Assembly (NCBI RefSeq): GCF_024345415.1
Contig: NZ_JAGQBB010000015.1
Coordinates: 1 to 64,000, forward strand
Length of the DNA: 64,000 nucleotides
Source of the DNA: Synechococcus sp. Tobar12-5m-g
GTDB lineage: Bacteria; Cyanobacteriota; Cyanobacteriia; PCC-6307; Cyanobiaceae
Direction: 5' to 3'
A model generated the notes under the pieces. That model was not told where the DNA came from. It saw only the letters and a program-made list of their open reading frames with translations, and made no database searches. Position numbers and translations under genes: made by a program. Of the stretch, positions 1-64,000 are shown piece by piece. Every line of letters starts with the position of its first letter. Within the stretch, counting starts at the first letter, position 1.

Positions 1-368
1 CCAAGGCCCTCACCGCCAACGCTGACGCCCTCGTCAACGGCGCCGCCCAGGCCGTCTACAACAAGTTCCCCTACACCACCCAGCAGCAGGGCCCCAACTA
101 CGCCTCCACCCCGGAAGGCAAGGCCAAATGCTCCCGTGACATCGGCTACTACCTCCGGCACATCACCTACTCCCTGGTGGCTGGTGGCACCGGCCCCCTC
201 GACGAGTACCTGATCGCCGGTCTCGATGAGATCAACCGCGCCTTCGAGCTCTCCCCCTCCTGGTATGTGGAAGCCCTGAAGTACATCAAGGCCAACCACG
301 GTGTCTCCGGTGACCCCGGTGTGATCGCCAACAACTACATCGACTACGCCATCAACGCCCTCGTCTGA
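1..368 (+). CDS. cpcA: C-phycocyanin alpha subunit, 3' part (5' end outside window)
   Basis: Light-harvesting bilin protein of the phycobilisome rods; it pairs with CpcB into (alpha-beta) hexamers on the thylakoid surface. The open frame enters at base 3 and gives 121 residues ending DYAINALV, so about 41 N-terminal residues of a usual 162 are missing. The bilin-binding cysteine lies in KCSRD at fragment residue 43, equivalent to Cys84 of full-length CpcA. The globin-fold helices follow ([21 protein letters not shown], then [17 protein letters not shown]). It is followed by a strong intrinsic terminator and then the rod linker gene, as expected for a cpcBA transcript with partial read-through. 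The assignment as PC alpha rather than allophycocyanin or phycoerythrin rests on the C-terminal third and is secure. Confidence 0.97.
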
Positions 369-404
369 GCCCCTCGGGGAACCAGATCGCCGTTCGGCAG
401 CCAG

Positions 405-428
405 GGGCCCCATCAGGGGCCCTTTTTT
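405..428 (+). terminator. Intrinsic terminator after cpcA
   Basis: A perfect 7-bp GC stem (GGGCCCC / GGGGCCC) with loop ATCA is followed directly by six T residues. It lies 37 bases after the cpcA stop and about 175 bases before the rod linker. It probably ends most cpcBA transcripts and lets a minority continue, which would set a high subunit-to-linker ratio. Confidence 0.9.
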
Positions 429-601
429 GTGGCGCGCCCTGGTTGGCCATGGGCGGGAGATTGCTGGGCAATCACCTGAGCTTCCCCGCCATCACGAATC
501 ATGGATCTCAGGGAATCCTGACGAAGCTGCTGATTAGCGTGGATGCTCCACGGCTCCGCTGAGCGAGATCCGTGGCACGTTCCTTTCTCCACGCCCACCC
601 C

Positions 602-1516
602 ATGGCATTACTTCAAGCGCCTTATCTTGGCATTGAGCGATTCGCCAATGACCGTGACAAGGAAAACTGGGCCAATGCCTCTGAACAGGATAAAAACACC
701 ATCATTCGCTCCGTGTATCGCCAGGTACTCGGACAGCAGTATCTCATGGACAATGAACGGCTCAGCGGAGCCGAATCGCTGTTTCGGAACAACTACCTCA
801 CAGTCAGTGAACTTGTTCGCACGGTTGCAAAGAGTGGCCTGTATCGCTCGCGGTTCTTTGAGAACTGCAACGCATACCGTTTCATCGAGCTCAACCACAA
901 GCATCTCCTTGGCAGGGCTCCCCAGAACAAAGCCGAGATGCTGCATCATTTCACCATTCTGCAGGACCAAGGCTACGACGCAGAAATCGATTCCTACATC
1001 GACAGCTCCGAGTACCAGAACCGCTTCGGCCCGGATGGAGTTCCCTATCTTCATGGCTGGGACTATTCGATCGGCCACGAGGGGCGCCAGTTCTCCTGGC
1101 TGATGCAACTCGCCCGGGGTGCCGGGGCCTCCGTGCGGGGTGATGCCGCCGGCAATCAGTTCCGGCTCGGCAATGCCCTTCATCAGGATCGTGCCGTGTC
1201 GGTGGTAGGTCCGAATGCTTCCGGAGGTTCCTTCCGCGCCAGGATTGGCTCAGGTTCGGGTGATGGAGACATCGGCACCCCCCGCCGCTCCCCTTCCCAA
1301 GCCCATCGCCAGGAGGGGCTCTGTGGTGCTTCCGGCAGCCGTGGCACCAGCGATGGAAGCCGGAGGATCGTGACGATCTCGGTGAGCGGACTGGCGTGCA
1401 ACGACGTTGTCCGCAGCGCTGATTATGTGATGCGCGTGCCCTACACCCGCATGAATGAGGCCCTGCGGCGGGTCAACCGGATGGGTGGGACGGTAAGAAA
1501 CGTCACAGTCAACTAA
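602..1516 (+). CDS. cpcC: Phycocyanin-associated rod linker polypeptide
   Basis: Linker that threads phycocyanin hexamers into phycobilisome rods. With the ATG at 602 (MALLQAPYLGIERF) it is 304 residues. Residues about 1-180 form the PBS linker domain, with family features such as SVYRQVLGQQYLM, NNYLTVSELVRTVAKS and YRFIELNHKHLLGR. Residues about 185-245 are a Gly/Ser/Arg-rich flexible spacer. Residues about 250-304 form a CpcD-like capping domain (RIVTISVSGLACND ... YTRMNEALRRVNRMGG). The in-frame ATG 30 bases upstream adds a non-homologous stretch, so 602 is preferred. The two-domain layout and the position behind cpcA fit CpcC; a second rod linker paralogue elsewhere cannot be excluded. 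Confidence 0.92.
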   Translation: MALLQAPYLGIERFANDRDKENWANASEQDKNTIIRSVYRQVLGQQYLMDNERLSGAESLFRNNYLTVSELVRTVAKSGLYRSRFFENCNAYRFIELNHKHLLGRAPQNKAEMLHHFTILQDQGYDAEIDSYIDSSEYQNRFGPDGVPYLHGWDYSIGHEGRQFSWLMQLARGAGASVRGDAAGNQFRLGNALHQDRAVSVVGPNASGGSFRARIGSGSGDGDIGTPRRSPSQAHRQEGLCGASGSRGTSDGSRRIVTISVSGLACNDVVRSADYVMRVPYTRMNEALRRVNRMGGTVRNVTVN

Positions 1517-1536
1517 CCCTCTGGCCGGTGTGATCA

Positions 1537-1568
1537 AACCATGGGGCAGGGCCTCCTGCTCCATGGTT
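1537..1568 (+). terminator. Long GC hairpin after the rod linker gene
   Basis: Arms AACCATGGGGCAGG and CCTGCTCCATGGTT pair over 14 bp with one G-U wobble around a GCCT loop, 20 bases after the cpcC stop. There is no U-tract afterwards, so it is not a classical intrinsic terminator. It may protect the 3' end of the cpc mRNA or act as a weak terminator or attenuator before the small downstream ORF. Confidence 0.6.
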
Positions 1569-1680
1569 CCCACCTTGGGACTGGGTCCAGTGGGATCAAG
1601 TCCCTCGCGATGGCGGCTCTCAAGGGACTTGCGACCCACCTGGCATCATTCCAACCACTCAAGGGGACGTAAACCACACC

Positions 1681-1857
1681 ATGATCGTGGCCGCAGATCC
1701 AGGCAACGAAGCCAGTGGCAGCGAGGCTCCGGTGGCCGGGCAGCGCCGTTACGTGGCCTACCGCGCCCAGAAGGATCCGGCCCGCGGCATGCTCAGCCGG
1801 TTCCATGACAAGGAGTGGACCGAGGCCTACATCCACGGGGTGCTCTTCGACCTCTGA
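1681..1857 (+). CDS. Small uncharacterised protein (58 aa) in the phycocyanin locus
   Basis: ATG at 1681 to TGA at 1857 encodes 58 residues starting [13 protein letters not shown] and ending [10 protein letters not shown]. The C-terminal half is rich in aromatic and charged residues ([20 protein letters not shown], then [12 protein letters not shown]), unlike a random high-GC frame. An AAGGGGA motif a dozen bases upstream is a plausible ribosome binding site. No membrane segment, cysteine or signal peptide is present. It is co-oriented with and 164 bases downstream of the rod linker gene. I do not recognise the family. A role as a phycobilisome accessory factor is inference from position only. 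Confidence 0.6.
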
Positions 1858-1931
1858 GGTTCAGCCGGGTTCGCTGGCAGCCCCCTCGCTCGCCCCTATG
1901 CCGTGATCACCGGGAAGGGCGGTGTCAACCC

Positions 1932-1949
1932 TGACGTTTGTTGACGTTT
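1932..1949 (+). repeat. Direct repeat TGACGTTT x2 upstream of the FAD monooxygenase
   Basis: TGACGTTT occurs at 1932-1939 and again at 1942-1949, a 10-bp spacing that puts both copies on the same face of the helix. It sits about 40 bases before the proposed ATG of the next gene. The second copy includes a TTGACG -35-like hexamer. It could be a tandem operator or part of a promoter; no good -10 box is visible at 17 bp, so the role is uncertain. Confidence 0.35.
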
Positions 1950-1989
1950 TGTTTCGTTACGGTTGATTTCCATCGGCTTCGCGACGCGC

Positions 1990-3126
1990 ATGACTGCCGC
2001 TCCACCCCTGCGCATCGCCATCGCCGGCGCCGGCAGCTCGGGCATGCTCCTGGCCATCCTGTTGGAGCGCCAGGGCCACCAGGTCAGCCTGTTCGAGCGG
2101 GCGGCGGCCCCCCGCACCGAGGGCTGCGGGATTCTGCTGGTGAGCGCTGGTGTCCGGGCGGTGGCCGAGGCAGGTGTGCCCGGCCTTGCCGAGCGCCTGA
2201 TCGCCGCCGGCCAGCCTGTGCGCAGCTATCACTTCCGCAACCTGCTGGGCGGCACGATCAATGTGGCGGAAGCGGACCAGGCCCCTCACGAATTGCCCAG
2301 CCTGTTGATCCACCGCACCGCCATCCTCGAAACCCTTTGGGGTGAGCTCGGTCCTGGCCTCTTCCATGGCGGTTGCGCCGTGGAATCCTGCCATCAAGAC
2401 GGAGCTGGGGTGCGGCTGGGACTCGCCGATGGCCTTGGCTGGGAGGGTGATCTGTTGATCGGTGCCGATGGGATTTTCTCCCAGGCGGCAGCCGCGGCGG
2501 TGGCTCCCGAGCGGCACCTGAACTATCTGGGGGATCGGGTGTGGCGCGGCGTGGTGCCCGACGACGGGTTCTGCCAGGAAGGGGAGTTTTTCGTCTACGC
2601 CCGGGGCAGGGGCATCTATGCCAACTTCTTCCACCTGGGCCCTGACGCGGAAGGCGTCGCCCGCACCCACTGGGGGTTCTTCAACGAGGAGGAGTTGCCG
2701 GTGGATCGCGGCGAGCAGCGCCGTCTCCTGCAGGAGCCGATTCCAGCCGAAGCCCTCGCCAAGTTATCGGCCCAGGCCGCTGCCGTGATTGCCTCCACCC
2801 CGCCGGAGCGGGTGGTGGCCAACTGGTCCTTCGACCTCGATCCCTTGCCCCGCCTTGTCAAGGGCCGGATCGGGCTGATCGGCGATGCGGCCCATGCGAT
2901 GAGTTCATCCCAGGCCCGGGGCATGACGGCGGGCCTGGAAGATGCGGTGTACCTCGCCCGGGCTCTCGCCAACACGCCGGGCGACCCGACGGAAGCCCTG
3001 CGGGTCTACGGCGCCGAGCGGCTGCCTGTGGTGCACGACTACCAGTTCCGCAGCCGCGAGGTGAGCAACAGGATCGGTCGAAGCCGCCGCCCCCACAATC
3101 AGCGCCCGGAGCCCGTGGCGGTCTGA
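1990..3126 (+). CDS. FAD-dependent monooxygenase (UbiH/PHBH class)
   Basis: Predicted NAD(P)H- and FAD-dependent aromatic hydroxylase of 378 residues. The N-terminal Rossmann motif is GAGSSG at residues 13-18 followed by an acidic ribose-binding residue in LFERA. The DG motif is at GADG (about residue 158). The second FAD motif is GLIGDAAHAMSS (about residue 294). These three motifs in this order define the class A flavin monooxygenases. An upstream in-frame TTG at 1963 is possible, but the ATG at 1990 gives the normal short N terminus. The substrate cannot be told from sequence. It sits between phycocyanin structural genes and the cpcEF lyase pair, so a link with pigment or quinone metabolism is possible but unproven. 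Confidence 0.8.
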   Translation: MTAAPPLRIAIAGAGSSGMLLAILLERQGHQVSLFERAAAPRTEGCGILLVSAGVRAVAEAGVPGLAERLIAAGQPVRSYHFRNLLGGTINVAEADQAPHELPSLLIHRTAILETLWGELGPGLFHGGCAVESCHQDGAGVRLGLADGLGWEGDLLIGADGIFSQAAAAAVAPERHLNYLGDRVWRGVVPDDGFCQEGEFFVYARGRGIYANFFHLGPDAEGVARTHWGFFNEEELPVDRGEQRRLLQEPIPAEALAKLSAQAAAVIASTPPERVVANWSFDLDPLPRLVKGRIGLIGDAAHAMSSSQARGMTAGLEDAVYLARALANTPGDPTEALRVYGAERLPVVHDYQFRSREVSNRIGRSRRPHNQRPEPVAV

Positions 3127-3328
3127 GGGCGGCACGCCGCGATCATCGAGGTTCAACGTGGGAACCGCCGTGCAGCACGAACCGAGAGGCCCAGCATCTT
3201 GACCCGCGTCCATGGCGAATTGGCTCCAACGGATTTCGGTGGCTGCTGATTTGTCCTCCCTTCCTGCTGGCTGAGCGCCTCGGGGCCCTTTCGATGGCAG
3301 CATCGACACCACCTTGAGAACAGCGGCC

Positions 3329-4186
3329 ATGGTCGTCGCCGGAGATCCAGCCAGCAGCCCCGTTGCGGGTGGAGCGCCGATCACGGAGGAGGAGGCCCTC
3401 GTCCGCCTGCGGCAGACGGACGACCAGTCGCTGCAGTACTACGCCGCCTGGTGGCTTGGCAAGATGCGCAGCCGCCACCCCGACACCCTTCCCTTGCTCT
3501 GTGCCGCCCTGGGCCAGCGACAGCCCCGTGAGCCGGCGGCGGGGGTGGAGCACAACGCCGTGGCCCGCAATGCGGCCCGCGCCCTCGGCAAACTGGGGGA
3601 AGCTTCTGCCGTGCCAGCCCTGCTCGCGGCCCTCGAAGACGAGGACGACGGCCTGCGGGAAGCGGCTGCCCGAGCCCTGGGAGATCTGGGGGCGGCTTCA
3701 GCGATCGCACCGCTCTGCAGAAGGCTGGCCAGCGGCCCTGCTGGAGCAGGAGCCCTAAGAACCGGCAACAGCCGGCTTGAGGAGCCCTGTGAGGCCATGC
3801 TGGAAGCCCTCGGGGAGATCGGCCAGGCCCACCCCGAGGTGATCGCGGTGATCAGGCCCTTCGTGGCCCACGAGCGCCCCCTGATCCGCAGTGCGGCCTG
3901 CCGGGCCCTGCTCCAGTTGACCGGGGATCCCCTCTGGGGCGACCAGCTGCTCGAACTGTTGGAGCATCCCCAGCTGCAGGTGCGCCGCGCCTCCCTGATG
4001 GATCTCGGCGCAGCAGGCTGGCGCCCGGCCCTGCAGCCCATCTGTCGCACCCTCGCCGAGAACAGTCTGAAGTTGATCGCCCTCAGGGGCCTGGTTGAAG
4101 CCAGAGCCAGCTGCGAGCAAGGCCACCCTGGAGACCCGGACCCATCCATCGCCGACATCCTGGCGGCGATGGATGATCTGCTCTGA
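3329..4186 (+). CDS. cpcE: Phycocyanobilin lyase alpha subunit CpcE
   Basis: One half of the heterodimeric E/F-type lyase that attaches phycocyanobilin to Cys84 of CpcA. The 285-residue product is a chain of HEAT-like repeats. Near residue 37 it carries YYAAWWLGKM, a signature of CpcE proteins. Repeats of the form ARALGKLGEASAVPALLAAL and ARALGDLGAASAIAPL follow. The ATG at 3329 is chosen over a TTG 15 bases upstream. cpcF follows after 30 bases, which matches the usual cpcEF pairing. A paralogous E/F lyase for another phycobiliprotein is an alternative, but linkage to cpcA and the signature favour CpcE. Confidence 0.92.
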   Translation: MVVAGDPASSPVAGGAPITEEEALVRLRQTDDQSLQYYAAWWLGKMRSRHPDTLPLLCAALGQRQPREPAAGVEHNAVARNAARALGKLGEASAVPALLAALEDEDDGLREAAARALGDLGAASAIAPLCRRLASGPAGAGALRTGNSRLEEPCEAMLEALGEIGQAHPEVIAVIRPFVAHERPLIRSAACRALLQLTGDPLWGDQLLELLEHPQLQVRRASLMDLGAAGWRPALQPICRTLAENSLKLIALRGLVEARASCEQGHPGDPDPSIADILAAMDDLL

Positions 4187-4216
4187 TCCCCCTGGCCGGC
4201 CCTTCGGCGATGCTTG

Positions 4217-4855
4217 ATGGCCTCTCCTGATCACCCGGGCTTGCTGATCGAGGCTCTGCAGCGGGCCGACAGTCCCGAGCGCCTGCTGGAAGCCACAGAA
4301 AACCTGGCCGCGGCCTGCCATCCTGGCGCCGCCCTCGCCCTGGTGGAGGTTCTCGGTTTCAACAACCCCGGCGCCGCCGTCGCCGCCGTGGACGGGCTGA
4401 TCGCGCTGGGGCCGCTGGCGGTGGAGCCGCTGCTCTCCAACCTGGATGGCCACAACTACGGCGCCCGGGCCTGGGCCGTGCGGGCCCTGGCCGGCATCGG
4501 CGATGTGCGGGGCGTTCAGGTGCTGGAGCGGGCGTTGGCCTCCGATATCGGCCCCAGCGTGCGGCGGGCCGCCGCCAGGGGCCTAGGTCGGATCAACCTG
4601 GAGCCCCTGGAGGCCAGCGAGCGGGTCGCCCTGCGGCTGCATTGCCTCGACGCCCTGCTGGCCGCCTGTGAAGACGCGGAGTGGGTGGTGCGCTATGCCG
4701 TGGCCGTTGGCCTGGAGACGCTGCTGAGCCAGCTGTCGGCACCTGCCGACCAACGGCAGCGCGGCCTCGCCGGGCTCAGCGGCCTCGCCGCCGCCAGCGA
4801 AGACACCCCGGTGGTGCGCCTGCGCGCCGCCCTGGCCCTCGAGAGGCTGGCATGA
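4217..4855 (+). CDS. cpcF: Phycocyanobilin lyase beta subunit CpcF
   Basis: Partner of CpcE in the alpha-phycocyanin chromophore lyase. It has 212 residues of HEAT-like repeats, with the diagnostic NYGARAWAVRALAGIGD segment at about residue 80 and VRRAAARGLGRI after it. The ATG at 4217 directly follows an in-frame TTG that tools may pick instead. It lies 30 bases behind cpcE, so the two subunits are probably co-transcribed. The stop overlaps the start of the phosphatase gene (ATGA), so all three are likely translationally coupled. Confidence 0.93.
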   Translation: MASPDHPGLLIEALQRADSPERLLEATENLAAACHPGAALALVEVLGFNNPGAAVAAVDGLIALGPLAVEPLLSNLDGHNYGARAWAVRALAGIGDVRGVQVLERALASDIGPSVRRAAARGLGRINLEPLEASERVALRLHCLDALLAACEDAEWVVRYAVAVGLETLLSQLSAPADQRQRGLAGLSGLAAASEDTPVVRLRAALALERLA

Positions 4856-5337
4856 GCGCTCCCCAACGTCTGCTGTTCGTCTGCCTGGGCAACATCTGCC
4901 GTTCCCCCGCCGCCGAAGGGGTGTTCCTGCATCTGCTGGCCCAGCACGGGCTTGAGCACGCCTTCCAGGTGGATTCGGCCGGCACCGGCGGCTGGCACCG
5001 GGGCCAACCGGCCGATGTCCGCATGCGTGCCGCCGCCGCCCGCCGGGACATCACCCTGCCCAGCCGGGCCCGCCAGATCGAGACGGCGGATCTGCTCCGC
5101 TTCGATCGGATTCTCACCATGGACGACGAGAACCTGGCGGCCGTTCAAGCCCTGGCCAGGGGCGTGGAGCATCGGGCCAGGATCGAGCCGATCACCGGCT
5201 ACTGCCCCCAGCTCCAGATCACCGCGGTGCCCGATCCCTACTACGGCGGCGCCAGGGGTTTCGAGCAGGTGCTGGATCTGCTGGAGCAGGCCTGCGCCGG
5301 CCTGCTGGCCCAGCTCCGACCCCCTGCCGAGCCTTAG
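4852..5337 (+). CDS. Low-molecular-weight protein tyrosine phosphatase
   Basis: Cytosolic phosphatase of the LMW-PTP/arsenate-reductase-like fold, 161 residues, the normal family length. The P-loop CLGNICRSP occupies residues 11-19, with nucleophile Cys11 and Arg17. The general acid is in DPYYGG (Asp128), and TMDDEN marks the central conserved segment. Its ATG overlaps the cpcF stop by four bases, which suggests coupled translation with the bilin lyase. Its 3' end meets the panC-cmk gene with overlapping stop codons. The target is unknown. LMW-PTPs usually counteract bacterial tyrosine kinases of exopolysaccharide systems, none of which is in this window. Confidence 0.92.
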   Translation: MSAPQRLLFVCLGNICRSPAAEGVFLHLLAQHGLEHAFQVDSAGTGGWHRGQPADVRMRAAAARRDITLPSRARQIETADLLRFDRILTMDDENLAAVQALARGVEHRARIEPITGYCPQLQITAVPDPYYGGARGFEQVLDLLEQACAGLLAQLRPPAEP

Positions 5338-6959
5338 CCAACGGGGCCTGGCTCCGGCCAGGCCTCCTCCGGGATGCGTTGGCGAAACAATCTCACCAGC
5401 TCAGCGATCACCGCCTCGACTCCCATGCCGTCGGTGACCAGCTCCACCGCATCGGGGGCCTGGAGCAGCGGTGCCACAGGCCGGGTCGAATCCAGGTGGT
5501 CCCGCTCGGCGATCTGGCCTTCCAGCTCGGCCAGCTCGGGAACCCCATAGCCCCGCTCGCGGAGGTCTTGGGCCCGCCGCCGGGCCCGCTCCGCCACCGT
5601 GGCGGTGAGAAACACCTTGAGATCAGCGTCAGGGAAAACAGCCGTGCCGATGTCGCGCCCTTCCGCCACCAGCCCACCCTTCTCACCCATCGCCTGCTGC
5701 TGGCGGGTCAGGGCCGCCCGCACACAGGCATGGGCCGCCACCGCCGACACCTGGGCCGTCACCGACGGATCGCGAATGGCCGCCGTCACGTCGTGGCCGT
5801 TGACATGCACCCGCAGCTCGCCAGCTCCGGCGTTCTCCAGGCTGAGGTCGAGACCAGCCAGCAGGGGTTCGATCGCGGCGGCATCGGCTGGATCCGCCCC
5901 CTGCCGCCGCACCCACCAGGTGACGGCCCGGTACATGGCCCCGGTATCGAGATAGATCAGCCCGAGCTGCCGGGCGAAGGCGCGGGTCACCGTGCTCTTG
6001 CCGGCGCCGGCCGGACCATCGATGGCAACGATTGGGGAGCGAGGCATCAGCACGATGTGGTCGATCAGGCGCGTGGAGCCGCAACGCACGGCCACCGCCA
6101 GCAGGGCGAGTCCGGATCCAGTCGGGAGCGTAGGCAGGGGCTGGAGGCTGAAGGGATGCACCAGCTCGGCGTACTCCACCAGCAGCCCAGCCTGCTCCAG
6201 CTCGCTCCGGAATGCCCTAAGCAAGGTTTCGAGAGGGCGTACTCCACCGGCCAACCAGGCCCGCGCCGAATCCAGGGCCGCTGGTAAGGCGGCCGCTTGG
6301 CGGCGTTCCTGGGCGGAGAGATAGCGGTTGCGGGAGCTGCCGGCCAGCCCATCGGCCTCCCGCCAGGTCCGGCAGCCCCGCACCTCAACAGGCAAGCCCA
6401 GATCGGCCACCAACCGGCGAAGGATCACCAGTTGCTGCCAATCCTTCTCGCCGAGTAGCAGGCAGTCGGGGCGGATCAGGCCCAGCAGGCGGGCCACCAC
6501 GGTGGCCACCCCCTCGAAATGGCCAGGACGATGGCGCCCGCAGAGGGCATGGACCAGGGCCGGAGGCGGGATCACCCGGGTGAGCTCGGCATCCCCCCCC
6601 GGGAACAGCTCCTGCTCGCTCGGGGCGAACAGGGCATCGGCTCCAGCCGCTTCGGCCAGGCGGCAGTCGGCGTCCTCATCCCTGGGGTAGGTCTGGAAGT
6701 CTTCCTGCGGGCCGAACTGAAGGCGGTTGACGAACAGGCTGACCAGAACCCGGGGACGGATCGGTTCAGCTGTGGAGCCAGGAGTGGTGGGCTGGTGGGC
6801 CCGCTCAATCAAACCGAGATGGCCGGGATGGAGCGCCCCCATGGTGGGGACGTAATGCAGGGGCCGTGGACGTCGTCCGACAGCCCCGCACCAGCGTTGC
6901 AGCTCACAGCAGGTTCTCAGCAGCAGCACAGGCGGAAAGGAACGGAGCCGATCCTGCAC
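5334..6959 (-). CDS. panC-cmk: Bifunctional pantoate-beta-alanine ligase / cytidylate kinase
   Basis: Cyanobacterial fusion enzyme of 541 residues. Residues 1-300 are pantothenate synthetase, which joins pantoate and beta-alanine with ATP for CoA synthesis; motifs are [30 protein letters not shown] and [11 protein letters not shown]. Residues from about 305 are cytidylate kinase, with the P-loop [10 protein letters not shown] and [13 protein letters not shown]. The start is a GTG at 6959; no ATG precedes the PanC domain. A small insertion rich in Pro and Thr follows the first PanC motif. rlpA lies 15 bases upstream on the same strand, so the two may share a transcript. The fusion is standard for cyanobacteria. 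Confidence 0.97.
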
Positions 6960-6974
6960 ATTGCCGCAGGGAAC

Positions 6975-7529
6975 CTACTGGAGAACCTCAAGGCGAACCT
7001 GGGCGATACCGCTGGCGGTCAGGCCCAACCGCTGGGCGGCGCCATGGGCCAGATCGATGATGCGGTTGCCGTGGAACGGCCCTCGATCGTTGATGCGGAC
7101 CTCGGTGCTGCGGCCATTCCAGAGATTGGTCACCCTGACCTTGGTCCCGAAGGGCAAGGTGCGATGGGCGGCAGTGAGGGTGCCGGGGCGGAACACTTCG
7201 CCGTTGGCGGTGCGATTGCCGAAGAAGCCGGGTCCATACCAGCTGGCTTCACCGCTGCTCACCTGCTTGACCCGGCGAGGCTGGGGCACAGGAGCGATCG
7301 GTTGGGGGACCACCTGGCGAGGCTGGGGAACCAGGTCGAGCTCAGGCTGAACCTCCCGGATGGCGACATCGCCTTTGAGCTCAGGAGCCGGATCGGTGGT
7401 CTCAGCCTCCCTGACCATGGCGATCAAGGGGCTGGAGGCGGACTGGCCGGGATCCGCGAAGGCCGGGATGGCCAGGCCGCTGGCAGAGAGCAGGAGCGCA
7501 AGGGCTCCGAGGGAAAATGTGGAGGGCAT
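6975..7529 (-). CDS. rlpA: RlpA-like septal ring lytic transglycosylase
   Basis: Secreted or periplasmic protein of 184 residues. The first 25 residues are a signal peptide (hydrophobic core [19 protein letters not shown]). There is a Pro-rich linker with repeated PQPR units. Residues 95-184 form the double-psi beta-barrel with [28 protein letters not shown] and INDRGPF, the RlpA signature. RlpA proteins act on denuded peptidoglycan glycans during cell separation. No SPOR domain is present, as in many cyanobacterial members. panC-cmk follows after 15 bases. Confidence 0.9.
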
Positions 7530-7955
7530 AACAAGCGGAACGCGCTGTCAACAACAGCAACGACTGAAGAATCAGAGGTCCAGCAACGATCAATTCCTCC
7601 CAATTGGAAAGCGGGGGAGAAGTCAACCGAAGAATGGAGTTCCTGGCAAAAACAACGACGAGTGGAACTTAACGGCATTGCTGAGATCCAGGACGCCGCA
7701 AATCCGATGGACCTGATGATCAGAAATCGTCATCAGCGCCGAGATCGCCCGCGAGCACTGGGCTCAGCCAGCCCGGCAATCGTCACCGCCCATCAGCGAA
7801 TCGGATGCAAGGCATCAGCAGGCCTGATGGAGTTGAGTACCAATTTCAAAGTCGTCCACTGCCGAAGCGGATTTTTTCCTGCCGCCGCGCTGGACCGTGC
7901 CGCCTCTCACCGGAGCATCACCGCGTCGCAGAGTGGTTACCACGCACCTGAAGCC
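7530..7955. other. Non-coding spacer between rlpA and purM
   Basis: This 426-base divergent spacer must carry the promoters of rlpA (minus) and purM (plus). It is lower in GC than its surroundings. I see no tRNA, convincing small ORF, repeat or terminator in it. The open frame that crosses it on the plus strand has no homology-like features before the purM ATG. Confidence 0.6.
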
Positions 7956-9035
7956 ATGGACTACCGCACAGCAGGAGTGGATGTGGTCGCCGGCCGGGCC
8001 TTTATCGAGCGGATCCGCGCCAGTGTCGAGTCCACCCGCCGCCCCGAGGTGCTGGGCGGCCTGGGGGGATTCGGTGGCCTCTGCCGCCTGCCGGCCGGCC
8101 TGCGCAAACCCCTGCTGGTGGCGGGAACCGATGGGGTGGGAACCAAGCTGGAGCTGGCCCAGGCCCATGGCCGCCACCATGCGGTGGGCATCGACCTGGT
8201 GGCGATGTGCGTCAACGACGTGATCACCAGTGGCGCCGATCCCCTCTTCTTCCTCGACTACATCGCCACCGGCAAGCTCACGCCGGCCGCCATGGCCGCC
8301 GTGGTGGAGGGGATCGCCGAGGGCTGCCGCCTGAGCGGGTGCGCCCTGCTGGGGGGCGAAACGGCGGAGATGCCGGGGTTCTACGCGCCGGGGCGCTACG
8401 ACCTGGCCGGCTTCTGCGTGGCGGTCGTGGAAGAAGACGAGATCATCGACGGCCGCAGGGTGCGCCCCGGCAATCCCATCCTGGCTCTGGCCAGCAGCGG
8501 CGTCCACAGCAACGGCTTCAGCCTGGTGCGCCGCATTCTCGAAACCACCGCAGTTTCACCGGCCTGCACCCTGCCCGGCGGCAGCGAAACGGTGATCGAT
8601 GCCCTGCTGCGCCCCACCCGCCTCTATGGAGCCGTGGTGAAAGCCCTCAGGGGCGCAGGGATTCCCCTGCATGCCATGGCCCACATCACCGGCGGCGGCC
8701 TGCCGGAGAACCTGCCCCGCTGCCTGCCGGAGGGTCTGCACGGCCGCATCGATCCCACCAGCTGGGAGCGGCCCGCCCTGTTTCGGTGGCTCCAGGAGCA
8801 GGGCGCGGTGCCCGAGGAGGATCTCTGGAACACCTTCAATCTCGGCGTGGGCTACTGCCTCGTGGTGCCTGAGGAAGCGCAGGACCCCGCCATCGCCGTC
8901 TGCGCCGAACTGGGTGTGAGCGCCTGGCGCCTGGGGGTGGTCGAGGCGGGGCCCGGCCCATCTGGGGGCCTGGAGGGCTTGCCCCACGCAGCCTCCCGGG
9001 CGCCAGCCACGGAGAGTCCTGCTGACGGTGGATGA
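7956..9035 (+). CDS. purM: Phosphoribosylformylglycinamidine cyclo-ligase
   Basis: AIR synthetase, fifth step of de novo purine synthesis, converting FGAM plus ATP to aminoimidazole ribonucleotide. The frame gives 359 residues from the ATG at 7956 ([13 protein letters not shown]). Family motifs appear in order: [56 protein letters not shown] and [13 protein letters not shown]. The frame stays open far upstream, but the homologous region begins at this ATG. The last 25 residues are a Gly/Pro/Ala-rich tail beyond the usual end. Confidence 0.96.
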
Positions 9036-9106
9036 TGGGTTGAAGACCATGGGGTGCGGTTGTGCCCTGGTTGACCGTCCATGACTGGCTGGAGAACTGA
9101 TATCCG

Positions 9107-9772
9107 ATGACATCAACCAATGGACGCCTGATCCGGCGGCGAAGCTCCGCAGGCCCCTTGCCGCCCAATCCCCCCCGCCGGCCGCGGGAGGCCACCACCC
9201 CAACCAATCACCCCGCCCGCGCCACCTTCCTGGCCCTCCGGGACCACGGCAAGGTGTACGTGTCCGACCTGCCCCGCCTCTCCCAGGGCCAGCTCAACCT
9301 GATGGGCCAGGAGGCCCGCGAGGTGCTCGACAGCCTGACCCGGCGTCTGCAGGAGCTGGAGCAGCAGATCGGCCTTTCCCCCCTGGAGCAGGAAACCCGG
9401 ATCCGGGCCACCACCAAACGGGATGTCACCGAGCGGTTCATCCGCGCGATCGAGGAGGAGCAGGAGCAACGACGCAACAACCCGGCCCTGCGGGCCGAGG
9501 CCGGCGAATCGATCGCCCGCACCTTTCTGGCCCTGGCCCGTCACCGGCTGCCCGGCACCACCTTCGATGCGCTGATGCAGGAAACCCTCGCCACCTGTGG
9601 CGACCGTGGCGAGGCCGGCCTTGACAACGGCGATGGGGAGGGCGACAGCGCCAGCGAGCCGATCCGACCGATCGCCCCACCGCCAAGACCGGCGCTGGTC
9701 AACCTGCCACGGCCCGCCTCCCTGCCAGTCGTGCTGAGCCCCGATCCCTCACCGCCACGGGCGGTGGGCTAA
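9107..9772 (+). CDS. Conserved-looking hypothetical protein, helical core
   Basis: 221 residues from ATG 9107. Residues 1-40 are basic and Pro-rich and probably disordered. Residues 45-150 are charged and helical, with a coiled-coil-like segment (VLDSLTRRLQELEQQIG) and RFIRAIEEEQEQRRN. The C-terminal 45 residues are Pro-rich. No signal peptide, membrane segment or catalytic motif is visible. It lies 71 bases after purM on the same strand and may share its transcript. I do not recognise a named domain; the compact codon usage and the ribosome-binding context support a real gene. Confidence 0.7.
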   Translation: MTSTNGRLIRRRSSAGPLPPNPPRRPREATTPTNHPARATFLALRDHGKVYVSDLPRLSQGQLNLMGQEAREVLDSLTRRLQELEQQIGLSPLEQETRIRATTKRDVTERFIRAIEEEQEQRRNNPALRAEAGESIARTFLALARHRLPGTTFDALMQETLATCGDRGEAGLDNGDGEGDSASEPIRPIAPPPRPALVNLPRPASLPVVLSPDPSPPRAVG

Positions 9773-9773
9773 C

Positions 9774-9899
9774 TCAAGCGGCCTGAAACGGATTGGCCGG
9801 CATCCGCTCGGGCTGGTACCCCCAGAGAAACTGATTGCCCCAGGCCCAGGTGCCCACGCCGATCGAGGGTTGGTCCGCATCAGGCAGCGGCTTAGGCAT
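9774..9899 (-). pseudogene. N-terminal remnant of an aldo/keto reductase gene
   Basis: On the minus strand an ATG at 9899 opens 41 codons ending TGA at 9774. The translation contains IGVGTWAWGNQFLWGYQPE. This matches the start of the cyanobacterial aldo/keto reductases, whose first strand reads G-(V/L)-GTWAWGN-x-x-(W)GY-x-P. Homology stops after about 35 residues and the frame ends after FQAA. The remaining roughly 280 residues of the barrel, including the catalytic Asp/Tyr/Lys/His set, are absent, because the space downstream is taken by the gene ending at 9772. The simplest reading is a deletion that removed most of the gene. A small expressed peptide is unlikely. Confidence 0.72.
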
Positions 9900-10085
9900 G
9901 GAAGGGTCAGGAATGGGAACAAGAGCAGCAGCCACCACACCGCACCGGCCGGCCGTTCATGGCCATGATCATCGTTTCCGCTCTCCAACCCCCTGAATCC
10001 GCCCTCGCCTGCCGCCGGGCCCCAGCCGGAAGCCATCAGCCCTCGCCAGCCGGCCGTCGTTGCGCCTGGGCCAGCCGCCGAAGCG

Positions 10086-10166
10086 GTGCTCTGCCAGCAC
10101 TGCGGCCGGAGTGCCACCAATGGGCGTCGTTGCCAGGGTTTCTGCGTGGCCGACGCCGACGCCTGA
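10086..10166 (+). CDS. Possible tiny CxxC zinc-ribbon protein (non-ATG start)
   Basis: A frame open from 9969 to the TGA at 10166 ends in LCQHCGRSATNGRRCQGFC followed by VADADA. Four cysteines in a CxxC...C...C layout with NG and CVAD recall a very small conserved protein of picocyanobacteria, recalled from general knowledge and not searched. The only standard start is GTG at 10086, giving 26 residues. An earlier CTG at 9993 would give 57 residues. There is no ATG in frame, so this may be a real mini-protein with an unusual start or a decaying copy. It sits between the reductase remnant and a secreted protein gene. Confidence 0.35.
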   Translation: MLCQHCGRSATNGRRCQGFCVADADA

Positions 10167-10210
10167 ACCGGGACTCACCCACAGTGGATGACAGCTGCAC
10201 CCATCGCCAG

Positions 10211-10732
10211 GTGGTTGGTTCCTTGCTTCCATCCCGTCTGCAGATCCACTTGCTGAGCCTGCTGGTCGGAGGCCTGGCGGCTGCCTCAGCTTCCCTCGCC
10301 CAGCCGCGAGCCACCCCGACCGACACGATCGGCCGATTGCAGAGCGTGGCCCGGAGCTGCAGCAGCAACCTGGCGGCAGCGGCCCAGGCTCCCTGCACAT
10401 CGGTTCAATTCGAGCAACAGGACGGCCTGTTGAACGTTCGCTTCATCAGCCCCGGCCAACGGGGCGGGGAGAGCGACCAACTCAGCTTCGTGGGAACGCT
10501 GCAGCCGGGCAGCGTTCCGATGGCATGCCAACAGGGCCGCTGCCAGTTCCAGGGGGCGATCAGCACCGCGATCGCCAGTGTGAGTGAGCGGAGCTTCGAC
10601 AGCCGCGGCCTGGTCAAGGCCTTGCCGAAAGCCTGGCCGGCCAACGGCAGCTGCCGGATCGATCAACGCCAAGTGCGCTGCGAGGCCAAGGCCCTCAGCC
10701 GCGAACTCTGGAGCGCCACAGCCACGTTCTGA
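10211..10732 (+). CDS. Secreted cysteine-containing protein of unknown function
   Basis: 173 residues from the GTG at 10211; a TTG at 10223 with an AGGTGG box upstream is an equally good start. A signal peptide is evident (hydrophobic run LLSLLVGGLAAASASLA, cleavage near AQPRA). The mature part has six cysteines in spaced pairs (RSC, PCTS, MACQQGRC, GSCR, VRCEA), consistent with three disulfides in the periplasm or outside. The core reads as beta-rich (VQFEQQDGLLNVRFIS, DQLSFVGTLQPGSV). No known domain is recognised. The frame runs upstream to 9959, but that part has no protein-like character. Confidence 0.65.
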   Translation: MVGSLLPSRLQIHLLSLLVGGLAAASASLAQPRATPTDTIGRLQSVARSCSSNLAAAAQAPCTSVQFEQQDGLLNVRFISPGQRGGESDQLSFVGTLQPGSVPMACQQGRCQFQGAISTAIASVSERSFDSRGLVKALPKAWPANGSCRIDQRQVRCEAKALSRELWSATATF

Positions 10733-10758
10733 CCTCCGGGCAGCGACCATCAAAAAAG

Positions 10759-10829
10759 AGGCGGCACCCAGATTCGAACTGGGGGTAAAGGATTTGCAAT
10801 CCTCTGCCTTACCACTTGGCCATGCCGCC
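10759..10829 (-). tRNA. trnC: tRNA-Cys (GCA)
   Basis: The minus strand folds into a complete 71-nt cloverleaf. The 7-bp acceptor is GGCGGCA / TGCCGCC with discriminator U. The anticodon loop TTGCAAA carries GCA, and the T-loop is GTTCGAATC. U73 is the expected cysteine identity base. CCA is not encoded. A T-rich run follows the 3' end. Confidence 0.96.
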
Positions 10830-10872
10830 AGTCGGGAGCAAACTCCCAGAACCGGATCGTATCAGCCATGGC

Positions 10873-12117
10873 ATGCCCTCCCGTCTGCTGGTCCTGAGCA
10901 ACGGCCACGGGGAGGATCTGATCGCCCTGCGGGTGATTAGGGCCCTGCGACTCCGCCAACCCCGGCTCGCCGTGGCGGTTCTGCCCCTGGTGGGCGAGGG
11001 GCTGGGCTTCTGCGAGGCTGAAACGAACGGAGAGCTGGAGCGGATCGGTCCAAGGCGGGAGCTGCCCAGCGGCGGTTTCAGCAACCAGAGCCTGACGGGG
11101 TTGCTGGGGGACCTCTCAGCAGGACTGCCGCTGATCAGCTGGCAGCAGCTCCGGATCGTGCGCCGCTGGGGCCGCCGGGGCCTGCCGGTGCTGGCGATCG
11201 GCGACCTGCTCCCCCTTCTGCTGGCCTGGGCCAGCGGTGCCCCCTATGGCTTCATCGGCACCCCGAAAAGCGATTACACCTGGCGGAGTGGGCCGGGCCG
11301 CGATCGAGTCGCCGATGGCTATCACCGCTGCAAGGGAAGCGAATGGGACCCGTGGGAGTGGCTTCTGATGCGCCAGCGGCGTTGCCGCCTGGTGGCGGTG
11401 CGGGACGCCCTCACGGCCCGGGGGCTGCGTCGCCATGGCGTGCGGGCCCTGGCACCGGGAAACCCGATGATGGATGGCCTCGATGCGCTGCCGCTGCCAG
11501 CGGCCCTGGCCCACCGCCGACGGTTGGTGCTGCTCTGCGGCAGCAGGATGCCTGAAGCCCTCACCAACCTGCGGCGGCTGCTGGAGGCCCTCCACACGCT
11601 CCGCCCAAGGGGGGAGCCGCTGGTGGTGCTCTGTCCCACCGGCTCCAGGCCCACGGCCGGCCAACTCGAACCGCTGTTGCGAGCCAAGCACTTCACCCCG
11701 GCCACCCCTCCCGAGGGCTGCGGCGCCACCAGCGCCTGGCAGCGCGGCAGCCTGTCGCTGCTGATCGGCAACGGTGCCTTTCGCCGCTGGGCGGCCTGGG
11801 GGGAGGTGGGGCTGGCCACGGCCGGCACCGCCACCGAACAACTGGTGGGGCTGGGCATTCCGGCCCTTTCCCTGCCGGGTCCCGGGCCCCAGTTCAAGGC
11901 AGGGTTCGCCCGGCGCCAGAGCCGGCTGCTGGGTGGGGCGGTGCGGGTCTGCCCCGCCCCGGAGGCCCTCGCCGCAGCGCTGGGCGACCTGCTGGCCAAC
12001 CGCAGCGAGTGCGGGGCCCTGGCGCGGATCGGCCGGCGAAGAATGGGGGCAGCCGGGGGCAGCGAGCGACTGGCCGCCCTTCTGGAGAAGGATCTGCTCG
12101 GCCAGGGGCAAGGATGA
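10873..12117 (+). CDS. Lipid-A-disaccharide synthase-related protein (TIGR03492-like)
   Basis: 414 residues from the ATG at 10873 (MPSRLLVLSNGHGEDLIA). It resembles the cyanobacterial LpxB-like family with a GT-B glycosyltransferase fold. The N-terminal SNGHGED replaces the usual LpxB start, and GFIGTPKSDYTW and GNPMMDG lie mid-protein. The C-terminal nucleotide-sugar half has GLATAGTATEQLVGLGIPALSLPG, with the E of TATEQ where the donor is usually bound. True lpxB is a different gene, so this is a paralogue of unknown acceptor. The frame extends upstream over the tRNA-Cys region, but homology starts here. Confidence 0.8.
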   Translation: MPSRLLVLSNGHGEDLIALRVIRALRLRQPRLAVAVLPLVGEGLGFCEAETNGELERIGPRRELPSGGFSNQSLTGLLGDLSAGLPLISWQQLRIVRRWGRRGLPVLAIGDLLPLLLAWASGAPYGFIGTPKSDYTWRSGPGRDRVADGYHRCKGSEWDPWEWLLMRQRRCRLVAVRDALTARGLRRHGVRALAPGNPMMDGLDALPLPAALAHRRRLVLLCGSRMPEALTNLRRLLEALHTLRPRGEPLVVLCPTGSRPTAGQLEPLLRAKHFTPATPPEGCGATSAWQRGSLSLLIGNGAFRRWAAWGEVGLATAGTATEQLVGLGIPALSLPGPGPQFKAGFARRQSRLLGGAVRVCPAPEALAAALGDLLANRSECGALARIGRRRMGAAGGSERLAALLEKDLLGQGQG

Positions 12118-12144
12118 TGAACCAACCTCCCCGTCACCCCGCCG

Positions 12145-12402
12145 ATGCCCGCCCCCACTGACCGGGCCTACGCCGCCGTCACCGGAAGCCTGGCCAGCCT
12201 GCTGGGCATCAGCATCGCCTCGGCGCGCCGACGGGTGGATCAGCAGGCCGCCCGGGAGGAGGTCCGCGATGCCGGCGGGCGGGTGGCCATCGCCGAGCGG
12301 ATGATCGAGCTGGCGCGGGGCTCCACCCAGGAGCAAACCCGATTGCTGGATTCGCTGCTCACCGCCGAAAGCGACGAGGCGAATTACCTCGACGAAGACT
12401 GA
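12145..12402 (+). CDS. Small uncharacterised protein (85 aa)
   Basis: ATG 12145 to TGA 12402. It is rich in Ala, Arg and Glu and predicted helical (SLASLLGISIASARRRVDQQ, then RVAIAERMIELA), with an acidic C terminus (ANYLDED). No signal peptide, membrane segment or cysteine is present. It follows the LpxB-like gene by 27 bases and is probably co-transcribed. I do not recognise the family. Confidence 0.6.
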   Translation: MPAPTDRAYAAVTGSLASLLGISIASARRRVDQQAAREEVRDAGGRVAIAERMIELARGSTQEQTRLLDSLLTAESDEANYLDED

Positions 12403-12465
12403 GCCGACGAAGTCCGACTCCACGACGACCGAGCCATCGCGGCGCCCTCCCCGGGCACCCCGACT

Positions 12466-13113
12466 TCAGTGCTCGAAAACCGAGCCGAAGCGGCGGCGAT
12501 CCAGTTCGGAGAACACGGGGATGCAGGCGAAGCAGCGGCGGGCCAGCTCAAGCCGTTCTTCCCGCTCCAGGATCGTGGTCAAGCGCTCGTAGGCCGGCAG
12601 CAGGTAGCGCACGTCGTTGGCGGCATACAGCAGCTGCGCTTCGCCCAGATCCTCGACCCGGCCCCAGTCGCTGCTCTGGGCCTGCTTGTCGAGCTCCACC
12701 CCCACCAGTTCCTGCACCACCTCCTTGAGCCCGTGCCGGGAGCTGTAGGTGCGGGCCAGGCGGCTGGCCACCTTGGTGCAGAACAGCGGCTGCACGGCGA
12801 TCCCCAGGCCCTCACCCAGGGCCGCCACATCGAAGCGGGCGAAGTGGAACACCTTCTCGATCGCGGGGTTCTCCAGCAGCTGCTGGAGCAGCGGGGCGGC
12901 GCTCTGGCCCCGGGCGATGCGGATGCAGCAGACGTTGTCGAGGCCGTCGGCGATCTGGACCAGGCAGAGGCGATCCCGCCCATGCACCAGCCCCATCGCC
13001 TCCGTGTCCACCGCCAGGGCCGGAGCCGCCGAGAGCAAGGCCAGCCACTCCGGATCGAGGTCACCGTCAAACAGCGCAAAGCGAACAGGAGCGGTGGCAG
13101 AGGCTTGGGCCAT
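12466..13113 (-). CDS. rnd: Ribonuclease D-like 3'-5' exonuclease
   Basis: 215-residue DEDD-family exonuclease without the C-terminal HRDC domains, the compact form usual in cyanobacteria. Motif I is AVDTEAMGL (Asp and Glu metal ligands). FHFARFDVAAL supplies motif II. YAANDVRYLLP supplies motif III with the conserved Tyr and Asp. It probably trims structured RNAs such as tRNA precursors. The ATG at 13113 (MAQASATAPVRF) is chosen; another in-frame ATG at 13137 would add eight residues. It diverges from the next gene with only about 75 bases between starts, so their promoters must overlap. Confidence 0.88.
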   Translation of the reverse strand: MAQASATAPVRFALFDGDLDPEWLALLSAAPALAVDTEAMGLVHGRDRLCLVQIADGLDNVCCIRIARGQSAAPLLQQLLENPAIEKVFHFARFDVAALGEGLGIAVQPLFCTKVASRLARTYSSRHGLKEVVQELVGVELDKQAQSSDWGRVEDLGEAQLLYAANDVRYLLPAYERLTTILEREERLELARRCFACIPVFSELDRRRFGSVFEH

Positions 13114-13189
13114 GGACGGGGCAGCAACGGCTGCCATCGTCGCCTCCAGCTCGGCCAGGGTGAGAATGGCCGCACCTGCAGCTCCCGCC

Positions 13190-13744
13190 ATGCCCCTCAC
13201 CCTGGGCTCCACCCTGCTCCTCACCCTTCTGATGACCGTGGGGCTGGTGTTTTTCCTGCGGGCAGCCAGCAAGGACCGCACCACCGTCGTCGACGTGCAT
13301 TCCCCCCAGCCCGCCCTCGACGTGCTCGAAGGCCTCAGCCAGTGGCTGCTGCAACGGGGCTGGCAAGCCGAGGCGGGCGACCCGGAGCGGCGCCTGCTGC
13401 GGTTCCGCGGCCGGGTGGCCTCTAGCCTGCACCTCGCCCTGCTGTTGTCGCTGCTTGGTGGCGTGGGCGGCGCCTGTCTTGGCCTGGTGCTCCGGCAACT
13501 CTCCACCGGCCTGGGCTGGTGGCCGCTGCTGCTTACCCTGCTCGGTCCCGTGGCGGGCTGGGTCTACCGGCGCCGGGCCGCTCGCCAGGAGGAGGTGGAA
13601 CTCCGCCTGATCAGCGAGGACGAGGCGCCCTGCAGCAGCCTGCGCCTACGGGCCCACCGGGATGAGCTGATCGCCCTGGAACAGGAGCTGGCCCCCCGGC
13701 TCCAGCTCTCCAGTGACGGCTCCCTGCTCAGCTCACCGATCTGA
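13190..13744 (+). CDS. Cofactor assembly of complex C subunit B (CCB2/CCB4 family)
   Basis: 184-residue thylakoid membrane protein. Membrane segment 1 is near residues 4-20 (TLLLTLLMTVGLVFFLRA). A cytoplasmic stretch contains DRTTVVDVHS and LSQWLLQRGW. Two more hydrophobic segments run at about 80-120 (LHLALLLSLLGGVGGACLG and WPLLLTLLGPVAGWVY). This fits the DUF2930/CCB2-CCB4 proteins, which help attach haem c-i covalently to cytochrome b6. The ATG at 13190 is chosen; an ATG 24 bases upstream is possible. Four bases separate its stop from the next start. Confidence 0.75.
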   Translation: MPLTLGSTLLLTLLMTVGLVFFLRAASKDRTTVVDVHSPQPALDVLEGLSQWLLQRGWQAEAGDPERRLLRFRGRVASSLHLALLLSLLGGVGGACLGLVLRQLSTGLGWWPLLLTLLGPVAGWVYRRRAARQEEVELRLISEDEAPCSSLRLRAHRDELIALEQELAPRLQLSSDGSLLSSPI

Positions 13745-13747
13745 GGA

Positions 13748-14671
13748 ATGTCCACGATGCGCCCACCCGTCCGCTCTGCCCTTCTGCTCGCGGCCCTGTT
13801 CAGCGCCGGCGGCGGAAGTTCTGCCCTCGCCAATGAGATCGCTCCTCGATCGGGCACCAGCCTGGCCAGCGGCGCGGCCGGAGCCGCCTCCCTGGGAGCC
13901 CCGCCCGCCACGAACGACTACGACCCCCTCACCGGCCCGCGCAGCCGGCTTGCCAAGGACTGGATCGGCCTGCGGGCCCTGTCGGCCGACACCCCCATCC
14001 TGGTGATGGCCGGCCACGCCGATTCCCAGAACATCGGCGGATCGGGCACCCATGGAGCCGCCGTCGCCCTGGCCCGGGACAGCCCGATGTTCCCGGGCAT
14101 CACCGACGAGCTCTACTGGAACATCGTGATCGCCCAGGCGGTGGTGCAACTCGGTCAGCAGCGGGGGCTGCAGATTCGCTACCACGAACCGCCGTTCCGC
14201 ACCATCGTCAACGGGGATGCCCCCGGAACGAACTGGAGTGCGGGCCGTGAGCACAGCGCAATCGGCGGCTACGCCCTGGAGATCCACTTCGACGCCTACG
14301 GCCCGGACGGCATCGGCTCAGGACTGATCCCGGCGATCAACCAGCCGTTCAGCCGCCTCGACGAAAGCCTGGCGGCGGCCTTCGGCGCCTACCCGATGGC
14401 CTTCCGCGGCGGGCTCGGTGGACCGAAGCGAGGCATCGCCCTGCTGGAGATCGGCAAGCTGGAAGGGACGCTCGAGGCGAATCTGAGGGATCCGGCCCGC
14501 CGTCCGGCCACGGTGCAGGCGATTGCCGAGCGGGTGGTCGTCGCCCTTCAGCAAGGGCTTGGCCAGCCGGCGTTGGACGCTCCGGGGCTCACCCAGCTCA
14601 ATCCACCGCCAGGTGGGGTTGGCAGCGCTCCTCCAGGGAGGGGTCGGTCAGCCAGTCCTGGGGCCTGGTGA
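13748..14671 (+). CDS. Secreted N-acetylmuramoyl-L-alanine amidase-like protein
   Basis: 307 residues with a signal peptide (core [13 protein letters not shown], cleavage near ALANE). The central part resembles zinc amidases of the Amidase_3 fold. [10 protein letters not shown] supplies a candidate metal His, [12 protein letters not shown] a second His, and LEIGKLEG the late catalytic Glu. The usual GHGG first motif is altered to GHAD, so activity is not certain. The C-terminal 25 residues are Pro/Gly-rich and are read through the 3' end of the convergent hemF gene, with a 74-base overlap. The start follows the CCB gene by three bases, so the two are probably one transcript. Confidence 0.7.
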
Positions 14672-15686
14672 ACACCTCCGTGAGCAGGGCCTCACGGCTG
14701 CCGGGCTCCGGGGTGTAGCCATACTCCCAGCGCACCAGCGGCGGCAGCGACATCAGAATGGATTCCGTGCGCCCGTTGGTCTGCAGACCGAAGATCGTGC
14801 CGCGATCGAACACGAGGTTGAACTCCACGTAGCGGCCGCGGCGATAGAGCTGGAACTGGCGCTCCCGCTCGCCATAGGGGGTGTCGTGGCGCTTGGTCAC
14901 GATCGGCGCGTAGCTGGGCAGGAAGCCATGCCCACAGGCCTGGGCCAGTTGAAACAACTGCTCCCAGCTCTGCTGTTGCGCGCCGGCGGTGGCGGCGCGT
15001 TCAGCGGCGGGACCCGCCGGGTCCTGGCCCTTGTAAAGGGTGCCGGCCGGATCCTGGTAGTCGTAGAAGATGCCGCCGATGCCGCGGGTTTCGCCGCGGT
15101 GCTTCAGGAAGAAGTAGTCGTCGCACCAGGCCTTGAACACCGGGTAGTAGGCGGGATTGACGCTGTCGCAGGCGCCCTTCAAGGTGCGATGGAAGTGAAT
15201 GGCATCGGAGAGGAACGGATAGAAGGGGGTCAGGTCGGCCCCGCCTCCGAACCACCAGACCGGGCCCGCTTCGAAGTAGCGGTAGTTGAGATGCACCGTG
15301 GGCACGTAGGGGTTGCGGGGGTGCAACACCATCGAGGTCCCGGTGGCAAACCAGGCCTGCCCCTCCGCCTCGGGCCGCTGGCTGAGGATGGAGGGGGGGA
15401 GGCGGTCGCCCTCCACCTCGGAGAAGTTCACGCCTCCCTGCTCGAAGACGCGGCCGGCCGTCATCACCCGGGAGCGGCCGCCGCCGCCCTCCGCCCGCTC
15501 CCAGCTCTCCTCCTGGAAGGTGGCTTCGCCATCGAGGGCCTCGAGACCGGCGCAGATGCTGTCCTGCAGACCCATCAGCAGGCCCCTGGCCCGGGCCCTT
15601 GAATCGGATGGCGGTGCCGCGAGGGCCGTCGGATTCGCTTCGATCTGCTGGGCCACGCCGTTCTGCCTCCCTGGTTGTTCCGCCAC
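14598..15686 (-). CDS. hemF: Oxygen-dependent coproporphyrinogen III oxidase
   Basis: Converts coproporphyrinogen III to protoporphyrinogen IX with O2, in haem, chlorophyll and bilin supply. The product has 362 residues with a GTG start at 15686. Signature stretches are [17 protein letters not shown]-like (here starting [10 protein letters not shown]), [38 protein letters not shown] and [14 protein letters not shown]. Length is normal for the aerobic enzyme. The N-terminal 25 residues are a variable extension. Its 3' end overlaps the amidase-like gene tail-to-tail. Confidence 0.97.
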
Positions 15687-15804
15687 TCAACAGCAAGCCC
15701 CGGCTGGGGCGTTGAAATCCTGCCCACCTTTCCAGGTCGCCGCCCCCCTCCACAATCTTTCGAGAGCCTCTGTCACGGGCACGCCGCCTAGGATCAACTT
15801 TCGA

Positions 15805-16902
15805 ATGACTGCCGATGGGATGGCCACCGCTGATCAAGCGCTCGAGGCCTTGAAGCCTCTCTGTGACGCGGGAAGTGGCCGTACCCTCCTGGACCTGGCC
15901 TGGATCAGCCAGGTGCGGATCCAGGCCAACCGGGCCGTGTTCCGCCTCGCCCTGCCCGGTTATGCCACCAGCCAGCGGGAACGGATCGCCGCCGATGCCC
16001 GCGCCGCCCTGCTGGGTCTTGAGGGGATCGAGGACGTGCAGGTTGAGCTGTCCCAACCCGAACCAGCCGATTCCGGCCACAGCCATGGCCCCGCCGCCGG
16101 CTCCTTGCCGGCCCAGAAGGGCATCCCCGGCGTCAAGCGGGTGATCGCCGTGAGCAGTGGCAAGGGGGGGGTGGGCAAGAGCACCGTGGCGGTGAACCTG
16201 GCCTGCGCCATGGCTCGCCAGGGCCTGAAGGTGGGCCTGCTCGACGCCGACATCTACGGGCCCAACGTTCCCACCATGCTGGGGGTGGCCGATCGCACCC
16301 CACAGGTGCGCGGCAGCGGCGAGCAGCAGATTCTCACGCCGATCGAGGTCTGCGGCGTTGCGATGGTGTCGATGGGGCTGCTGATTCAGGAGAACCAGCC
16401 GGTGGTCTGGCGGGGGCCGATGCTGAACGGCATCATCCGCCAGTTTCTGTACCAGGTGGAGTGGGGCGAGCGCGATGTGCTCGTGGTTGACCTGCCGCCC
16501 GGCACCGGCGATGCCCAGCTCACCCTCGCCCAGGCCGTTCCGATGGCCGGCGTGGTGATCGTCACCACACCTCAGAAGGTGTCGCTCCAGGATGCCAGGC
16601 GGGGCCTGGCGATGTTTCTGCAGATGGGGGTGACCGTGCTCGGGGTGATCGAGAACATGAGCGTGTTCATCCCCCCCGATCGGCCCGAGGCGCGCTACGC
16701 CATTTTCGGCTCCGGTGGCGGCGCCGAACTGGCGGCCGAGGCCGATGTGCCGCTGCTGGCCCAGCTGCCCCTGGAGATGGGGGTGGTCGAGGGGGGTGAC
16801 CGGGGCCTGCCGGTGGTGGTGGCCCAGCCGGAATCCCCCACGGCCCAGGCCTTCCTGGCGCTGGCCGACGCACTTCTGCTGCCGAGCCTGAGCCCCGCCT
16901 GA
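15805..16902 (+). CDS. mrp: Mrp/ApbC family iron-sulfur cluster carrier ATPase
   Basis: 365 residues. Residues 1-95 are a MIP18/DUF59-type domain. Residues 105-350 are the P-loop NTPase with the deviant Walker A SSGKGGVGKST, followed by DADIYGPNVPTMLG, VVDLPPGTGDAQLTL and GVIENMS. The usual CxxC cluster-binding pair after the GVIENM segment is missing: the text reads FIPPDRPEARYAIFGSGGG. This is a variation also seen in other cyanobacterial Mrp proteins. The ATG at 15805 is chosen because homology begins shortly after; a second ATG lies at 15820. rodA begins six bases after the stop. Confidence 0.9.
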   Translation: MTADGMATADQALEALKPLCDAGSGRTLLDLAWISQVRIQANRAVFRLALPGYATSQRERIAADARAALLGLEGIEDVQVELSQPEPADSGHSHGPAAGSLPAQKGIPGVKRVIAVSSGKGGVGKSTVAVNLACAMARQGLKVGLLDADIYGPNVPTMLGVADRTPQVRGSGEQQILTPIEVCGVAMVSMGLLIQENQPVVWRGPMLNGIIRQFLYQVEWGERDVLVVDLPPGTGDAQLTLAQAVPMAGVVIVTTPQKVSLQDARRGLAMFLQMGVTVLGVIENMSVFIPPDRPEARYAIFGSGGGAELAAEADVPLLAQLPLEMGVVEGGDRGLPVVVAQPESPTAQAFLALADALLLPSLSPA

Positions 16903-16907
16903 ACGCC

Positions 16908-18185
16908 ATGGCCACACTGAGCGGGCGGAGGCGGGGCGTGCTCACCAAAGCGCGCCCGGCCCGGCGCCACCTGCTGCACGGCGTGGACCTGGTTCTCTGG
17001 GGCATCCCCCTGGCGATGACCTTTCTGGCCGGGATCCTGATCGCCAGCACCCAGCGCCAGGCCGATTACGCCGACTGGTACCAGCACTGGATCACCGGAA
17101 TGGTGGGGTTGGGCCTGGCCCTGCTGCTGGCCAGGCTGCCCCTGCAGCGCCTCAACGCCCTGCTGCTGCCGCTCTATGGCCTCACCGTGGCCAGCCTGAT
17201 CAGCGTGCGCTTCATCGGCACCTACGCCCTCGGTGCCCAGCGCTGGGTGAACATCGCCGGCTTTCACGTCCAGCCGTCGGAGTTTGCCAAGCTCGGCGCC
17301 ATCCTGCTGCTGGCGGGCGTTCTGTCCCGCTATCCCATCGAGCGGCCCGTCGACCTGATCAGGCCGACGGGGGTGTTCCTGGTCCCCTGGGTGCTGGTGT
17401 TCATCGAGCCCAACCTGGGCACCTCCCTGGTCTTCGGCGCCGTGCTGCTGGTGATGCTGTTCTGGGCCGGCATGCCCCTGGCCTGGGTGGTCCTGCTGCT
17501 CTCGCCGCTGGCCTCGGCGATCCTGGCCGGCACCGTTCCATGGGCGCTGCTGGTGTTGATTCCGCTGATCGGCGTGCTCGCCTACCGCTCCCTGCCCTGG
17601 AAACGCACCGGCCTGGCCATCGTGCTGGCGGTCCAGGGCCTGGCCTCCGTGCTCACCCCCTACCTCTGGCAGCACGGCCTGAAGGCCTATCAGCGCGACC
17701 GGCTGGTGATGTTTCTCGACCCCTCCAAGGATCCGCTCGGTGGGGGCTATCACCTCCTGCAAAGCAAGATCGGGATCGGATCCGGCGAGCTGTGGGGGAC
17801 CGGCTTGATGCACGGACAGCTGACCAAGCTTCGGTTCATCCCCGAGCAGCACACCGATTTCATCTTCAGCGCCCTCGGGGAGGAAACGGGCTTCATCGGT
17901 TCGATGCTGGTGGTGATCGGCTTCGTCGCGCTGATGTGGCGGCTGCTGCAGATCGCCGGCAAGGCCCGCTCCGACTTCGAGTCCCTGGTGGTGGTGGGCA
18001 TCGGCGCCATGGTGATGTTCCAGGTGGTGGTCAACATCTTCATGACGATCGGGCTGGGTCCCGTCACCGGCATCCCCCTGCCCTGGATGAGCTATGGCCG
18101 TTCCTCCATGCTGGTGAACTTCATCGCCCTCGGCCTCTGCGCCTCGGTTCATCGGCGCAGCCGCTCCAGCCAGGGGGGGTGGTGA
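16908..18185 (+). CDS. rodA: Rod shape-determining peptidoglycan polymerase RodA
   Basis: SEDS-family glycosyltransferase of the elongasome, 425 residues, about ten membrane segments. Conserved signatures: RWVNIAGFHVQPSEFAKLG, IEPNLGTSLVFG, DPSKDPLGGGYHLLQSKIGIGSG, GTGLMHGQLTKLRFIPEQHTDFIFSALGEE (split here as successive motifs) and GPVTGIPLPWMSYGRSSM. The QHTDFIF motif is typical of RodA rather than FtsW. The basic N-terminal leader precedes the first membrane span. The stop overlaps the GTG start of the sensor-kinase-like gene, so the two are coupled. Confidence 0.95.
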   Translation: MATLSGRRRGVLTKARPARRHLLHGVDLVLWGIPLAMTFLAGILIASTQRQADYADWYQHWITGMVGLGLALLLARLPLQRLNALLLPLYGLTVASLISVRFIGTYALGAQRWVNIAGFHVQPSEFAKLGAILLLAGVLSRYPIERPVDLIRPTGVFLVPWVLVFIEPNLGTSLVFGAVLLVMLFWAGMPLAWVVLLLSPLASAILAGTVPWALLVLIPLIGVLAYRSLPWKRTGLAIVLAVQGLASVLTPYLWQHGLKAYQRDRLVMFLDPSKDPLGGGYHLLQSKIGIGSGELWGTGLMHGQLTKLRFIPEQHTDFIFSALGEETGFIGSMLVVIGFVALMWRLLQIAGKARSDFESLVVVGIGAMVMFQVVVNIFMTIGLGPVTGIPLPWMSYGRSSMLVNFIALGLCASVHRRSRSSQGGW

Positions 18186-19582
18186 GCGGCACGACCCTGC
18201 ATCAGCTGAGGCAGCAGCTGGCCGAGGGGGTCCCCCCAGGACGGGGAGACGAAGACAGCGTTCGGCGCCAGTGGTGGGCGGCCCTCGCCACCCTCCAGGA
18301 AGACTTCCTGCTGCCGCTCCAACCGCTCACGGGGGTATGGATCGCCTCGCCCCTGCCGGCTCTCTACGAACCCGAGCTGTTGCGGCAACTGCAAGGGTGG
18401 GTGTGGACACCGGCCGAGGTCGGCACTTTGCTGGAGCATCCAGCTCCGCTGCTGCCCGGAGGCCTCGGTGGCACCGCCAGGCCCGCCGCGGCAAGCCCCT
18501 CCCATTTCGAGCGGCTGATCCTCGAGCCGGACGACGGCACCGATCCGTTCCTGCTGCTGTTCACGCCCCAGCTCCAGCTCGCCATGGCCCTGGAAGGGGA
18601 GCCCCAGCGGCGGCGCTTGGTCCTGCGCTTCGACCCCGCCACCCTGACGGAAGCCCTGCGGCTGGTCGATGAACGCCTGCAGAGCCGCAGTCCCGAGGCG
18701 GCCAGGCGCCTGCGTGGCGCCCTGCAGGGGTTGGGGGCGTTGCGCAGTGAGGAGAAGACGGCCCTGACCTTCTGGCCCCGGCTGGGGGAACGGCTGGCGG
18801 CGATGGCGCCCAGCGTCACCCTGCAGCCGGTGGTCCGGGCTGACACACGCCGGGATGGGGAGCGGGAGGCCGAGCCCAGCAGCGAACAGGCCCGGGGGGA
18901 ACTGGCCCTGCTCGAAGCGCTCACCCATGAGGTGCGCACGCCGTTGGCCACGATCCGGACCCTGATTCGCCTGCTGTTGCGCCGCAGTGACTTGCCCGAG
19001 GCGGTGCGGCAACGGCTGGAGCAGATCGACGGTGAATGCAGCGAACAGATCGACCGGTTCGGTCTGATCTTCCATGCCGCCGAACTGCAGCGGCGGCCCC
19101 GCCCCCGCCAGGACCTGGCCCGCACCGATCTCGCCGCGCTGCTGTCCCAGCTCCAGCCCCTCTGGGAGCGGCAGCTGGGGCGACGGGGCCTGCTTCTGCG
19201 CCTGGAGATCGAACCCCAGTTACCGCCGGTGATGAGCGATCCCAGCTTGCTGGAAACCATGCTCGGCGGATTGATCGATCGGTTCACCCGCAGCCTCCCC
19301 TCCGGAGCTGCCGTGTTGATCCGCCTGCAGCCCGCCGGGTCGCGGCTGAAACTGCAGCTCAGCTGTGTCGACCCTCCCAACGAAGAGGTCGCCGCCCAAC
19401 CCGCCCAGGCCGCCGTGGGGCCGGTGCTGAGCTGGGATCCGCTGACCGGAAGCCTTCAGCTCAGCCATCGCGCCACCCAGCGGCTCTTCCACAGCCTGGG
19501 TGGCCGCCTGACCGAGCGGGCCGGGCAGGGCCTCACGGTGTTCTTCCCGCTGGCCAGTGCCACGGCCTGGCCCGAGGCCTGA
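18182..19582 (+). CDS. Histidine-kinase-like protein with degenerate ATPase domain
   Basis: 466 residues from GTG 18182, which overlaps the rodA stop as GTGA. The N-terminal 230 residues carry no recognised sensor domain and no membrane span. A HisKA dimerisation segment follows with the H-box LTHEVRTPLATIR (His249). The HATPase part is eroded: where the N-box should have two Asn it reads MLGGLIDRFTRS. The DxGxG box is absent, replaced by DPPNEEV. Only the final helix-strand LFHSLGGRL resembles a kinase. It may not bind ATP and could act as a phosphoacceptor or scaffold. The rodA coupling suggests a cell-wall or division role (inference). Confidence 0.75.
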   Translation: MSGTTLHQLRQQLAEGVPPGRGDEDSVRRQWWAALATLQEDFLLPLQPLTGVWIASPLPALYEPELLRQLQGWVWTPAEVGTLLEHPAPLLPGGLGGTARPAAASPSHFERLILEPDDGTDPFLLLFTPQLQLAMALEGEPQRRRLVLRFDPATLTEALRLVDERLQSRSPEAARRLRGALQGLGALRSEEKTALTFWPRLGERLAAMAPSVTLQPVVRADTRRDGEREAEPSSEQARGELALLEALTHEVRTPLATIRTLIRLLLRRSDLPEAVRQRLEQIDGECSEQIDRFGLIFHAAELQRRPRPRQDLARTDLAALLSQLQPLWERQLGRRGLLLRLEIEPQLPPVMSDPSLLETMLGGLIDRFTRSLPSGAAVLIRLQPAGSRLKLQLSCVDPPNEEVAAQPAQAAVGPVLSWDPLTGSLQLSHRATQRLFHSLGGRLTERAGQGLTVFFPLASATAWPEA

Positions 19583-19731
19583 GGCTGAGGCCAAACTCCG
19601 ATGCCCTGGTTTGTTGACGGGTGTGAAGAGAGGGCGGATGCGCCGAAAAGCCCAGGAATCACGGTGCTAACTTCCAGCCGAAATGGTCCTGCGGCCCTTC
19701 GGGGAACGCCAACTCACCTCCCAACACAGCC

Positions 19732-20163
19732 ATGACAGCAACGGCGCTGAGCGGTCAACTCCCCAAGTACATCGGCAGCACGGGCGGCCTGCTCAATTCC
19801 GCTGAAACCGAGGAGAAGTACGCCATCACCTGGACGAGCGGCAAGCCCCAGGCCTTTGAGCTTCCCACCGGTGGGGCCGCTGAAATGAACGAGGGCGAAA
19901 ACATCATGTACTTCGCCCGCAAGGAGCAGTGCCTCGCCCTCGGCACCCAGTTGCGCACCAAATTCAAACCACGCATCGAGGACTACAAGATCTACCGGAT
20001 CTTCCCCGGTGGCGACACCGAGTATCTCCACCCGAAGGATGGGGTGTTCCCCGAGAAGGCGAACGAAGGCCGGCCGATGGTGGGCCACAACCCCCGCCGC
20101 ATCGGTGAAAACACCAATCCCTCCACGATCAAGTTCACCGGCCGCAACACCTTCGACACCTGA
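19732..20163 (+). CDS. psaD: Photosystem I reaction center subunit II
   Basis: Stromal PSI subunit that forms the ferredoxin docking site. 143 residues, normal length. It shows the family sequence [20 protein letters not shown], then [34 protein letters not shown] and [16 protein letters not shown]. It is monocistronic by layout: 149 bases of spacer upstream and a strong terminator 47 bases downstream. A TGCTAACTT stretch about 65 bases before the ATG could be an extended -10, but I cannot assign the promoter firmly. Confidence 0.98.
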
Positions 20164-20210
20164 GGCTCCAAATCCCGTCCTGGAGCGGGAACCCTCAACC
20201 TTTAGAAAGG

Positions 20211-20235
20211 CGGGGCCAGGTGCCCCGTTTTTTTT
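20211..20235 (+). terminator. Intrinsic terminator after psaD
   Basis: A stem CGGGGC / GCCCCG with a five-base loop is followed by eight T residues. It ends just 17 bases before the trpE ATG, so it isolates the highly expressed psaD from trpE. The trpE promoter must therefore overlap it, or trpE depends on read-through. Confidence 0.92.
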
Positions 20236-20252
20236 GCCTGGATGCAGCCGTG

Positions 20253-21776
20253 ATGCCCTCTCCCGATCACGCCGGCTTCGCTGAGCTTGTGGCTGCCGGC
20301 AGCACCTTCATCCCGGTCTGGAAGCGCTGGCCCGCCGACCTGGAAACGCCTCTCACCACCTGGCTGAAGGTGGGGGCCAGCAGTCGCCATGGTGTGCTGC
20401 TGGAATCCGTCGAGGGGGGCGAGCGGCTGGGGCGCTGGAGCTTTGTGGTGGCCGACCCGCTCTGGACCCTCACGGTTCGGGGGGAGCGGGCCCTGCAGTG
20501 CTGGCGGGATGGGCGGCGGGCGGAGCATCGCGGCAACCCGTTCCAGCTGCTGCCCCAGTGCCTGGAGGGCCTTCGTTCGGCACCGGTGCCGGGGCTGCCG
20601 CCGGTGGGGCAGCTGTTCGGTTTCTGGGGCTATGAACTGATCCGCTGGATCGAGCCCACCGTGCCCGTCCACCCCAATGATTCCGGTGGACCGCCGGAAG
20701 GCTGCTGGATGCTGGCGGACAGCCTGCTGGTGTTCGACCAGGTGAAACGCCAGCTCACCGCCGTGGCCTATGCCGATCTCAGCGACGGCACCAACCCGCA
20801 GGACGCCTACGCCAGGGCCGAAGCCCGCATCGGCGAGCTGGAGCAGCGCATGCAGGGGCCCCTGCCGAGCGGGGTGAAACCGCTGCAATGGACGGCGGAA
20901 CCCCTTCAGCAGCTGATCACCAGGAGCAACCGCAGCCAGGCCAATTACGAGGCGGCCGTTGCCTCGGCCAGGGAGCACATCGCCGCCGGCGACGTGTTCC
21001 AGCTGGTGATCAGCCAGCGGCTCGAAACCAAGATGGGGAGGGATCCCTTCGAGATCTACCGCAGCCTGCGGATGGTGAACCCCTCTCCTTACATGGCGTT
21101 CTTCAATTTCGGGGGCTGGTACCTGATCGGCTCGAGCCCCGAGGTGATGGTGAAGGCCGAGCCGGTCGAGCGGGGGATCCGCGCCTCGCTGCGACCGATT
21201 GCCGGGACCCGGCACCGGGGGGCCAGTGAAACGGAGGATCAACGCCTGGAGGAGGAGTTGCTCGCCGACCCCAAGGAGCGGGCGGAGCATGTGATGCTGG
21301 TGGATCTGGGTCGCAACGACCTCGGACGGGTCTGCCAGCCCGGCAGTGTCGCCGTCACGGAGCTGATGGTGATCGAGCGCTACTCCCACGTCATGCACAT
21401 CGTCAGCCAGGTCGAAGGACTGCTCGCCCCAGGCCAGGACATCTGGAACCTGCTGCAGGCCTCCTTTCCGGCAGGCACAGTGAGCGGAGCGCCCAAGATC
21501 AGAGCCATGCAGCTGATCCACGAGCTTGAGCCCGATGCGCGCGGCCCTTACTCCGGGGTCTACGGCGCCGTCGACCTGGGGGGCGCCCTCAACACCGCCA
21601 TCACGATTCGCACCATGGTGGTGCTGCCGGACCCGGAGGGGGGCTGGCGGGTGCAGGTGCAGGCGGGCGCCGGGCTGGTGGCCGATTCCATCCCCAGCTC
21701 CGAGTACGCGGAGACCCTCAACAAGGCCCGGGGCCTGCTCAAGGCCCTGGCCTGCCTGGAGGATGGAACGCCGTGA
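20253..21776 (+). CDS. trpE: Anthranilate synthase component I
   Basis: Chorismate-to-anthranilate step of tryptophan synthesis, working with glutamine amidotransferase TrpG, which is not in the window. 507 residues from ATG 20253. The N-terminal LLESVEGGERLGRWSF contains the LLES element of the tryptophan feedback site. The catalytic chorismate-binding half shows QLVISQRLET, SPSPYMAFF-like NPSPYMAFFNF, IAGTRHRG, LVDLGRNDLGRV and GTVSGAPKIRAMQLI. The stop overlaps the gshA GTG start. The frame opens upstream at 20220, inside the psaD terminator, so the ATG at 20253 is preferred. Confidence 0.95.
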   Translation: MPSPDHAGFAELVAAGSTFIPVWKRWPADLETPLTTWLKVGASSRHGVLLESVEGGERLGRWSFVVADPLWTLTVRGERALQCWRDGRRAEHRGNPFQLLPQCLEGLRSAPVPGLPPVGQLFGFWGYELIRWIEPTVPVHPNDSGGPPEGCWMLADSLLVFDQVKRQLTAVAYADLSDGTNPQDAYARAEARIGELEQRMQGPLPSGVKPLQWTAEPLQQLITRSNRSQANYEAAVASAREHIAAGDVFQLVISQRLETKMGRDPFEIYRSLRMVNPSPYMAFFNFGGWYLIGSSPEVMVKAEPVERGIRASLRPIAGTRHRGASETEDQRLEEELLADPKERAEHVMLVDLGRNDLGRVCQPGSVAVTELMVIERYSHVMHIVSQVEGLLAPGQDIWNLLQASFPAGTVSGAPKIRAMQLIHELEPDARGPYSGVYGAVDLGGALNTAITIRTMVVLPDPEGGWRVQVQAGAGLVADSIPSSEYAETLNKARGLLKALACLEDGTP

Positions 21777-22927
21777 GCGGCCCCTTGCTCCTGAAGGGCT
21801 TCGAGGTGGAACTGTTCACCGGCCGGGGCGACGGCACGGTGGTCGGCGTCGCCGAGGAGGTGGCCGCAACCCTGCCGGGCTTCGTGACCGAACCGGATCA
21901 CCGCAACCTCGAATACATCACCCACCCGGATGCCAACTACACCGATCAGCTGACCATGCTGCAGGAGCCGCGGCGGCGGTTGCGGCAGTGGCTGCAGGAC
22001 CGGCAACTCACCCTGCTGCCCGGCAGCACCCTCAGCCTGGGTGACAGCCATCGCTTCGAGCGATCCGATCCCGCCAACGCCTACCACGGCTTCATCGAAG
22101 CCACCTACGGCACCCGGGTGGTCACCGCCAGCGTCCACATCAACCTGGGGATCACCGCCATGGGGCCCCTCTTCGCCGCCTGCCGGCTGATGCGCTGCGA
22201 AGCGGCCCTGCTTCTGGCGCTCAGCGCCAGTTCCCCCTTCCTCGATGGCACCCCCACCGGCGCCCATTCCCAGCGCTGGCTCCAGTTCCCGCTCACCCCG
22301 GCCAAGGTGCCGCTCTTCCTCGATCACCCGCACTACACCCACTGGATGGAAGCGCAACTGCAGGCCGGCACGATGCAGAACGTGCGCCATCTCTGGACCT
22401 CCGTGCGCCCCAACGGCGAGAATCGGCCCCACGACCTGAATCGGCTGGAGATCCGCATCTGCGATCTGATCAGCGATCCCCGGGTTCTGCTGGCCGTCAC
22501 CGCCTTTGCCGAGTTGCGCCTGCTGCAACTGAGCCGGGATCCCTCCTCCCACGATCCCCTGCTTGCCAGCCGGCTCAGCCCCGCCGAACTGGCTGAGCTC
22601 GCCGACAGCAATGACCAGGCAGCCGCCCGCGGCAGCCTGGAGGCCGATCTGCTCGACTGGCGCAGCGGCGAGCGCCTTGGGGCCCGGGCCTGGATCGAGC
22701 GGGAGTTGGTGGCGATACGGCCCCTGGCCCAGCAGCTGGGCCTCGATCCCTGGCTCGTCCCCCTGACCGTGGTGCTGGAGCGCGGCAATGAGGCGATGCG
22801 CTGGCTGGCCATGCACCGTCAGGGGGCCAGCATTGCCGCGATCCTCACCAACGCGATCGGGGAAATGGCGGAGGGCGAAGGTCAAGCGGCACCACGCAAC
22901 ACAGCGGCCCTGAACCCTTTGGGATGA
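21773..22927 (+). CDS. gshA: Glutamate-cysteine ligase, cyanobacterial type
   Basis: First step of glutathione synthesis, ATP-dependent coupling of glutamate and cysteine. 384 residues with a GTG start at 21773 inside the trpE stop (GTGA overlap). It matches the cyanobacterial gshA subfamily of the GCS2 fold: FEVELFTG at the start, [26 protein letters not shown] and [12 protein letters not shown] are the nucleotide and substrate-site stretches. Its stop in turn overlaps the ppc ATG (ATGA), so trpE, gshA and ppc form a coupled run. Confidence 0.93.
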
Positions 22928-25900
22928 TCATGGTGCCTCCCTTCGCTGAGCCGGCTCCCATGAGGCAGTCTCTGACCGCCCAATCAGCCGCCTTGGACGA
23001 TCCATCGGCACTGGATCCAACGCAGCCGGCCCCGCGGGTGACCCGGCTGCTGGGGGAGCGGCTTGAGTTGGTGGAGGATCTCTGGAAAACGGTTCTGCGC
23101 AGTGAGTGCCCCCCCGAGCAGGCCAAGCGGTTGCTGCGGCTGAAGGAGCTCAGCGAGCCGAGCGAGGCCCCCGATGGGATTGACAGCATCACCCCGATCG
23201 TTCAGCTGATTCGGGAGATGGACCTGGCTGAGGCGATTGCCGCGGCCCGGGCTTTTTCCCTTTACTTCCAGCTGGTCAACATCCTCGAGCAACACATCGA
23301 GGAGGACAGCTATCTGGCCAGCCTCAAGGACGGCTTGCCGCCCCCGAGCCCGGACCCCTTCGCCCCCCCCCTGGCCAGCCAGACCGATCCAGCCACCTTC
23401 AAGGAGCTGTTCACCCGCCTGCGGGGGCTGAACGTGCCCCCGGCCCAGCTGGAAACGCTGCTGCGGGAACTCGACATCCGCCTCGTTTTCACGGCCCATC
23501 CCACCGAAATCGTGCGGCACACGGTGCGACACAAACAGAGACGGGTCGCCTCCCTGATCCAGAAGCTGCAGCAGGACAGCCCGGCCGAACTGCATGACGA
23601 GCGCAACCTGAGGCTCCAGCTCGAGGAGGAGATTCGCCTCTGGTGGCGCACCGATGAACTGCACCAGTTCAAGCCGTCGGTGCTCGATGAGGTGGATTAC
23701 GCCCTCCACTACTTCCAGCAGGTGCTCTTCGATGCCCTGCCCCTGCTGCGCCTGCGCATCCACAGCGCCCTGACCGGCAGCTATCCGGATGTGGAGCCTC
23801 CCCCCGATGCGTTCTGCACCTTCGGCTCCTGGGTTGGTGCCGACCGGGATGGCAACCCTTCCGTCACCCCGGACATCACCTGGCGCACCGCCTGCTATCA
23901 GCGTCAGATGATGATCGAGCGCTACATCAGCGCGGTGCAGGATCTGCGCGATCAACTCAGCATCTCGATGCAATGGAGCCAGGTGAGCGCTCCGCTGCTC
24001 GAATCCCTGGAGGTCGATCGGCTGCGCTTCCCGGACATCTACGAAGAGCGCGCCGCACGCTATCGCCTTGAACCCTACCGGCTCAAGCTCAGCTACACCC
24101 TGGAGCGGTTGCAGCTGACCCACCAGCGCAACCAGCAGCTGGCCGACGCCGGCTGGGAGTCGCCCTGCGACGGACCCAGCAACCCGGTCGGCCTGTCGAT
24201 CGGCACTGGGCTGGTGTCATCCCCGGCCGAGGAACTCCATTACGGCTCCGTGGATGAGCTGCGAACCGATCTGGAGCTGCTCCGCGACAGCCTCGAGAAC
24301 ACCGGCCTGAGCTGTGAGCCGCTGCGCAAGCTGCTCTCTCAGGTGCACATCTTCGGCTTCAGCCTCGCCACCCTCGACATCCGCCAGGAGAGCACCCGGC
24401 ACAGTGACGCCCTGGATGAACTCAGCCGGTATCTGCAACTCCCCGTTCCCTATGGAGAGATGGAGGAGGAGCAGCGGATCGTCTGGCTGCTCGACGAGCT
24501 GCAGACCCGCCGTCCCCTCCTGCCGCCGGCGGCGGCCTGGAGCGCGCCCACGGCCGAGACCTTCGGGGTGTTCCGCATGCTGGAGCGGCTGCAGCGGGAG
24601 TTCGGCACCCGAATCTGCAACAGCTACGTGATCTCGATGTCCCACACGGTGTCGGATCTGCTGGAGGTGATGCTGCTGGCCAAGGAGGTTGGCCTGGTCG
24701 ATCCCAGGGCCGTGAGCACCCAGTTGCTGGTGGTGCCACTGTTTGAAACCGTCGAAGACCTGCAGCGCGCCCCGGCCGTGATGGAGCGGCTGTTCGCCGA
24801 ACCCTTCTACCTCCGGTTGCTGGCCAGCAGTGGCGAAGCCGAAAAGCCCCTGCAGGAGGTGATGCTGGGCTACTCCGACAGCAACAAGGATTCCGGCTTC
24901 CTTTCCAGCAACTGGGAAATCCACAAGGCCCAGATCTCCCTGCAGCACCTGGCCAGCCAGCACGACGTGGCCCTGAGGATCTTCCACGGGCGCGGGGGCT
25001 CGGTGGGACGCGGTGGCGGGCCCGCCTACCAGGCGATCCTTGCCCAACCCAGCGGCACGATGAACGGGCGCATCAAGATAACCGAGCAGGGTGAGGTGCT
25101 GGCCTCGAAGTATTCCCTGCCCGAGCTGGCGCTCTACAACCTCGAAACGATGACCACCGCCGTGCTCCAGAACAGCCTGGTGAGCAGCAGGCTCGACGAC
25201 ACCCCCAGCTGGAATGCCTTGATGGCGCGCCTGGGGGCCAGCTCACGCCGCCATTACCGCAAGCTGGTCCACGAAAACCCCGACCTGGTGGCCTTCTTCC
25301 AGCAGGTCACCCCGATCGAGGAGATCAGCAAGCTGCAGATCTCCAGCCGCCCCGCCCGGCGCAAGAGCGGCGCCAAGGATCTCTCCAGCCTGCGGGCTAT
25401 TCCCTGGGTGTTCGGCTGGACCCAGAGCCGCTTTCTGCTGCCCAGCTGGTTTGGCGTCGGGGCGGCGCTGCAGGAGGAGCTGGAGCAGGATCCCGGCCAG
25501 CTGGAGCTGCTCAGGCTGCTCTACCAGCGCTGGCCGTTCTTCCGCATGCTGATTTCCAAGGTGGAGATGACCCTCTCGAAGGTGGACCTGGACCTGGCCC
25601 ACCACTACGTGCAGGCCCTTGGACGGCCGGAGAACCGGGTGGCGTTCGAGCAGATCTTCGAGGTGATCGCCTCCGAGTTCACCCTGACCCGCGACTTCGT
25701 CCTGCAGATCTCCGGCCACCAGAGGCTTCTCGATGGCGATCCGGCCCTGCAGCTCTCGGTGGACCTGCGCAACCGCACGATCATTCCCCTCGGGTTTCTC
25801 CAGGTGGCCCTGCTGCGCCGGCTGCGCGATCAGAACCGTCAACCACCCATGAGCGAAGCGAGCGGTGAGCGGCCCGACGGGCGCACCTACAGCCGAAGCG

Positions 25901-25965
25901 AGCTGCTGCGGGGCGCCCTGCTCACCATCAACGGAATCGCCGCCGGCATGCGCAACACGGGCTGA
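22924..25965 (+). CDS. ppc: Phosphoenolpyruvate carboxylase
   Basis: Anaplerotic fixation of bicarbonate onto PEP to give oxaloacetate. 1013 residues, within the cyanobacterial size range. Catalytic His192 lies in VFTAHPTE, and other signatures are [27 protein letters not shown] (about residue 648) and [14 protein letters not shown] (about residue 690). The C terminus reads AAGMRNTG as in active enzymes. The ATG at 22924 overlaps the gshA stop; later ATGs at 22930 and 22960 are possible because the N terminus is variable. Confidence 0.97.
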
Positions 25966-25972
25966 GACGCGA

Positions 25973-26449
25973 TTGATTCCCTTTCGCAGCCAACCCACCG
26001 CCCCTCGGCTGCCCGAGGGTTATGCCCTGCTCACCGACGATCGCCCTGAACCCTCAGAGCTCAACGAGCTCCTGGTGTCCTGTGGCGAGAACCGGCGGAG
26101 CGAGACGCGACTCCTCCAGGGGCTCAAACGGAGTGCCTGGCACCTGAGCGTGCGGGATCCCTCCGGCCATCTGGTTGGTTTTGTGCGGGCCACCAGCGAC
26201 CAGGCTCTCAACGCCAATCTCTGGGATCTGGCCGCCTCCCCGGCGGAGCACGGCCAGCAGATCGTGCTGTCCGTGCTGGTGCACACCGCCCTGGCACGGC
26301 TCAAAAAGGAGCTGAGCGGCTGCAGCATCTCCGTAGCCGCGGCGCCCGAGGCCTTGCAGGCGTTGCAGCGCCATGGCTTCCTGGTGGACCCGGGGGGGAT
26401 CCGTGCCATGGGTCTCGCCCTCGGAGCTCCGGTGTCGAGGGTGGAGTGA
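25973..26449 (+). CDS. GNAT-family N-acetyltransferase
   Basis: 158 residues from a TTG start at 25973, seven bases after the ppc stop. Features of the GNAT fold: HLSVRDPSGHLVGFVRATSD (strands 2-4), the ordered charged helix after VLSVLVHTALARL, and the C-terminal SVAAAPEALQALQRHGF with the final strand. The acetyl-CoA loop motif Q/RxxGxG/A is poorly conserved, reading SPAEHGQQ. The substrate is unknown. The open frame continues upstream into ppc, but no homology is seen there. It lies directly before tRNA-Arg on the opposite strand. Confidence 0.72.
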   Translation: MIPFRSQPTAPRLPEGYALLTDDRPEPSELNELLVSCGENRRSETRLLQGLKRSAWHLSVRDPSGHLVGFVRATSDQALNANLWDLAASPAEHGQQIVLSVLVHTALARLKKELSGCSISVAAAPEALQALQRHGFLVDPGGIRAMGLALGAPVSRVE

Positions 26450-26451
26450 AG

Positions 26452-26525
26452 CGAGCATGGAGGGATTCGAACCCCCGACCCTCAGAACCGGAATCTGATG
26501 CTCTATCCAGCTGAGCTACATGCCC
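26452..26525 (-). tRNA. trnR: tRNA-Arg (CCG)
   Basis: The minus strand gives a 74-nt cloverleaf. The acceptor GGGCATG / CATGCTC includes one G-U pair, with discriminator G. The D-arm is AGCTCAGCTGGATAGAGC. The anticodon loop TTCCGGT carries CCG, and the T-arm is GGGGGTTCGAATCCCTC. CCA is not encoded. Confidence 0.95.
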
Positions 26526-26606
26526 GTGTCGCGGCCCAGGGCCGCACAGGCCCCGGCCATCGCCTGTCCTGATGGGGGTACCTTAACCGCACGCCGCCCC
26601 GGACCC

Positions 26607-27764
26607 ATGCGGCTGAACCGCCTGGAGCTGCATCACTTCCGCAACTATGCGCATCTGGCGCTCGACCTGGAGGCTCCGCGACTGCTGGTGATCGGCGCCA
26701 ACGGCGCAGGCAAGTCGAACCTGCTCGAAGCGGTCGAACTGCTGGGCAGCCTCCGCTCCCACCGCACCGCCAGCGACCAGGACCTGATCCTGCACGGCCA
26801 ACCGGTGGCCAGAATCGTCGCCCACTGCGGTGAGGGGTCCCAGCCCGGCCCCGGGGCAAGCCGCCCCGACGAGGACCGGCTGGAGCTGGAGCTGCGGCGG
26901 CGCGGCGGCCGACTGGCCCGCCGCAACGGCAAGGCGCTTGAGCGCCAGCACGATCTGATCGGACCGTTGCGAGTGGTGGGCTTCAGCGCCCTGGACCTGG
27001 ACCTGGTGCGCGGCGAACCGGCCCTGCGGCGCCAGTGGCTGGACCGGGTGGTGCTGCAGCTTGAGCCGGTCTACAGCGAGCTGCTGCGCCGCTATGGACG
27101 CCTGCTGCGCCAGCGCACCCACCTGCTCAAACGCGGCGGCGGCGGGGGCCACCAACCTGGCCTGCTGGATGCCTTCGACCAGCAGATGGCCCTGGTGGGC
27201 ACCCGGCTGCACCGGCGACGCCAGAGGGCCCTGGGGCGGCTGGCGCCCTTGGCCACCGGCTGGCAGCAGCGCCTCAGCGGCGGTCGGGAGGCTCTGGAGC
27301 TGGCCTACCAGGCCGGCAGCCGTCTAGAGGGCGCCGAGGAGGAGGCACCCTGGCGAGAAGCCCTGGCCGAACAACTGCGGCAGCAGCGGGATGAGGAGCT
27401 GCGCCTGGGCCATTGCCTGGTGGGCCCCCATCGCGACGAGATCGGCTTCCTGCTGGGCGGGCAACCGGCGCGGCGCTACGGCTCGGCCGGCCAGCAGCGC
27501 ACCCTGGTGCTGGCCCTCAAGCTCGCCGAACTGGAGCTGGTGCGGCAGCTCTGGGGCCAGCCGCCCCTGCTCCTGCTTGATGATGTGCTCGCGGAACTCG
27601 ATGCCCAGCGCCAACAGCTTCTGCTCGAGGCTATTGGGGAGGGCCATCAATGCCTGATCAGCGCCACCCATGTCGAAGCGTTCAGTGCCGGCTGGGCGGC
27701 GCGATCCCAGCGGGTGAGGGTGGTGGAGGGAGCGTTGATCCCCATCCCCGCAAGGGATGCCTAG
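26607..27764 (+). CDS. recF: DNA replication and repair protein RecF
   Basis: SMC-like ATPase that loads RecA at gaps with RecO and RecR. 385 residues from ATG 26607 ([17 protein letters not shown], the classic RecF start). Walker A is GANGAGKS at residues 30-37, the signature motif is [19 protein letters not shown], and Walker B is [11 protein letters not shown]. The product is somewhat enriched in Arg and Gln in the middle coiled part. It stands alone, 81 bases past the tRNA-Arg and away from dnaN, as is usual in cyanobacteria. Confidence 0.95.
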
Positions 27765-27790
27765 GATGGGTTGCTGTTCGATCAACTTCG

Positions 27791-28273
27791 ATGACCCAGA
27801 CCCTGCCCTGCCTCCACCCCAACCCGGGATGGAGTGGAGCCCTCAGCCCCGCCGCTTCCAAGCCCCACACCCCCAGTGCCACCGAAATGGTGGGAAAACA
27901 CTGCATCCTCGAGCTCTACGACTGTGACTCCGCCAAGCTCGACGACGAAGCTTTTCTCAGGAGCGCCATCACCAACGCAGCAAAGCGTGCTGGCGCCACT
28001 CTCCTGAATCTCATCACCCATCGGTTCAAACCGCAGGGGGTGACAGGGCTGGCCCTTCTGGCTGAATCCCACATCTCGATCCACACCTGGCCCGAATCGG
28101 GCTACGCCGCCGTCGACGTGTTCACCTGCGGCGACCACACCATGCCGGAGCGGGCCTGTCAGGTGCTGAGCGAGGAACTCACGGCAGGCCACCACAAGCT
28201 CAAGAGCTTCCGGCGCGAAACGCCGCTGGCCACCACCAGCGAGATCCGCCTGCCGATCGTGCTGGCGGCCTGA
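27791..28273 (+). CDS. speD: S-adenosylmethionine decarboxylase proenzyme
   Basis: Pyruvoyl enzyme that makes decarboxylated SAM for spermidine synthesis. 160 residues. Autocleavage occurs at [13 protein letters not shown] between Glu92 and Ser93, and [13 protein letters not shown] follows. The first 32 residues precede the usual start [13 protein letters not shown]; this leader looks conserved in picocyanobacteria, so the ATG at 27791 is kept, with 27887 as the alternative. It is followed by a strong terminator. A membrane-linked aminopropyltransferase-like gene lies elsewhere in the window at 42071. Confidence 0.95.
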
Positions 28274-28301
28274 GCCACCCACCCCGTTAGGAGGAAGCCT
28301 C

Positions 28302-29198
28302 CTATCCGGCTCCCCAGCCCCGGCCCGACGATTCCTCCGTCGGGCTTTTTTGTGTGGCCTGGCGATTGAGCTTGCCACTCACCAACCCTTCGAGATCGAG
28401 GCTCACGGCGGTGAAGCCGAGCTGGCGGAACGCCGCCACCAGCTCCTGGCGGGGCAGGGACCAGAGCACCCTGTCCAAGTCCTCGGCGGGAACCTCGATC
28501 CGGGCTGTCTCCCCCTGGCTGCGCACCCGCAGCTCGCGGATTCCCCGCTGGCGCAACCAGGCTTCAGCGGCGGCCACCCGGGCCAGCCGCCCGGCGCTGA
28601 TCGGCTCCCCGTAGGGAAACCGCGAGGCCAGGCAGGGCTGGGCCGGCTTGTCCCACCAAGGGAACCCCAGGGCCCGGGAGATCTGGCGGACGGCGGCTTT
28701 GTCGATGCCCAGCTCCGCCAGGGGGGACGCCACACCGCGCTCGATCGCCGCCTGGATGCCGGGGCGGTGATCACCCAGATCATCCACGTTCACCCCATCG
28801 AGCACCCGGGCGCCGCCCGCCTCGGCGGCCACCACGGCGAGCAGGCCATGCAGCTCCCGCTTGCAGGCGTAGCAACGCTGGATGGGGTTGGCCGCATAGG
28901 CGGGATCGTCCAGTTCAGCTGTGGCGATCTCCCGGTGACGAATCCCCATCCAGGCGGCCTGAAGCCGGGCCTCCTGGAGCAGATGGGGCGCGAGGGCCGG
29001 GGAAACACCGGTTATCGCCAGGGCCGACTCCCCGAGCTGCTCGGCGGCGATCGCCGCCACCAGGGCACTGTCGACCCCACCGGAATACGCCACGAGGACC
29101 GAGCCTGGCCTGGCGATGTGCTGCCGCAGGCTGCGCAACTGGCCCTGGAGACGCTCCGGCAGGGCTTCCACCAGGGGATGTTGACCCGAAGACGGCAT
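28302..29198 (-). CDS. larE: ATP-dependent sacrificial sulfur transferase LarE
   Basis: PP-loop enzyme that donates cysteine sulfur to the nickel-pincer cofactor precursor. 298 residues. The PP-loop is YSGGVDSALVAA (residues 38-49). RCYACK near residue 110 and PCLASRFPYG near residue 190 provide three cysteines, the second being at the sulfur-donor position in the family. No larA, larB or larC is nearby, so the substrate may differ. The last 18 residues are read across the speD terminator, and the stop lies only 28 bases beyond the speD stop. Confidence 0.88.
   Translation of the reverse strand: MPSSGQHPLVEALPERLQGQLRSLRQHIARPGSVLVAYSGGVDSALVAAIAAEQLGESALAITGVSPALAPHLLQEARLQAAWMGIRHREIATAELDDPAYAANPIQRCYACKRELHGLLAVVAAEAGGARVLDGVNVDDLGDHRPGIQAAIERGVASPLAELGIDKAAVRQISRALGFPWWDKPAQPCLASRFPYGEPISAGRLARVAAAEAWLRQRGIRELRVRSQGETARIEVPAEDLDRVLWSLPRQELVAAFRQLGFTAVSLDLEGLVSGKLNRQATQKSPTEESSGRGWGAG
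28323..28351 (+). terminator. Intrinsic terminator after speD
   Basis: Stem GCCCGACG / CGTCGGGC (8 bp) with a seven-base loop and a run of six T. It lies 50 bases after the speD stop and inside the 3' coding end of the convergent larE gene. Confidence 0.92.
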
Positions 29199-29243
29199 GG
29201 CCCCAGGCTCGGCTCGTTAGGATCCAACCGTAGAAGGCTGGCG

Positions 29244-30395
29244 ATGACAGCGACTTCAAGCGGAACCGGCCGCGGCATCGGCATCCGCACCGCCGCCGGC
29301 AGCAGTGAGCGCATCCACGGCCAGCTGCACGTCTACGACGGCGAAGGAAAGGGCAAGAGCCAGGCGGCCCTGGGGGTGGTGCTGCGAACGATCGGGCTGG
29401 GCATCTGTGAACGCAAGCGCACCCGGGTGTTGTTGCTGCGTTTCCTGAAGGGGCCCGGCCGCTCTTACGACGAGGACGCGGCGATCGAAGCCCTGCAGCA
29501 GGGCTTCCCCCACCTGATCGATCAGGTGCGCACTGGCCGCGGTGACTACTTCACCGCCGAGGAAGCCAGTCGTTTCGACCGTCAGGAAGCGCAGCGGGGC
29601 TGGGACATCGCAAAGGGGGCCATCGCCAGCGCCCTCTACTCCGTAGTGGTTCTCGACGAGCTCAATCCCGTGCTGGATCTTGGCCTGCTCGACACCGCGG
29701 ACGTGGTGCGAACCCTGGCCGCCAAACCGGAGGGCATGGAGGTGATCGTGACCGGCCGCGGCGCCCCGCAGCCCCTGGTGCAGCTGGCCGATCTCCACTC
29801 GGAGATGCGGGCCCACCACCACCCCCAGGCCGGGGCCGCAGGTCTGGCCGGCATCGAGATCTACACCGGTGATGGCAAGGGCAAATCCACCAGCGCCCTG
29901 GGCAAGGCGCTGCAGGCGATCGGCCGGGGCATCAGCCAGGACAAGAGCCACCGCGTGCTGATTCTGCAGTGGCTCAAGGGCGGCAGCGGCTACACCGAAG
30001 ACGCGGCGATCGCCGCCCTGCGCGAAAGCTTCCCCCATCTGGTCGATCACCTGCGCTCCGGGCGCGACGCGATCGTCTGGCGGGGCCAGCAACTGCCGAT
30101 CGATTACGTGGAAGCGGAGCGCGCCTGGGAGATCGCCCGCGCCGCCATCGCCAGCGGGCTCTACAAGACGGTGATCCTCGATGAACTCAATCCCACCGTG
30201 GACCTGGAGCTGCTGCCGGTGGAGCCGATCGTGCAGACCCTGCTGCGCAAGCCCGCCGAAACGGAGGTGATCATCACGGGCCGCTGCAAGAACCCCCCCG
30301 CCTACTTCGATCTGGCCAGCGTGCACTCCGAAATGGTCTGCCACAAGCACTACGCCGAGCGGGGGGTCGACCTCAAGCGCGGCGTCGACTACTGA
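29244..30395 (+). CDS. cobO: Tandem-domain corrinoid adenosyltransferase (CobO type)
   Basis: ATP:co(I)rrinoid adenosyltransferase of the CobO/BtuR class, which makes adenosylcobamides. The 383-residue protein holds two full copies. Domain 1 has the P-loop DGEGKGKSQAALG (residues 32-44) and ALYSVVVLDELNPVLDLGLL. Domain 2 has GDGKGKSTSALGKAL from residue 209 and GLYKTVILDELNPTVDLELL. Each copy ends with the expected GR and HSEM(V/R) elements. A single CobO is about 190 residues, so this is a duplication and fusion. Both copies keep the P-loop. The start at 29244 follows an in-frame extension without homology. Confidence 0.9.
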   Translation: MTATSSGTGRGIGIRTAAGSSERIHGQLHVYDGEGKGKSQAALGVVLRTIGLGICERKRTRVLLLRFLKGPGRSYDEDAAIEALQQGFPHLIDQVRTGRGDYFTAEEASRFDRQEAQRGWDIAKGAIASALYSVVVLDELNPVLDLGLLDTADVVRTLAAKPEGMEVIVTGRGAPQPLVQLADLHSEMRAHHHPQAGAAGLAGIEIYTGDGKGKSTSALGKALQAIGRGISQDKSHRVLILQWLKGGSGYTEDAAIAALRESFPHLVDHLRSGRDAIVWRGQQLPIDYVEAERAWEIARAAIASGLYKTVILDELNPTVDLELLPVEPIVQTLLRKPAETEVIITGRCKNPPAYFDLASVHSEMVCHKHYAERGVDLKRGVDY

Positions 30396-30420
30396 TCCAG
30401 CTCACTGCGACTGAACGGGC

Positions 30421-31593
30421 TCAATAGAGCGGCACGGCGGGATCCACCTCCCGGCTCCAGGCGTTGATGCCGCCGTCCACATTGACGCCCTCGATGCCAT
30501 GGCGCTGAAGGGCGAGCAGGGCCTTGGCGGAGCGCCCGCCCATCTTGCAGTGAACGTAGAGGTGCTTGCCGGCGGCCAGACGCCGCACCTCCTCCACCGC
30601 CTCGCCGCTCTCGATCCGATCGAGGGGGATCAGCACTGCGCCGGGAATCACGGCAATGTCGGCCTCGGGCGGGTTGCGCACGTCGAGCAGCAGCAGGTCG
30701 GCCGGTTGGCGATCCAGCATCGCCTGGAGATCCGTGACCGAGATGCTCTCCATCGCTCCAGCCTCCTCCGTTCCCGGCGCCGAGCCGCCGACACCGCAGA
30801 ACTCCTGATAATCGATCAGTCTGTCGATCACCGGCCGCTCCAGGCTGGGGCGCAGCTTCAGCTCCCGGAAGGCCATCTTGAGGGCATCGAAGAGCAGCAA
30901 CCGGCCGCTCAGGCTGGTGCCGATGCCGGTGATGATCTTGACGGTCTCAGTGGCCTGAATCATGCCGATGATGCCGGGCAGCACCCCCACCACGCCGCCC
31001 TCGGCGCAGGAAGGCACCATGCCCGGCGGCGGCGGCTCAGGGAACAGGTCGCGGTAGTTGGGGCTCTCGGCGTCGAGGTTGAACACCGTGGCCTGGCCCT
31101 CGAAGCGGAAGATCGAGCCATACACGTTCGGCTTGCCCAGCAGCACGCAGGCGTCGTTGACCAGGTATCGGGTGGGGAAGTTGTCGGTGCCGTCGCAGAC
31201 GAGGTCGTAGGGCTCGATGATCGCCATCGCGTTCTCCGCGGTGAGCGCCGTTTCGTAGAGATCCACCTGGCAATGGGGGTTGATCTCGTGGATGCGGTGT
31301 TTCGCCGATTCGATCTTGGGCTTGCCCACCCAGCTGGTGCCGTGGATCACCTGGCGCTGCAGATTGCTGTGGTCCACCACGTCGAAATCGACGATGCCGA
31401 GCCGACCCACGCCGGCGGCGGCCAGATAGAGCAGCAGGGGCGAACCGAGTCCGCCGGTGCCGACGCACAGCACCGAGGCCGCCTTGAGCCGCTTCTGACC
31501 CTCCATGCCGATCTCCGGCAGGATCAGGTGGCGGGAGAAGCGCACCACCTCATCGGGGCTGAGCTGGACGGCGCTGGTGTCGGGAGGAAGCAT
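30421..31593 (-). CDS. moeB: MoeB/ThiF-type adenylyltransferase with C-terminal rhodanese domain
   Basis: E1-like enzyme that adenylates the C-terminal Gly of a small ubiquitin-like sulfur carrier (MoaD or ThiS). Residues 10-260 hold the Rossmann nucleotide site GTGGLGSPLLLYLAAAGVG, DNFPTRYLVND and PSCAEGGVVGV. Residues about 285-390 form a rhodanese domain with active-site Cys in HCKMGGRSAKALL, giving the sulfur source. The domain order is that of MOCS3/Uba4. 390 residues from ATG 31593. A JAMM-protease gene lies 47 bases upstream on the same strand. Confidence 0.92.
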   Translation of the reverse strand: MLPPDTSAVQLSPDEVVRFSRHLILPEIGMEGQKRLKAASVLCVGTGGLGSPLLLYLAAAGVGRLGIVDFDVVDHSNLQRQVIHGTSWVGKPKIESAKHRIHEINPHCQVDLYETALTAENAMAIIEPYDLVCDGTDNFPTRYLVNDACVLLGKPNVYGSIFRFEGQATVFNLDAESPNYRDLFPEPPPPGMVPSCAEGGVVGVLPGIIGMIQATETVKIITGIGTSLSGRLLLFDALKMAFRELKLRPSLERPVIDRLIDYQEFCGVGGSAPGTEEAGAMESISVTDLQAMLDRQPADLLLLDVRNPPEADIAVIPGAVLIPLDRIESGEAVEEVRRLAAGKHLYVHCKMGGRSAKALLALQRHGIEGVNVDGGINAWSREVDPAVPLY

Positions 31594-31640
31594 GGGCAGA
31601 AGGCCTTGGCCATGGGCAGCCGCCTGGCGCGGCCATCGCC

Positions 31641-32150
31641 CTAGTGTCCCAAATCCCCGATCCGCATGGCCAGCGGCCGCATGAGCGCCAGCGCAGGCTC
31701 CGGAACTCCCGCAGGGGCAAGCCACCAGGCCCGGATGGGCGTTGCCACCGAGGCAGGCCCCAGCTCGGCTGTGGCCCCGGCGATCAGCATCAAGGTGGGC
31801 GGGAAGGCCAGGCTCCGGTCCAGCTCCGACGGCACCGCCACGCCGCCCGGATGGGAATGGGCCGTGCCGATCAGCTGCCAGCCATGCAGACGCCCCCACT
31901 TCTGGGCCAGCAGCTGCTCGCGGGGATCAACGGCGAAGCGCCGGGGGCGCTCGGCCGGGGGATCCCACACGTTCAGGCAGGGCCAGATCGCCTCGATCCG
32001 CAGACCGACCTCCCGGCAAGGCTGGGGACCGGACCAGGGTCCCAGCAGGAGGGCGCAGCTTTCACGGGGGGTCTCCGCGACCAGAATGGCCTCGAGCAGG
32101 GTCAGCTGATCCCGACCAATGCGCAGCAGCTCTGGCCAGGGTTGTCCCAT
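31641..32150 (-). CDS. JAMM/Mov34 (MPN+) metalloprotease-like protein
   Basis: 169 residues with an intact zinc JAMM site: Glu30 in TPRESCALLLG, then HSHPGGVAVPSELD with His98, His100, Ser108 and Asp111. This family removes ubiquitin-like or sulfur-carrier tails, as in the Mec+ proteins of sulfur metabolism. The gene is transcribed towards the MoeB-rhodanese gene with a 47-base gap, which makes functional coupling likely. No ubiquitin-like carrier is encoded next to it. Active-site residues suggest a working enzyme; the substrate is inferred only. Confidence 0.87.
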   Translation of the reverse strand: MGQPWPELLRIGRDQLTLLEAILVAETPRESCALLLGPWSGPQPCREVGLRIEAIWPCLNVWDPPAERPRRFAVDPREQLLAQKWGRLHGWQLIGTAHSHPGGVAVPSELDRSLAFPPTLMLIAGATAELGPASVATPIRAWWLAPAGVPEPALALMRPLAMRIGDLGH

Positions 32151-32197
32151 GCCGATACGTTATGGGGTTGAATCCCTGATCCTTTGCCTCTCCGTTG

Positions 32198-32599
32198 ATG
32201 AGCGACGCCAGCACCGAGCAGCAGGATCAGACCGTGCCAGCAGAGCCGACCATGACCGGAGCATCTCCAGAGCCAGCGGCCACCGATTCCGGTGTGAACT
32301 TCACCGAGCGCTACAGCGAAATTCTCGGCAAGATCAACCAGAGCCTGGATCAGGTGGACTGGAGCCAGGCCAGCCGGATCGGCAAGGGGGCCGGTGTGGT
32401 CCTGGCTGTGATCGTGGCCCAGATCCTGATCAAGGGGGTGCTTGACACGATCAACCTGCTGCCGGTGATCCCCGGGCTGCTGGAGTTGCTGGGACTGGTG
32501 GTGGTGGGCCAGTGGAGCTGGCACAACCTCACCACCAGCGAGAAGCGCTCCGCCGTGGTCAGCAAGCTCCAGGGCCTGCGCGAGGAGTACCTGGGCTGA
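32198..32599 (+). CDS. CAAD/CURT1-family thylakoid membrane protein
   Basis: 133 residues. An acidic Gln/Glu/Thr-rich N-terminal stretch is followed by two membrane spans (GVVLAVIVAQILIKGVLD and LLELLGLVVVGQWSWHNL) with an amphipathic helix in front (FTERYSEILGKINQ), and a charged C-terminal helix (KRSAVVSKLQGLREEYL). This is the CAAD (cyanobacterial aminoacyl-tRNA synthetase appended domain) fold, related to CURT1 curvature proteins. The ATG at 32198 follows an overlapping TTG three bases earlier. It diverges from the JAMM gene with 47 bases between. Confidence 0.83.
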   Translation: MSDASTEQQDQTVPAEPTMTGASPEPAATDSGVNFTERYSEILGKINQSLDQVDWSQASRIGKGAGVVLAVIVAQILIKGVLDTINLLPVIPGLLELLGLVVVGQWSWHNLTTSEKRSAVVSKLQGLREEYLG

Positions 32600-32627
32600 G
32601 TCTGCTGATGTCTGAGTGCCCCGGCGT

Positions 32628-33542
32628 TCAAGCCGCTGCTGCGGGCACCACAGCCAGAAGCTCTCGAGCGCAGCGTTCCACTTGGTCACCATAGCCGCCT
32701 CCAAACAGGTTGGCATGGTTCAGGAGGTGATACAGGTTGTACAAAGTCGCCCGCTCCTCGTGCCCTGCCGGCAGCGGCCATTCGTCCCCGTAGCCGAGGA
32801 AGAAGGGTTCCGGGAAGCCACCGAACAGCCGCGCCATCGCCAGATCCACCTCCCGATCGCCCCAGTGCACTGCGGGATCGAACAGGGCCGCCCGATCCCC
32901 CGCCAGCAAGGAGGCATTGCCGCTCCACAGATCGCCGTGCACCAGGCTGGGCCTGGCCCCATGGCGATCGAGCCAGCCAGGTACCCGCATCAGGAGCTGG
33001 CCGATCGGCGCCGCCAGCCGGGCCGCGAGGTTGCTGTTTCGCTCCTGCAGCCGCTGGAGTTGGGGCCCGAGGCGGCGCTCGGCGAAAAAGCGTCCCCACT
33101 CCGAGTCCCATCCGTTGACCTGAACGCCAGCCCCGATGAAGTTGTCGTGGTTCCAGCCGAACTGGGCCTGACCTTGGTCAAGGCTGCGGCGATGCAGCCG
33201 GGCAAGGGCCGCCCCCAGGCGCCGCCAACGATCCTGTGGGCCGCCCGGGGCGAGCTCCAGCCACTCCATCACCAGCAGGGCCCGCCCCTGCTCCAGGCCA
33301 CAGAACAGCGGCGCCGGAACCACCAGCTCGCCATCCGCCAGCGGCGCCAGCGCCCGGAGGCCTTCGGCTTCGGCGGCCAGCACCGGCAGGGCGGCGGCGC
33401 TGTTGGTCTTGGCGAACAGGCGCCGGCCATCGTCCAGCTCCAGGGCCCAGGCGCTGTGAATGCAGCCGCCCGCCACGGCGCGGCAGTTGCTCAAGGAGGT
33501 GGCCAGCTCCCGTTGGACCCAAGGGGCCAGTGGTTCAGCCAT
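32628..33542 (-). CDS. Fructosamine kinase family protein
   Basis: 304 residues of the FN3K/HopA kinase fold, which phosphorylates protein-bound ketoamines for deglycation. GGCIHSAWAL near the N terminus and FAKTN provide the nucleotide-binding region. The catalytic loop is SLVHGDLWSGNASL (Asp and Asn), followed by FDPAVHWGDREVDLAM, the metal-binding DPA segment. Length and motif order are normal. It ends 29 bases from the convergent CAAD gene. Confidence 0.88.
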   Translation of the reverse strand: MAEPLAPWVQRELATSLSNCRAVAGGCIHSAWALELDDGRRLFAKTNSAAALPVLAAEAEGLRALAPLADGELVVPAPLFCGLEQGRALLVMEWLELAPGGPQDRWRRLGAALARLHRRSLDQGQAQFGWNHDNFIGAGVQVNGWDSEWGRFFAERRLGPQLQRLQERNSNLAARLAAPIGQLLMRVPGWLDRHGARPSLVHGDLWSGNASLLAGDRAALFDPAVHWGDREVDLAMARLFGGFPEPFFLGYGDEWPLPAGHEERATLYNLYHLLNHANLFGGGYGDQVERCARELLAVVPAAAA

Positions 33543-33638
33543 CGAAGACCCCGCCTGGCTGCCAGCATGCCGGCTCCTTGCCGCTGAGGTCGCCTGGCCC
33601 CAAGCCGATTACCCCTTGAGGCCCATTGCGATGGGGCA

Positions 33639-35117
33639 GTGATCGGCGCCGGCATCGCCGGGCTCACGGCCGCCGCCCTGTTGGCCCGCGCCGGGCTGAA
33701 GGTGGAGCTGCTGGAGGCCCACCACCAGAGCGGCGGCTGCGCCGGCACCTTCCGGCGCGGCCCCTACACCTTTGATGTGGGCGCCACCCAGGTGGCGGGC
33801 CTGGAGCCGGGCGGCATCCACGACCGCCTCCTCCGCCAGCTGGGCGTGGAGCCACCGGCCGCCACGCCGCTCGATCCCGGCTGCGTGGTGGACCTGGCCG
33901 ACGGCAGTGCGCCGATCCCCCTCTGGCGCGACCCAAGCCAATGGCAAGCGGAGCGGCAGCGGCAGTTCCCGGGCTCGGAGCGGTTCTGGAGCCTGTGCGG
34001 GGCGATTCACCAGGCCAACTGGGGCTTTGCCGGCCGTGATCCGGTGCTGCCGCCCCGCAACCTCTGGGACCTAGGCCAGCTGATCCAGGCGTTGCGCCCC
34101 GCCAACCTGGCCAGCGGGATGCTGGTGAAAGCCAGCATTGCCGATCTGCTGGGGCTGAGCGGCTGCGGCACCGACCCGCGGCTGCGCCGCTTCCTCGATC
34201 TGCAGTTGCGGCTCTATTCCCAGGAACCGGCCAAGCGCACCGCCGCCCTCTACGGCGCCAGCGTGCTGGCAATGGCCCAGGAGCCCCTGGGGCTGTGGCA
34301 CCTGGAAGGCTCGATGCAAACCCTGAGCACCGCCCTGGAGCAGGGGCTCAAGTTGGCGGGCGGCACCCTGCGGCTGCGCCACCGGGTGGAGCGGCTGCGG
34401 CCCACGCCCGGAGGCGGCTGGGAGCTGGGGGGCAAGGGCCCCGGCGGCCAACCCTTCCGCCTGGACTGCGCAGAGCTGGTGTGCACCCTGCCGCCCCAGG
34501 CGCTGCCGGCGTTGCTGGGGGATGCCCTGCCGGCCGGGTACCGCCGCCGGCTGGAGGGCTTCGAGGATCCCAGTGGTGCCCTGGTGCTCTACGCGGCGGT
34601 GGCCCGCGATGCCCTGCCAAAGGGTTGCCCCGCCCACCTCCAGCTCGACTGGGGCGATCCGGGCTCCCTGTTCGTGTCGGTGAGCCGGGAGGGGGATGGC
34701 CGGGCGCCGGCGGGGGAGGCCACCGTGATCGCCAGTGTGTTCACCCCTGCGCGGCCCTGGTTCGAGGGCGACGCGCCCGCCTATCAGGCGGCCAAGCAGG
34801 CGGCACTGACGGGGATCCAGTCGGGGCTCCACAATCTGCTCGGACTGGAGCCGCTGCACTACCACCACGCCGAACTCGCCACACCACGGGGCTTCGCCCA
34901 CTGGACCGCGAGACCGTTCGGTTTCGTGGGCGGCCTGGGCCAGAGCCCCTCCCGCTTCGGGCCGTTTGGCCTGGCCAGCCGCACGCCGCTGCCGGGTTTC
35001 TGGCTGTGCGGCGATTCCATTTACCCCGGCGAAGGGACTGCCGGGGTAAGCCTTTCGGCGTTGATGGTGAGCCGACAACTGCTGGCGGGGCGGGGGATGG
35101 GGCTGGGGGTGGCCTGA
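33639..35117 (+). CDS. crtD: Carotenoid C-3',4' desaturase-like FAD oxidoreductase (CrtD)
   Basis: Phytoene-desaturase-like flavoprotein, probably the CrtD step of myxol-type carotenoid synthesis. The Rossmann motif is at the very start: IGAGIAGLTAAALLARAG, then LLEAHHQSGGCAGTF. CrtD-like stretches follow: FDVGATQVAGLEPGGIH, PLWRDPSQWQAERQRQFPG and GLWHLEGSMQTLS. The C-terminal FAD motif is LPGFWLCGDSIYPGEG. The first standard start, GTG 33639, cuts into beta strand 1. Homology suggests the true start is upstream; a CTG at 33594 with a TGAGGT box before it would give 507 residues. Related desaturase or isomerase paralogues are the alternative names. Confidence 0.75.
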   Translation: MIGAGIAGLTAAALLARAGLKVELLEAHHQSGGCAGTFRRGPYTFDVGATQVAGLEPGGIHDRLLRQLGVEPPAATPLDPGCVVDLADGSAPIPLWRDPSQWQAERQRQFPGSERFWSLCGAIHQANWGFAGRDPVLPPRNLWDLGQLIQALRPANLASGMLVKASIADLLGLSGCGTDPRLRRFLDLQLRLYSQEPAKRTAALYGASVLAMAQEPLGLWHLEGSMQTLSTALEQGLKLAGGTLRLRHRVERLRPTPGGGWELGGKGPGGQPFRLDCAELVCTLPPQALPALLGDALPAGYRRRLEGFEDPSGALVLYAAVARDALPKGCPAHLQLDWGDPGSLFVSVSREGDGRAPAGEATVIASVFTPARPWFEGDAPAYQAAKQAALTGIQSGLHNLLGLEPLHYHHAELATPRGFAHWTARPFGFVGGLGQSPSRFGPFGLASRTPLPGFWLCGDSIYPGEGTAGVSLSALMVSRQLLAGRGMGLGVA

Positions 35118-35162
35118 GCAGAGCGGAAGCCCAGCGGGACGAAAGGGCCCTGAACAGACGCC

Positions 35163-36029
35163 TCAGACAAAAGGCGGCCGCAACTGGCGGCACCGGTCCA
35201 GCTCCGCCTCCATCTCTCGCCAACGTTGCTGCTCCACCAACTGCTCCAGATCCTCCAGTGCGCTGCGGTAGTGGGCCATACCCTGCAGCACCGCCTCCCG
35301 GTTGCAGCGGGCCATCAGGGTGCCCAGTTCCGGGTTGCCGGCCCCCACCCGGGTGGTGTCGGCGAAGCCGCTGGAGGCCAGGGCCCGCGCCAGCGCGGGA
35401 ACGGCGCCTGCTGCGGCGGCGGCGCCCCGGTCTGCCGCCTGAAGCAGGGCGGCGCTCACAAGCACCGGCAGATGCGAGATCAGCGCCACCGCCTGGTCAT
35501 GGTCAGCGGCGGCGCACTCCAGCCAATCGGCCCCCAGTGCCGTGGCCAGCTCCCGCACCACCGCCAGGGCTGCGGGGTCGGTGTCCGCCACCGGAGTGGC
35601 CACCCAGGGGCGGCCGCGGAACAGATCCCGCTGGCCGGCCTCCACACCGGCTTCCGCTGTGCCCGTCATCGGATGGCTGGCCACGAAGCGGGGCACCCGC
35701 CCCTGCCACACCCGCAGCACCGGCGCCTTCACCGAGCCCACATCGGTGATCACCGCGCCGGCAGGCAAGGCCGCGATCAGCTCCGCTGGTGGCTCCAGCA
35801 ACCGATCCAGCGGCAGAGCCAGCACCAGCAGGCCACAGCCCGCCAGCACATCCGGATCGGTGCTGATGCGCGAGGCCAGGCCCCGCTGCCGGGCCCGCTC
35901 CGCAGTGGCCGGCCGGTGCACCAGGGCCCGCACCTCCAGGCCCCGGGCCACCAGATCAAGACCGAGCGAGCCGCCGATCAACCCCAGCCCCACCAGCCCC
36001 ACCGGTTGCTGTTGCCACTGGCTTGTCAT
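35163..36029 (-). CDS. tyrA: Prephenate/arogenate dehydrogenase
   Basis: Tyrosine-branch dehydrogenase, 288 residues. The NAD(P) motif is GLGLIGGSLGLDLVARG at residues 14-30. VITDVGSVKAPVL and FVASHPMTGTAEAGVEAG are the substrate-binding stretches, and DHDQAVALISHLPVLVSAAL holds the conserved His of the catalytic helix. Cyanobacterial TyrA usually uses arogenate. The ATG at 36029 (MTSQWQQQPVGLVG) is chosen over longer in-frame starts. It diverges from the DinG-like gene with 42 bases between starts. Confidence 0.92.
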   Translation of the reverse strand: MTSQWQQQPVGLVGLGLIGGSLGLDLVARGLEVRALVHRPATAERARQRGLASRISTDPDVLAGCGLLVLALPLDRLLEPPAELIAALPAGAVITDVGSVKAPVLRVWQGRVPRFVASHPMTGTAEAGVEAGQRDLFRGRPWVATPVADTDPAALAVVRELATALGADWLECAAADHDQAVALISHLPVLVSAALLQAADRGAAAAAGAVPALARALASSGFADTTRVGAGNPELGTLMARCNREAVLQGMAHYRSALEDLEQLVEQQRWREMEAELDRCRQLRPPFV

Positions 36030-36071
36030 CACCGGTACGGCCTGCTGGGCCCAGCTTCCTACGATTCGCCG

Positions 36072-37502
36072 ATGTTGGAAGCCCGGGCCCACCACCAGCT
36101 CAAGCATCTGCTTCGGCAGGAAGGCGGTGGCGGCTGGCCCCATCACCTCACCCTCTGCCGACTGGTGGGGCGCAGCCTGCGCCGCGGCGACCACAGCCTG
36201 ATCCGCCTAGCCCCCGGCAGCGCTCCCGACTGGCTGGTGGGCCTGCTGGTCCCCCTGGCGATGGCCGAGATTCCCGTCGCTCTGGTGGCGAGCGAACCCC
36301 TGCGCCGCAGGTTGCTGCAGGTGGAGCTTCCCCGGCTGCGGGCGGCCGGCCTTGGCCTGGCCTGCTGGGAGGGGGAGCGCGCGCCTGAGCAGGCACGGCT
36401 GTGGCTCCTGAGTCACCAGGGCCTGGTGGCGGCCTGGCGCAGCGGCGCCCTGGGATCCCGCCAGCTGGTCATCCCGGAGGCCGAGCTGCTGGAACCCTTG
36501 CTGCGGCAGGCCCTGGAAGTGCGCCTGGAGAACAGCCACTGGGAGCAGCTACGCCGTGGCCTGCCGGCAGCCGATTCCAGCCTGCTCGGCCTGCACGAAC
36601 GGCTCAGCCGCCGCATCCTGGCCCACGCCCCCAGCCCCTCATCCCAGGTGGCCCTGGGCCCGGAGGAGGAGGCCCCCCTGCGCCAACTGCTCAACCTGCT
36701 GGGCCCCCTGCCCGAACCCTGGCCCGCCTGGCTGGCCTCCGGAGGTCCCCAGTGGACCAGCTGGGCGACGGTGGATCGCCCCCACCTGCACTGGCAACTG
36801 CACCGCCAGCCGCTCGAACCCCTGAAGGTGATGGGGGGGCTGCTGGAGGAGCGGGGTGCCGTGGTGGTCGGCCTGCTGGGCAAGGGGGCGAAGCTGGCCG
36901 GGATCACCCCGAAGGTGGTGGTGGATTTCGCGGAGCCCCTCCTCGCCGATCCCCTCCCCGTCTATGTGCCGTTGCGGCAACCGCTGCCCAACAGTCCTCA
37001 CTACGGCCTCCACCTGCTCGACCACAGCCGCCGCCTGGTGCTGGGCCAGGCGGGCCTGACCATCGTGCTTGTGGAGGATGCTTCCCTGCGGTTGAGCCTG
37101 GCCAGTGGCCTTGCCGCCGAGTTCGGCAGCCGGGTGGGCCATCAGTGCACGGCTCCCGCCAGCAACGGCGTGATCTGTTGCAGCTGGGCCTGGTGGCTCG
37201 ACCATCAGACCCGGCTGCCGCTGCCCTGTCAGCTGATCGTGGGGCCCCTGCCGATCAACAGCCTGGAGGACCCCCTGACCGCCGCCCGGGTGGCGGAACT
37301 CCGCCAGCAGGGACGGGATTGGTTCCGGGATCTGTTGCTGCCCGAAGCCCTGGGCCAACTGCAACGCGCTTCGGCGAGCCTGCGCCGGGGCTCGGGCCGC
37401 CTCGCCCTGCTCGATGGCCGCGTGCGCTGCCGCAGCTGGGGCCAGCAGGTGCTCGCCTGCCTCGAGCCCTGGGTGGAGCTCAGCAGGCTCCTGCCGACCT
37501 AA
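36072..37502 (+). CDS. DinG-like helicase homologue lacking ATPase motifs
   Basis: 476 residues. The C-terminal 200 residues resemble the helicase C-terminal lobe of DinG/XPD-like enzymes: QLIVGPLPINSLEDPLTAAR, QGRDWFRDLLLPEALGQLQR and GRLALLDGRVRCRSWGQ. In the N-terminal lobe the Walker A position reads LAPGSAPDW (residues 46-54) with no GKT. The DEAH-box position reads VIPEAE (about residues 133-138). The four cysteines of an iron-sulfur cluster are not seen. An active helicase is therefore unlikely; a DNA-binding or regulatory role is possible. It starts 42 bases from divergent tyrA and is followed by a DUF2839 gene after 29 bases. Confidence 0.72.
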   Translation: MLEARAHHQLKHLLRQEGGGGWPHHLTLCRLVGRSLRRGDHSLIRLAPGSAPDWLVGLLVPLAMAEIPVALVASEPLRRRLLQVELPRLRAAGLGLACWEGERAPEQARLWLLSHQGLVAAWRSGALGSRQLVIPEAELLEPLLRQALEVRLENSHWEQLRRGLPAADSSLLGLHERLSRRILAHAPSPSSQVALGPEEEAPLRQLLNLLGPLPEPWPAWLASGGPQWTSWATVDRPHLHWQLHRQPLEPLKVMGGLLEERGAVVVGLLGKGAKLAGITPKVVVDFAEPLLADPLPVYVPLRQPLPNSPHYGLHLLDHSRRLVLGQAGLTIVLVEDASLRLSLASGLAAEFGSRVGHQCTAPASNGVICCSWAWWLDHQTRLPLPCQLIVGPLPINSLEDPLTAARVAELRQQGRDWFRDLLLPEALGQLQRASASLRRGSGRLALLDGRVRCRSWGQQVLACLEPWVELSRLLPT

Positions 37503-37531
37503 CCTTCAGGCCCATTCAGCCGAGCCAAGCG

Positions 37532-37780
37532 ATGGGAGAAGCCAAACGCCGCGTCGCCCAGGGATTGCCCCCCCGCCAGACCAAAGCGAAGGAAGCCGCC
37601 AAAGACACCTCCCCGCGCCTCGTTCCCTGGTTCCCCCTCAGCCGCAACCAGGCCGACCGGTTCGTTCAGCTCACCACCCGCGGCGCCTGGGTTGGCATTG
37701 CGGCGCTGGTGTTGTTCTGGGTCATGGTACGCTTCATCGGGCCGGCTTTAGGCTGGTGGGATCTGGCCGACGGGCGCTGA
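37532..37780 (+). CDS. DUF2839 family protein
   Basis: 82 residues from ATG 37532. A basic MGEAKRRVAQGLPPR start and FPLSRNQADRFVQLTTRGAW lead into one membrane span (VGIAALVLFWVMVRFIG) and the end GWWDLADGR. This matches the short cyanobacterial DUF2839 proteins. Function is unknown. Placement behind the DinG-like gene suggests a common transcript. Confidence 0.85.
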   Translation: MGEAKRRVAQGLPPRQTKAKEAAKDTSPRLVPWFPLSRNQADRFVQLTTRGAWVGIAALVLFWVMVRFIGPALGWWDLADGR

Positions 37781-37864
37781 TCGCCGGCGTCCGCGTGTGA
37801 GTATTTTTACCCTCACGAATCGGAAGAAAACATTAGGATCGGACGACTCGGTTCCCGCTCCTCC

Positions 37865-38212
37865 ATGTTTCAACGACTCGCTGAGCAATACCGCTGCCTG
37901 GTTCAGGACCTGGTCATGAGCCTGCAGGCCCTCTCCAGCAGCCTGCAATCCAAAGGTCTCGCCGCCACCTGTTACGTCTGCGGCGATGGCCGCGAGGGTC
38001 ACGGTGCTTCCTTCGTGGCCGATCTCGGTGATGGTCACATGGTTCGCTTCCTGGTTTCCGATTTTGGAATCAGCTGGGTGGAGTCCCGCGACGGCCGGGA
38101 GTTGGTGAAGCTGGAGGGAGCCGAGGCGATTCAGGAACTGCAGCGGGTCACCCTCTTTCTCCAGAATCGAGTCGGCCCTGCCGTTGCCGTTCCGCTCGCC
38201 CCAGCCGCCTGA
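37865..38212 (+). CDS. DUF1815 family protein
   Basis: 115 residues from ATG 37865. [62 protein letters not shown] and VKLEGAEAIQEL fit the cyanobacteria-specific DUF1815 family. No signal peptide or membrane span; the fold is probably a small alpha/beta domain. An AT-richer spacer of 84 bases lies upstream and contains CATTAGGAT, a possible -10 element. It converges on recA with 18 bases between stops. Confidence 0.8.
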   Translation: MFQRLAEQYRCLVQDLVMSLQALSSSLQSKGLAATCYVCGDGREGHGASFVADLGDGHMVRFLVSDFGISWVESRDGRELVKLEGAEAIQELQRVTLFLQNRVGPAVAVPLAPAA

Positions 38213-38230
38213 ACCCCGGGCGGCCTGAGA

Positions 38231-39403
<1,173 letters not shown>

Positions 39404-39512
39404 GGCGGGGGCAGTGAAGGGACAGGGGGCGGAGAGACGAAACCGACAGGGGAGTTCCGGCGACCTCAGGGAACAGGTGCCACCAAAGGCGGCGGACGTA
39501 TCAAACCAGATT

Positions 39513-39526
39513 AGTACAGGCGTACG
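39513..39526 (-). promoter_or_regulatory. LexA/SOS-box-like operator upstream of recA
   Basis: AGTACAGGCGTACG has the GTAC-N4-GTAC core of the cyanobacterial SOS box RGTACNNNDGTWCB. It fits all positions except D, which is C here. It lies 110 bases upstream of the recA ATG and just after the 3' end of the HAD gene. The match is by eye; LexA itself is outside the window. Confidence 0.65.
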
Positions 39527-39534
39527 CTAGCGGT

Positions 39535-40284
39535 TCAGGGCCAGATCGCCAAGGGGGCCCCGAAGCCATCGGGCTCCAAAAGGGCGATCCCCGCCGGCAG
39601 GCCGAGGCGATCCTCGGGCCCCAGATACCCCCACGCGGCCAGAAAGCAGCGCACCGACTCCAGCCCCGGCGTGGCCCGAACCGTCTCCAGGGTGGGGCGC
39701 CGGTCCTCGATGAACCACAGCGGGCGCTGCAGCTCCCGCAACTTGAGCAGCACAGTGGGCTTGCTGCCCTGCTCATGGCCGAACAGGAGCAAGGGCTTGA
39801 GCGCCGCGGCGGCGAGCAGTTCGGCGGCAAAGGCCGCTCCCTTGGTGGTAAGAACGGCCCAGTCGGCCCCTTCGGCAGCCAGGGAACGCAACCGCTCAGG
39901 CACGCCCGGGTAGGGCCGATGCAGGGCCAGCCAGCCAAGCCGGTCGGTGGCGATCGCCTCGCGGCGCACCTCCTCCAGAACGGCCTGCAAGGACTGGGGC
40001 TGCCAACCGGATCGCGCCAGCGCCCTGCCCAGGGTTCCGGCGTAATCGGCCTCCAGTGCGGCCCCCTCGCCACCGGGGCGAGCGAGTTCGGCCGCCACCA
40101 GGACCATCTCCCAGCCCTGGTGGATCCGGGGCCGCAGCCGGGCGAACGCCTCAGGCGCCAGCTCCGACACCACCAGAGCTGGATCCAGCCGGTGAACGGC
40201 CTGCCGGGAACTCCACCAGTATTCCGCCATGCCATCGACCAGAACGCCGTCGAAATCGAAGACCAGCAGGGGTCCGGAAGACAA
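39535..40284 (-). CDS. HAD-superfamily hydrolase
   Basis: 249 residues from a TTG start at 40284. Motif I is VFDFDGVLVDGMAEYWW (nucleophile and acid Asp), motif II WAVLTTKGAAF (Thr), and a motif-III Lys is in GSKPTVLLKL. Motif IV is FIEDRRPTLE (acidic residues). The cap insertion between motifs I and II is of the C1 type. The product resembles phosphoglycolate-phosphatase-like HADs, but the substrate cannot be inferred. It sits between recA and tRNA-Gln on the same strand. Confidence 0.83.
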   Translation of the reverse strand: MSSGPLLVFDFDGVLVDGMAEYWWSSRQAVHRLDPALVVSELAPEAFARLRPRIHQGWEMVLVAAELARPGGEGAALEADYAGTLGRALARSGWQPQSLQAVLEEVRREAIATDRLGWLALHRPYPGVPERLRSLAAEGADWAVLTTKGAAFAAELLAAAALKPLLLFGHEQGSKPTVLLKLRELQRPLWFIEDRRPTLETVRATPGLESVRCFLAAWGYLGPEDRLGLPAGIALLEPDGFGAPLAIWP

Positions 40285-40309
40285 GGAAGCGGAAGCGAAG
40301 ACGGAAAAA

Positions 40310-40381
40310 CTGGGCCGCTAGGATTCGAACCTAGGAATGGCGGGACCAAAACCCGCTGCCTTACCACTTGGCGACGGCCCA
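40310..40381 (-). tRNA. trnQ: tRNA-Gln (UUG)
   Basis: The minus strand folds as a 72-nt tRNA. The acceptor TGGGCCG / CGGCCCA has a U1-A72 pair and discriminator G, and the anticodon loop TTTTGGT carries TTG. The T-arm is CTAGGTTCGAATCCTAG. The weak U1-A72 pair is typical of tRNA-Gln. CCA is not encoded. Confidence 0.96.
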
Positions 40382-40421
40382 ATGACCGGTGGAGCCGAAC
40401 GTCTCGGGACCGGTTGCTTTG

Positions 40422-41837
40422 CTAGTTACCCACAGCGGGCCGACCTTCGTCAATCTCCAGGCGCAGGGCCAGGGCTGGCGAAGTTTCCCGGCTGCGGCGC
40501 AACAACCGCTCCACCCCCCGCAGGATCTGGGGAAGGGTGTCGGCCTTGATCACCAGGATCGGCACCTGCTGCTGCTGAGCCCGGCGGCGCACCTCCGGAT
40601 CCCTACCCAGGTGCCGGCGCAGGCTGAGCACCGCGTCAGCCTGCTCCAGGGTGTTCACCCGCTCAACGGGGAGCTGGCGGCTGCGCACCGCCTGGTCAAG
40701 CAACGGGCCACTGACGCCACAGCAGTAGAGGGCCAGGCGGTCGGGGCTGGCTGGAACCTCCAGCGGGCGATGGGGGGGTGGCAGAGCTGGATCCGGCAGG
40801 GGCGCAGGGGCGAGGGCAGGGCGCCCGGACCACGCCGCGCGGTGCCGCTCCCGCAGGGACTGCAGAGCCCGGGGAGCCACCGGAGTCTCAAGCCGCACCC
40901 GGCCTTGCCCGTCGAGCTCCCGGACCTGGGGGCGGGTGGGCTCACCCCGCAGCCGGGCATCAACGGTGCGGGCCACCTCGGTGTGCACCAGCCAGCGGCT
41001 GCGGCTGTGGATCTCCACCGCCAGCGGAAAGGTGGGTTCGGCGCAGCGCTCCAGCACGGTTTTCTGGGAGCCGCGCCGCCGTGCCTCCTCATCCCCGAGG
41101 GTCACCGACTGGATGCCGCCGACCAGATCGCAGAGGGTGGGATTCTTGATCAGGTTGGCCAGCTCGTTGCCGTGGGCGGTGGCCACCAGCTGCACACCCC
41201 GCTCGGCGATCGTGCGGGCGGCCCGGGCCTCCCGTTCGGTGCCGATCTCATCGATCACGATCACCTCCGGCATGTGGTTCTCCACCGCCTCGATCATCAC
41301 CTGGTGCTGCAGCTCCGGGCGGGCCACCTGCATGCGGCGGGCGCGGCCGATGGCGGGGTGGGGGATGTCGCCGTCACCGGCGATCTCGTTGCTGGTGTCG
41401 ATCACAACCACGCGGCGCTCCAGGTCGTCGGCCAGCACCCGGGCGATCTCGCGCAGGGCGGTGGTCTTGCCGATGCCGGGTGGGCCCATCAGCAACAGCG
41501 ACTGGCCTGAATCCAGAAGGTCGCGCACCATCGCCACCGTTCCGTAGACGGCGCGACCCACCCGGCAGGTGAGGCCCACCACCTCACCGCCGCGGTTGCG
41601 GATGGCGCTGATCCGGTGCAGGGTGCGCTCGATGCCGGCGCGGTTGTCGCCGCCGAAGGCTCCGAGTCGCTGCACGACCGCCGCGAGGTCGGCCCGTTCG
41701 ATCGGCCGCTCCTCCAGCAGGGTGGCCCTGCCGGGATAGCGCGCCTCCGGCGGCCGCCCGAGATCTAGAACCACCTCGAGCAGCTGCTCACGCCGTTCAG
41801 GTCCCGCCAGGGCCCGCTGAACCGGCAGCGGCAGCAC
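40422..41837 (-). CDS. ycf45: Ycf45-family AAA ATPase
   Basis: P-loop protein conserved in cyanobacteria and algal plastids, 471 residues as drawn. Walker A is [16 protein letters not shown] (from about residue 117), Walker [15 protein letters not shown], and [15 protein letters not shown] follows, related to the stage III sporulation AA-type ATPases. The R3H nucleic-acid domain of some members is not evident in the C-terminal third. The only standard start, GTG 41837, falls inside the conserved [17 protein letters not shown] segment. The protein therefore probably begins upstream at a non-standard codon, since the frame is open to 41939. Confidence 0.82.
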
Positions 41838-42070
41838 CTCCAGCAGTCGATCGAGATCGTCCGTGATGCGTTGGACAGGGGGAACGGCAGGCGGCGGTTG
41901 CTGCAGGGCTGGATCGAGGACGAACGTCTGTCGGTTCTAGCCGAGATCAGAGGGAGGGGAGGGGAGCACCCCAGTCCGGAGCCGCCCGTTTCGCCTTCGC
42001 CACCGCCTCTAGCGCCCCCCCTGTTCGCCAACTTCCTGCGGCGACCAGTGGCCTTAGGGTTCCGCTGGCC

Positions 42071-44446
42071 ATGCCGGACAAGCCGCAGTCCGCCGAACAA
42101 CTCATGAACGGATCCGCATCCTCACCGGCTGCCATGGGTGTCTCCCAGGCCGTGGGATCAAAAGGAATGCGGCGCCTGATGGTGGCGTTCTTCTGCTCTG
42201 GCTTCGCCGCCCTTCTCTGCCAGATCATCTGGCAGAGAATGCTGGGGATCTTCGCCGGGTCCGACACCGTCAGCGCCGCCCTGGTGGTGGGGGCCTTCCT
42301 GACCGGCCTCGGGATCGGCTCGATGCTCGGGGCCAAGGTGGCCGACCGCCTCTCTCCGAGCCAGGCCCTCACCTGGTTCGCCCTGTGCGAACTCGGCGTG
42401 GCCCTTTGCGCCCTGCTCTCCAAGCCCTTCCTCTACGACTGGCTGGCCATGGGCATGGCTGGCAGGGTCGACAGTCAGCTGGCCGTGTTCGGCCTCTGTT
42501 TCGTGGGCCTGGCCATCCCCACCACGCTGATGGGCGCCTCGTTGCCGCTGCTTTCTAGGGCGGTGGCGAGTTCCCTCGACACGGTGGCGGAGCGCATCTC
42601 CCTGCTCTACGGGCTCAACACCCTGGGGGCCGGGCTCGGGGCCCTGCTCGGCGGCTTCTTCATCGTCGGCCGCACGGGCTTCGTGGGAGCCCTCGGGCTC
42701 GCGGCCTGCCTGGATCTGCTGGCGGGAGTCCTGGCCCTCAGCCTGCGGAGGGGCCTGCGCCGGGCAGAGGCCGGCAGGAGTTTCTCGAGGGTGGCCGCAG
42801 ACACCGGCGAGGCTCAGCCGGTGTCCGGGCGGCGGCCTGAACCCTTCGGCGGCCTGAAGCTTTGGTGCCTGCTGGTGTTCCTCTCCGGATACGTGATCGT
42901 GGCGCTGGAGATTGTCTGGCTGCGCCTGCTGGGCACCGCAGGCCAGTACCACGCCTACCTGTTCCCGACCGTGCTGGGCATCTTCCTGATCGCAGATGGC
43001 TTCGGCATGGCCGTGGCGGCGCGGATGGTGCGCCGGATGCACGACCCTCGACCGGCCTTCTTCATCACCCAGGGGGCCGGCTTCGTCCTGGCGATCGTTC
43101 TGATCGGCTGGCTGTGGCTGGCCCTGCCCTACCCACCGATCAACGGGATCCTCCCCAGTGGCTTCTCCGTGATCACTCCGGATCAGATGCTGCCGAGGTT
43201 TCTGGTCGCCCTGGTGATCGTCGGACCGCCGGCCTTCCTGATCGGCATGACCTTCCCCTTCGTGCAGCGGGCCGTTCAGCAGGACCTCAGCGACGTGGGA
43301 GCCAGGGTGGGCTGGGTGCAGCTGGCCAACATCGCCGGGAACGCGGCAGGCTCGGTCTTCACCGGACTGGTGACGCTGCACGTGCTGGGCACGGCGGGCA
43401 CGCTGAAGCTGCTGGCAGCGCTGACGCTGGCCCTGCTGCTGGGCTGGTTGTGGCGCGGCGGTCGTGGTCGCTGGCCCGAGATGGCCCTGGCTGCTGGGGC
43501 AGCCGCCGCCCTGTTCATCCCGGACAACGGCACCTTCTGGAGACAGGTCCACCGTCCGACTCCGGGCACCTTCGATCTCTGGTCCGAAGATCGCAGCGGC
43601 GTCACCTACTTCCGCGGGTACCCCGGCCATCAGGTCGATGGGGCAGGCGACTTCGTCATCCAGGGCTTCACCCAGGGCTCGGTGCCCTTCACCCCGATGC
43701 ACATCCTGCTCGGCAGCATCGGCCCGCTGGTTCATCCCCATCCGAAGGAGGTGCTGCTGATCGGTGTCGGCAGCGGTGGCACCCCCTGGGGGGCCCTGAC
43801 CTCCCCCAAGACAGAGGATGTGCGGGGGATCGAACTGGTCAAGCCTGTGCTGTTGACACTCGAAAAGCTCGCCGCCGCGAGGCCCGACGGACCGGTGGCG
43901 GCTCTGCTCGCCGATCCGCGCATCCATTTCATCTACGCCGACGGACGCCAGATCCTGGCGCGGGATTCACGCCGCTACGACGTGATCGAGGCCGACGCCG
44001 TGCTTCCTCAGACCTCCCATTCCGGCCTCCTCTACAGCGATGAGTTCATGCGGCAGGTGAGAGCACGGCTGAAGCCCGGCGGCATCTTCGTTCAGTGGGC
44101 TCCCTCCGGGCGCGTCGTACAGACCTTCATGAACGTTTTCCCCTATGGCGTGATGGTGGATCCGGTCAATATCCTGATCGGCAGCAACGAACCCATCCGC
44201 CTCGACGAGAACCGCCTGCTGGATCAGGTGCGCTCACCCGGCGTCATGAATCACATGCGACGGGGCAACTCCGGGATCACGCTCGAGCAAGCGACCAAGG
44301 CCCTGAGCGGTGATCACATCCACTGGAATCCCTCGACACCGAGGAGCGGCAGCGTCCTCACCGACCTGTTCCCGCGAGACGAGTTCTTCCTCAACCATCC
44401 CGTGGTTCCCGTCAGCGCGGCTTCCCTCAAAGCGAAGCCGCGCTGA
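42071..44446 (+). CDS. Membrane protein with C-terminal spermidine-synthase-like domain
   Basis: 791 residues. About 12 hydrophobic segments in an MFS-like arrangement cover residues 30-470 (FFCSGFAALLCQIIW, LVVGAFLTGLGIGSML, LVFLSGYVIVALEIVWLRLLG). A soluble aminopropyltransferase-like Rossmann domain follows from about residue 540. VLLIGVGSGGTPW replaces the usual GGGDG motif. IHFIYADGRQILARD and YDVIEADAVLPQTSHSGLLYSDEF carry the substrate-side Asp. Fused membrane/SpeE-like proteins are known in bacteria, but their reactions are undefined. The stop overlaps the convergent ldpA gene by 20 bases. Confidence 0.8.
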   Translation: MPDKPQSAEQLMNGSASSPAAMGVSQAVGSKGMRRLMVAFFCSGFAALLCQIIWQRMLGIFAGSDTVSAALVVGAFLTGLGIGSMLGAKVADRLSPSQALTWFALCELGVALCALLSKPFLYDWLAMGMAGRVDSQLAVFGLCFVGLAIPTTLMGASLPLLSRAVASSLDTVAERISLLYGLNTLGAGLGALLGGFFIVGRTGFVGALGLAACLDLLAGVLALSLRRGLRRAEAGRSFSRVAADTGEAQPVSGRRPEPFGGLKLWCLLVFLSGYVIVALEIVWLRLLGTAGQYHAYLFPTVLGIFLIADGFGMAVAARMVRRMHDPRPAFFITQGAGFVLAIVLIGWLWLALPYPPINGILPSGFSVITPDQMLPRFLVALVIVGPPAFLIGMTFPFVQRAVQQDLSDVGARVGWVQLANIAGNAAGSVFTGLVTLHVLGTAGTLKLLAALTLALLLGWLWRGGRGRWPEMALAAGAAAALFIPDNGTFWRQVHRPTPGTFDLWSEDRSGVTYFRGYPGHQVDGAGDFVIQGFTQGSVPFTPMHILLGSIGPLVHPHPKEVLLIGVGSGGTPWGALTSPKTEDVRGIELVKPVLLTLEKLAAARPDGPVAALLADPRIHFIYADGRQILARDSRRYDVIEADAVLPQTSHSGLLYSDEFMRQVRARLKPGGIFVQWAPSGRVVQTFMNVFPYGVMVDPVNILIGSNEPIRLDENRLLDQVRSPGVMNHMRRGNSGITLEQATKALSGDHIHWNPSTPRSGSVLTDLFPRDEFFLNHPVVPVSAASLKAKPR

Positions 44447-45470
44447 CGGAAGCGGCGCAAGCCCCCCGCTGCAACCACGGCAGCACCAGACCCTCGGCTC
44501 GAGCCCTGGCCCGCGGCCAGAGTTCGGGATCGTCGAGCAGCCGACGGCCACGCCGCTGGGCCTCCTGCAGCAGAGGCAGCAACAGCTTGCGGGCCGCACC
44601 CCCGAAGGCCACACCGGCCACAGCGGTGGGCAGGTCCCGTTCCAGCAGGGCGATCGTGCGCTCATTGGTACCGCCGGACAGCTGCAGCGGTCCAGGCGGT
44701 GCCAGTGGGCCCACCCTCTTCAGCAGGCGCACGGCCGCATGGGCTGTGCCCGCACCCACGTCGCCGCTCATCGGCCGGCCATCGAGTTGCCAGAGCGGCC
44801 TTAAGCCCGCCTGACGCAGCAGGGCAAAGCGCCGCCAGAGTTCGGCGGCCAGCTCCGCGCCCGCCCCCGCCTCCAGGCCACAGCTCACGGCCAGGCGCCG
44901 CAGCGGCACGCCCGACGCCACAACCTGGTCCAGACGCCGGGCGAAAGCATCGCCCCGCTCCGGCCGGGTGTGGAGTTCCACGGCATCCGGGCGCAGGCGG
45001 GCCAACAGAGGCCCCACCGCCTCGGCAGCGAGCAGGTGCCCGCGCTCCTCGATCAGACCGTGGGGACAGGCGGGCAGGCAGCGGCCGCAGCCATAGCACC
45101 GCTCAGCCAGCACCCCCTCCCCCTCCGGGATCGCCTGCGCCGGACAGACCCGCGCGCAGGGACGGGGGCAATCGGGCGGGCAGCTGCGCGGATCGAACCA
45201 GGCCTTGCGGAAGTGCGGATCAGCGCCGTCGCTGAGGCTCAGCATCAGCCAGGGCGGTGGCCGATCAGCCGCCTGCCGCTCCCGGGCCCAGGCGATGCCA
45301 CGGCGCGCCGCCGCCGCCACAGCGGGATCTGCAGCCACATCGATGCAATGCACGCCCGCCAGTGCGTAGATGCCGCAGAGATCCTCGATCGAGACCAGAT
45401 CCTGGTTGCTGGCTCCGCAGATCAGCTTGACCCAGTGCCCGTCGAGCAGGGCCTGCTCAGGCGGCGACAC
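44427..45470 (-). CDS. ldpA: LdpA-like iron-sulfur protein (circadian input)
   Basis: 347 residues with a GTG start at 45470, 14 bases inside the 3' end of ndhN. The N-terminal [32 protein letters not shown] is the LdpA signature. Two ferredoxin-type cysteine groups follow ([14 protein letters not shown] and [12 protein letters not shown]), enough for two 4Fe-4S clusters. LdpA senses redox state and adjusts the clock period in Synechococcus elongatus. A reading with extra N-terminal residues to 45644 lacks homology. It is probably co-transcribed with ndhN. Confidence 0.88.
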
Positions 45471-45918
45471 ACAGCTCCAGGGGCTCCCAGCGCAATTGGC
45501 GAGAGCCGCCCATCTCGGCCACGATCTTGAGGCGCGGTTCCTTCCGGGTGAGGGAGCAGAGCGAGTCCCGCTCGGCCGCGGATAGCACCTGGGCCTCGAG
45601 CAGCCAGAGCAGGATGGGCTGGCCTCCCTCAAGCAGGGATCCAAGCTGGGGCATCACCCGCTGCACGGTGCCGACGGCGGCATCCCGGCCGACGCTGTGG
45701 TGACCGAGGTGGGGAGGGCGGATGCCGTGGAGCTCGAACAGAAAGGCTTCGGGGTCACCCAGCCCCCGGGCCGAGGTCATCTGGGCCCGGTAGCCGGCCG
45801 CCCGCAGGCGACGCATCAGACGGGTTTCGGCGCCGCCTTCCAGCGGTGCGAAGAGGGCAAGGGCTCCTGCCTGCTCCAGGTCGGCACGGAAGCGGCGGCC
45901 AGTGAGCAACAAGGGCAT
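45457..45918 (-). CDS. ndhN: NAD(P)H-quinone oxidoreductase subunit N
   Basis: 153 residues from ATG 45918 ([18 protein letters not shown]). It matches the cyanobacterial NDH-1 peripheral-arm subunit N, with [23 protein letters not shown]-type [18 protein letters not shown] and [24 protein letters not shown]. It takes part in cyclic electron flow and respiration around photosystem I. Its 3' end overlaps ldpA by 14 bases. Confidence 0.93.
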
Positions 45919-46049
45919 GGGAAGCTCCGATTCGTCGCCGGCAAGTCTGGCAGGAGAACGCCAGGGGAGGGGGGAAGTGGTGAGGTATGTTGAATGGCTG
46001 TGCAACTGATCTGCGCCCGTCCGCTAGCCGGGCCTCCGGATCACTGTGC

Positions 46050-46073
46050 GGAGTCATCGCTGGCGATGACTCC
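46050..46073 (+). repeat. Perfect 10-bp inverted repeat upstream of the ribosomal cluster
   Basis: GGAGTCATCG, a CTGG loop, then CGATGACTCC. The stem is perfect and would form in RNA from either strand. There is no T-run, so it is not an intrinsic terminator. It lies 294 bases before the rplC ATG and could be a leader hairpin or an operator. Confidence 0.6.
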
Positions 46074-46152
46074 TTGAGGCCAGTCCAGACCACTCACCCG
46101 GATCCGTTTCACTGAATCCAATTCACTGAAATCAGAGAAGGGAATGAGAGCC

Positions 46153-46213
46153 TGGCGGGAAACTGTCGTTCGATTTCGATCGAGCGGGAAAGTCCCAGCC
46201 TGCTGTGTCGCCA
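46153..46213 (+). promoter_or_regulatory. Predicted structured RNA leader of the rplC cluster
   Basis: Closing arms TGGCG (46153-46157) and CGCCA (46209-46213) enclose a hairpin CGTTCGAT-TTCG-ATCGAGCG (46167-46186) with a stable UUCG loop, then a short GGA/TCC hairpin. Assigned by eye from complementarity. It might be a ribosomal-protein-responsive element, such as the L4 site in other bacteria; this is inference. Confidence 0.4.
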
Positions 46214-46366
46214 ACCGCTAGCTCAACCGGTGGTGCCCTGGATCTCAGGACATCGTCGGGGTCAGGCCTTGCCCGACCAAGCGCGTCTCATCGATTCAGC
46301 TCCACGCCCTTTCGGCTCGCCCAGAGCCGGAAAGGCGCTCGTTCTCGCTGGCGTCCATCCCATCCC

Positions 46367-47014
46367 ATGTCCATCGGCATTCTCGGGAAGAAACTGGGCA
46401 TGTCCCAGTTCTTCACTGCGGAAGGCAAATCCATCCCGGTCACCTTGATCGAGGCGGGTCCCTGCCGCATCACCCAACTCAAAACCCCAGCCAGCGACGG
46501 CTACACCGCCGTCCAGGTGGGCTTTGGCGAGATTCGCGAGAAACTCGTCAACAGGCCCGCCGCAGGCCACCTGGCCAAATCCGGTGCCGACCCCCTGCGC
46601 CACCTCACCGAATACCGCCTCAACTCCGTTGAAGGCCTGGAACTCGGCGAGGCGATCACGCTGGAGCGCTTCGAGGCCGGCCAGAAGGTCGACGTCAGCG
46701 GCGACACCATGGGGCGCGGCTTCACTGGTTATCAGAAGCGCCATGGCTTCAGCCGTGGTCCGATGAGCCACGGCTCGAAGAACCATCGCCAGCCGGGCTC
46801 CACCGGAGCCGGCACCACACCGGGCCGGGTCTACCCCGGCAAGCGCATGGCCGGCCGCTACGGCGGCAAACAAACCACCACGCGGGGCCTCACGATCCTC
46901 AAGATCGACAGCGAGCGCAACCTCCTGGTGGTGAAGGGTTCGGTGCCGGGCAAGCCTGGGGCCCTGCTCAACATCCGCCCCGCCAAGCGGGTCGGTGACA
47001 AGGAGGCGACCTGA
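46367..47014 (+). CDS. rplC: 50S ribosomal protein L3
   Basis: 215 residues from ATG 46367 ([16 protein letters not shown]). The long frame upstream lacks homology. [23 protein letters not shown] and [23 protein letters not shown] are the L3 signature that reaches the peptidyl-transferase region. First gene of the cluster here; rpsJ, the usual leader of the S10 operon, is not upstream. Confidence 0.98.
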
Positions 47015-47016
47015 GG

Positions 47017-47661
47017 ATGTCCACCATGATTCAATGCGTCGTTCGTGATTGGCAGGGCCAGGAAGCTGGTGAAGCCTCTCTGAGCCTGAAGGTGGCGAAG
47101 GAATCTTCCGCAGCCGGTCTGGTTCATCGCGCCGTTGTCCGCCAGTTGGCCAATGCCCGCCAGGGCACCGCCAGCAGCCTCACCCGCGCCGAAGTTCGCG
47201 GTGGCGGTCGCAAGCCCTACAAGCAGAAAGGCACCGGTCGGGCCCGTCAGGGTTCGATCCGCACCCCCCTCCGCCCCGGTGGTGGTGTGGTGTTCGGCCC
47301 CAAGCCCCGCTCCTACGCGGTGGCGATGAACCGCAAGGAGCGGCGCCTCGCCCTGCGCACCGCGCTGATCAGCCGGGCCGACGACATCACGGTGGTCAAG
47401 GGATTCGCCACCGATCTGGAGGCTCCCAGAACCAGGGAAATCGTGGCCGCCCTCCAGCGCTGGGACATCCCTGCAACCGCCAAGGTGCTGCTGATTCTCG
47501 ACGCCCCCTCGGATGTGGTGCGTCTCTCGGTGCGCAATCTCGAGAGGGTCAAGCTGATCGCCGCCGATCAGCTGAACATGTTTGATCTGCTAAATGCCAA
47601 GCGGTTGGTGCTGAGCGAAGAGGCACTGGCCAAGATTCAGGAGGTCTACGGCGATGACTGA
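47017..47661 (+). CDS. rplD: 50S ribosomal protein L4
   Basis: 214 residues, two bases after rplC. The extended loop [20 protein letters not shown] and the C-terminal globular part ([20 protein letters not shown]) are normal for L4. In E. coli this protein represses its own operon by binding the S10 leader; the structured leader here could serve the same role (inference). Its last codons overlap the rplW start by eight bases. Confidence 0.98.
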
Positions 47662-47956
47662 ACGTTTTGCAGGCCGGCTGGCGGACGTGATCCGCAAGCC
47701 GCTGATCACCGAGAAGGCAACCAGAGCCCTCGAACTCAACCAGTACACCTTCGAGGTGGACCACCGCGCCGCCAAGCCGGACATCAAGGCCGCCGTTGAG
47801 CAGCTGTTCGATGTGCGGGTGATCGGAGTGAGCACGATGAACCCACCCCGCCGCTCCCGGCGGGTGGGCCGGTTCGCGGGCAAACGGGCCCAAGTGAAAA
47901 AAGCGGTGGTGCGTCTTGCCGAAGGCAACGCCATCCAGCTGTTCCCAGAGGCCTGA
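47654..47956 (+). CDS. rplW: 50S ribosomal protein L23
   Basis: 100 residues. [20 protein letters not shown] is the L23 signature at the exit-tunnel rim, where trigger factor and SRP dock. It overlaps the rplD stop by eight bases and is followed by rplB after 15 bases. Confidence 0.98.
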
Positions 47957-47971
47957 GGGATCTGAATCGTT

Positions 47972-48835
47972 ATGGCAATTCGCAACTACCGTCCTTACAC
48001 TCCCGGCACCCGCGGCCGCGCCGCCAGTGACTTCAGTGAAGTCACCGAGCGCAAGCCGGAGCGCAGCTTGGTCATGGCCAAGCACCGCAGCAAGGGTCGC
48101 AACAACCGGGGCGTGATCACCTGTCGCCACCGCGGCGGCGGTCACAAGCGGCTTTACCGCATGGTCGACTTCCGCCGGGACAAGCACGGCGTGGTGGCCC
48201 GGGTGGCCGCCATCCACTACGACCCTCACCGCAACGCGCGCCTGGCCCTGCTCTTCTACACCGACGGTGAGAAGCGTTACATCCTCGCTCCCGCCGGGAT
48301 CGAAATCGGCCAGACCGTGGTTGCCGGCCCCGAGTCACCGATTGAAACCGGCAATGCCTTGCCCCTCTCCTCCATTCCGCTGGGTTCCGCCGTCCACAAC
48401 GTTGAGCTCTATGCCGGCCGCGGTGGCCAGATGGTTCGCACCGCCGGCGCCAGTGCCCAGGTGATGGCCAAGGAGGGCGACTATGTCGCCCTCAAGCTTC
48501 CCTCCACTGAGGTGCGGCTGGTGCGGCGTGAGTGTTACGCCACCCTGGGCGAAGTGGGCAACGCCGAGGTCCGGAACACCAGCCTCGGCAAGGCCGGCCG
48601 CAAGCGTTGGCTGGGTCGCCGCCCAGAGGTTCGCGGCAGTGTGATGAACCCCTGCGACCACCCCCACGGTGGTGGTGAGGGCCGGGCACCGATCGGCCGC
48701 TCCGGACCGGTCACCCCCTGGGGCAAGCCGGCCCTGGGCCTGAAAACCCGTAAGCGGAACAAGCCGAGCAACCGGTTTGTGCTGCGGAAACGTCGCCGCA
48801 CCTCCAAGCGGAGCCGTGGCGGACGGGATTCGTGA
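47972..48835 (+). CDS. rplB: 50S ribosomal protein L2
   Basis: 287 residues, a normal length for cyanobacteria. [21 protein letters not shown], then [20 protein letters not shown] near the C terminus (the catalytic-core His region), and a basic tail [12 protein letters not shown]. Spacing of 15 bases to rplW and 35 to rpsS. Confidence 0.98.
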
Positions 48836-48870
48836 TGGTCAACCCCGTTTTGCACTCTGCTTAATCCGCC

Positions 48871-49146
48871 ATGGGACGTTCACTCAAAAAAGGACCATTC
48901 GTTGCCGATCATCTGTTGCGTAAGGTCGAAACGCAGAACAGCGCCGGTGACAAATCCGTGATCAAGACCTGGTCGCGGGCCTCCACGATCCTGCCGATGA
49001 TGATCGGCCACACGATCGCGGTTCACAACGGCAAGAGCCATGTGCCCGTCTACGTGACGGAGCAGATGGTGGGCCACAAGCTGGGGGAGTTCGCCCCCAC
49101 CCGCACCTTCCGCGGCCACATCAAGGACAAAAAAGGTGCCCGTTAA
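48871..49146 (+). CDS. rpsS: 30S ribosomal protein S19
   Basis: 91 residues. [16 protein letters not shown] at the start, and [23 protein letters not shown] with GHIKDKK at the end form the 30S head contact with S13. rplV follows after 13 bases. Confidence 0.98.
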
Positions 49147-49159
49147 GGAGCGAAACACC

Positions 49160-49522
49160 ATGGTCAACCCAACCTCCCCCAGCCCCGAAGCCCGTGCCCA
49201 CGGCCGCTACATCCGCGGATCCGTGTCCAAGGTTCGCCGGGTTCTCGACCAGATCCGCGGCCGCTCCTACCGCGAGGCGCTGATCCTGCTCGAGTTCATG
49301 CCCTACCGCTCCACCGGACCGATCACCAAGGTGCTCCGCTCCGCGGTCGCCAATGCGGAGCACAACCTGGGCCTGGATCCTTCCTCCCTGGTGATCAGCA
49401 CGGCCATCGCCGACATGGGTCCATCCCTGAAACGATTCCGTCCCCGCGCCCAGGGGCGGGCCTTCGCGATCAAAAAACAAACCTGCCACATCAGCATTGC
49501 TGTGGCAGCACCCACCCCCTGA
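49160..49522 (+). CDS. rplV: 50S ribosomal protein L22
   Basis: 120 residues from the ATG at 49160; an earlier in-frame start at 49136 lies inside rpsS and is less likely. [25 protein letters not shown] and the tunnel hairpin [20 protein letters not shown] are L22 features. A short Ser/Pro-rich N terminus precedes the fold. Confidence 0.97.
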
Positions 49523-49541
49523 CTCCCGAGGACACCGACCG

Positions 49542-50270
49542 ATGGGACACAAGATCCATCCAACCGGCCTGCGCCTGGGGATCACCCAGGAACACCGCTC
49601 GCGCTGGTATGCCCCCAGCAAGACCTATCCCCTCCTGCTTCAGGAGGATGATCGGATCCGCAAGTTCATCCACAAGAAGTACGCCAGCGCCGGCATCAGT
49701 GACGTGTTGATCGCCCGCAAGGCAGATCAGCTCGAAGTTGAGCTCAAAACGGCGCGTCCCGGCGTGCTCGTCGGCCGCCAGGGCAGCGGCATCGAAGATC
49801 TCCGCACCGGCATCCAGGCCACCCTCGGCGATCGCCACCGTCAGGTACGCATCAACGTGGTGGAAGTCGAGCGGGTCGACGCCGATGCCTTCCTTCTGGC
49901 CGAGTACATCGCCCAGCAACTCGAAAAGCGTGTGGCCTTTCGCCGCGTGATGCGCATGACCGTGCAGCGTGCCCAGCGTGCCGGTGTGCTGGGATTGAAG
50001 ATCCAGGTGAGCGGTCGCCTCAACGGCGCCGAAATCGCCCGCACGGAGTGGACCCGCGAGGGTCGCGTGCCCCTGCACACCCTCCGCGCCGACATCGATT
50101 ACGCCACGAAGGTGGCCACCACCACCTACGGGGTTCTTGGGATCAAGGTGTGGGTGTTCAAAGGGGAAGTGCTGCCTGGGCAGAAGGAGCAACTGCCTGC
50201 GGATGGAGCCGCCCGACGCCGCACAAGCCGGCGTCCCCAAGATTTCGAAGACCGCTCCAACAAGGAGTGA
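49542..50270 (+). CDS. rpsC: 30S ribosomal protein S3
   Basis: 242 residues from ATG 49542 ([15 protein letters not shown]). The KH domain carries [14 protein letters not shown], and the C-terminal domain has [15 protein letters not shown] and [20 protein letters not shown]. Part of the mRNA entry helicase of the 30S subunit. Frames opening upstream are not homologous. Confidence 0.98.
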
Positions 50271-50286
50271 TCAGGAGGCCTGAACC

Positions 50287-50760
50287 ATGCTGAGTCCACG
50301 ACGCGTCAAATTCCGCAAACAGCAGCGAGGCCGCATGTGCGGCACCGCTACCCGGGGCAACACGATTGCCTTTGGTCAGTTTGCTTTGCAGGCCCAGGAA
50401 TGTGGCTGGATCACCTCCCGCCAGATCGAAGCCAGCCGCAGGGCCATGACCCGCCATGTCAAGCGGGGAGGAAAGATCTGGATTCGGATCTTCCCTGACA
50501 AGCCCGTCACCATGCGCCCCGCCGAAACCCGGATGGGCTCCGGCAAGGGCAACCCGGAGTTCTGGGTGGCCGTCATCAAGCCCGGTCGCATTCTCTTTGA
50601 GATGGGCGGTCCTGAAATCACCGAAACCATCGCCAAGGAGGCCATGCGCCTGGCCCAGTACAAACTGCCGGTCAAAACCAAGTTTCTGGCCCTGGATGAC
50701 CAGGCGCCAGCACCCAAAGCGGATTCCGTTCTGGAACCCGTCCTCCCTGGGGACTTCTGA
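50287..50760 (+). CDS. rplP: 50S ribosomal protein L16
   Basis: 157 residues. [17 protein letters not shown] and GRNT-type [16 protein letters not shown], then [20 protein letters not shown], are L16 signatures near the A-site tRNA. The C terminus carries an extra 20-residue Pro/Ala tail. Confidence 0.98.
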
Positions 50761-50762
50761 CC

Positions 50763-50978
50763 ATGGCCCGTCCTGACATCACCGCGGTGCGCACCCTCAC
50801 CGACGCCGAAATCGAGGAACAGATCAGTGGCTGCCGCCGCGAACTGTTCGACCTCCGCTTCCAGCAGGCCACCCGCCGCCTGGAGCAACCGCACCGCTTC
50901 AAGCAGAGCCGCATCAAGCTGGCCCATCTGCTGACGGTGCAGAAGGAGCGGCAGCGCTCCGCCCTGTCCGCCTCCTGA
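50763..50978 (+). CDS. rpmC: 50S ribosomal protein L29
   Basis: 71 residues starting [20 protein letters not shown], with the family [21 protein letters not shown] helix pair. Starts two bases after rplP. A neighbour of L23 at the tunnel exit. Confidence 0.97.
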
Positions 50979-50995
50979 TCCCCTTCACACCAACC

Positions 50996-51247
50996 ATGGC
51001 ACTCAAGGAAAGGGTCGGCACCGTCGTCAGCGACAAGATGGACAAAACGGTGGTGGTGGCGGTCGAAAACCGCTTCCCCCATCCCATCTATCAAAAGACC
51101 GTCAGCCGCACCACCCGTTACAAGGCCCACGACGAGGAGAACCGCTGTCAGGTGGGGGATCGGGTTCGCATCACGGAAACCCGGCCGCTCAGTCGCACCA
51201 AGCGCTGGGCCGTGGCCGAGGTTCTCAATCCATCCGGCGCGAGCTGA
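50996..51247 (+). CDS. rpsQ: 30S ribosomal protein S17
   Basis: 83 residues. [21 protein letters not shown] and the OB-fold end [20 protein letters not shown] mark S17. Seventeen bases after rpmC. Confidence 0.98.
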
Positions 51248-51259
51248 GAAGAACCCACC

Positions 51260-51625
51260 ATGATTCAGCAAGAAACCTTCCTCAATGTCGCTGACAACAG
51301 CGGCGCCAAGCGCATCCAGTGCATCCGGGTGCTCGGCACCAACCGTCGCTATGCCCACGTGGGCGATGTGATCGTGGCCGCCGTCAAGGACGCCATGCCC
51401 AACATGGGGGTGAAGAAGTCGGATGTGGTGAAAGCCGTGGTGGTGCGCACCCGTGCCACCCTGCGCCGCGACACCGGCAACTCGATCCGCTTCGATGACA
51501 ACGCCGCCGTGATCCTCGGCACCGACAACAACCCGAAGGGCACCCGGGTGTTCGGGCCCGTCGCCCGTGAATTGCGGGAGCGGAATTTCACCAAGATCGT
51601 GTCACTCGCCCCGGAGGTGATCTGA
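51260..51625 (+). CDS. rplN: 50S ribosomal protein L14
   Basis: 121 residues. [34 protein letters not shown] and [20 protein letters not shown] form the L14 beta-barrel that contacts h14 of 16S rRNA. Twelve bases after rpsQ. Confidence 0.98.
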
Positions 51626-51626
51626 G

Positions 51627-51983
51627 ATGGCCACCGCAACACCCAAACCCAAACCAGCTGAGCGCATCAAGATGCGCATCCGCAAAGGGGACACCGTCAA
51701 GGTGATCGCCGGCAAGGACAAGGGCAAGACCGGCGAGGTCCTGCGCACCCTTCCCAATGAGAATCGGGCGGTGGTGCAGGGAATCAACCTGCGCACCCGT
51801 CACATCAAGCCCAGCCAGGAAGGGGAGAGCGGCCGCATCTCCACCGAGGAAGCCTCCGTGCATGCCTCCAACCTGATGCTGTATTCCACCAGCGCGGCCG
51901 TGGCCAGCCGGGTGGAGATCGCGATCCAGGCCGACGGCTCCAAGAAACGCCGGCTCAAGAAAACCGGTGAGCTGATCGACTGA
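51627..51983 (+). CDS. rplX: 50S ribosomal protein L24
   Basis: 118 residues. The KOW motif is [20 protein letters not shown]; the N-terminal 15 residues are a basic extension. It begins one base after the rplN stop. A pyrimidine-rich spacer of 101 bases separates it from rplE, the longest gap so far in the cluster. Confidence 0.97.
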
Positions 51984-52084
51984 TCCGCTCAACCACCACC
52001 CGCCCTCCCGTCTACTCCACTCCGCTCCCTTCCTTCCCTCTTCGCTCTCTGACCACGCCCAGAAGCGCAAACACCCTGCTCGCC

Positions 52085-52624
52085 ATGTCACTCAAACAGC
52101 GCTACCGGGAGACGATCCAGCCCAAGCTGCTCAAGGATCTGAACCTCAGCAACGTGCACGAAGTTCCCAAGGTGGTGAAAGTCACCCTCAACCGGGGCCT
52201 CGGCGAAGCCGCCCAGAACGCCAAGGCCCTGGAGGCATCGATCACGGAGCTGGCCACCATCACCGGCCAGAAAGTGGTGGTGACCCGGGCCAAGAAGGCG
52301 ATCGCCGCCTTCAAGATCCGGGAAGGGATGCCGATCGGCGTGGCCGTCACCCTCCGGGGTGAGCGGATGTACGCCTTCCTGGAGCGTCTGATCAACCTGG
52401 CCCTGCCCCGCATCCGTGATTTCCGGGGCGTCAGCCCCAAGAGCTTTGACGGGCGCGGCAACTACACCCTCGGGGTGCGCGAACAGATCATCTTTCCCGA
52501 GATCTCCTACGACAAGATCGACGCCATCCGCGGCATGGACATCACCATCGTGACCAGTGCCCGTACCGACGAAGAGGGCCGGGCCCTCCTCCGCGAGATG
52601 GGAATGCCGTTCCGCAGCAACTGA
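52085..52624 (+). CDS. rplE: 50S ribosomal protein L5
   Basis: 179 residues. [42 protein letters not shown], then [19 protein letters not shown] and [10 protein letters not shown], the L5 body that binds 5S rRNA. It starts the second half of the cluster after a spacer that may hold a promoter. Confidence 0.98.
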
Positions 52625-52642
52625 GCCCTCTTCGGACCCACC

Positions 52643-53044
52643 ATGGCCAACCACGACCCGATTTCAGACATGCTCACCCGCATCCGCAATGCGAGTGAGA
52701 AAAAGCACCAGTCCACCAAAGTTCCAGCTTCACGCCTCTCCCACAGCATCGCCAAGGTGCTCCAGAAGGAGGGCTTCATCGCTGAGATCAGCGAGGAAGG
52801 CGAAGGGGTGTTGAAGCACCTCGTGCTCGAGCTGAAGTACAGCGGCAAGCACCGCCAGCCCACGATTCGCTCGGTGCAGCGGGTCAGCAAGCCCGGTCTG
52901 CGCATCTACAAGAACACCCGCCAGTTGCCCAAGGTTCTCGGCGGCCTGGGTGTGGCGATCATCTCCACCTCCAGGGGTGTGATGAGCGACCGTGACGCGC
53001 GCAAGCAGGGCGTCGGCGGTGAAGTGCTCTGCTACATCTACTGA
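52643..53044 (+). CDS. rpsH: 30S ribosomal protein S8
   Basis: 133 residues. [18 protein letters not shown] at the start and [22 protein letters not shown] at the end. In E. coli S8 represses the spc operon by binding near rplE. rpsN, which precedes rpsH in many bacteria, is absent. Confidence 0.98.
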
Positions 53045-53057
53045 TTCGAGGTCATCC

Positions 53058-53597
53058 ATGTCACGCATAGGTAAAGCACCGATCCCCATCCCCGACAAGG
53101 TGACCATCACCCTGAACGGGCTCGCCGTGGCGGTCAAGGGACCCAAGGGTGAGCTCAGTCGCACCCTCCCCGAGGGGGTCGTGGTCAGCGAGGAGAACGG
53201 CATCGTCCTCGTCGCTGCCGCCGACGGAACCCGCCGGTCACGGGAGCGCCACGGCCTCTGCCGCACCCTTGTGGCCAACATGGTCGAAGGGGTCAGCAAG
53301 GGCTTCACCCGCAAGCTCGAAATCATCGGGGTCGGCTACCGGGCCCAGGTCCAGGGCCGCAAACTGCTGGTGAGCGCTGGCTACAGCCACCCCGTTGAGG
53401 TGGTTCCTCCCGAAGGAATCAGCTTCCAGGTGGAGAACAACACCCAGGTGCTGATCTCCGGCTCCGACAAGGAGCTGGTGGGCAATGAAGCCGCCAAGAT
53501 CCGCGCCATTCGTCCGCCGGAGCCCTACAAGGGCAAGGGCATCAAGTTCGAAGGCGAACGCATCCTGCGCAAAGCCGGCAAAACCGGCAAGAAATGA
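53058..53597 (+). CDS. rplF: 50S ribosomal protein L6
   Basis: 179 residues from ATG 53058 ([15 protein letters not shown]). Two related domains with [16 protein letters not shown] and the C-terminal [20 protein letters not shown]. Frames opening in rpsH upstream are not the real start. Confidence 0.98.
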
Positions 53598-53629
53598 GGA
53601 CGGCCTGAGCCTCCCTACCCCTACCCGCC

Positions 53630-53995
53630 ATGTCCACCGTTTCCCGCAAACAGCAGACCCAGAAGCGACACCGCCGTCTGCGTCGCCACCTCACCGGCAC
53701 GGCCACGCGCCCGCGCCTCGCCGTGTTCCGCTCCAACAACCACATCTACGCCCAGGTCATCGACGACGATGCCCAGAGCACGCTCTGCGCGGCATCGACC
53801 CTCGACAAGGACCTCCGCACCAGCCTCGAGACCAGCGCTTCGTGCGATGCCTCGGTGGCGGTCGGTCAGCTGGTGGCCCAACGGGCCCTGGCCAAGGGCA
53901 TCCAGCAGGTTGTCTTCGACCGCGGTGGCAAGCTGTACCACGGCCGGGTCAAGGCCCTCGCCGATGCCGCCCGAGAAGCGGGCCTCGAGTTCTGA
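53630..53995 (+). CDS. rplR: 50S ribosomal protein L18
   Basis: 121 residues. [32 protein letters not shown] and [21 protein letters not shown] mark L18, a 5S rRNA binder. rpsE follows after 13 bases. Confidence 0.97.
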
Positions 53996-54008
53996 ACCGG
54001 ATCCAACC

Positions 54009-54668
54009 ATGAGCGACATCAACCAACAGATCCAGTCCAGCGAGATTCCGGGGGCCGCCGAAGTTCCTGCCGCGGCCGAAGGCCAGCAGGAGCGCCGTGG
54101 CGGCCGCGGAGGCGGCGATGCCAAGGGGGGAGAGCGTCGTGGCGGCGGCGGCCGTCGTGGCGACAACCGCCGCGGCCAGGAGCGTGACTCCGAATGGCAG
54201 GAGCGGGTGGTGCAGATCCGCCGGGTCTCCAAGACGGTCAAAGGCGGCAAGAAGATGAGCTTCCGGGCGATCGTGGTGGTCGGCAACGAGCGCGGTCAGG
54301 TGGGTGTTGGCGTCGGCAAGGCCGGTGACGTGATCGGCGCCGTCCGCAAGGGTGTGGCGGACGGCAAGAAGCACCTGGTCAAGGTGCCCCTCACCCGCAC
54401 CAGCTCGATCCCCACCGACAGCCGAGGAGAGGACGGGGCCGCCAGCGTGATGATGCGGCCGGCCGCACCGGGTACCGGCGTGATCGCGGGCGGCTCGATC
54501 CGCACCGTGCTCGAGCTGGCCGGCATCAAGAACGTGCTGGCGAAACGGCTGGGCAGCAAAACCCCGCTCAACAACGCCCGCGCGGCGATCCAAGCCCTGC
54601 AGGTGCTGCGCACCCACAAGGACACCGCCAAAGAGCGGGGCATCTCCCTTGAGCAGATCTACTCCTGA
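54009..54668 (+). CDS. rpsE: 30S ribosomal protein S5 with Arg/Gly-rich N terminus
   Basis: 219 residues from ATG 54009. Residues 1-60 are an extension rich in Gly, Arg and Asp with RGG-like units. The normal core follows: [39 protein letters not shown] and [21 protein letters not shown]5 controls translational fidelity. The next gene is rplO directly; rpmD (L30), usual at this place in other bacteria, is missing. Confidence 0.98.
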
Positions 54669-54675
54669 TCCCGTC

Positions 54676-55128
54676 ATGACACTCACCCTCCAGACCCTCA
54701 AGCCCCAGGCCGGCTCCCGCCGCCGCAAGCTGCGCAAGGGCCGCGGCATCGCCGCTGGCCAGGGCGCCAGTTGCGGCTTCGGCATGCGCGGCCAGAAATC
54801 CCGCTCCGGAAGCCCGACAAGGCCCGGTTTCGAAGGTGGCCAGATGCCCCTCTACCGCCGGCTGCCGAAACTCAAGCACTTCACCCTGGTGAACCCCAAG
54901 GCGTTCACCGTTCTGAACGTCGAGAAACTGGCCGGTCTGACGTCCGGAAGCACGGTCAACCTGGATTCCCTGGTTCAGGCCGGGCTGGTGACCAGCCCGA
55001 AACACCCCCTCAAGATCCTTGGCAACGGCGACCTCGCCGTTGCGCTGGAGGTGAAGGCGGCCGCCTTCACCTCCAGCGCCCGTGAGAAAATCGAGGCCGC
55101 CGGTGGGCGGTGCGAGCTGATCGGCTGA
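54676..55128 (+). CDS. rplO: 50S ribosomal protein L15
   Basis: 150 residues from ATG 54676. The basic Gly-rich N terminus ([20 protein letters not shown] and [10 protein letters not shown]) is followed by [16 protein letters not shown] and the fold around [12 protein letters not shown]. The longer frame at 54649 starts inside rpsE and is not preferred. Confidence 0.97.
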
Positions 55129-55145
55129 TCCACCCTGGGCTCCTT

Positions 55146-55215
55146 GCCTGCGGTGATCGACCAAGCTGCTTCTGGAGCCTGAGCCGTCTGCCAGCCGATC
55201 ACCGGCCGCGCAGGC
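55146..55215 (+). promoter_or_regulatory. Predicted RNA structure in the rplO-secY spacer
   Basis: GCCTG followed by CGGTGATCG (55146-55159) pairs with CGATCACCG (55196-55204) and, after a six-base bulge, CAGGC (55211-55215). That is 14 base pairs around a 36-base loop. It sits 48 bases before the secY ATG and fills most of the 134-base spacer. It could tune secY expression relative to the ribosomal genes (inference). Confidence 0.45.
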
Positions 55216-55262
55216 GGCTTTGAGCTTGTCTGCCTTTCCTCCGTTCTTCACCACCTCACACC

Positions 55263-56582
55263 ATGCTCGTCAGCCGGGGGCGTAACCCCAGTGCCGGGGA
55301 AATCATCAGCCAGCTGATCCAGTCCAAGGGTCTGCGCGACAGGGTGCTGACCACCCTCGGCCTGCTGCTGCTGGTGCGCCTCGGGATCTACATCCCGGTT
55401 CCCGGCATCGACCGTGTGGCCTTCCAGCAGTTCATCCAGCAGGGGGGTCAGCTGATCGGCTTTCTCGACATCTTCACCGGCGGCGGCATTTCCACCCTGG
55501 GGGTGTTCGCCCTGGGAATCCTGCCGTTCATCAACGCCTCGATCATCCTCCAGCTGCTCACGGCCGCCCTGCCCCAACTCGAGGATCTCCAGAAGAACGA
55601 AGGGGAAGCCGGGCGTCGCAAGATTGCCCAGATCACCCGCTATGTGGCCCTGGGCTGGGGGATTCTGCAGAGCACGGTGTTCGCCCTGATCCTGCGGCAA
55701 TACGCCTTGCCAGGGGTCTCGTCCCCCGTCTTCGTGATTCAGACCACCCTGGCCCTGGTGACCGGGTCCATGGTGGTGATGTGGATCAGCGAGGTGATCA
55801 CCGAACGGGGCATCGGCCAGGGGGCTTCCCTGGTGATTTTCGTGAACATCGTGGCCACCCTGCCAAGAGCTCTCGGCTCCACCGTTGAACTCGCCCAGAG
55901 CGGCGATCGGGCCACGGTCGGCGGCATCGTGATCCTTGTGGTGATTTTCCTGGTCACGATCGTGGGGATCATCTTCGTGCAGGAGGGCAGCCGCCGCATC
56001 CCGATCGTCAGCGCCAAGCGGCAGGTGGGACAGGTCAGCCTGTTGGCCGCCCGCCAGAGCTACCTGCCGCTCAAGCTCAACGCCGGGGGTGTGATGCCGA
56101 TCATCTTCGCTTCAGCGGTGGTGTTCCTGCCGCTCACGATCGCCAACTTCACCCGATCACCCTGGTTGATCCGGGTGGCGGGATACCTGAATCCCAACAG
56201 CAGCACGCCATGGCTCTATGCCCTGGTGTTTTTCGCCTTGATCTGTGGTTTCTCGCTGTTCTACGCCTCCCTGACCGTCAACCCGGTGGACATCGCCACC
56301 AACCTCAAACGCACCGGGGTCGCCATCCCCGGCGTGAGGCCAGGAACCGCGACAGCCCTTTATCTCAGTGGCGTCCAGAACCGCCTCACCCTGCTCGGCG
56401 GTCTGTTCCTTGGCGCCGTGGCGATCATCCCATCGGCAGTTGAAGGCGCCACCCAGGTCCGCACCTTCCAGGGACTGGGCGCCACCTCCCTGTTGATCCT
56501 GGTGGGCGTGGCCATCGACACGGCCAAGCAGGTGCAAACTTATGTGATTTCCCAACGCTACGAAGGCATGGTTCGCGAATGA
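55263..56582 (+). CDS. secY: Preprotein translocase subunit SecY
   Basis: Pore subunit of the Sec channel in plasma and thylakoid membranes, 439 residues, ten membrane spans. RLGIYIPVPGIDR in span 1, GISTLGVFALGILPFINASI at the plug and span 2, EGEAGRRKIAQITRY, and the C-terminal GTATALYLSGVQNRLTLLGG are SecY motifs. The stop overlaps the adk ATG by four bases, so the two are coupled. Confidence 0.98.
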   Translation: MLVSRGRNPSAGEIISQLIQSKGLRDRVLTTLGLLLLVRLGIYIPVPGIDRVAFQQFIQQGGQLIGFLDIFTGGGISTLGVFALGILPFINASIILQLLTAALPQLEDLQKNEGEAGRRKIAQITRYVALGWGILQSTVFALILRQYALPGVSSPVFVIQTTLALVTGSMVVMWISEVITERGIGQGASLVIFVNIVATLPRALGSTVELAQSGDRATVGGIVILVVIFLVTIVGIIFVQEGSRRIPIVSAKRQVGQVSLLAARQSYLPLKLNAGGVMPIIFASAVVFLPLTIANFTRSPWLIRVAGYLNPNSSTPWLYALVFFALICGFSLFYASLTVNPVDIATNLKRTGVAIPGVRPGTATALYLSGVQNRLTLLGGLFLGAVAIIPSAVEGATQVRTFQGLGATSLLILVGVAIDTAKQVQTYVISQRYEGMVRE

Positions 56583-57127
56583 CCCACCGCATTCTTTTTC
56601 TCGGTCCCCCCGGCGCCGGCAAGGGCACCCAGGCTGAGAGGCTCGCCAATCAGCGCCAGCTTCTCCACCTCTCCACCGGCGATCTGCTCCGGGCTGAAGT
56701 CAAGGCCGGCAGTGACCTCGGCCGCGAAGCCGAGGCGCTCATGGCCAGCGGTGAACTGGTCAGCGACGAGCTCGTCCTGGAGATCGTGCGCCATCGCCTC
56801 GAGGCCCACAGCGGCGGCTGGTTGCTGGATGGCTTTCCCCGCAACCTCGTCCAGGCCGAAGCCCTGAACGTTCTGCTGGAGGAGCTCGACCAGCCGATCG
56901 GGCTGGTCCTGTTGCTGGAGCTCGACGACAGCAGCCTCACGGCACGCATGCTCAACCGGGGGCGCGCCGATGACAACGAGGCCGTGATCCGCAACCGGCT
57001 GGAGGTCTACCGGGAGCAGACCGAACCCCTGATCAGCTACTACCGCCAGCGGAACCTGCTGGAGCTGGTGGATGCCACCGGTTCGATCGAGGCCATCGCC
57101 GCGCGGATCCTGGCTTTGGTGCTATAG
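56579..57127 (+). CDS. adk: Adenylate kinase
   Basis: Interconverts AMP, ADP and ATP. 182 residues, the short-lid type. The P-loop is GPPGAGKGTQAERLA, with LSTGDLLRAEV and LLDGFPRN as the AMP-binding stretches. The lid is short, with LNRGRADDNEAVIRNRLEVY. ATG 56579 overlaps the secY stop as ATGA. infA, often next in other bacteria, is not here. Confidence 0.97.
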   Translation: MTHRILFLGPPGAGKGTQAERLANQRQLLHLSTGDLLRAEVKAGSDLGREAEALMASGELVSDELVLEIVRHRLEAHSGGWLLDGFPRNLVQAEALNVLLEELDQPIGLVLLLELDDSSLTARMLNRGRADDNEAVIRNRLEVYREQTEPLISYYRQRNLLELVDATGSIEAIAARILALVL

Positions 57128-57172
57128 CGCTGTGATAGGTTAGCTGTTTGAAAAATTGGAGAGCCGCCGCCC

Positions 57173-57286
57173 ATGAAGGTGCGTGCCTCGGTCAAGAAGA
57201 TGTGCGACAAGTGCCGGGTGATTCGTCGCCACGGCCGGGTGATGGTGATCTGCCCGAACCCCAAGCACAAACAGCGCCAAGGTTGA
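57173..57286 (+). CDS. rpmJ: 50S ribosomal protein L36
   Basis: 37 residues, [20 protein letters not shown] and so on, with the zinc ligands CDKC and ICPNPKH. Too short for many gene finders. It follows adk after 45 bases, in a slightly AT-richer spacer. Confidence 0.97.
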
Positions 57287-57305
57287 CCTGAGCGCCAGCC
57301 TCACC

Positions 57306-57347
57306 GGCGCCCCCTCCGGGGCGCCTTCGCCCAGCCCTCGCGCTGGG
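57306..57347 (+). promoter_or_regulatory. Two tandem hairpins between rpmJ and rpsM
   Basis: Hairpin A pairs GGCGCCCC (57306-57313) with GGGGCGCC (57318-57325) around CTCC. Hairpin B pairs CCCAGC (57330-57335) with GCTGGG (57342-57347) around six bases. No T-run follows, so this is not a terminator. It lies 33 bases before the rpsM GTG start and could slow or control rpsM translation. Confidence 0.5.
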
Positions 57348-57379
57348 CTCCCCCCTCTGCCCAACTGATCGTTTCATTC

Positions 57380-57745
57380 GTGGCTCGGATTGCCGGTGTT
57401 GATATCCCTCGTGACAAGAGGGTCGAGATTTCACTCACTTACGTGTACGGCGTGGGGTTGACCCGGGCCCAGCAGATTCTTGCCAAGGCGGGCGTCAGTC
57501 CTGATATCCGTGTCAAGGACCTCGATGACGCCGACATCCAGAAGCTCCGCGTCGCCGCCGAGACCTTCACCCTGGAAGGCGATCTCCGCCGCCAGGAAGG
57601 CATGGCGCTCAAGCGCCTCCAGGACATTGGCTGCCTGAGGGGTCGCCGTCACCGCATGGGTCTGCCCGTCCGCGGCCAGCGCACCCGCACCAATGCGCGG
57701 ACCCGCCGGGGTGCCCGCAAAACCGTGGCCGGCAAGAAGAAGTAA
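57380..57745 (+). CDS. rpsM: 30S ribosomal protein S13
   Basis: 121 residues with a GTG start ([20 protein letters not shown]). The C-terminal basic tail [24 protein letters not shown] contacts the P-site tRNA. GTG use after the double hairpin is notable; rpsM usually starts with ATG. Confidence 0.97.
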
Positions 57746-57809
57746 GCCGCCCCCCTGAGCTCCCCAGCGGCGCTCGGATTTTCCATTCCCTTACCCCAGG
57801 CCACTGTCC

Positions 57810-58202
57810 ATGGCAAAGCCAGCCAAGAAAACCGGCGCCAAAAAAACCAAGCGCAATGTGCCGAATGGCGTTGCCCACATTCAGAGCACCTTCAACAACA
57901 CCATCGTGTCGATCACCGACACCGCCGGTGAGGTGATCTCCTGGTCATCCGCCGGGGCCAGCGGCTTCAAGGGAGCCCGCAAAGGCACTCCCTTCGCCGC
58001 CCAGACGGCGGCCGAAGCCGCCGGCCGTCGCGCCCTCGAGCAAGGGATGCGTCAGATCGAAGTGCTGGTGCGGGGTCCGGGTTCGGGCCGCGAAACCGCC
58101 ATACGCGCCCTCCAGGTCGCTGGTCTTGAGATCACCCTGATCCGCGATGTCACCCCCCTTCCCCACAACGGTTGCCGTCGCTCCAAGCGACGCAGGGTCT
58201 GA
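57810..58202 (+). CDS. rpsK: 30S ribosomal protein S11
   Basis: 130 residues. A Lys-rich N terminus ([14 protein letters not shown]) precedes [18 protein letters not shown], then [15 protein letters not shown] and [20 protein letters not shown], the S11 signature on the 30S platform. Confidence 0.98.
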
Positions 58203-58253
58203 ACTCCCTTCCCATTCCAGCCTTCGGGCGTTCCCTCTCACCACCTTCAGGCC

Positions 58254-59192
58254 GTGCATCAGTATCAGATCGATCGCGTTGAGCACCAGATTGCCGACGA
58301 CCGCTCCCAGACCGGTGTGTTCGTGATCGGCCCCCTGGATCGCGGCCAGGCCGTCACCCTCGGCAATGCCCTGCGCCGTGTCCTGATGGGGGGCATGGAA
58401 GGCAGCGCCATCACGGCGGTGCGGATCGCCGGGGTGAACCACGAATACGCCACGGTGCCCGGCGTCCGCGAAGACGTTCTCGACATCCTGCTCAACTGCA
58501 AGGAAGTCGTGGTCAACAGCCGCAGCAGGGAACTTGAAATCGGCCGCCTGGTTGTGAACGGGCCGGCCACCGTCACCGCCGCCGATCTGCAGTTCTCCTC
58601 CCAGGTGCAGGTGATCGATTTCGATCGGCCGATCGCCACGGTGGCCGATGGCCACAGCCTCGAGCTCGAAGTTCACGTCGAGCGGGGCGTGGGCTACCGG
58701 CCGGTGGAGCGTCACCAGGAAGACACCAGTTCCATCGATCTTCTCCAGATCGATGCTGTGTTCATGCCCGTCCGCCGGGTCAACTACACCGTGGATGAAA
58801 CGGCCGTTGGCGAAGGCGGCTCCGCCCGGGAACGGCTTCGCCTCGACATCCACACCAGCGGCGCGATCACCCCTGACGACGCCATGGCCCAGGCCGCGAA
58901 TCAACTCATCGCCCTGTTCCAGCCCCTGGCCAGCCTCACCCTGGTGGAAGAGCCTGGAATCGAGCCGGAAGCCTCCGCCGAGAGTCAGATTCCCCTCGAG
59001 GAGCTGAACCTTTCCGTGCGTGCCTACAACTGCCTCAAGCGCGCCCAGGTGAACTCGGTGTCTGATCTGATGGGCTTCAGCTACGAAGACCTGCTCGAGA
59101 TCAAGAACTTCGGCTCCAAGTCGGCTGATGAGGTGATCGAGGCCCTCGAGCGAATCGGCATCTCCCTCCCCCAGAGTCGAACCACCGCCTGA
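58254..59192 (+). CDS. rpoA: RNA polymerase alpha subunit
   Basis: 312 residues with a GTG start ([16 protein letters not shown]). N-terminal dimerisation domain: [23 protein letters not shown] and [23 protein letters not shown]-terminal domain from about residue 245 ([20 protein letters not shown], then [19 protein letters not shown]), which binds UP elements and activators. The length is normal for cyanobacteria. Confidence 0.98.
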
Positions 59193-59230
59193 GCAGCCGT
59201 CTCCTTTTTCCTCCTCAACGCCCCGGAACC

Positions 59231-59581
59231 ATGCGACACCAGTGCCGAGTCCCCCTGCTGGGACGCCCCGCCGACCAACGCAAAGCCCTGCTTCGCGGTC
59301 TGACCACCCAGCTGATCAGGGAAGGTCGTGTGACCACCACCAAGGCACGGGCCAAAGCGCTGCGCGATGAGGCCGAGCGCATGATCACCCTGGCCAAGGA
59401 CGGCAGCCTCGCATCCCGCCGCCGGGCCATGGGCTACATCCTCGACAAGCAGCTGGTCCACTCCCTGTTCGACAAGGCACAGGAGCGCTACGGCGAGCGC
59501 CAGGGTGGCTACACCCGGATCATCCGCACCGTGCCTCGCCGAGGCGACAATGCCCAGATGGCAATCATCGAACTGGTCTGA
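59231..59581 (+). CDS. rplQ: 50S ribosomal protein L17
   Basis: 116 residues. [42 protein letters not shown] and the C-terminal [20 protein letters not shown] are L17 features. Its stop overlaps the likely CTG start of truA. Confidence 0.98.
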
Positions 59582-60465
59582 AGGCCCTGCGCAGGATTGC
59601 CCTCTGTCTGCAATACGAGGGCTCGGCGTTCTGTGGCTGGCAGCGCCAGGTGGATCAGGTCAGCGTCCAGGCCACCCTGGAAACGGCCCTGGCTGCCCTC
59701 GATCCCCATAGACCCATGGTCTGCGTGGCGGCCGGGCGGACTGACAGCGGCGTTCATGCCGCTGCCCAGGTGGTCCATTTTGAAGCGATCGGCCCCATTC
59801 CTGCCCAACGTTGGCCCAAGGCCCTCAACGGCCGTCTGCCGCCCACCATCCGGATTCGCGCCGCCGCCGAGGCACCAGTCGGCTGGCACGCCTGCTTTTC
59901 GGCCGGCTACCGGCGCTACCGCTACACCATCTACAACGGCCGCACCCCCAATCTTTTCCTGGCACCATTCAGTTGGCACCGCTACCGCTTCCGCCTCGAT
60001 GAGCGGGCGATGGCCCAGGCCTTGGAGGGGATGGTTGGGGAGCACGATTTCTCGGCATTCCGCAAGGCCGGCAGCCAGCGCAGCCATTCGCGCACCACGG
60101 TCCAGGCGGTCAGCCTGGAGCGGCAGGGGGACATGGTCGTCATCGAGATCCAGGCCAGTGGCTTCCTATACGGAATGGTGCGCTTCCTGGTGAGCCAGTT
60201 GGTGCTGGTGGGGGAGGGGCAGCTCACCCCGGATGGCTTCGGGCAGCGTTGGCGTTCCCGGGCACGTGGGCAGGTCAGGGAAGGGGCCCCCGCCCAGGGG
60301 CTCTGCCTGCTGCGGGTGGGTTATCCCCAGGAGCTTTTCCCGACGGAACTATGGTTCGACAGCCAACCGTACTTCCGGTTGGAGCACACGGATCCACCAC
60401 CCCCTTCCCCCCAGGCAAGGACCAAGGAGTGTGGACCGGCGAAAGGCTATGGTGAAAAGCTGTGA
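59578..60465 (+). CDS. truA: tRNA pseudouridine synthase A (probable CTG start)
   Basis: Makes pseudouridine 38-40 in the anticodon arm. The first standard start in frame, GTG 59650, would delete [19 protein letters not shown], which is essential for the TruA fold. A CTG at 59578 overlaps the rplQ TGA as CTGA and gives [15 protein letters not shown], a normal TruA start of 295 residues. Catalytic Asp is in [11 protein letters not shown], with [29 protein letters not shown] and the end strand present. A second CTG at 59587 is the alternative start. Confidence 0.9.
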
Positions 60466-60568
60466 ATGCACAGATCGGCATCCGCTCCTGCGGATTCCCT
60501 GCTCGTACCACTCCTGTCCAGCCCCATCCAGCGAGATGGGGCGCTATGTGATCCGGCCTGCCGGCGCG

Positions 60569-61021
60569 ATGAACAAGACCTCCGTTCCCTCCCTGGATTC
60601 CCTCGAGCGCCAGTGGTTCCTGGTGGATGCCGAGAACCAGACCCTCGGCCGCCTGGCCACCGAAGTGGCCAGCGTGCTGCGGGGCAAGAACAAGCCCACC
60701 TTCACCCCCCACCTGGATACCGGGGATTTCGTCGTCATTGTCAATGCCGACAAGATCCGGATCAGTGGCAACAAGGCCACCCAGAAGATCTACCGCCGGC
60801 ATTCCGGCCGGCCCGGTGGCATGAAGACCGAAACCTTCGCCGCCCTCCAGGCACGCCTGCCCGAGCGGATCGTCGAGAAGGCGATCAAGGGGATGCTTCC
60901 CCACAATGCCCTGGGTCGCCAGCTGTTCCGCAAACTCAAGGTCTACAAGGGTGCCGAGCACCCCCACACGGCCCAGCAGCCCCAGATCCTGACCCTCGAT
61001 CCTTCCGCCTCCGCCCAATGA
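60569..61021 (+). CDS. rplM: 50S ribosomal protein L13
   Basis: 150 residues from ATG 60569 ([20 protein letters not shown]). [39 protein letters not shown] and [20 protein letters not shown] form the L13 fold. The longer frame upstream covers truA and is not preferred. The stop overlaps the rpsI start by four bases. Confidence 0.98.
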
Positions 61022-61425
61022 GCAGCCCTTCGAACCGTGTCGTTTACTGGGGAACCGGCCGCCGCAAGACCGCCGTGGCCCGGGTTCGTGTAGTGCCTGG
61101 CACCGGCTCCATCACCATCAACGGCCGCCCCGGTGACAACTACCTCAACTACAACCCCAGCTATCTCGCCTCGGTGAAGGCGCCCCTCGACACCCTCGGC
61201 CTCGCCACCGCCTACGACTTGCTGGTCAACGTCAGGGGCGGCGGCCTCACCGGCCAGGCCGATGCGATCAAGCAGGGAGCGGCCCGTGCCCTCTGTGAGC
61301 TCTCTCCTGACAACCGCAAGCCGCTAAAGACCGAAGGCCACCTCAGCCGCGATCCCCGCGCCAAGGAACGCCGCAAGTACGGCCTGAAGAAAGCCCGCAA
61401 GGCTCCCCAATTCTCCAAGCGCTGA
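61018..61425 (+). CDS. rpsI: 30S ribosomal protein S9
   Basis: 135 residues from ATG 61018, overlapping the rplM stop as [44 protein letters not shown] and the C-terminal [25 protein letters not shown] tail, whose end touches the P-site tRNA. Confidence 0.98.
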
Positions 61426-61433
61426 TTCCTCCC

Positions 61434-61700
61434 ATGCCCAAGGCCGACATCCACCCCACCTGGTATCCCGAGGCCAAGGTGATCTGCAACGGAGAGGTGG
61501 TCATGACCACCGGCTCCACCCACCCCGAACTCCATGTCGACGTCTGGAGCGGCAACCATCCCTTTTACACGGGTACCCAGAAAATCCTCGACACCGAAGG
61601 CCGGGTCGACCGCTTCATGCGCAAGTACGGCATGGGCGGCGTGAACGCGGCGGCTGCCAAGCCAGCAGCGGAAGCCCCTTCCGACACCACCGCGTCCTGA
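61434..61700 (+). CDS. rpmE: 50S ribosomal protein L31
   Basis: 88 residues. MPKADIHPTWYPEAKVICNG, TGSTHPELHVDVWSGNHPFYTG and GRVDRFMRKYG are L31 motifs. The zinc-binding CxxC is missing (only one Cys, ICNG), so it is the zinc-free type. An Ala-rich tail follows. Confidence 0.96.
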   Translation: MPKADIHPTWYPEAKVICNGEVVMTTGSTHPELHVDVWSGNHPFYTGTQKILDTEGRVDRFMRKYGMGGVNAAAAKPAAEAPSDTTAS

Positions 61701-61803
61701 TCGCTCGGGATTTGCCGCGGGCTCCACGCCATGGCCCCGTACACGCCATGGCTTGTCGGTTTCCGTCGTCAACCGCGCCGGATTGGTCCGCTGAGTTCGA
61801 CTG

Positions 61804-62907
61804 ATGGATGTCACCTTCCTGGCTGAACGGCTGGAGGCGGCCTCCACCACCTTCGCGGCCCTGGAGCGTCAGCTGGCCGATCCCCAGGTAGCCAGTGATC
61901 CCGGCCAGCTCGAGCACCTCGCCCGGGAGCGGGCCAGGCTCGAACCCCTGGTTCTGGGCCAGGATCAGTTGCAGCAGCTGGAGCAGCAAGCCGGTGAAGC
62001 ACGGCAACTGCTCAAGGAGAGCCGCGGAGACCCTGACATGGAAACCCTGGCCCAGGACGAGCTGCTGGCACTCTCCCTCCGGATCGACAAGCTCCGGGAA
62101 CAGCTCACCCTGGCCCTGCTGCCCCGCGATCCCCGCGATGAACGCAGTGTGATGCTGGAGATCCGGGCTGGCGCCGGCGGCGATGAGGCCTCGATCTGGG
62201 CCGGTGATCTGGCGCGCATGTACGAACGGCATGCCCAGAGCCTCGGCTGGTCCGTGCAGCCCCTGAGTGCGTCCCAGGCCGACCTCGGTGGCTACAAGGA
62301 GCTGATCCTCGCGATCCGCGGCCAGGGTGTGTACAGCCAGCTGAAGTATGAGGCCGGCGTCCACAGGGTTCAGCGCGTGCCTGCCACCGAATCCCAGGGC
62401 CGGGTCCATACGTCCACCGCCACCGTGGCCGTGATGCCGGAAGCCGACGCCGTTGAAGTGCGGCTTGACCCCCGCGACCTGGAGATCAGCACGGCCCGAT
62501 CCGGCGGGGCGGGCGGCCAGAATGTCAACAAGGTTGAAACAGCCGTCGACCTGCTGCACAAGCCCACCGGAATCCGGGTGTTCTGCACCCAGGAACGTTC
62601 CCAGTTGCAGAACAAGGAACGGGCCCTGGAGATCCTGCGGGCCAAGCTGCTCGAGAGGGAACGGGCGCTCGCTGCCGCAACCGAGAGCTCAGCCCGGCGG
62701 GCCCAGGTCGGCAGCGGCGACCGCAGCGAAAAGATCCGCACCTACAACGTCAAGGACAATCGGGTGACTGATCATCGCCTCAACCGCAGTTTCAGCCTTG
62801 ATCCCGTCTTGGCCGGCCAGCTCGCCGAGCTGATCGGCGCCTGTGTCGCCGCCGATCAGCGCAGGCGGATGGAGAAGCTGGCGGCCGAGGCCAGTGGGAT
62901 CGGCTGA
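61804..62907 (+). CDS. prfA: Peptide chain release factor 1
   Basis: Reads UAA and UAG stop codons. 367 residues. The tripeptide loop region (about residues 190-200) is [20 protein letters not shown] with the PAT anticodon-like element. GGQ lies at residues 237-239 in [14 protein letters not shown], and the C terminus has [16 protein letters not shown]. It is 103 bases after rpmE and closes the cluster. Confidence 0.97.
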
Positions 62908-62932
62908 TCGACGCTGCGGTGCTGCCCTCCTG

Positions 62933-63430
62933 TCAGGCACCGATCACGTACTTGGCCCATTCCCTTCGGCCGGAGCGGATCTGGCGGGTGGCTTCGAAGT
63001 ACAGCGTGCTCACCGGGCGGCGGGGCACTTTCGCCAGGGGCATGGCCGCCTCCCGCGGCGTGCGATTGCCCTTGCGCACGTTGCAGCGCAGGCAGGCCGT
63101 CGTGACGTTCTCCCAGCTGTCGATCCCGCCGCGGCTGCGGGGGATCACATGGTCGATCGAAAGCTGCTCCCCCTGGTAGCCGCAGTACTGGCAGATCTGG
63201 CCATCACGCTGGAAGACATTGCGACGGGTCAGGGGAAGTTGCTTGAACGGCACCCGGACGAACTGTCTCAACCGGATCACGGTCGGCAACAGCAGATCCC
63301 CCCGGATCACGTGGCTGCCATCGTGCTCGAGGCCTTCAGCCTTTCCCTTGAGCACCATCACGGTGGCCCGCCGCCAACTGGTGATGTTGAGCGGCTCGTA
63401 GGAGGCGTTGAGAACAAGAACCTGGCTCAT
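62933..63430 (-). CDS. HNH endonuclease family protein
   Basis: 165 residues of the short cyanobacterial HNH family. MSQVLVLNASYEPLNITSWRRA at the start. The HNH core is CQYCGYQGEQLSIDHVIPRSRGGIDSWENV...CLRCNVRKGN, with paired CxxC zinc ligands and the catalytic His in IDHV. It is conserved near housekeeping genes and is probably not a mobile-element nuclease; the role is unknown. It converges on prfA. Confidence 0.9.
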   Translation of the reverse strand: MSQVLVLNASYEPLNITSWRRATVMVLKGKAEGLEHDGSHVIRGDLLLPTVIRLRQFVRVPFKQLPLTRRNVFQRDGQICQYCGYQGEQLSIDHVIPRSRGGIDSWENVTTACLRCNVRKGNRTPREAAMPLAKVPRRPVSTLYFEATRQIRSGRREWAKYVIGA

Positions 63431-63563
63431 GGCGCTCTGCCCATGGATGTGTGCCAGTTCCTTTCAACGTGGGCATGCTAGTCGCTGAATCCCACCTGTC
63501 ACCTGGTTCGCCCTACGGTCTGAGCCTTCCACCCGCGCGGGCAGGGTGCCCGACCACGGCTTG

Positions 63564-64000
63564 ATGCCGGATTCCCCCTTGACCGCCGCCGCGCCCGAAG
63601 CGTCCAGTCCCAGCTGGGGACTCCATCCCCGTCAACGGGCCTGGGTGGAGGTCGACGAGGCTGCGATCAGCCGCAATGCCAGGCGCCTCCAGGGCTTCCT
63701 GGTGCCTGGCTGCGACCTGATGGCCGTGGTCAAGGCTGATGGCTACGGCCATGGGGCCCTGCCGGTGGCGCGTGCCGCCTTGGCTGGCGGTGCCAGCTCC
63801 CTTGGTGTTGCCACCTTGCATGAAGGGGTGGAGCTGCGCGAGGCGGGAATCGAGGCCCCCGTGTTGGTGATGGGCAACCTGATCGAGCCGGAAGACCTGG
63901 GCAGCTGCCTTCACTGGGGGTTGATGCCGACGATCAGCAGCCGGCAGGAGGCCCTGCTGTGCCAGAACCTGGCCACCGGCAGCGGCCGAACCATGGCCGT
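63564..64000 (+). CDS. alr: Alanine racemase, 5' part (runs off window)
   Basis: PLP enzyme that makes D-alanine for peptidoglycan. From ATG 63564, 145 codons are visible. After a variable leader, RAWVEVDEAAISRNARRL leads to MAVVKADGYGHGALPVARA, with the PLP-binding Lys at about residue 57. GVATLHEGVELREAGIEAPVLVMG follows as in Alr. The frame is open to the window end. The remainder, including the second catalytic Tyr, lies outside. Confidence 0.93.
   Translation, partial: MPDSPLTAAAPEASSPSWGLHPRQRAWVEVDEAAISRNARRLQGFLVPGCDLMAVVKADGYGHGALPVARAALAGGASSLGVATLHEGVELREAGIEAPVLVMGNLIEPEDLGSCLHWGLMPTISSRQEALLCQNLATGSGRTMA

Follow-up and report, generated by a model that had tools for sequence, protein, structure and literature searches.

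A near-universal cyanobacterial histidine pseudokinase that keeps its phosphoacceptor histidine: a possible auxiliary component of Hik2-Rre1 signalling

The locus in Synechococcus sp. Tobar12-5m-g

The window, that is, the whole 64,000-nucleotide stretch of contig NZ_JAGQBB010000015.1 that was analysed, carries a histidine-kinase homologue between rodA and psaD, with all three genes on the same strand. The features are as follows.

16908..18185, + strand: rodA (TIGR02210 rodA_shape, 363.1 bits, cut-off 336.7)
18183-18185, + strand: TGA stop codon of rodA, overlapping the start codon of the pseudokinase gene
18182..19582, + strand: histidine pseudokinase, 466 aa, GTG start, with HisKA as its only Pfam domain; a core cyanobacterial gene
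18182..18781, + strand: N-terminal region, residues 1-200, a probable diverged DICT-like sensory domain (hhalign; homologous core at residues 106-170)
18881..19093, + strand: DHp (HisKA) helices, residues 234-304 (Pfam HisKA at 243-286; model helices at 234-266 and 273-304)
18926..18928, + strand: CAT codon of the phosphoacceptor His249 (His in 174/174 homologues)
19109..19561, + strand: residues 310-460, predicted CA domain of degenerate Bergerat-like fold; N-box Asn, DxGxG and GxGLGL all lost (model and alignment)
19732..20163, + strand: psaD, the downstream neighbour (Pfam PsaD, 234.7 bits)

The stop codon of rodA and the start of the pseudokinase gene overlap, as had been noticed in the preliminary description, the shared stretch being 4 nt (GTGA), and its account of a histidine-kinase homologue with an intact H-box and no ATP-binding motifs also holds for this protein. 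The Pfam HisKA score (31.5 bits) exceeds the cut-off of 26.9, and the H-box, ALTHEVRTPLATI with His249 as the phosphoacceptor, is that of an active HisKA-type kinase. The N-box, G1 box and G2 box of an active kinase are lacking: G363 and R367 indeed stand where the two N-box Asn would be, CVDPPNE occupies the D-box position and GxGLGL is absent. No HATPase_c match was found in Pfam at E 1 or better, and a HATPase_c scan of the whole genome returned 12 places, the pseudokinase locus not being among them. Neither a GAF domain, as expected of the Hik2/CSK family, nor a DICT domain (PF10069) at its gathering score was found in the protein with Pfam.

A degenerate ATP site within a kinase fold

An AlphaFold2 model of the pseudokinase, built with 54 homologues, has a mean pLDDT of 86.2 (89 for residues 1-210), and in its DHp and CA parts it resembles histidine kinases of known structure. 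The best Foldseek match is RetS (7n0e_B, E 2.7e-10) and the best VIA-align match is DivL (4q20_B, Z 16.0, rmsd 6.3, 213 aligned), with RetS at Z 14.8 and many active kinases close behind DivL. Isolated CA domains also match in VIA-align, as seen for ThkA (3a0w_B, Z 15.0, rmsd 3.1, 136 aligned). A histidine-kinase fold that has DHp and CA parts and has lost its catalytic residues is that of a histidine pseudokinase of the DivL or RetS kind, and the protein is predicted from the model to keep a Bergerat-like fold from which the nucleotide-binding residues have gone. The preliminary description had named a functional Bergerat fold in the model as a finding that would speak against it; on this point the fold is present in the model, contrary to that expectation, and the absence of the nucleotide residues agrees with it. 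For the N-terminal region Foldseek gave nothing at E 0.001 or better, and the best VIA-align hit (Z 6.9, the TrmB sugar-binding domain, followed by PLD-like folds) lies within the chance range.

Conservation was assessed in an alignment of 174 homologues, 94 from the genome set with the window copy (L009) included and 80 from named contigs, some strains possibly being present twice. His249, Thr253, Pro254, Gln289, Arg292, Gly423 and Gly440 are found in all 174 and Glu250 in 173. The first N-box Asn is present in one homologue and the second in 24, none of these 24 belonging to the window's own picocyanobacterial family (f1 hereafter; its named members are Synechococcus, Cyanobium and Prochlorococcus). 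The D-box column contains 18 different residues and no conserved one, a GxGLGL-like string was not found in any of the 174, and the single DxGxG string (in L012) looks like a chance occurrence. Since His249 and Thr253 are invariant while the N-box and D-box columns vary, strong selection acts on the phosphoacceptor side and not on the ATP side. Sharing of the degeneration among picocyanobacterial orthologues, which the preliminary description had left to be checked, extends to the entire family; the loss is thus ancient, and neither a chance event nor the decay of a pseudogene. A pseudogene of local origin is ruled out by the conservation across these homologues and across 369 of 388 genomes.

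It could be argued that the protein is still an active kinase whose diverged ATP site escapes motif recognition. The Bergerat-like fold of the model, the second N-box Asn in 24 of the 174 homologues and the weak HATPase_c scores of four of the five homologues scanned (14.3-22.8 bits, below the cut-off of 26.4) would be in keeping with such activity. It is nevertheless very improbable, given the absence of DxGxG and GxGLGL and a D-box column without a conserved residue; furthermore, Gly to Ala changes in either the G1 or the G2 box of Synechocystis Hik2 are reported to abolish autophosphorylation (PMC4751278).

Distribution and gene neighbourhood

The family was found in 369 of 388 Cyanobacteriia genomes with a family profile (E 1e-50 or better), in 321 of the 334 of high quality and in 154 of 160 genera. 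Four candidates were scored in each genome, and nearly all genomes having the family gave one match. Seven of the 19 genomes missed in this survey belong to one genus (g49) that is without the pseudokinase. No orthologue was found in G051, a member of this genus, or in G284, even by profile search, whereas the missing orthologues of two other genomes are likely to reflect assembly gaps: the contig of G003 ends inside rodA, and a RodA search of G016 gives only FtsW-like matches at 41%. No viral relatives were confirmed. For Prochlorococcus MED4 a complement of just five sensor histidine kinases is reported (PMC2663038). A sensor-kinase homologue that even the smallest cyanobacterial genomes retain proves here to be a pseudokinase whose phosphoacceptor is invariant.

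Within f1, psaD lies downstream on the same strand at all 54 pseudokinase loci examined and rodA upstream on the same strand at 53. The rodA stop and the first in-frame pseudokinase start overlap by 1-10 nt at 46 of these 53 loci, by exactly 4 nt at 30; rodA is adjacent at L057 and ends 415 nt upstream at L049, and at L012 it is mrp, not rodA, that abuts the pseudokinase. Outside f1 rodA occurs in the flanks of one of 40 loci (L073) and psaD in one of 40 (L101, at 3.3 kb), the shorter of the two flanks covered at these loci ranging upwards from 45 nt, with 4.5 kb as the median. The coupling to rodA is a local arrangement and not the defining partnership of the family. A histidine-phosphatase-family gene adjoins the pseudokinase at L067, L070 and L073; the one copy scanned, that of L067, is closest to CobC in NCBIfam, below the cut-off.

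The preliminary description had proposed a wall-related signalling scaffold acting with RodA, for which the overlap with the rodA stop at 46 f1 loci and the hemF-mrp-rodA-pseudokinase order at one non-f1 locus (L073) could be cited. This proposal finds no support and is hardly credible, since the rodA link is seen outside f1 only at L073, psaD is linked as tightly as rodA within f1, and mrp takes the place of rodA at L012. A wall function through RodA is accordingly ruled out as the main reading.

Operon context in two deep-branching genomes

The two pseudokinases placed deepest within the family clade, those of genomes G048 and G039, are encoded in a different setting. In G048 the pseudokinase gene is followed after 1 nt by a short Hik2-type kinase gene and after a further 1 nt by a gene for a NarL-type regulator; G039 has the same order, with 23 nt before the regulator gene and, before the kinase gene, 34 nt if the first TTG is taken as the start or 109 nt if the first ATG is. 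The names Hik2 and Rre1 are given to these genes from homology, domain make-up and the literature, not from a named record. In each of the two genomes it is the short kinase that matches the picocyanobacterial Hik2 candidate best, and in an 87-row tree both fall within the Hik2 clade (98/91), outside the branch joining the other 18 Hik2 proteins. The pseudokinases form a clade of their own (100/100) in this tree, apart from that of Hik2. The H-box of the Hik2 candidates, LLHQLRNP, agrees with the H185Q primer given for Synechocystis Hik2 (PMC4751278), and two of the three candidates scanned have the GAF-HisKA-HATPase order, the picocyanobacterial one having HisKA and HATPase with no GAF match.

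The regulator has Response_reg and GerE domains, and an orthologue was found in 58 of 60 genomes searched (E 1.3e-65 or better), being missing only from G022 and G025, both less than 66% complete. Rre1 is described as a LuxR/NarL-type regulator preferred by Hik2 (PMC13421787), and rre1 as a homologue of ycf29 (PMC2677595). The neighbours in the deep lineages suggest a circuit for light and stress signalling and not a part in wall building. The operon is known from these two genomes only, and the pseudokinase was not found within about 5 kb of Hik2 in 14 other non-f1 neighbourhoods.

The first DHp helix was compared between H+7 and H+20 (BLOSUM score per position) with those of 44 Hik2 proteins and 37 background kinases. 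The pseudokinases score 1.63 against Hik2 and a mean of 0.49 (maximum 1.12) against the background, 43 of the 44 Hik2 proteins lying above the background maximum (38 when f1 pseudokinases alone are used and 43 with non-f1 alone). Scores against NblS (0.28), SasA (-0.31), SphS (-0.26) and the DICT partner kinase described below (0.54) are lower than those against Hik2. At the three docking positions H+8, H+11 and H+15, which correspond to A268, A271 and T275 in the PDB titles of the HK853 rewiring entry, the match with Hik2 is partial. Thr at H+11 is common to the pseudokinases (166/175) and Hik2 and is the sole agreement; H+8 is Thr in the pseudokinases against Ala in Hik2, and H+15 is Ser in 117/175 against Leu.

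A DHp resembling that of Hik2, together with RetS and DivL as the nearest solved structures, would also suit a protein that forms heterodimers with Hik2 or a different kinase and serves as a scaffold or allosteric brake, its own His unphosphorylated, by analogy with the DivL-CckA and RetS-GacS pairs described in a review (PMC12189002). A pure scaffold should tolerate the loss of His249, yet all 174 homologues keep it, and we regard such a role as quite improbable.

A kinase with the opposite defect

A kinase of DICT-HisKA-HATPase architecture was found in 35 of 292 genomes of the phylum (E below 1e-60). All 35 fall among the 103 non-f1 genomes of the class that were sampled, the other 68 being without it, and it was absent from all 36 f1 genomes searched; the DICT domain itself was absent from 37/37 f1 genomes and present in 22/23 others. 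Among the 30 of the 35 proteins that were read, the H-box residue is Gln in 24, Arg in 4, Glu in 1 and His in 1, so that 29 of 30 have no His there; all 30 have kept DxGxG, GxGLGL and the second N-box Asn. The gene lies within 3.3 kb of the pseudokinase gene, always tail-to-tail, in 12 of the 35 genomes, which represent 8 families; it lies on the same contig at 25 kb or more in 10 and on another contig in 13. One more tail-to-tail case came from a separate sample (G041, L063). All 35 genomes carry the pseudokinase as well, a co-occurrence of little weight given that nearly every genome of the class does.

The N-terminus of the pseudokinase aligns with the DICT domain of this partner at residues 106-170 (hhalign 93.6%, E 2.1e-7), whereas 30 column shuffles reach at most 0.7% and the comparison with the GAF domain of Hik2 gives 0.1%. 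Two of five pseudokinase homologues have sub-threshold DICT scores in Pfam (14.1 and 15.6 bits, cut-off 23.8) and three have no match. Profile-profile comparison thus suggests that the N-terminus is a diverged DICT domain, though one below the Pfam cut-off. In the 87-row tree the DICT partner forms a separate clade that is not sister to the pseudokinase, and therefore does not show either to be a recent duplicate of the other. The short kinases of G048 and G039, which had been considered as ancestors of the DICT partner on the strength of best BLAST matches, are ruled out as such by their placement within Hik2.

Proposed role

We infer, with middling confidence, that the pseudokinase is an auxiliary phosphoacceptor or phosphatase subunit of the Hik2 (CSK)-Rre1 circuit, its His249 being phosphorylated in trans. 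It would pair with an ATP-competent kinase, from which His249 would take the phosphoryl group; this partner would be Hik2, joined in some lineages by the His-less DICT kinase. The group might then be passed to Rre1, or else the pseudokinase might remove it from Rre1 through its HExxT motif, and either reaction would be controlled by the pseudokinase's own sensor domain. This role is suggested by its place in G048 and G039 at the head of an operon that also encodes a Hik2-type kinase and a NarL-type regulator, by a helix 1 that resembles Hik2 above 37 background kinases, by the invariance of His249 and Thr253 in a protein found in 369/388 genomes, by the existence of a reverse-degenerate His-less kinase that is tail-to-tail in 12/35 genomes, and by the presence of the regulatory or pseudo-kinases RetS and DivL among the nearest solved structures.

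Several observations count against an auxiliary role. The DICT kinase is absent from the f1 genomes searched and from 68/103 other genomes, and in 23/35 it lies 25 kb or more away or on another contig; the second N-box Asn persists in 24/174 homologues; and docking positions H+8 and H+15 differ from Hik2. Two further points count also against the main rival considered next. Adjacency to Hik2 was seen only in G048 and G039, and G051, of the genus g49 that has no pseudokinase, carries Hik2-type and Rre1-type genes, from which it follows that the Hik2-Rre1 circuit can do without the pseudokinase.

The main rival, which we consider unlikely, is a dedicated phosphatase of phosphorylated Rre1 that is not a phosphoacceptor, its DHp with the intact HExxT motif taking the phosphate off the regulator and the dead CA domain serving only as a conformational lever. 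Thr at H+4 in 174/174 homologues and Glu at H+1 in 173/174 would be fitting for such an enzyme, and the relative stability in vitro that is reported for phospho-Rre1 (PMC4751278) may mean that a phosphatase is missing. It would need no kinase partner and would thus fit picocyanobacteria without the DICT kinase. A phosphatase leaves unexplained the His-less kinase that stands beside the pseudokinase in 12/35 genomes, and the strict invariance of His249 is more than is required of all HisKA phosphatases, since to our knowledge not every one of them needs a strictly invariant His.

The auxiliary role in the Hik2-Rre1 circuit may be extended to a split, reciprocally degenerate kinase. The near-universal pseudokinase would be the His-bearing sensor without an ATP site, and the ATPases would be separate proteins. 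In the ancestral operon this part would fall to Hik2; several lineages would also have for it the His-less DICT kinase, which would work only through the pseudokinase. The pseudokinase would then be a third component of the Hik2/CSK-Rre1 system. This full version is tentative and somewhat unlikely. If true, the pseudokinase would be an overlooked third component of a redox circuit ancestral to chloroplast gene control. According to a review, it is not settled in which direction redox state controls Hik2, and part of the disagreement may come from modulators that act in vivo and are lacking in reconstituted systems (PMC13421787). Should the pseudokinase belong to the Hik2-Rre1 circuit, it would be a testable new modulator of Hik2 and would also provide a clear example from nature of two half-kinases that complement each other.

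Comparison with known systems

Histidine pseudokinases as such are already known, with DivL and RetS as examples (PMC12189002). No recognised description of the present family was found in the literature searched, which lay mostly outside subscription papers; Ashby and Houmard (2006) or Mary and Vaulot (2003) may have mentioned it, taking it for an ordinary histidine kinase. A marine survey is reported to have counted kinases by their HATPase domain (PMC6365647), and by such counting the pseudokinase would be missed.

Like Hik2/CSK, the pseudokinase is a cyanobacterial HisKA protein; Hik2 has the nearest DHp helix 1 among the kinases compared, and a Hik2-type kinase shares one operon with the pseudokinase in G048 and G039. 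Hik2-type proteins differ in keeping the N-box, a DxGxG-like motif, GxGLGL and usually a GAF domain, and the pseudokinase is a separate clade. CSK of plants and green algae is reported to show the reverse loss, the conserved His being absent (PMC4751278). RetS of Pseudomonas resembles the pseudokinase as a regulatory histidine-kinase homologue acting on another kinase and is its best Foldseek match; RetS targets GacS (PMC12189002), whereas the putative partner here is Hik2. The pseudokinase differs from RetS also in having a His-less kinase beside it in some lineages.

DivL has lost its His, and its PDB title names it a tyrosine kinase; the pseudokinase described here, in contrast, keeps the His and loses the ATP motifs. 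What the two share is that DivL of Caulobacter, the best VIA-align match, is likewise a pseudo-histidine kinase with a histidine-kinase fold (PMC12189002). The Mycobacterium histidine kinases Rv0600c and Rv0601c, described as acting jointly with a single regulator, TcrA (PMC9274095), offer a further parallel. Their arrangement differs from the present one, where the His half is near-universal in the class and the ATPase half occurs in 35/103 non-f1 class genomes sampled. In the mycobacterial pair one protein supplies the ATPase and the other the His, and the pair belongs to one lineage. Finally, the DICT-domain histidine kinases (PF10069) have the same DICT-HisKA-HATPase order as that proposed for the pseudokinase (hhalign 99%, E 2.8e-18, columns 112-480); they form a separate clade and bear the opposite defect, with the ATP site kept and the His lost in 29/30.

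Variation at the H-box

Among the 174 aligned pseudokinases, the residue directly after the phosphoacceptor histidine is changed from glutamate to serine in a single protein (L076:4482-5999). The H-box histidine itself was found in only one of the 30 DICT partner kinases read, that of locus L106; glutamine occupies this position in L103, its closest row in the tree.

Gene neighbourhoods

In G021, a genome of the window's own picocyanobacterial family, mrp is followed by the pseudokinase gene with no intervening rodA, and the pseudokinase start is overlapped by mrp (L012:2877-4004). At three other loci the pseudokinase is immediately upstream of a histidine-phosphatase-superfamily gene:

L067, 6143-6790, overlapping the pseudokinase
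L070, 5633-6406, overlapping the pseudokinase
L073, 4058-4876, directly after the pseudokinase

The nearest match of the L067 copy was CobC, under the cut-off, and its SixA score was weak.

A Hik2-type gene in family f16

Genome G051 (f16), which appears to be Thermostichus-like, carries a Hik2-type gene:

L341:4530-5681, GAF-HisKA-HATPase, 36% identity

Its presence contrasts with the absence of Hik2 from Thermostichus reported in a published survey (PMC9953108).
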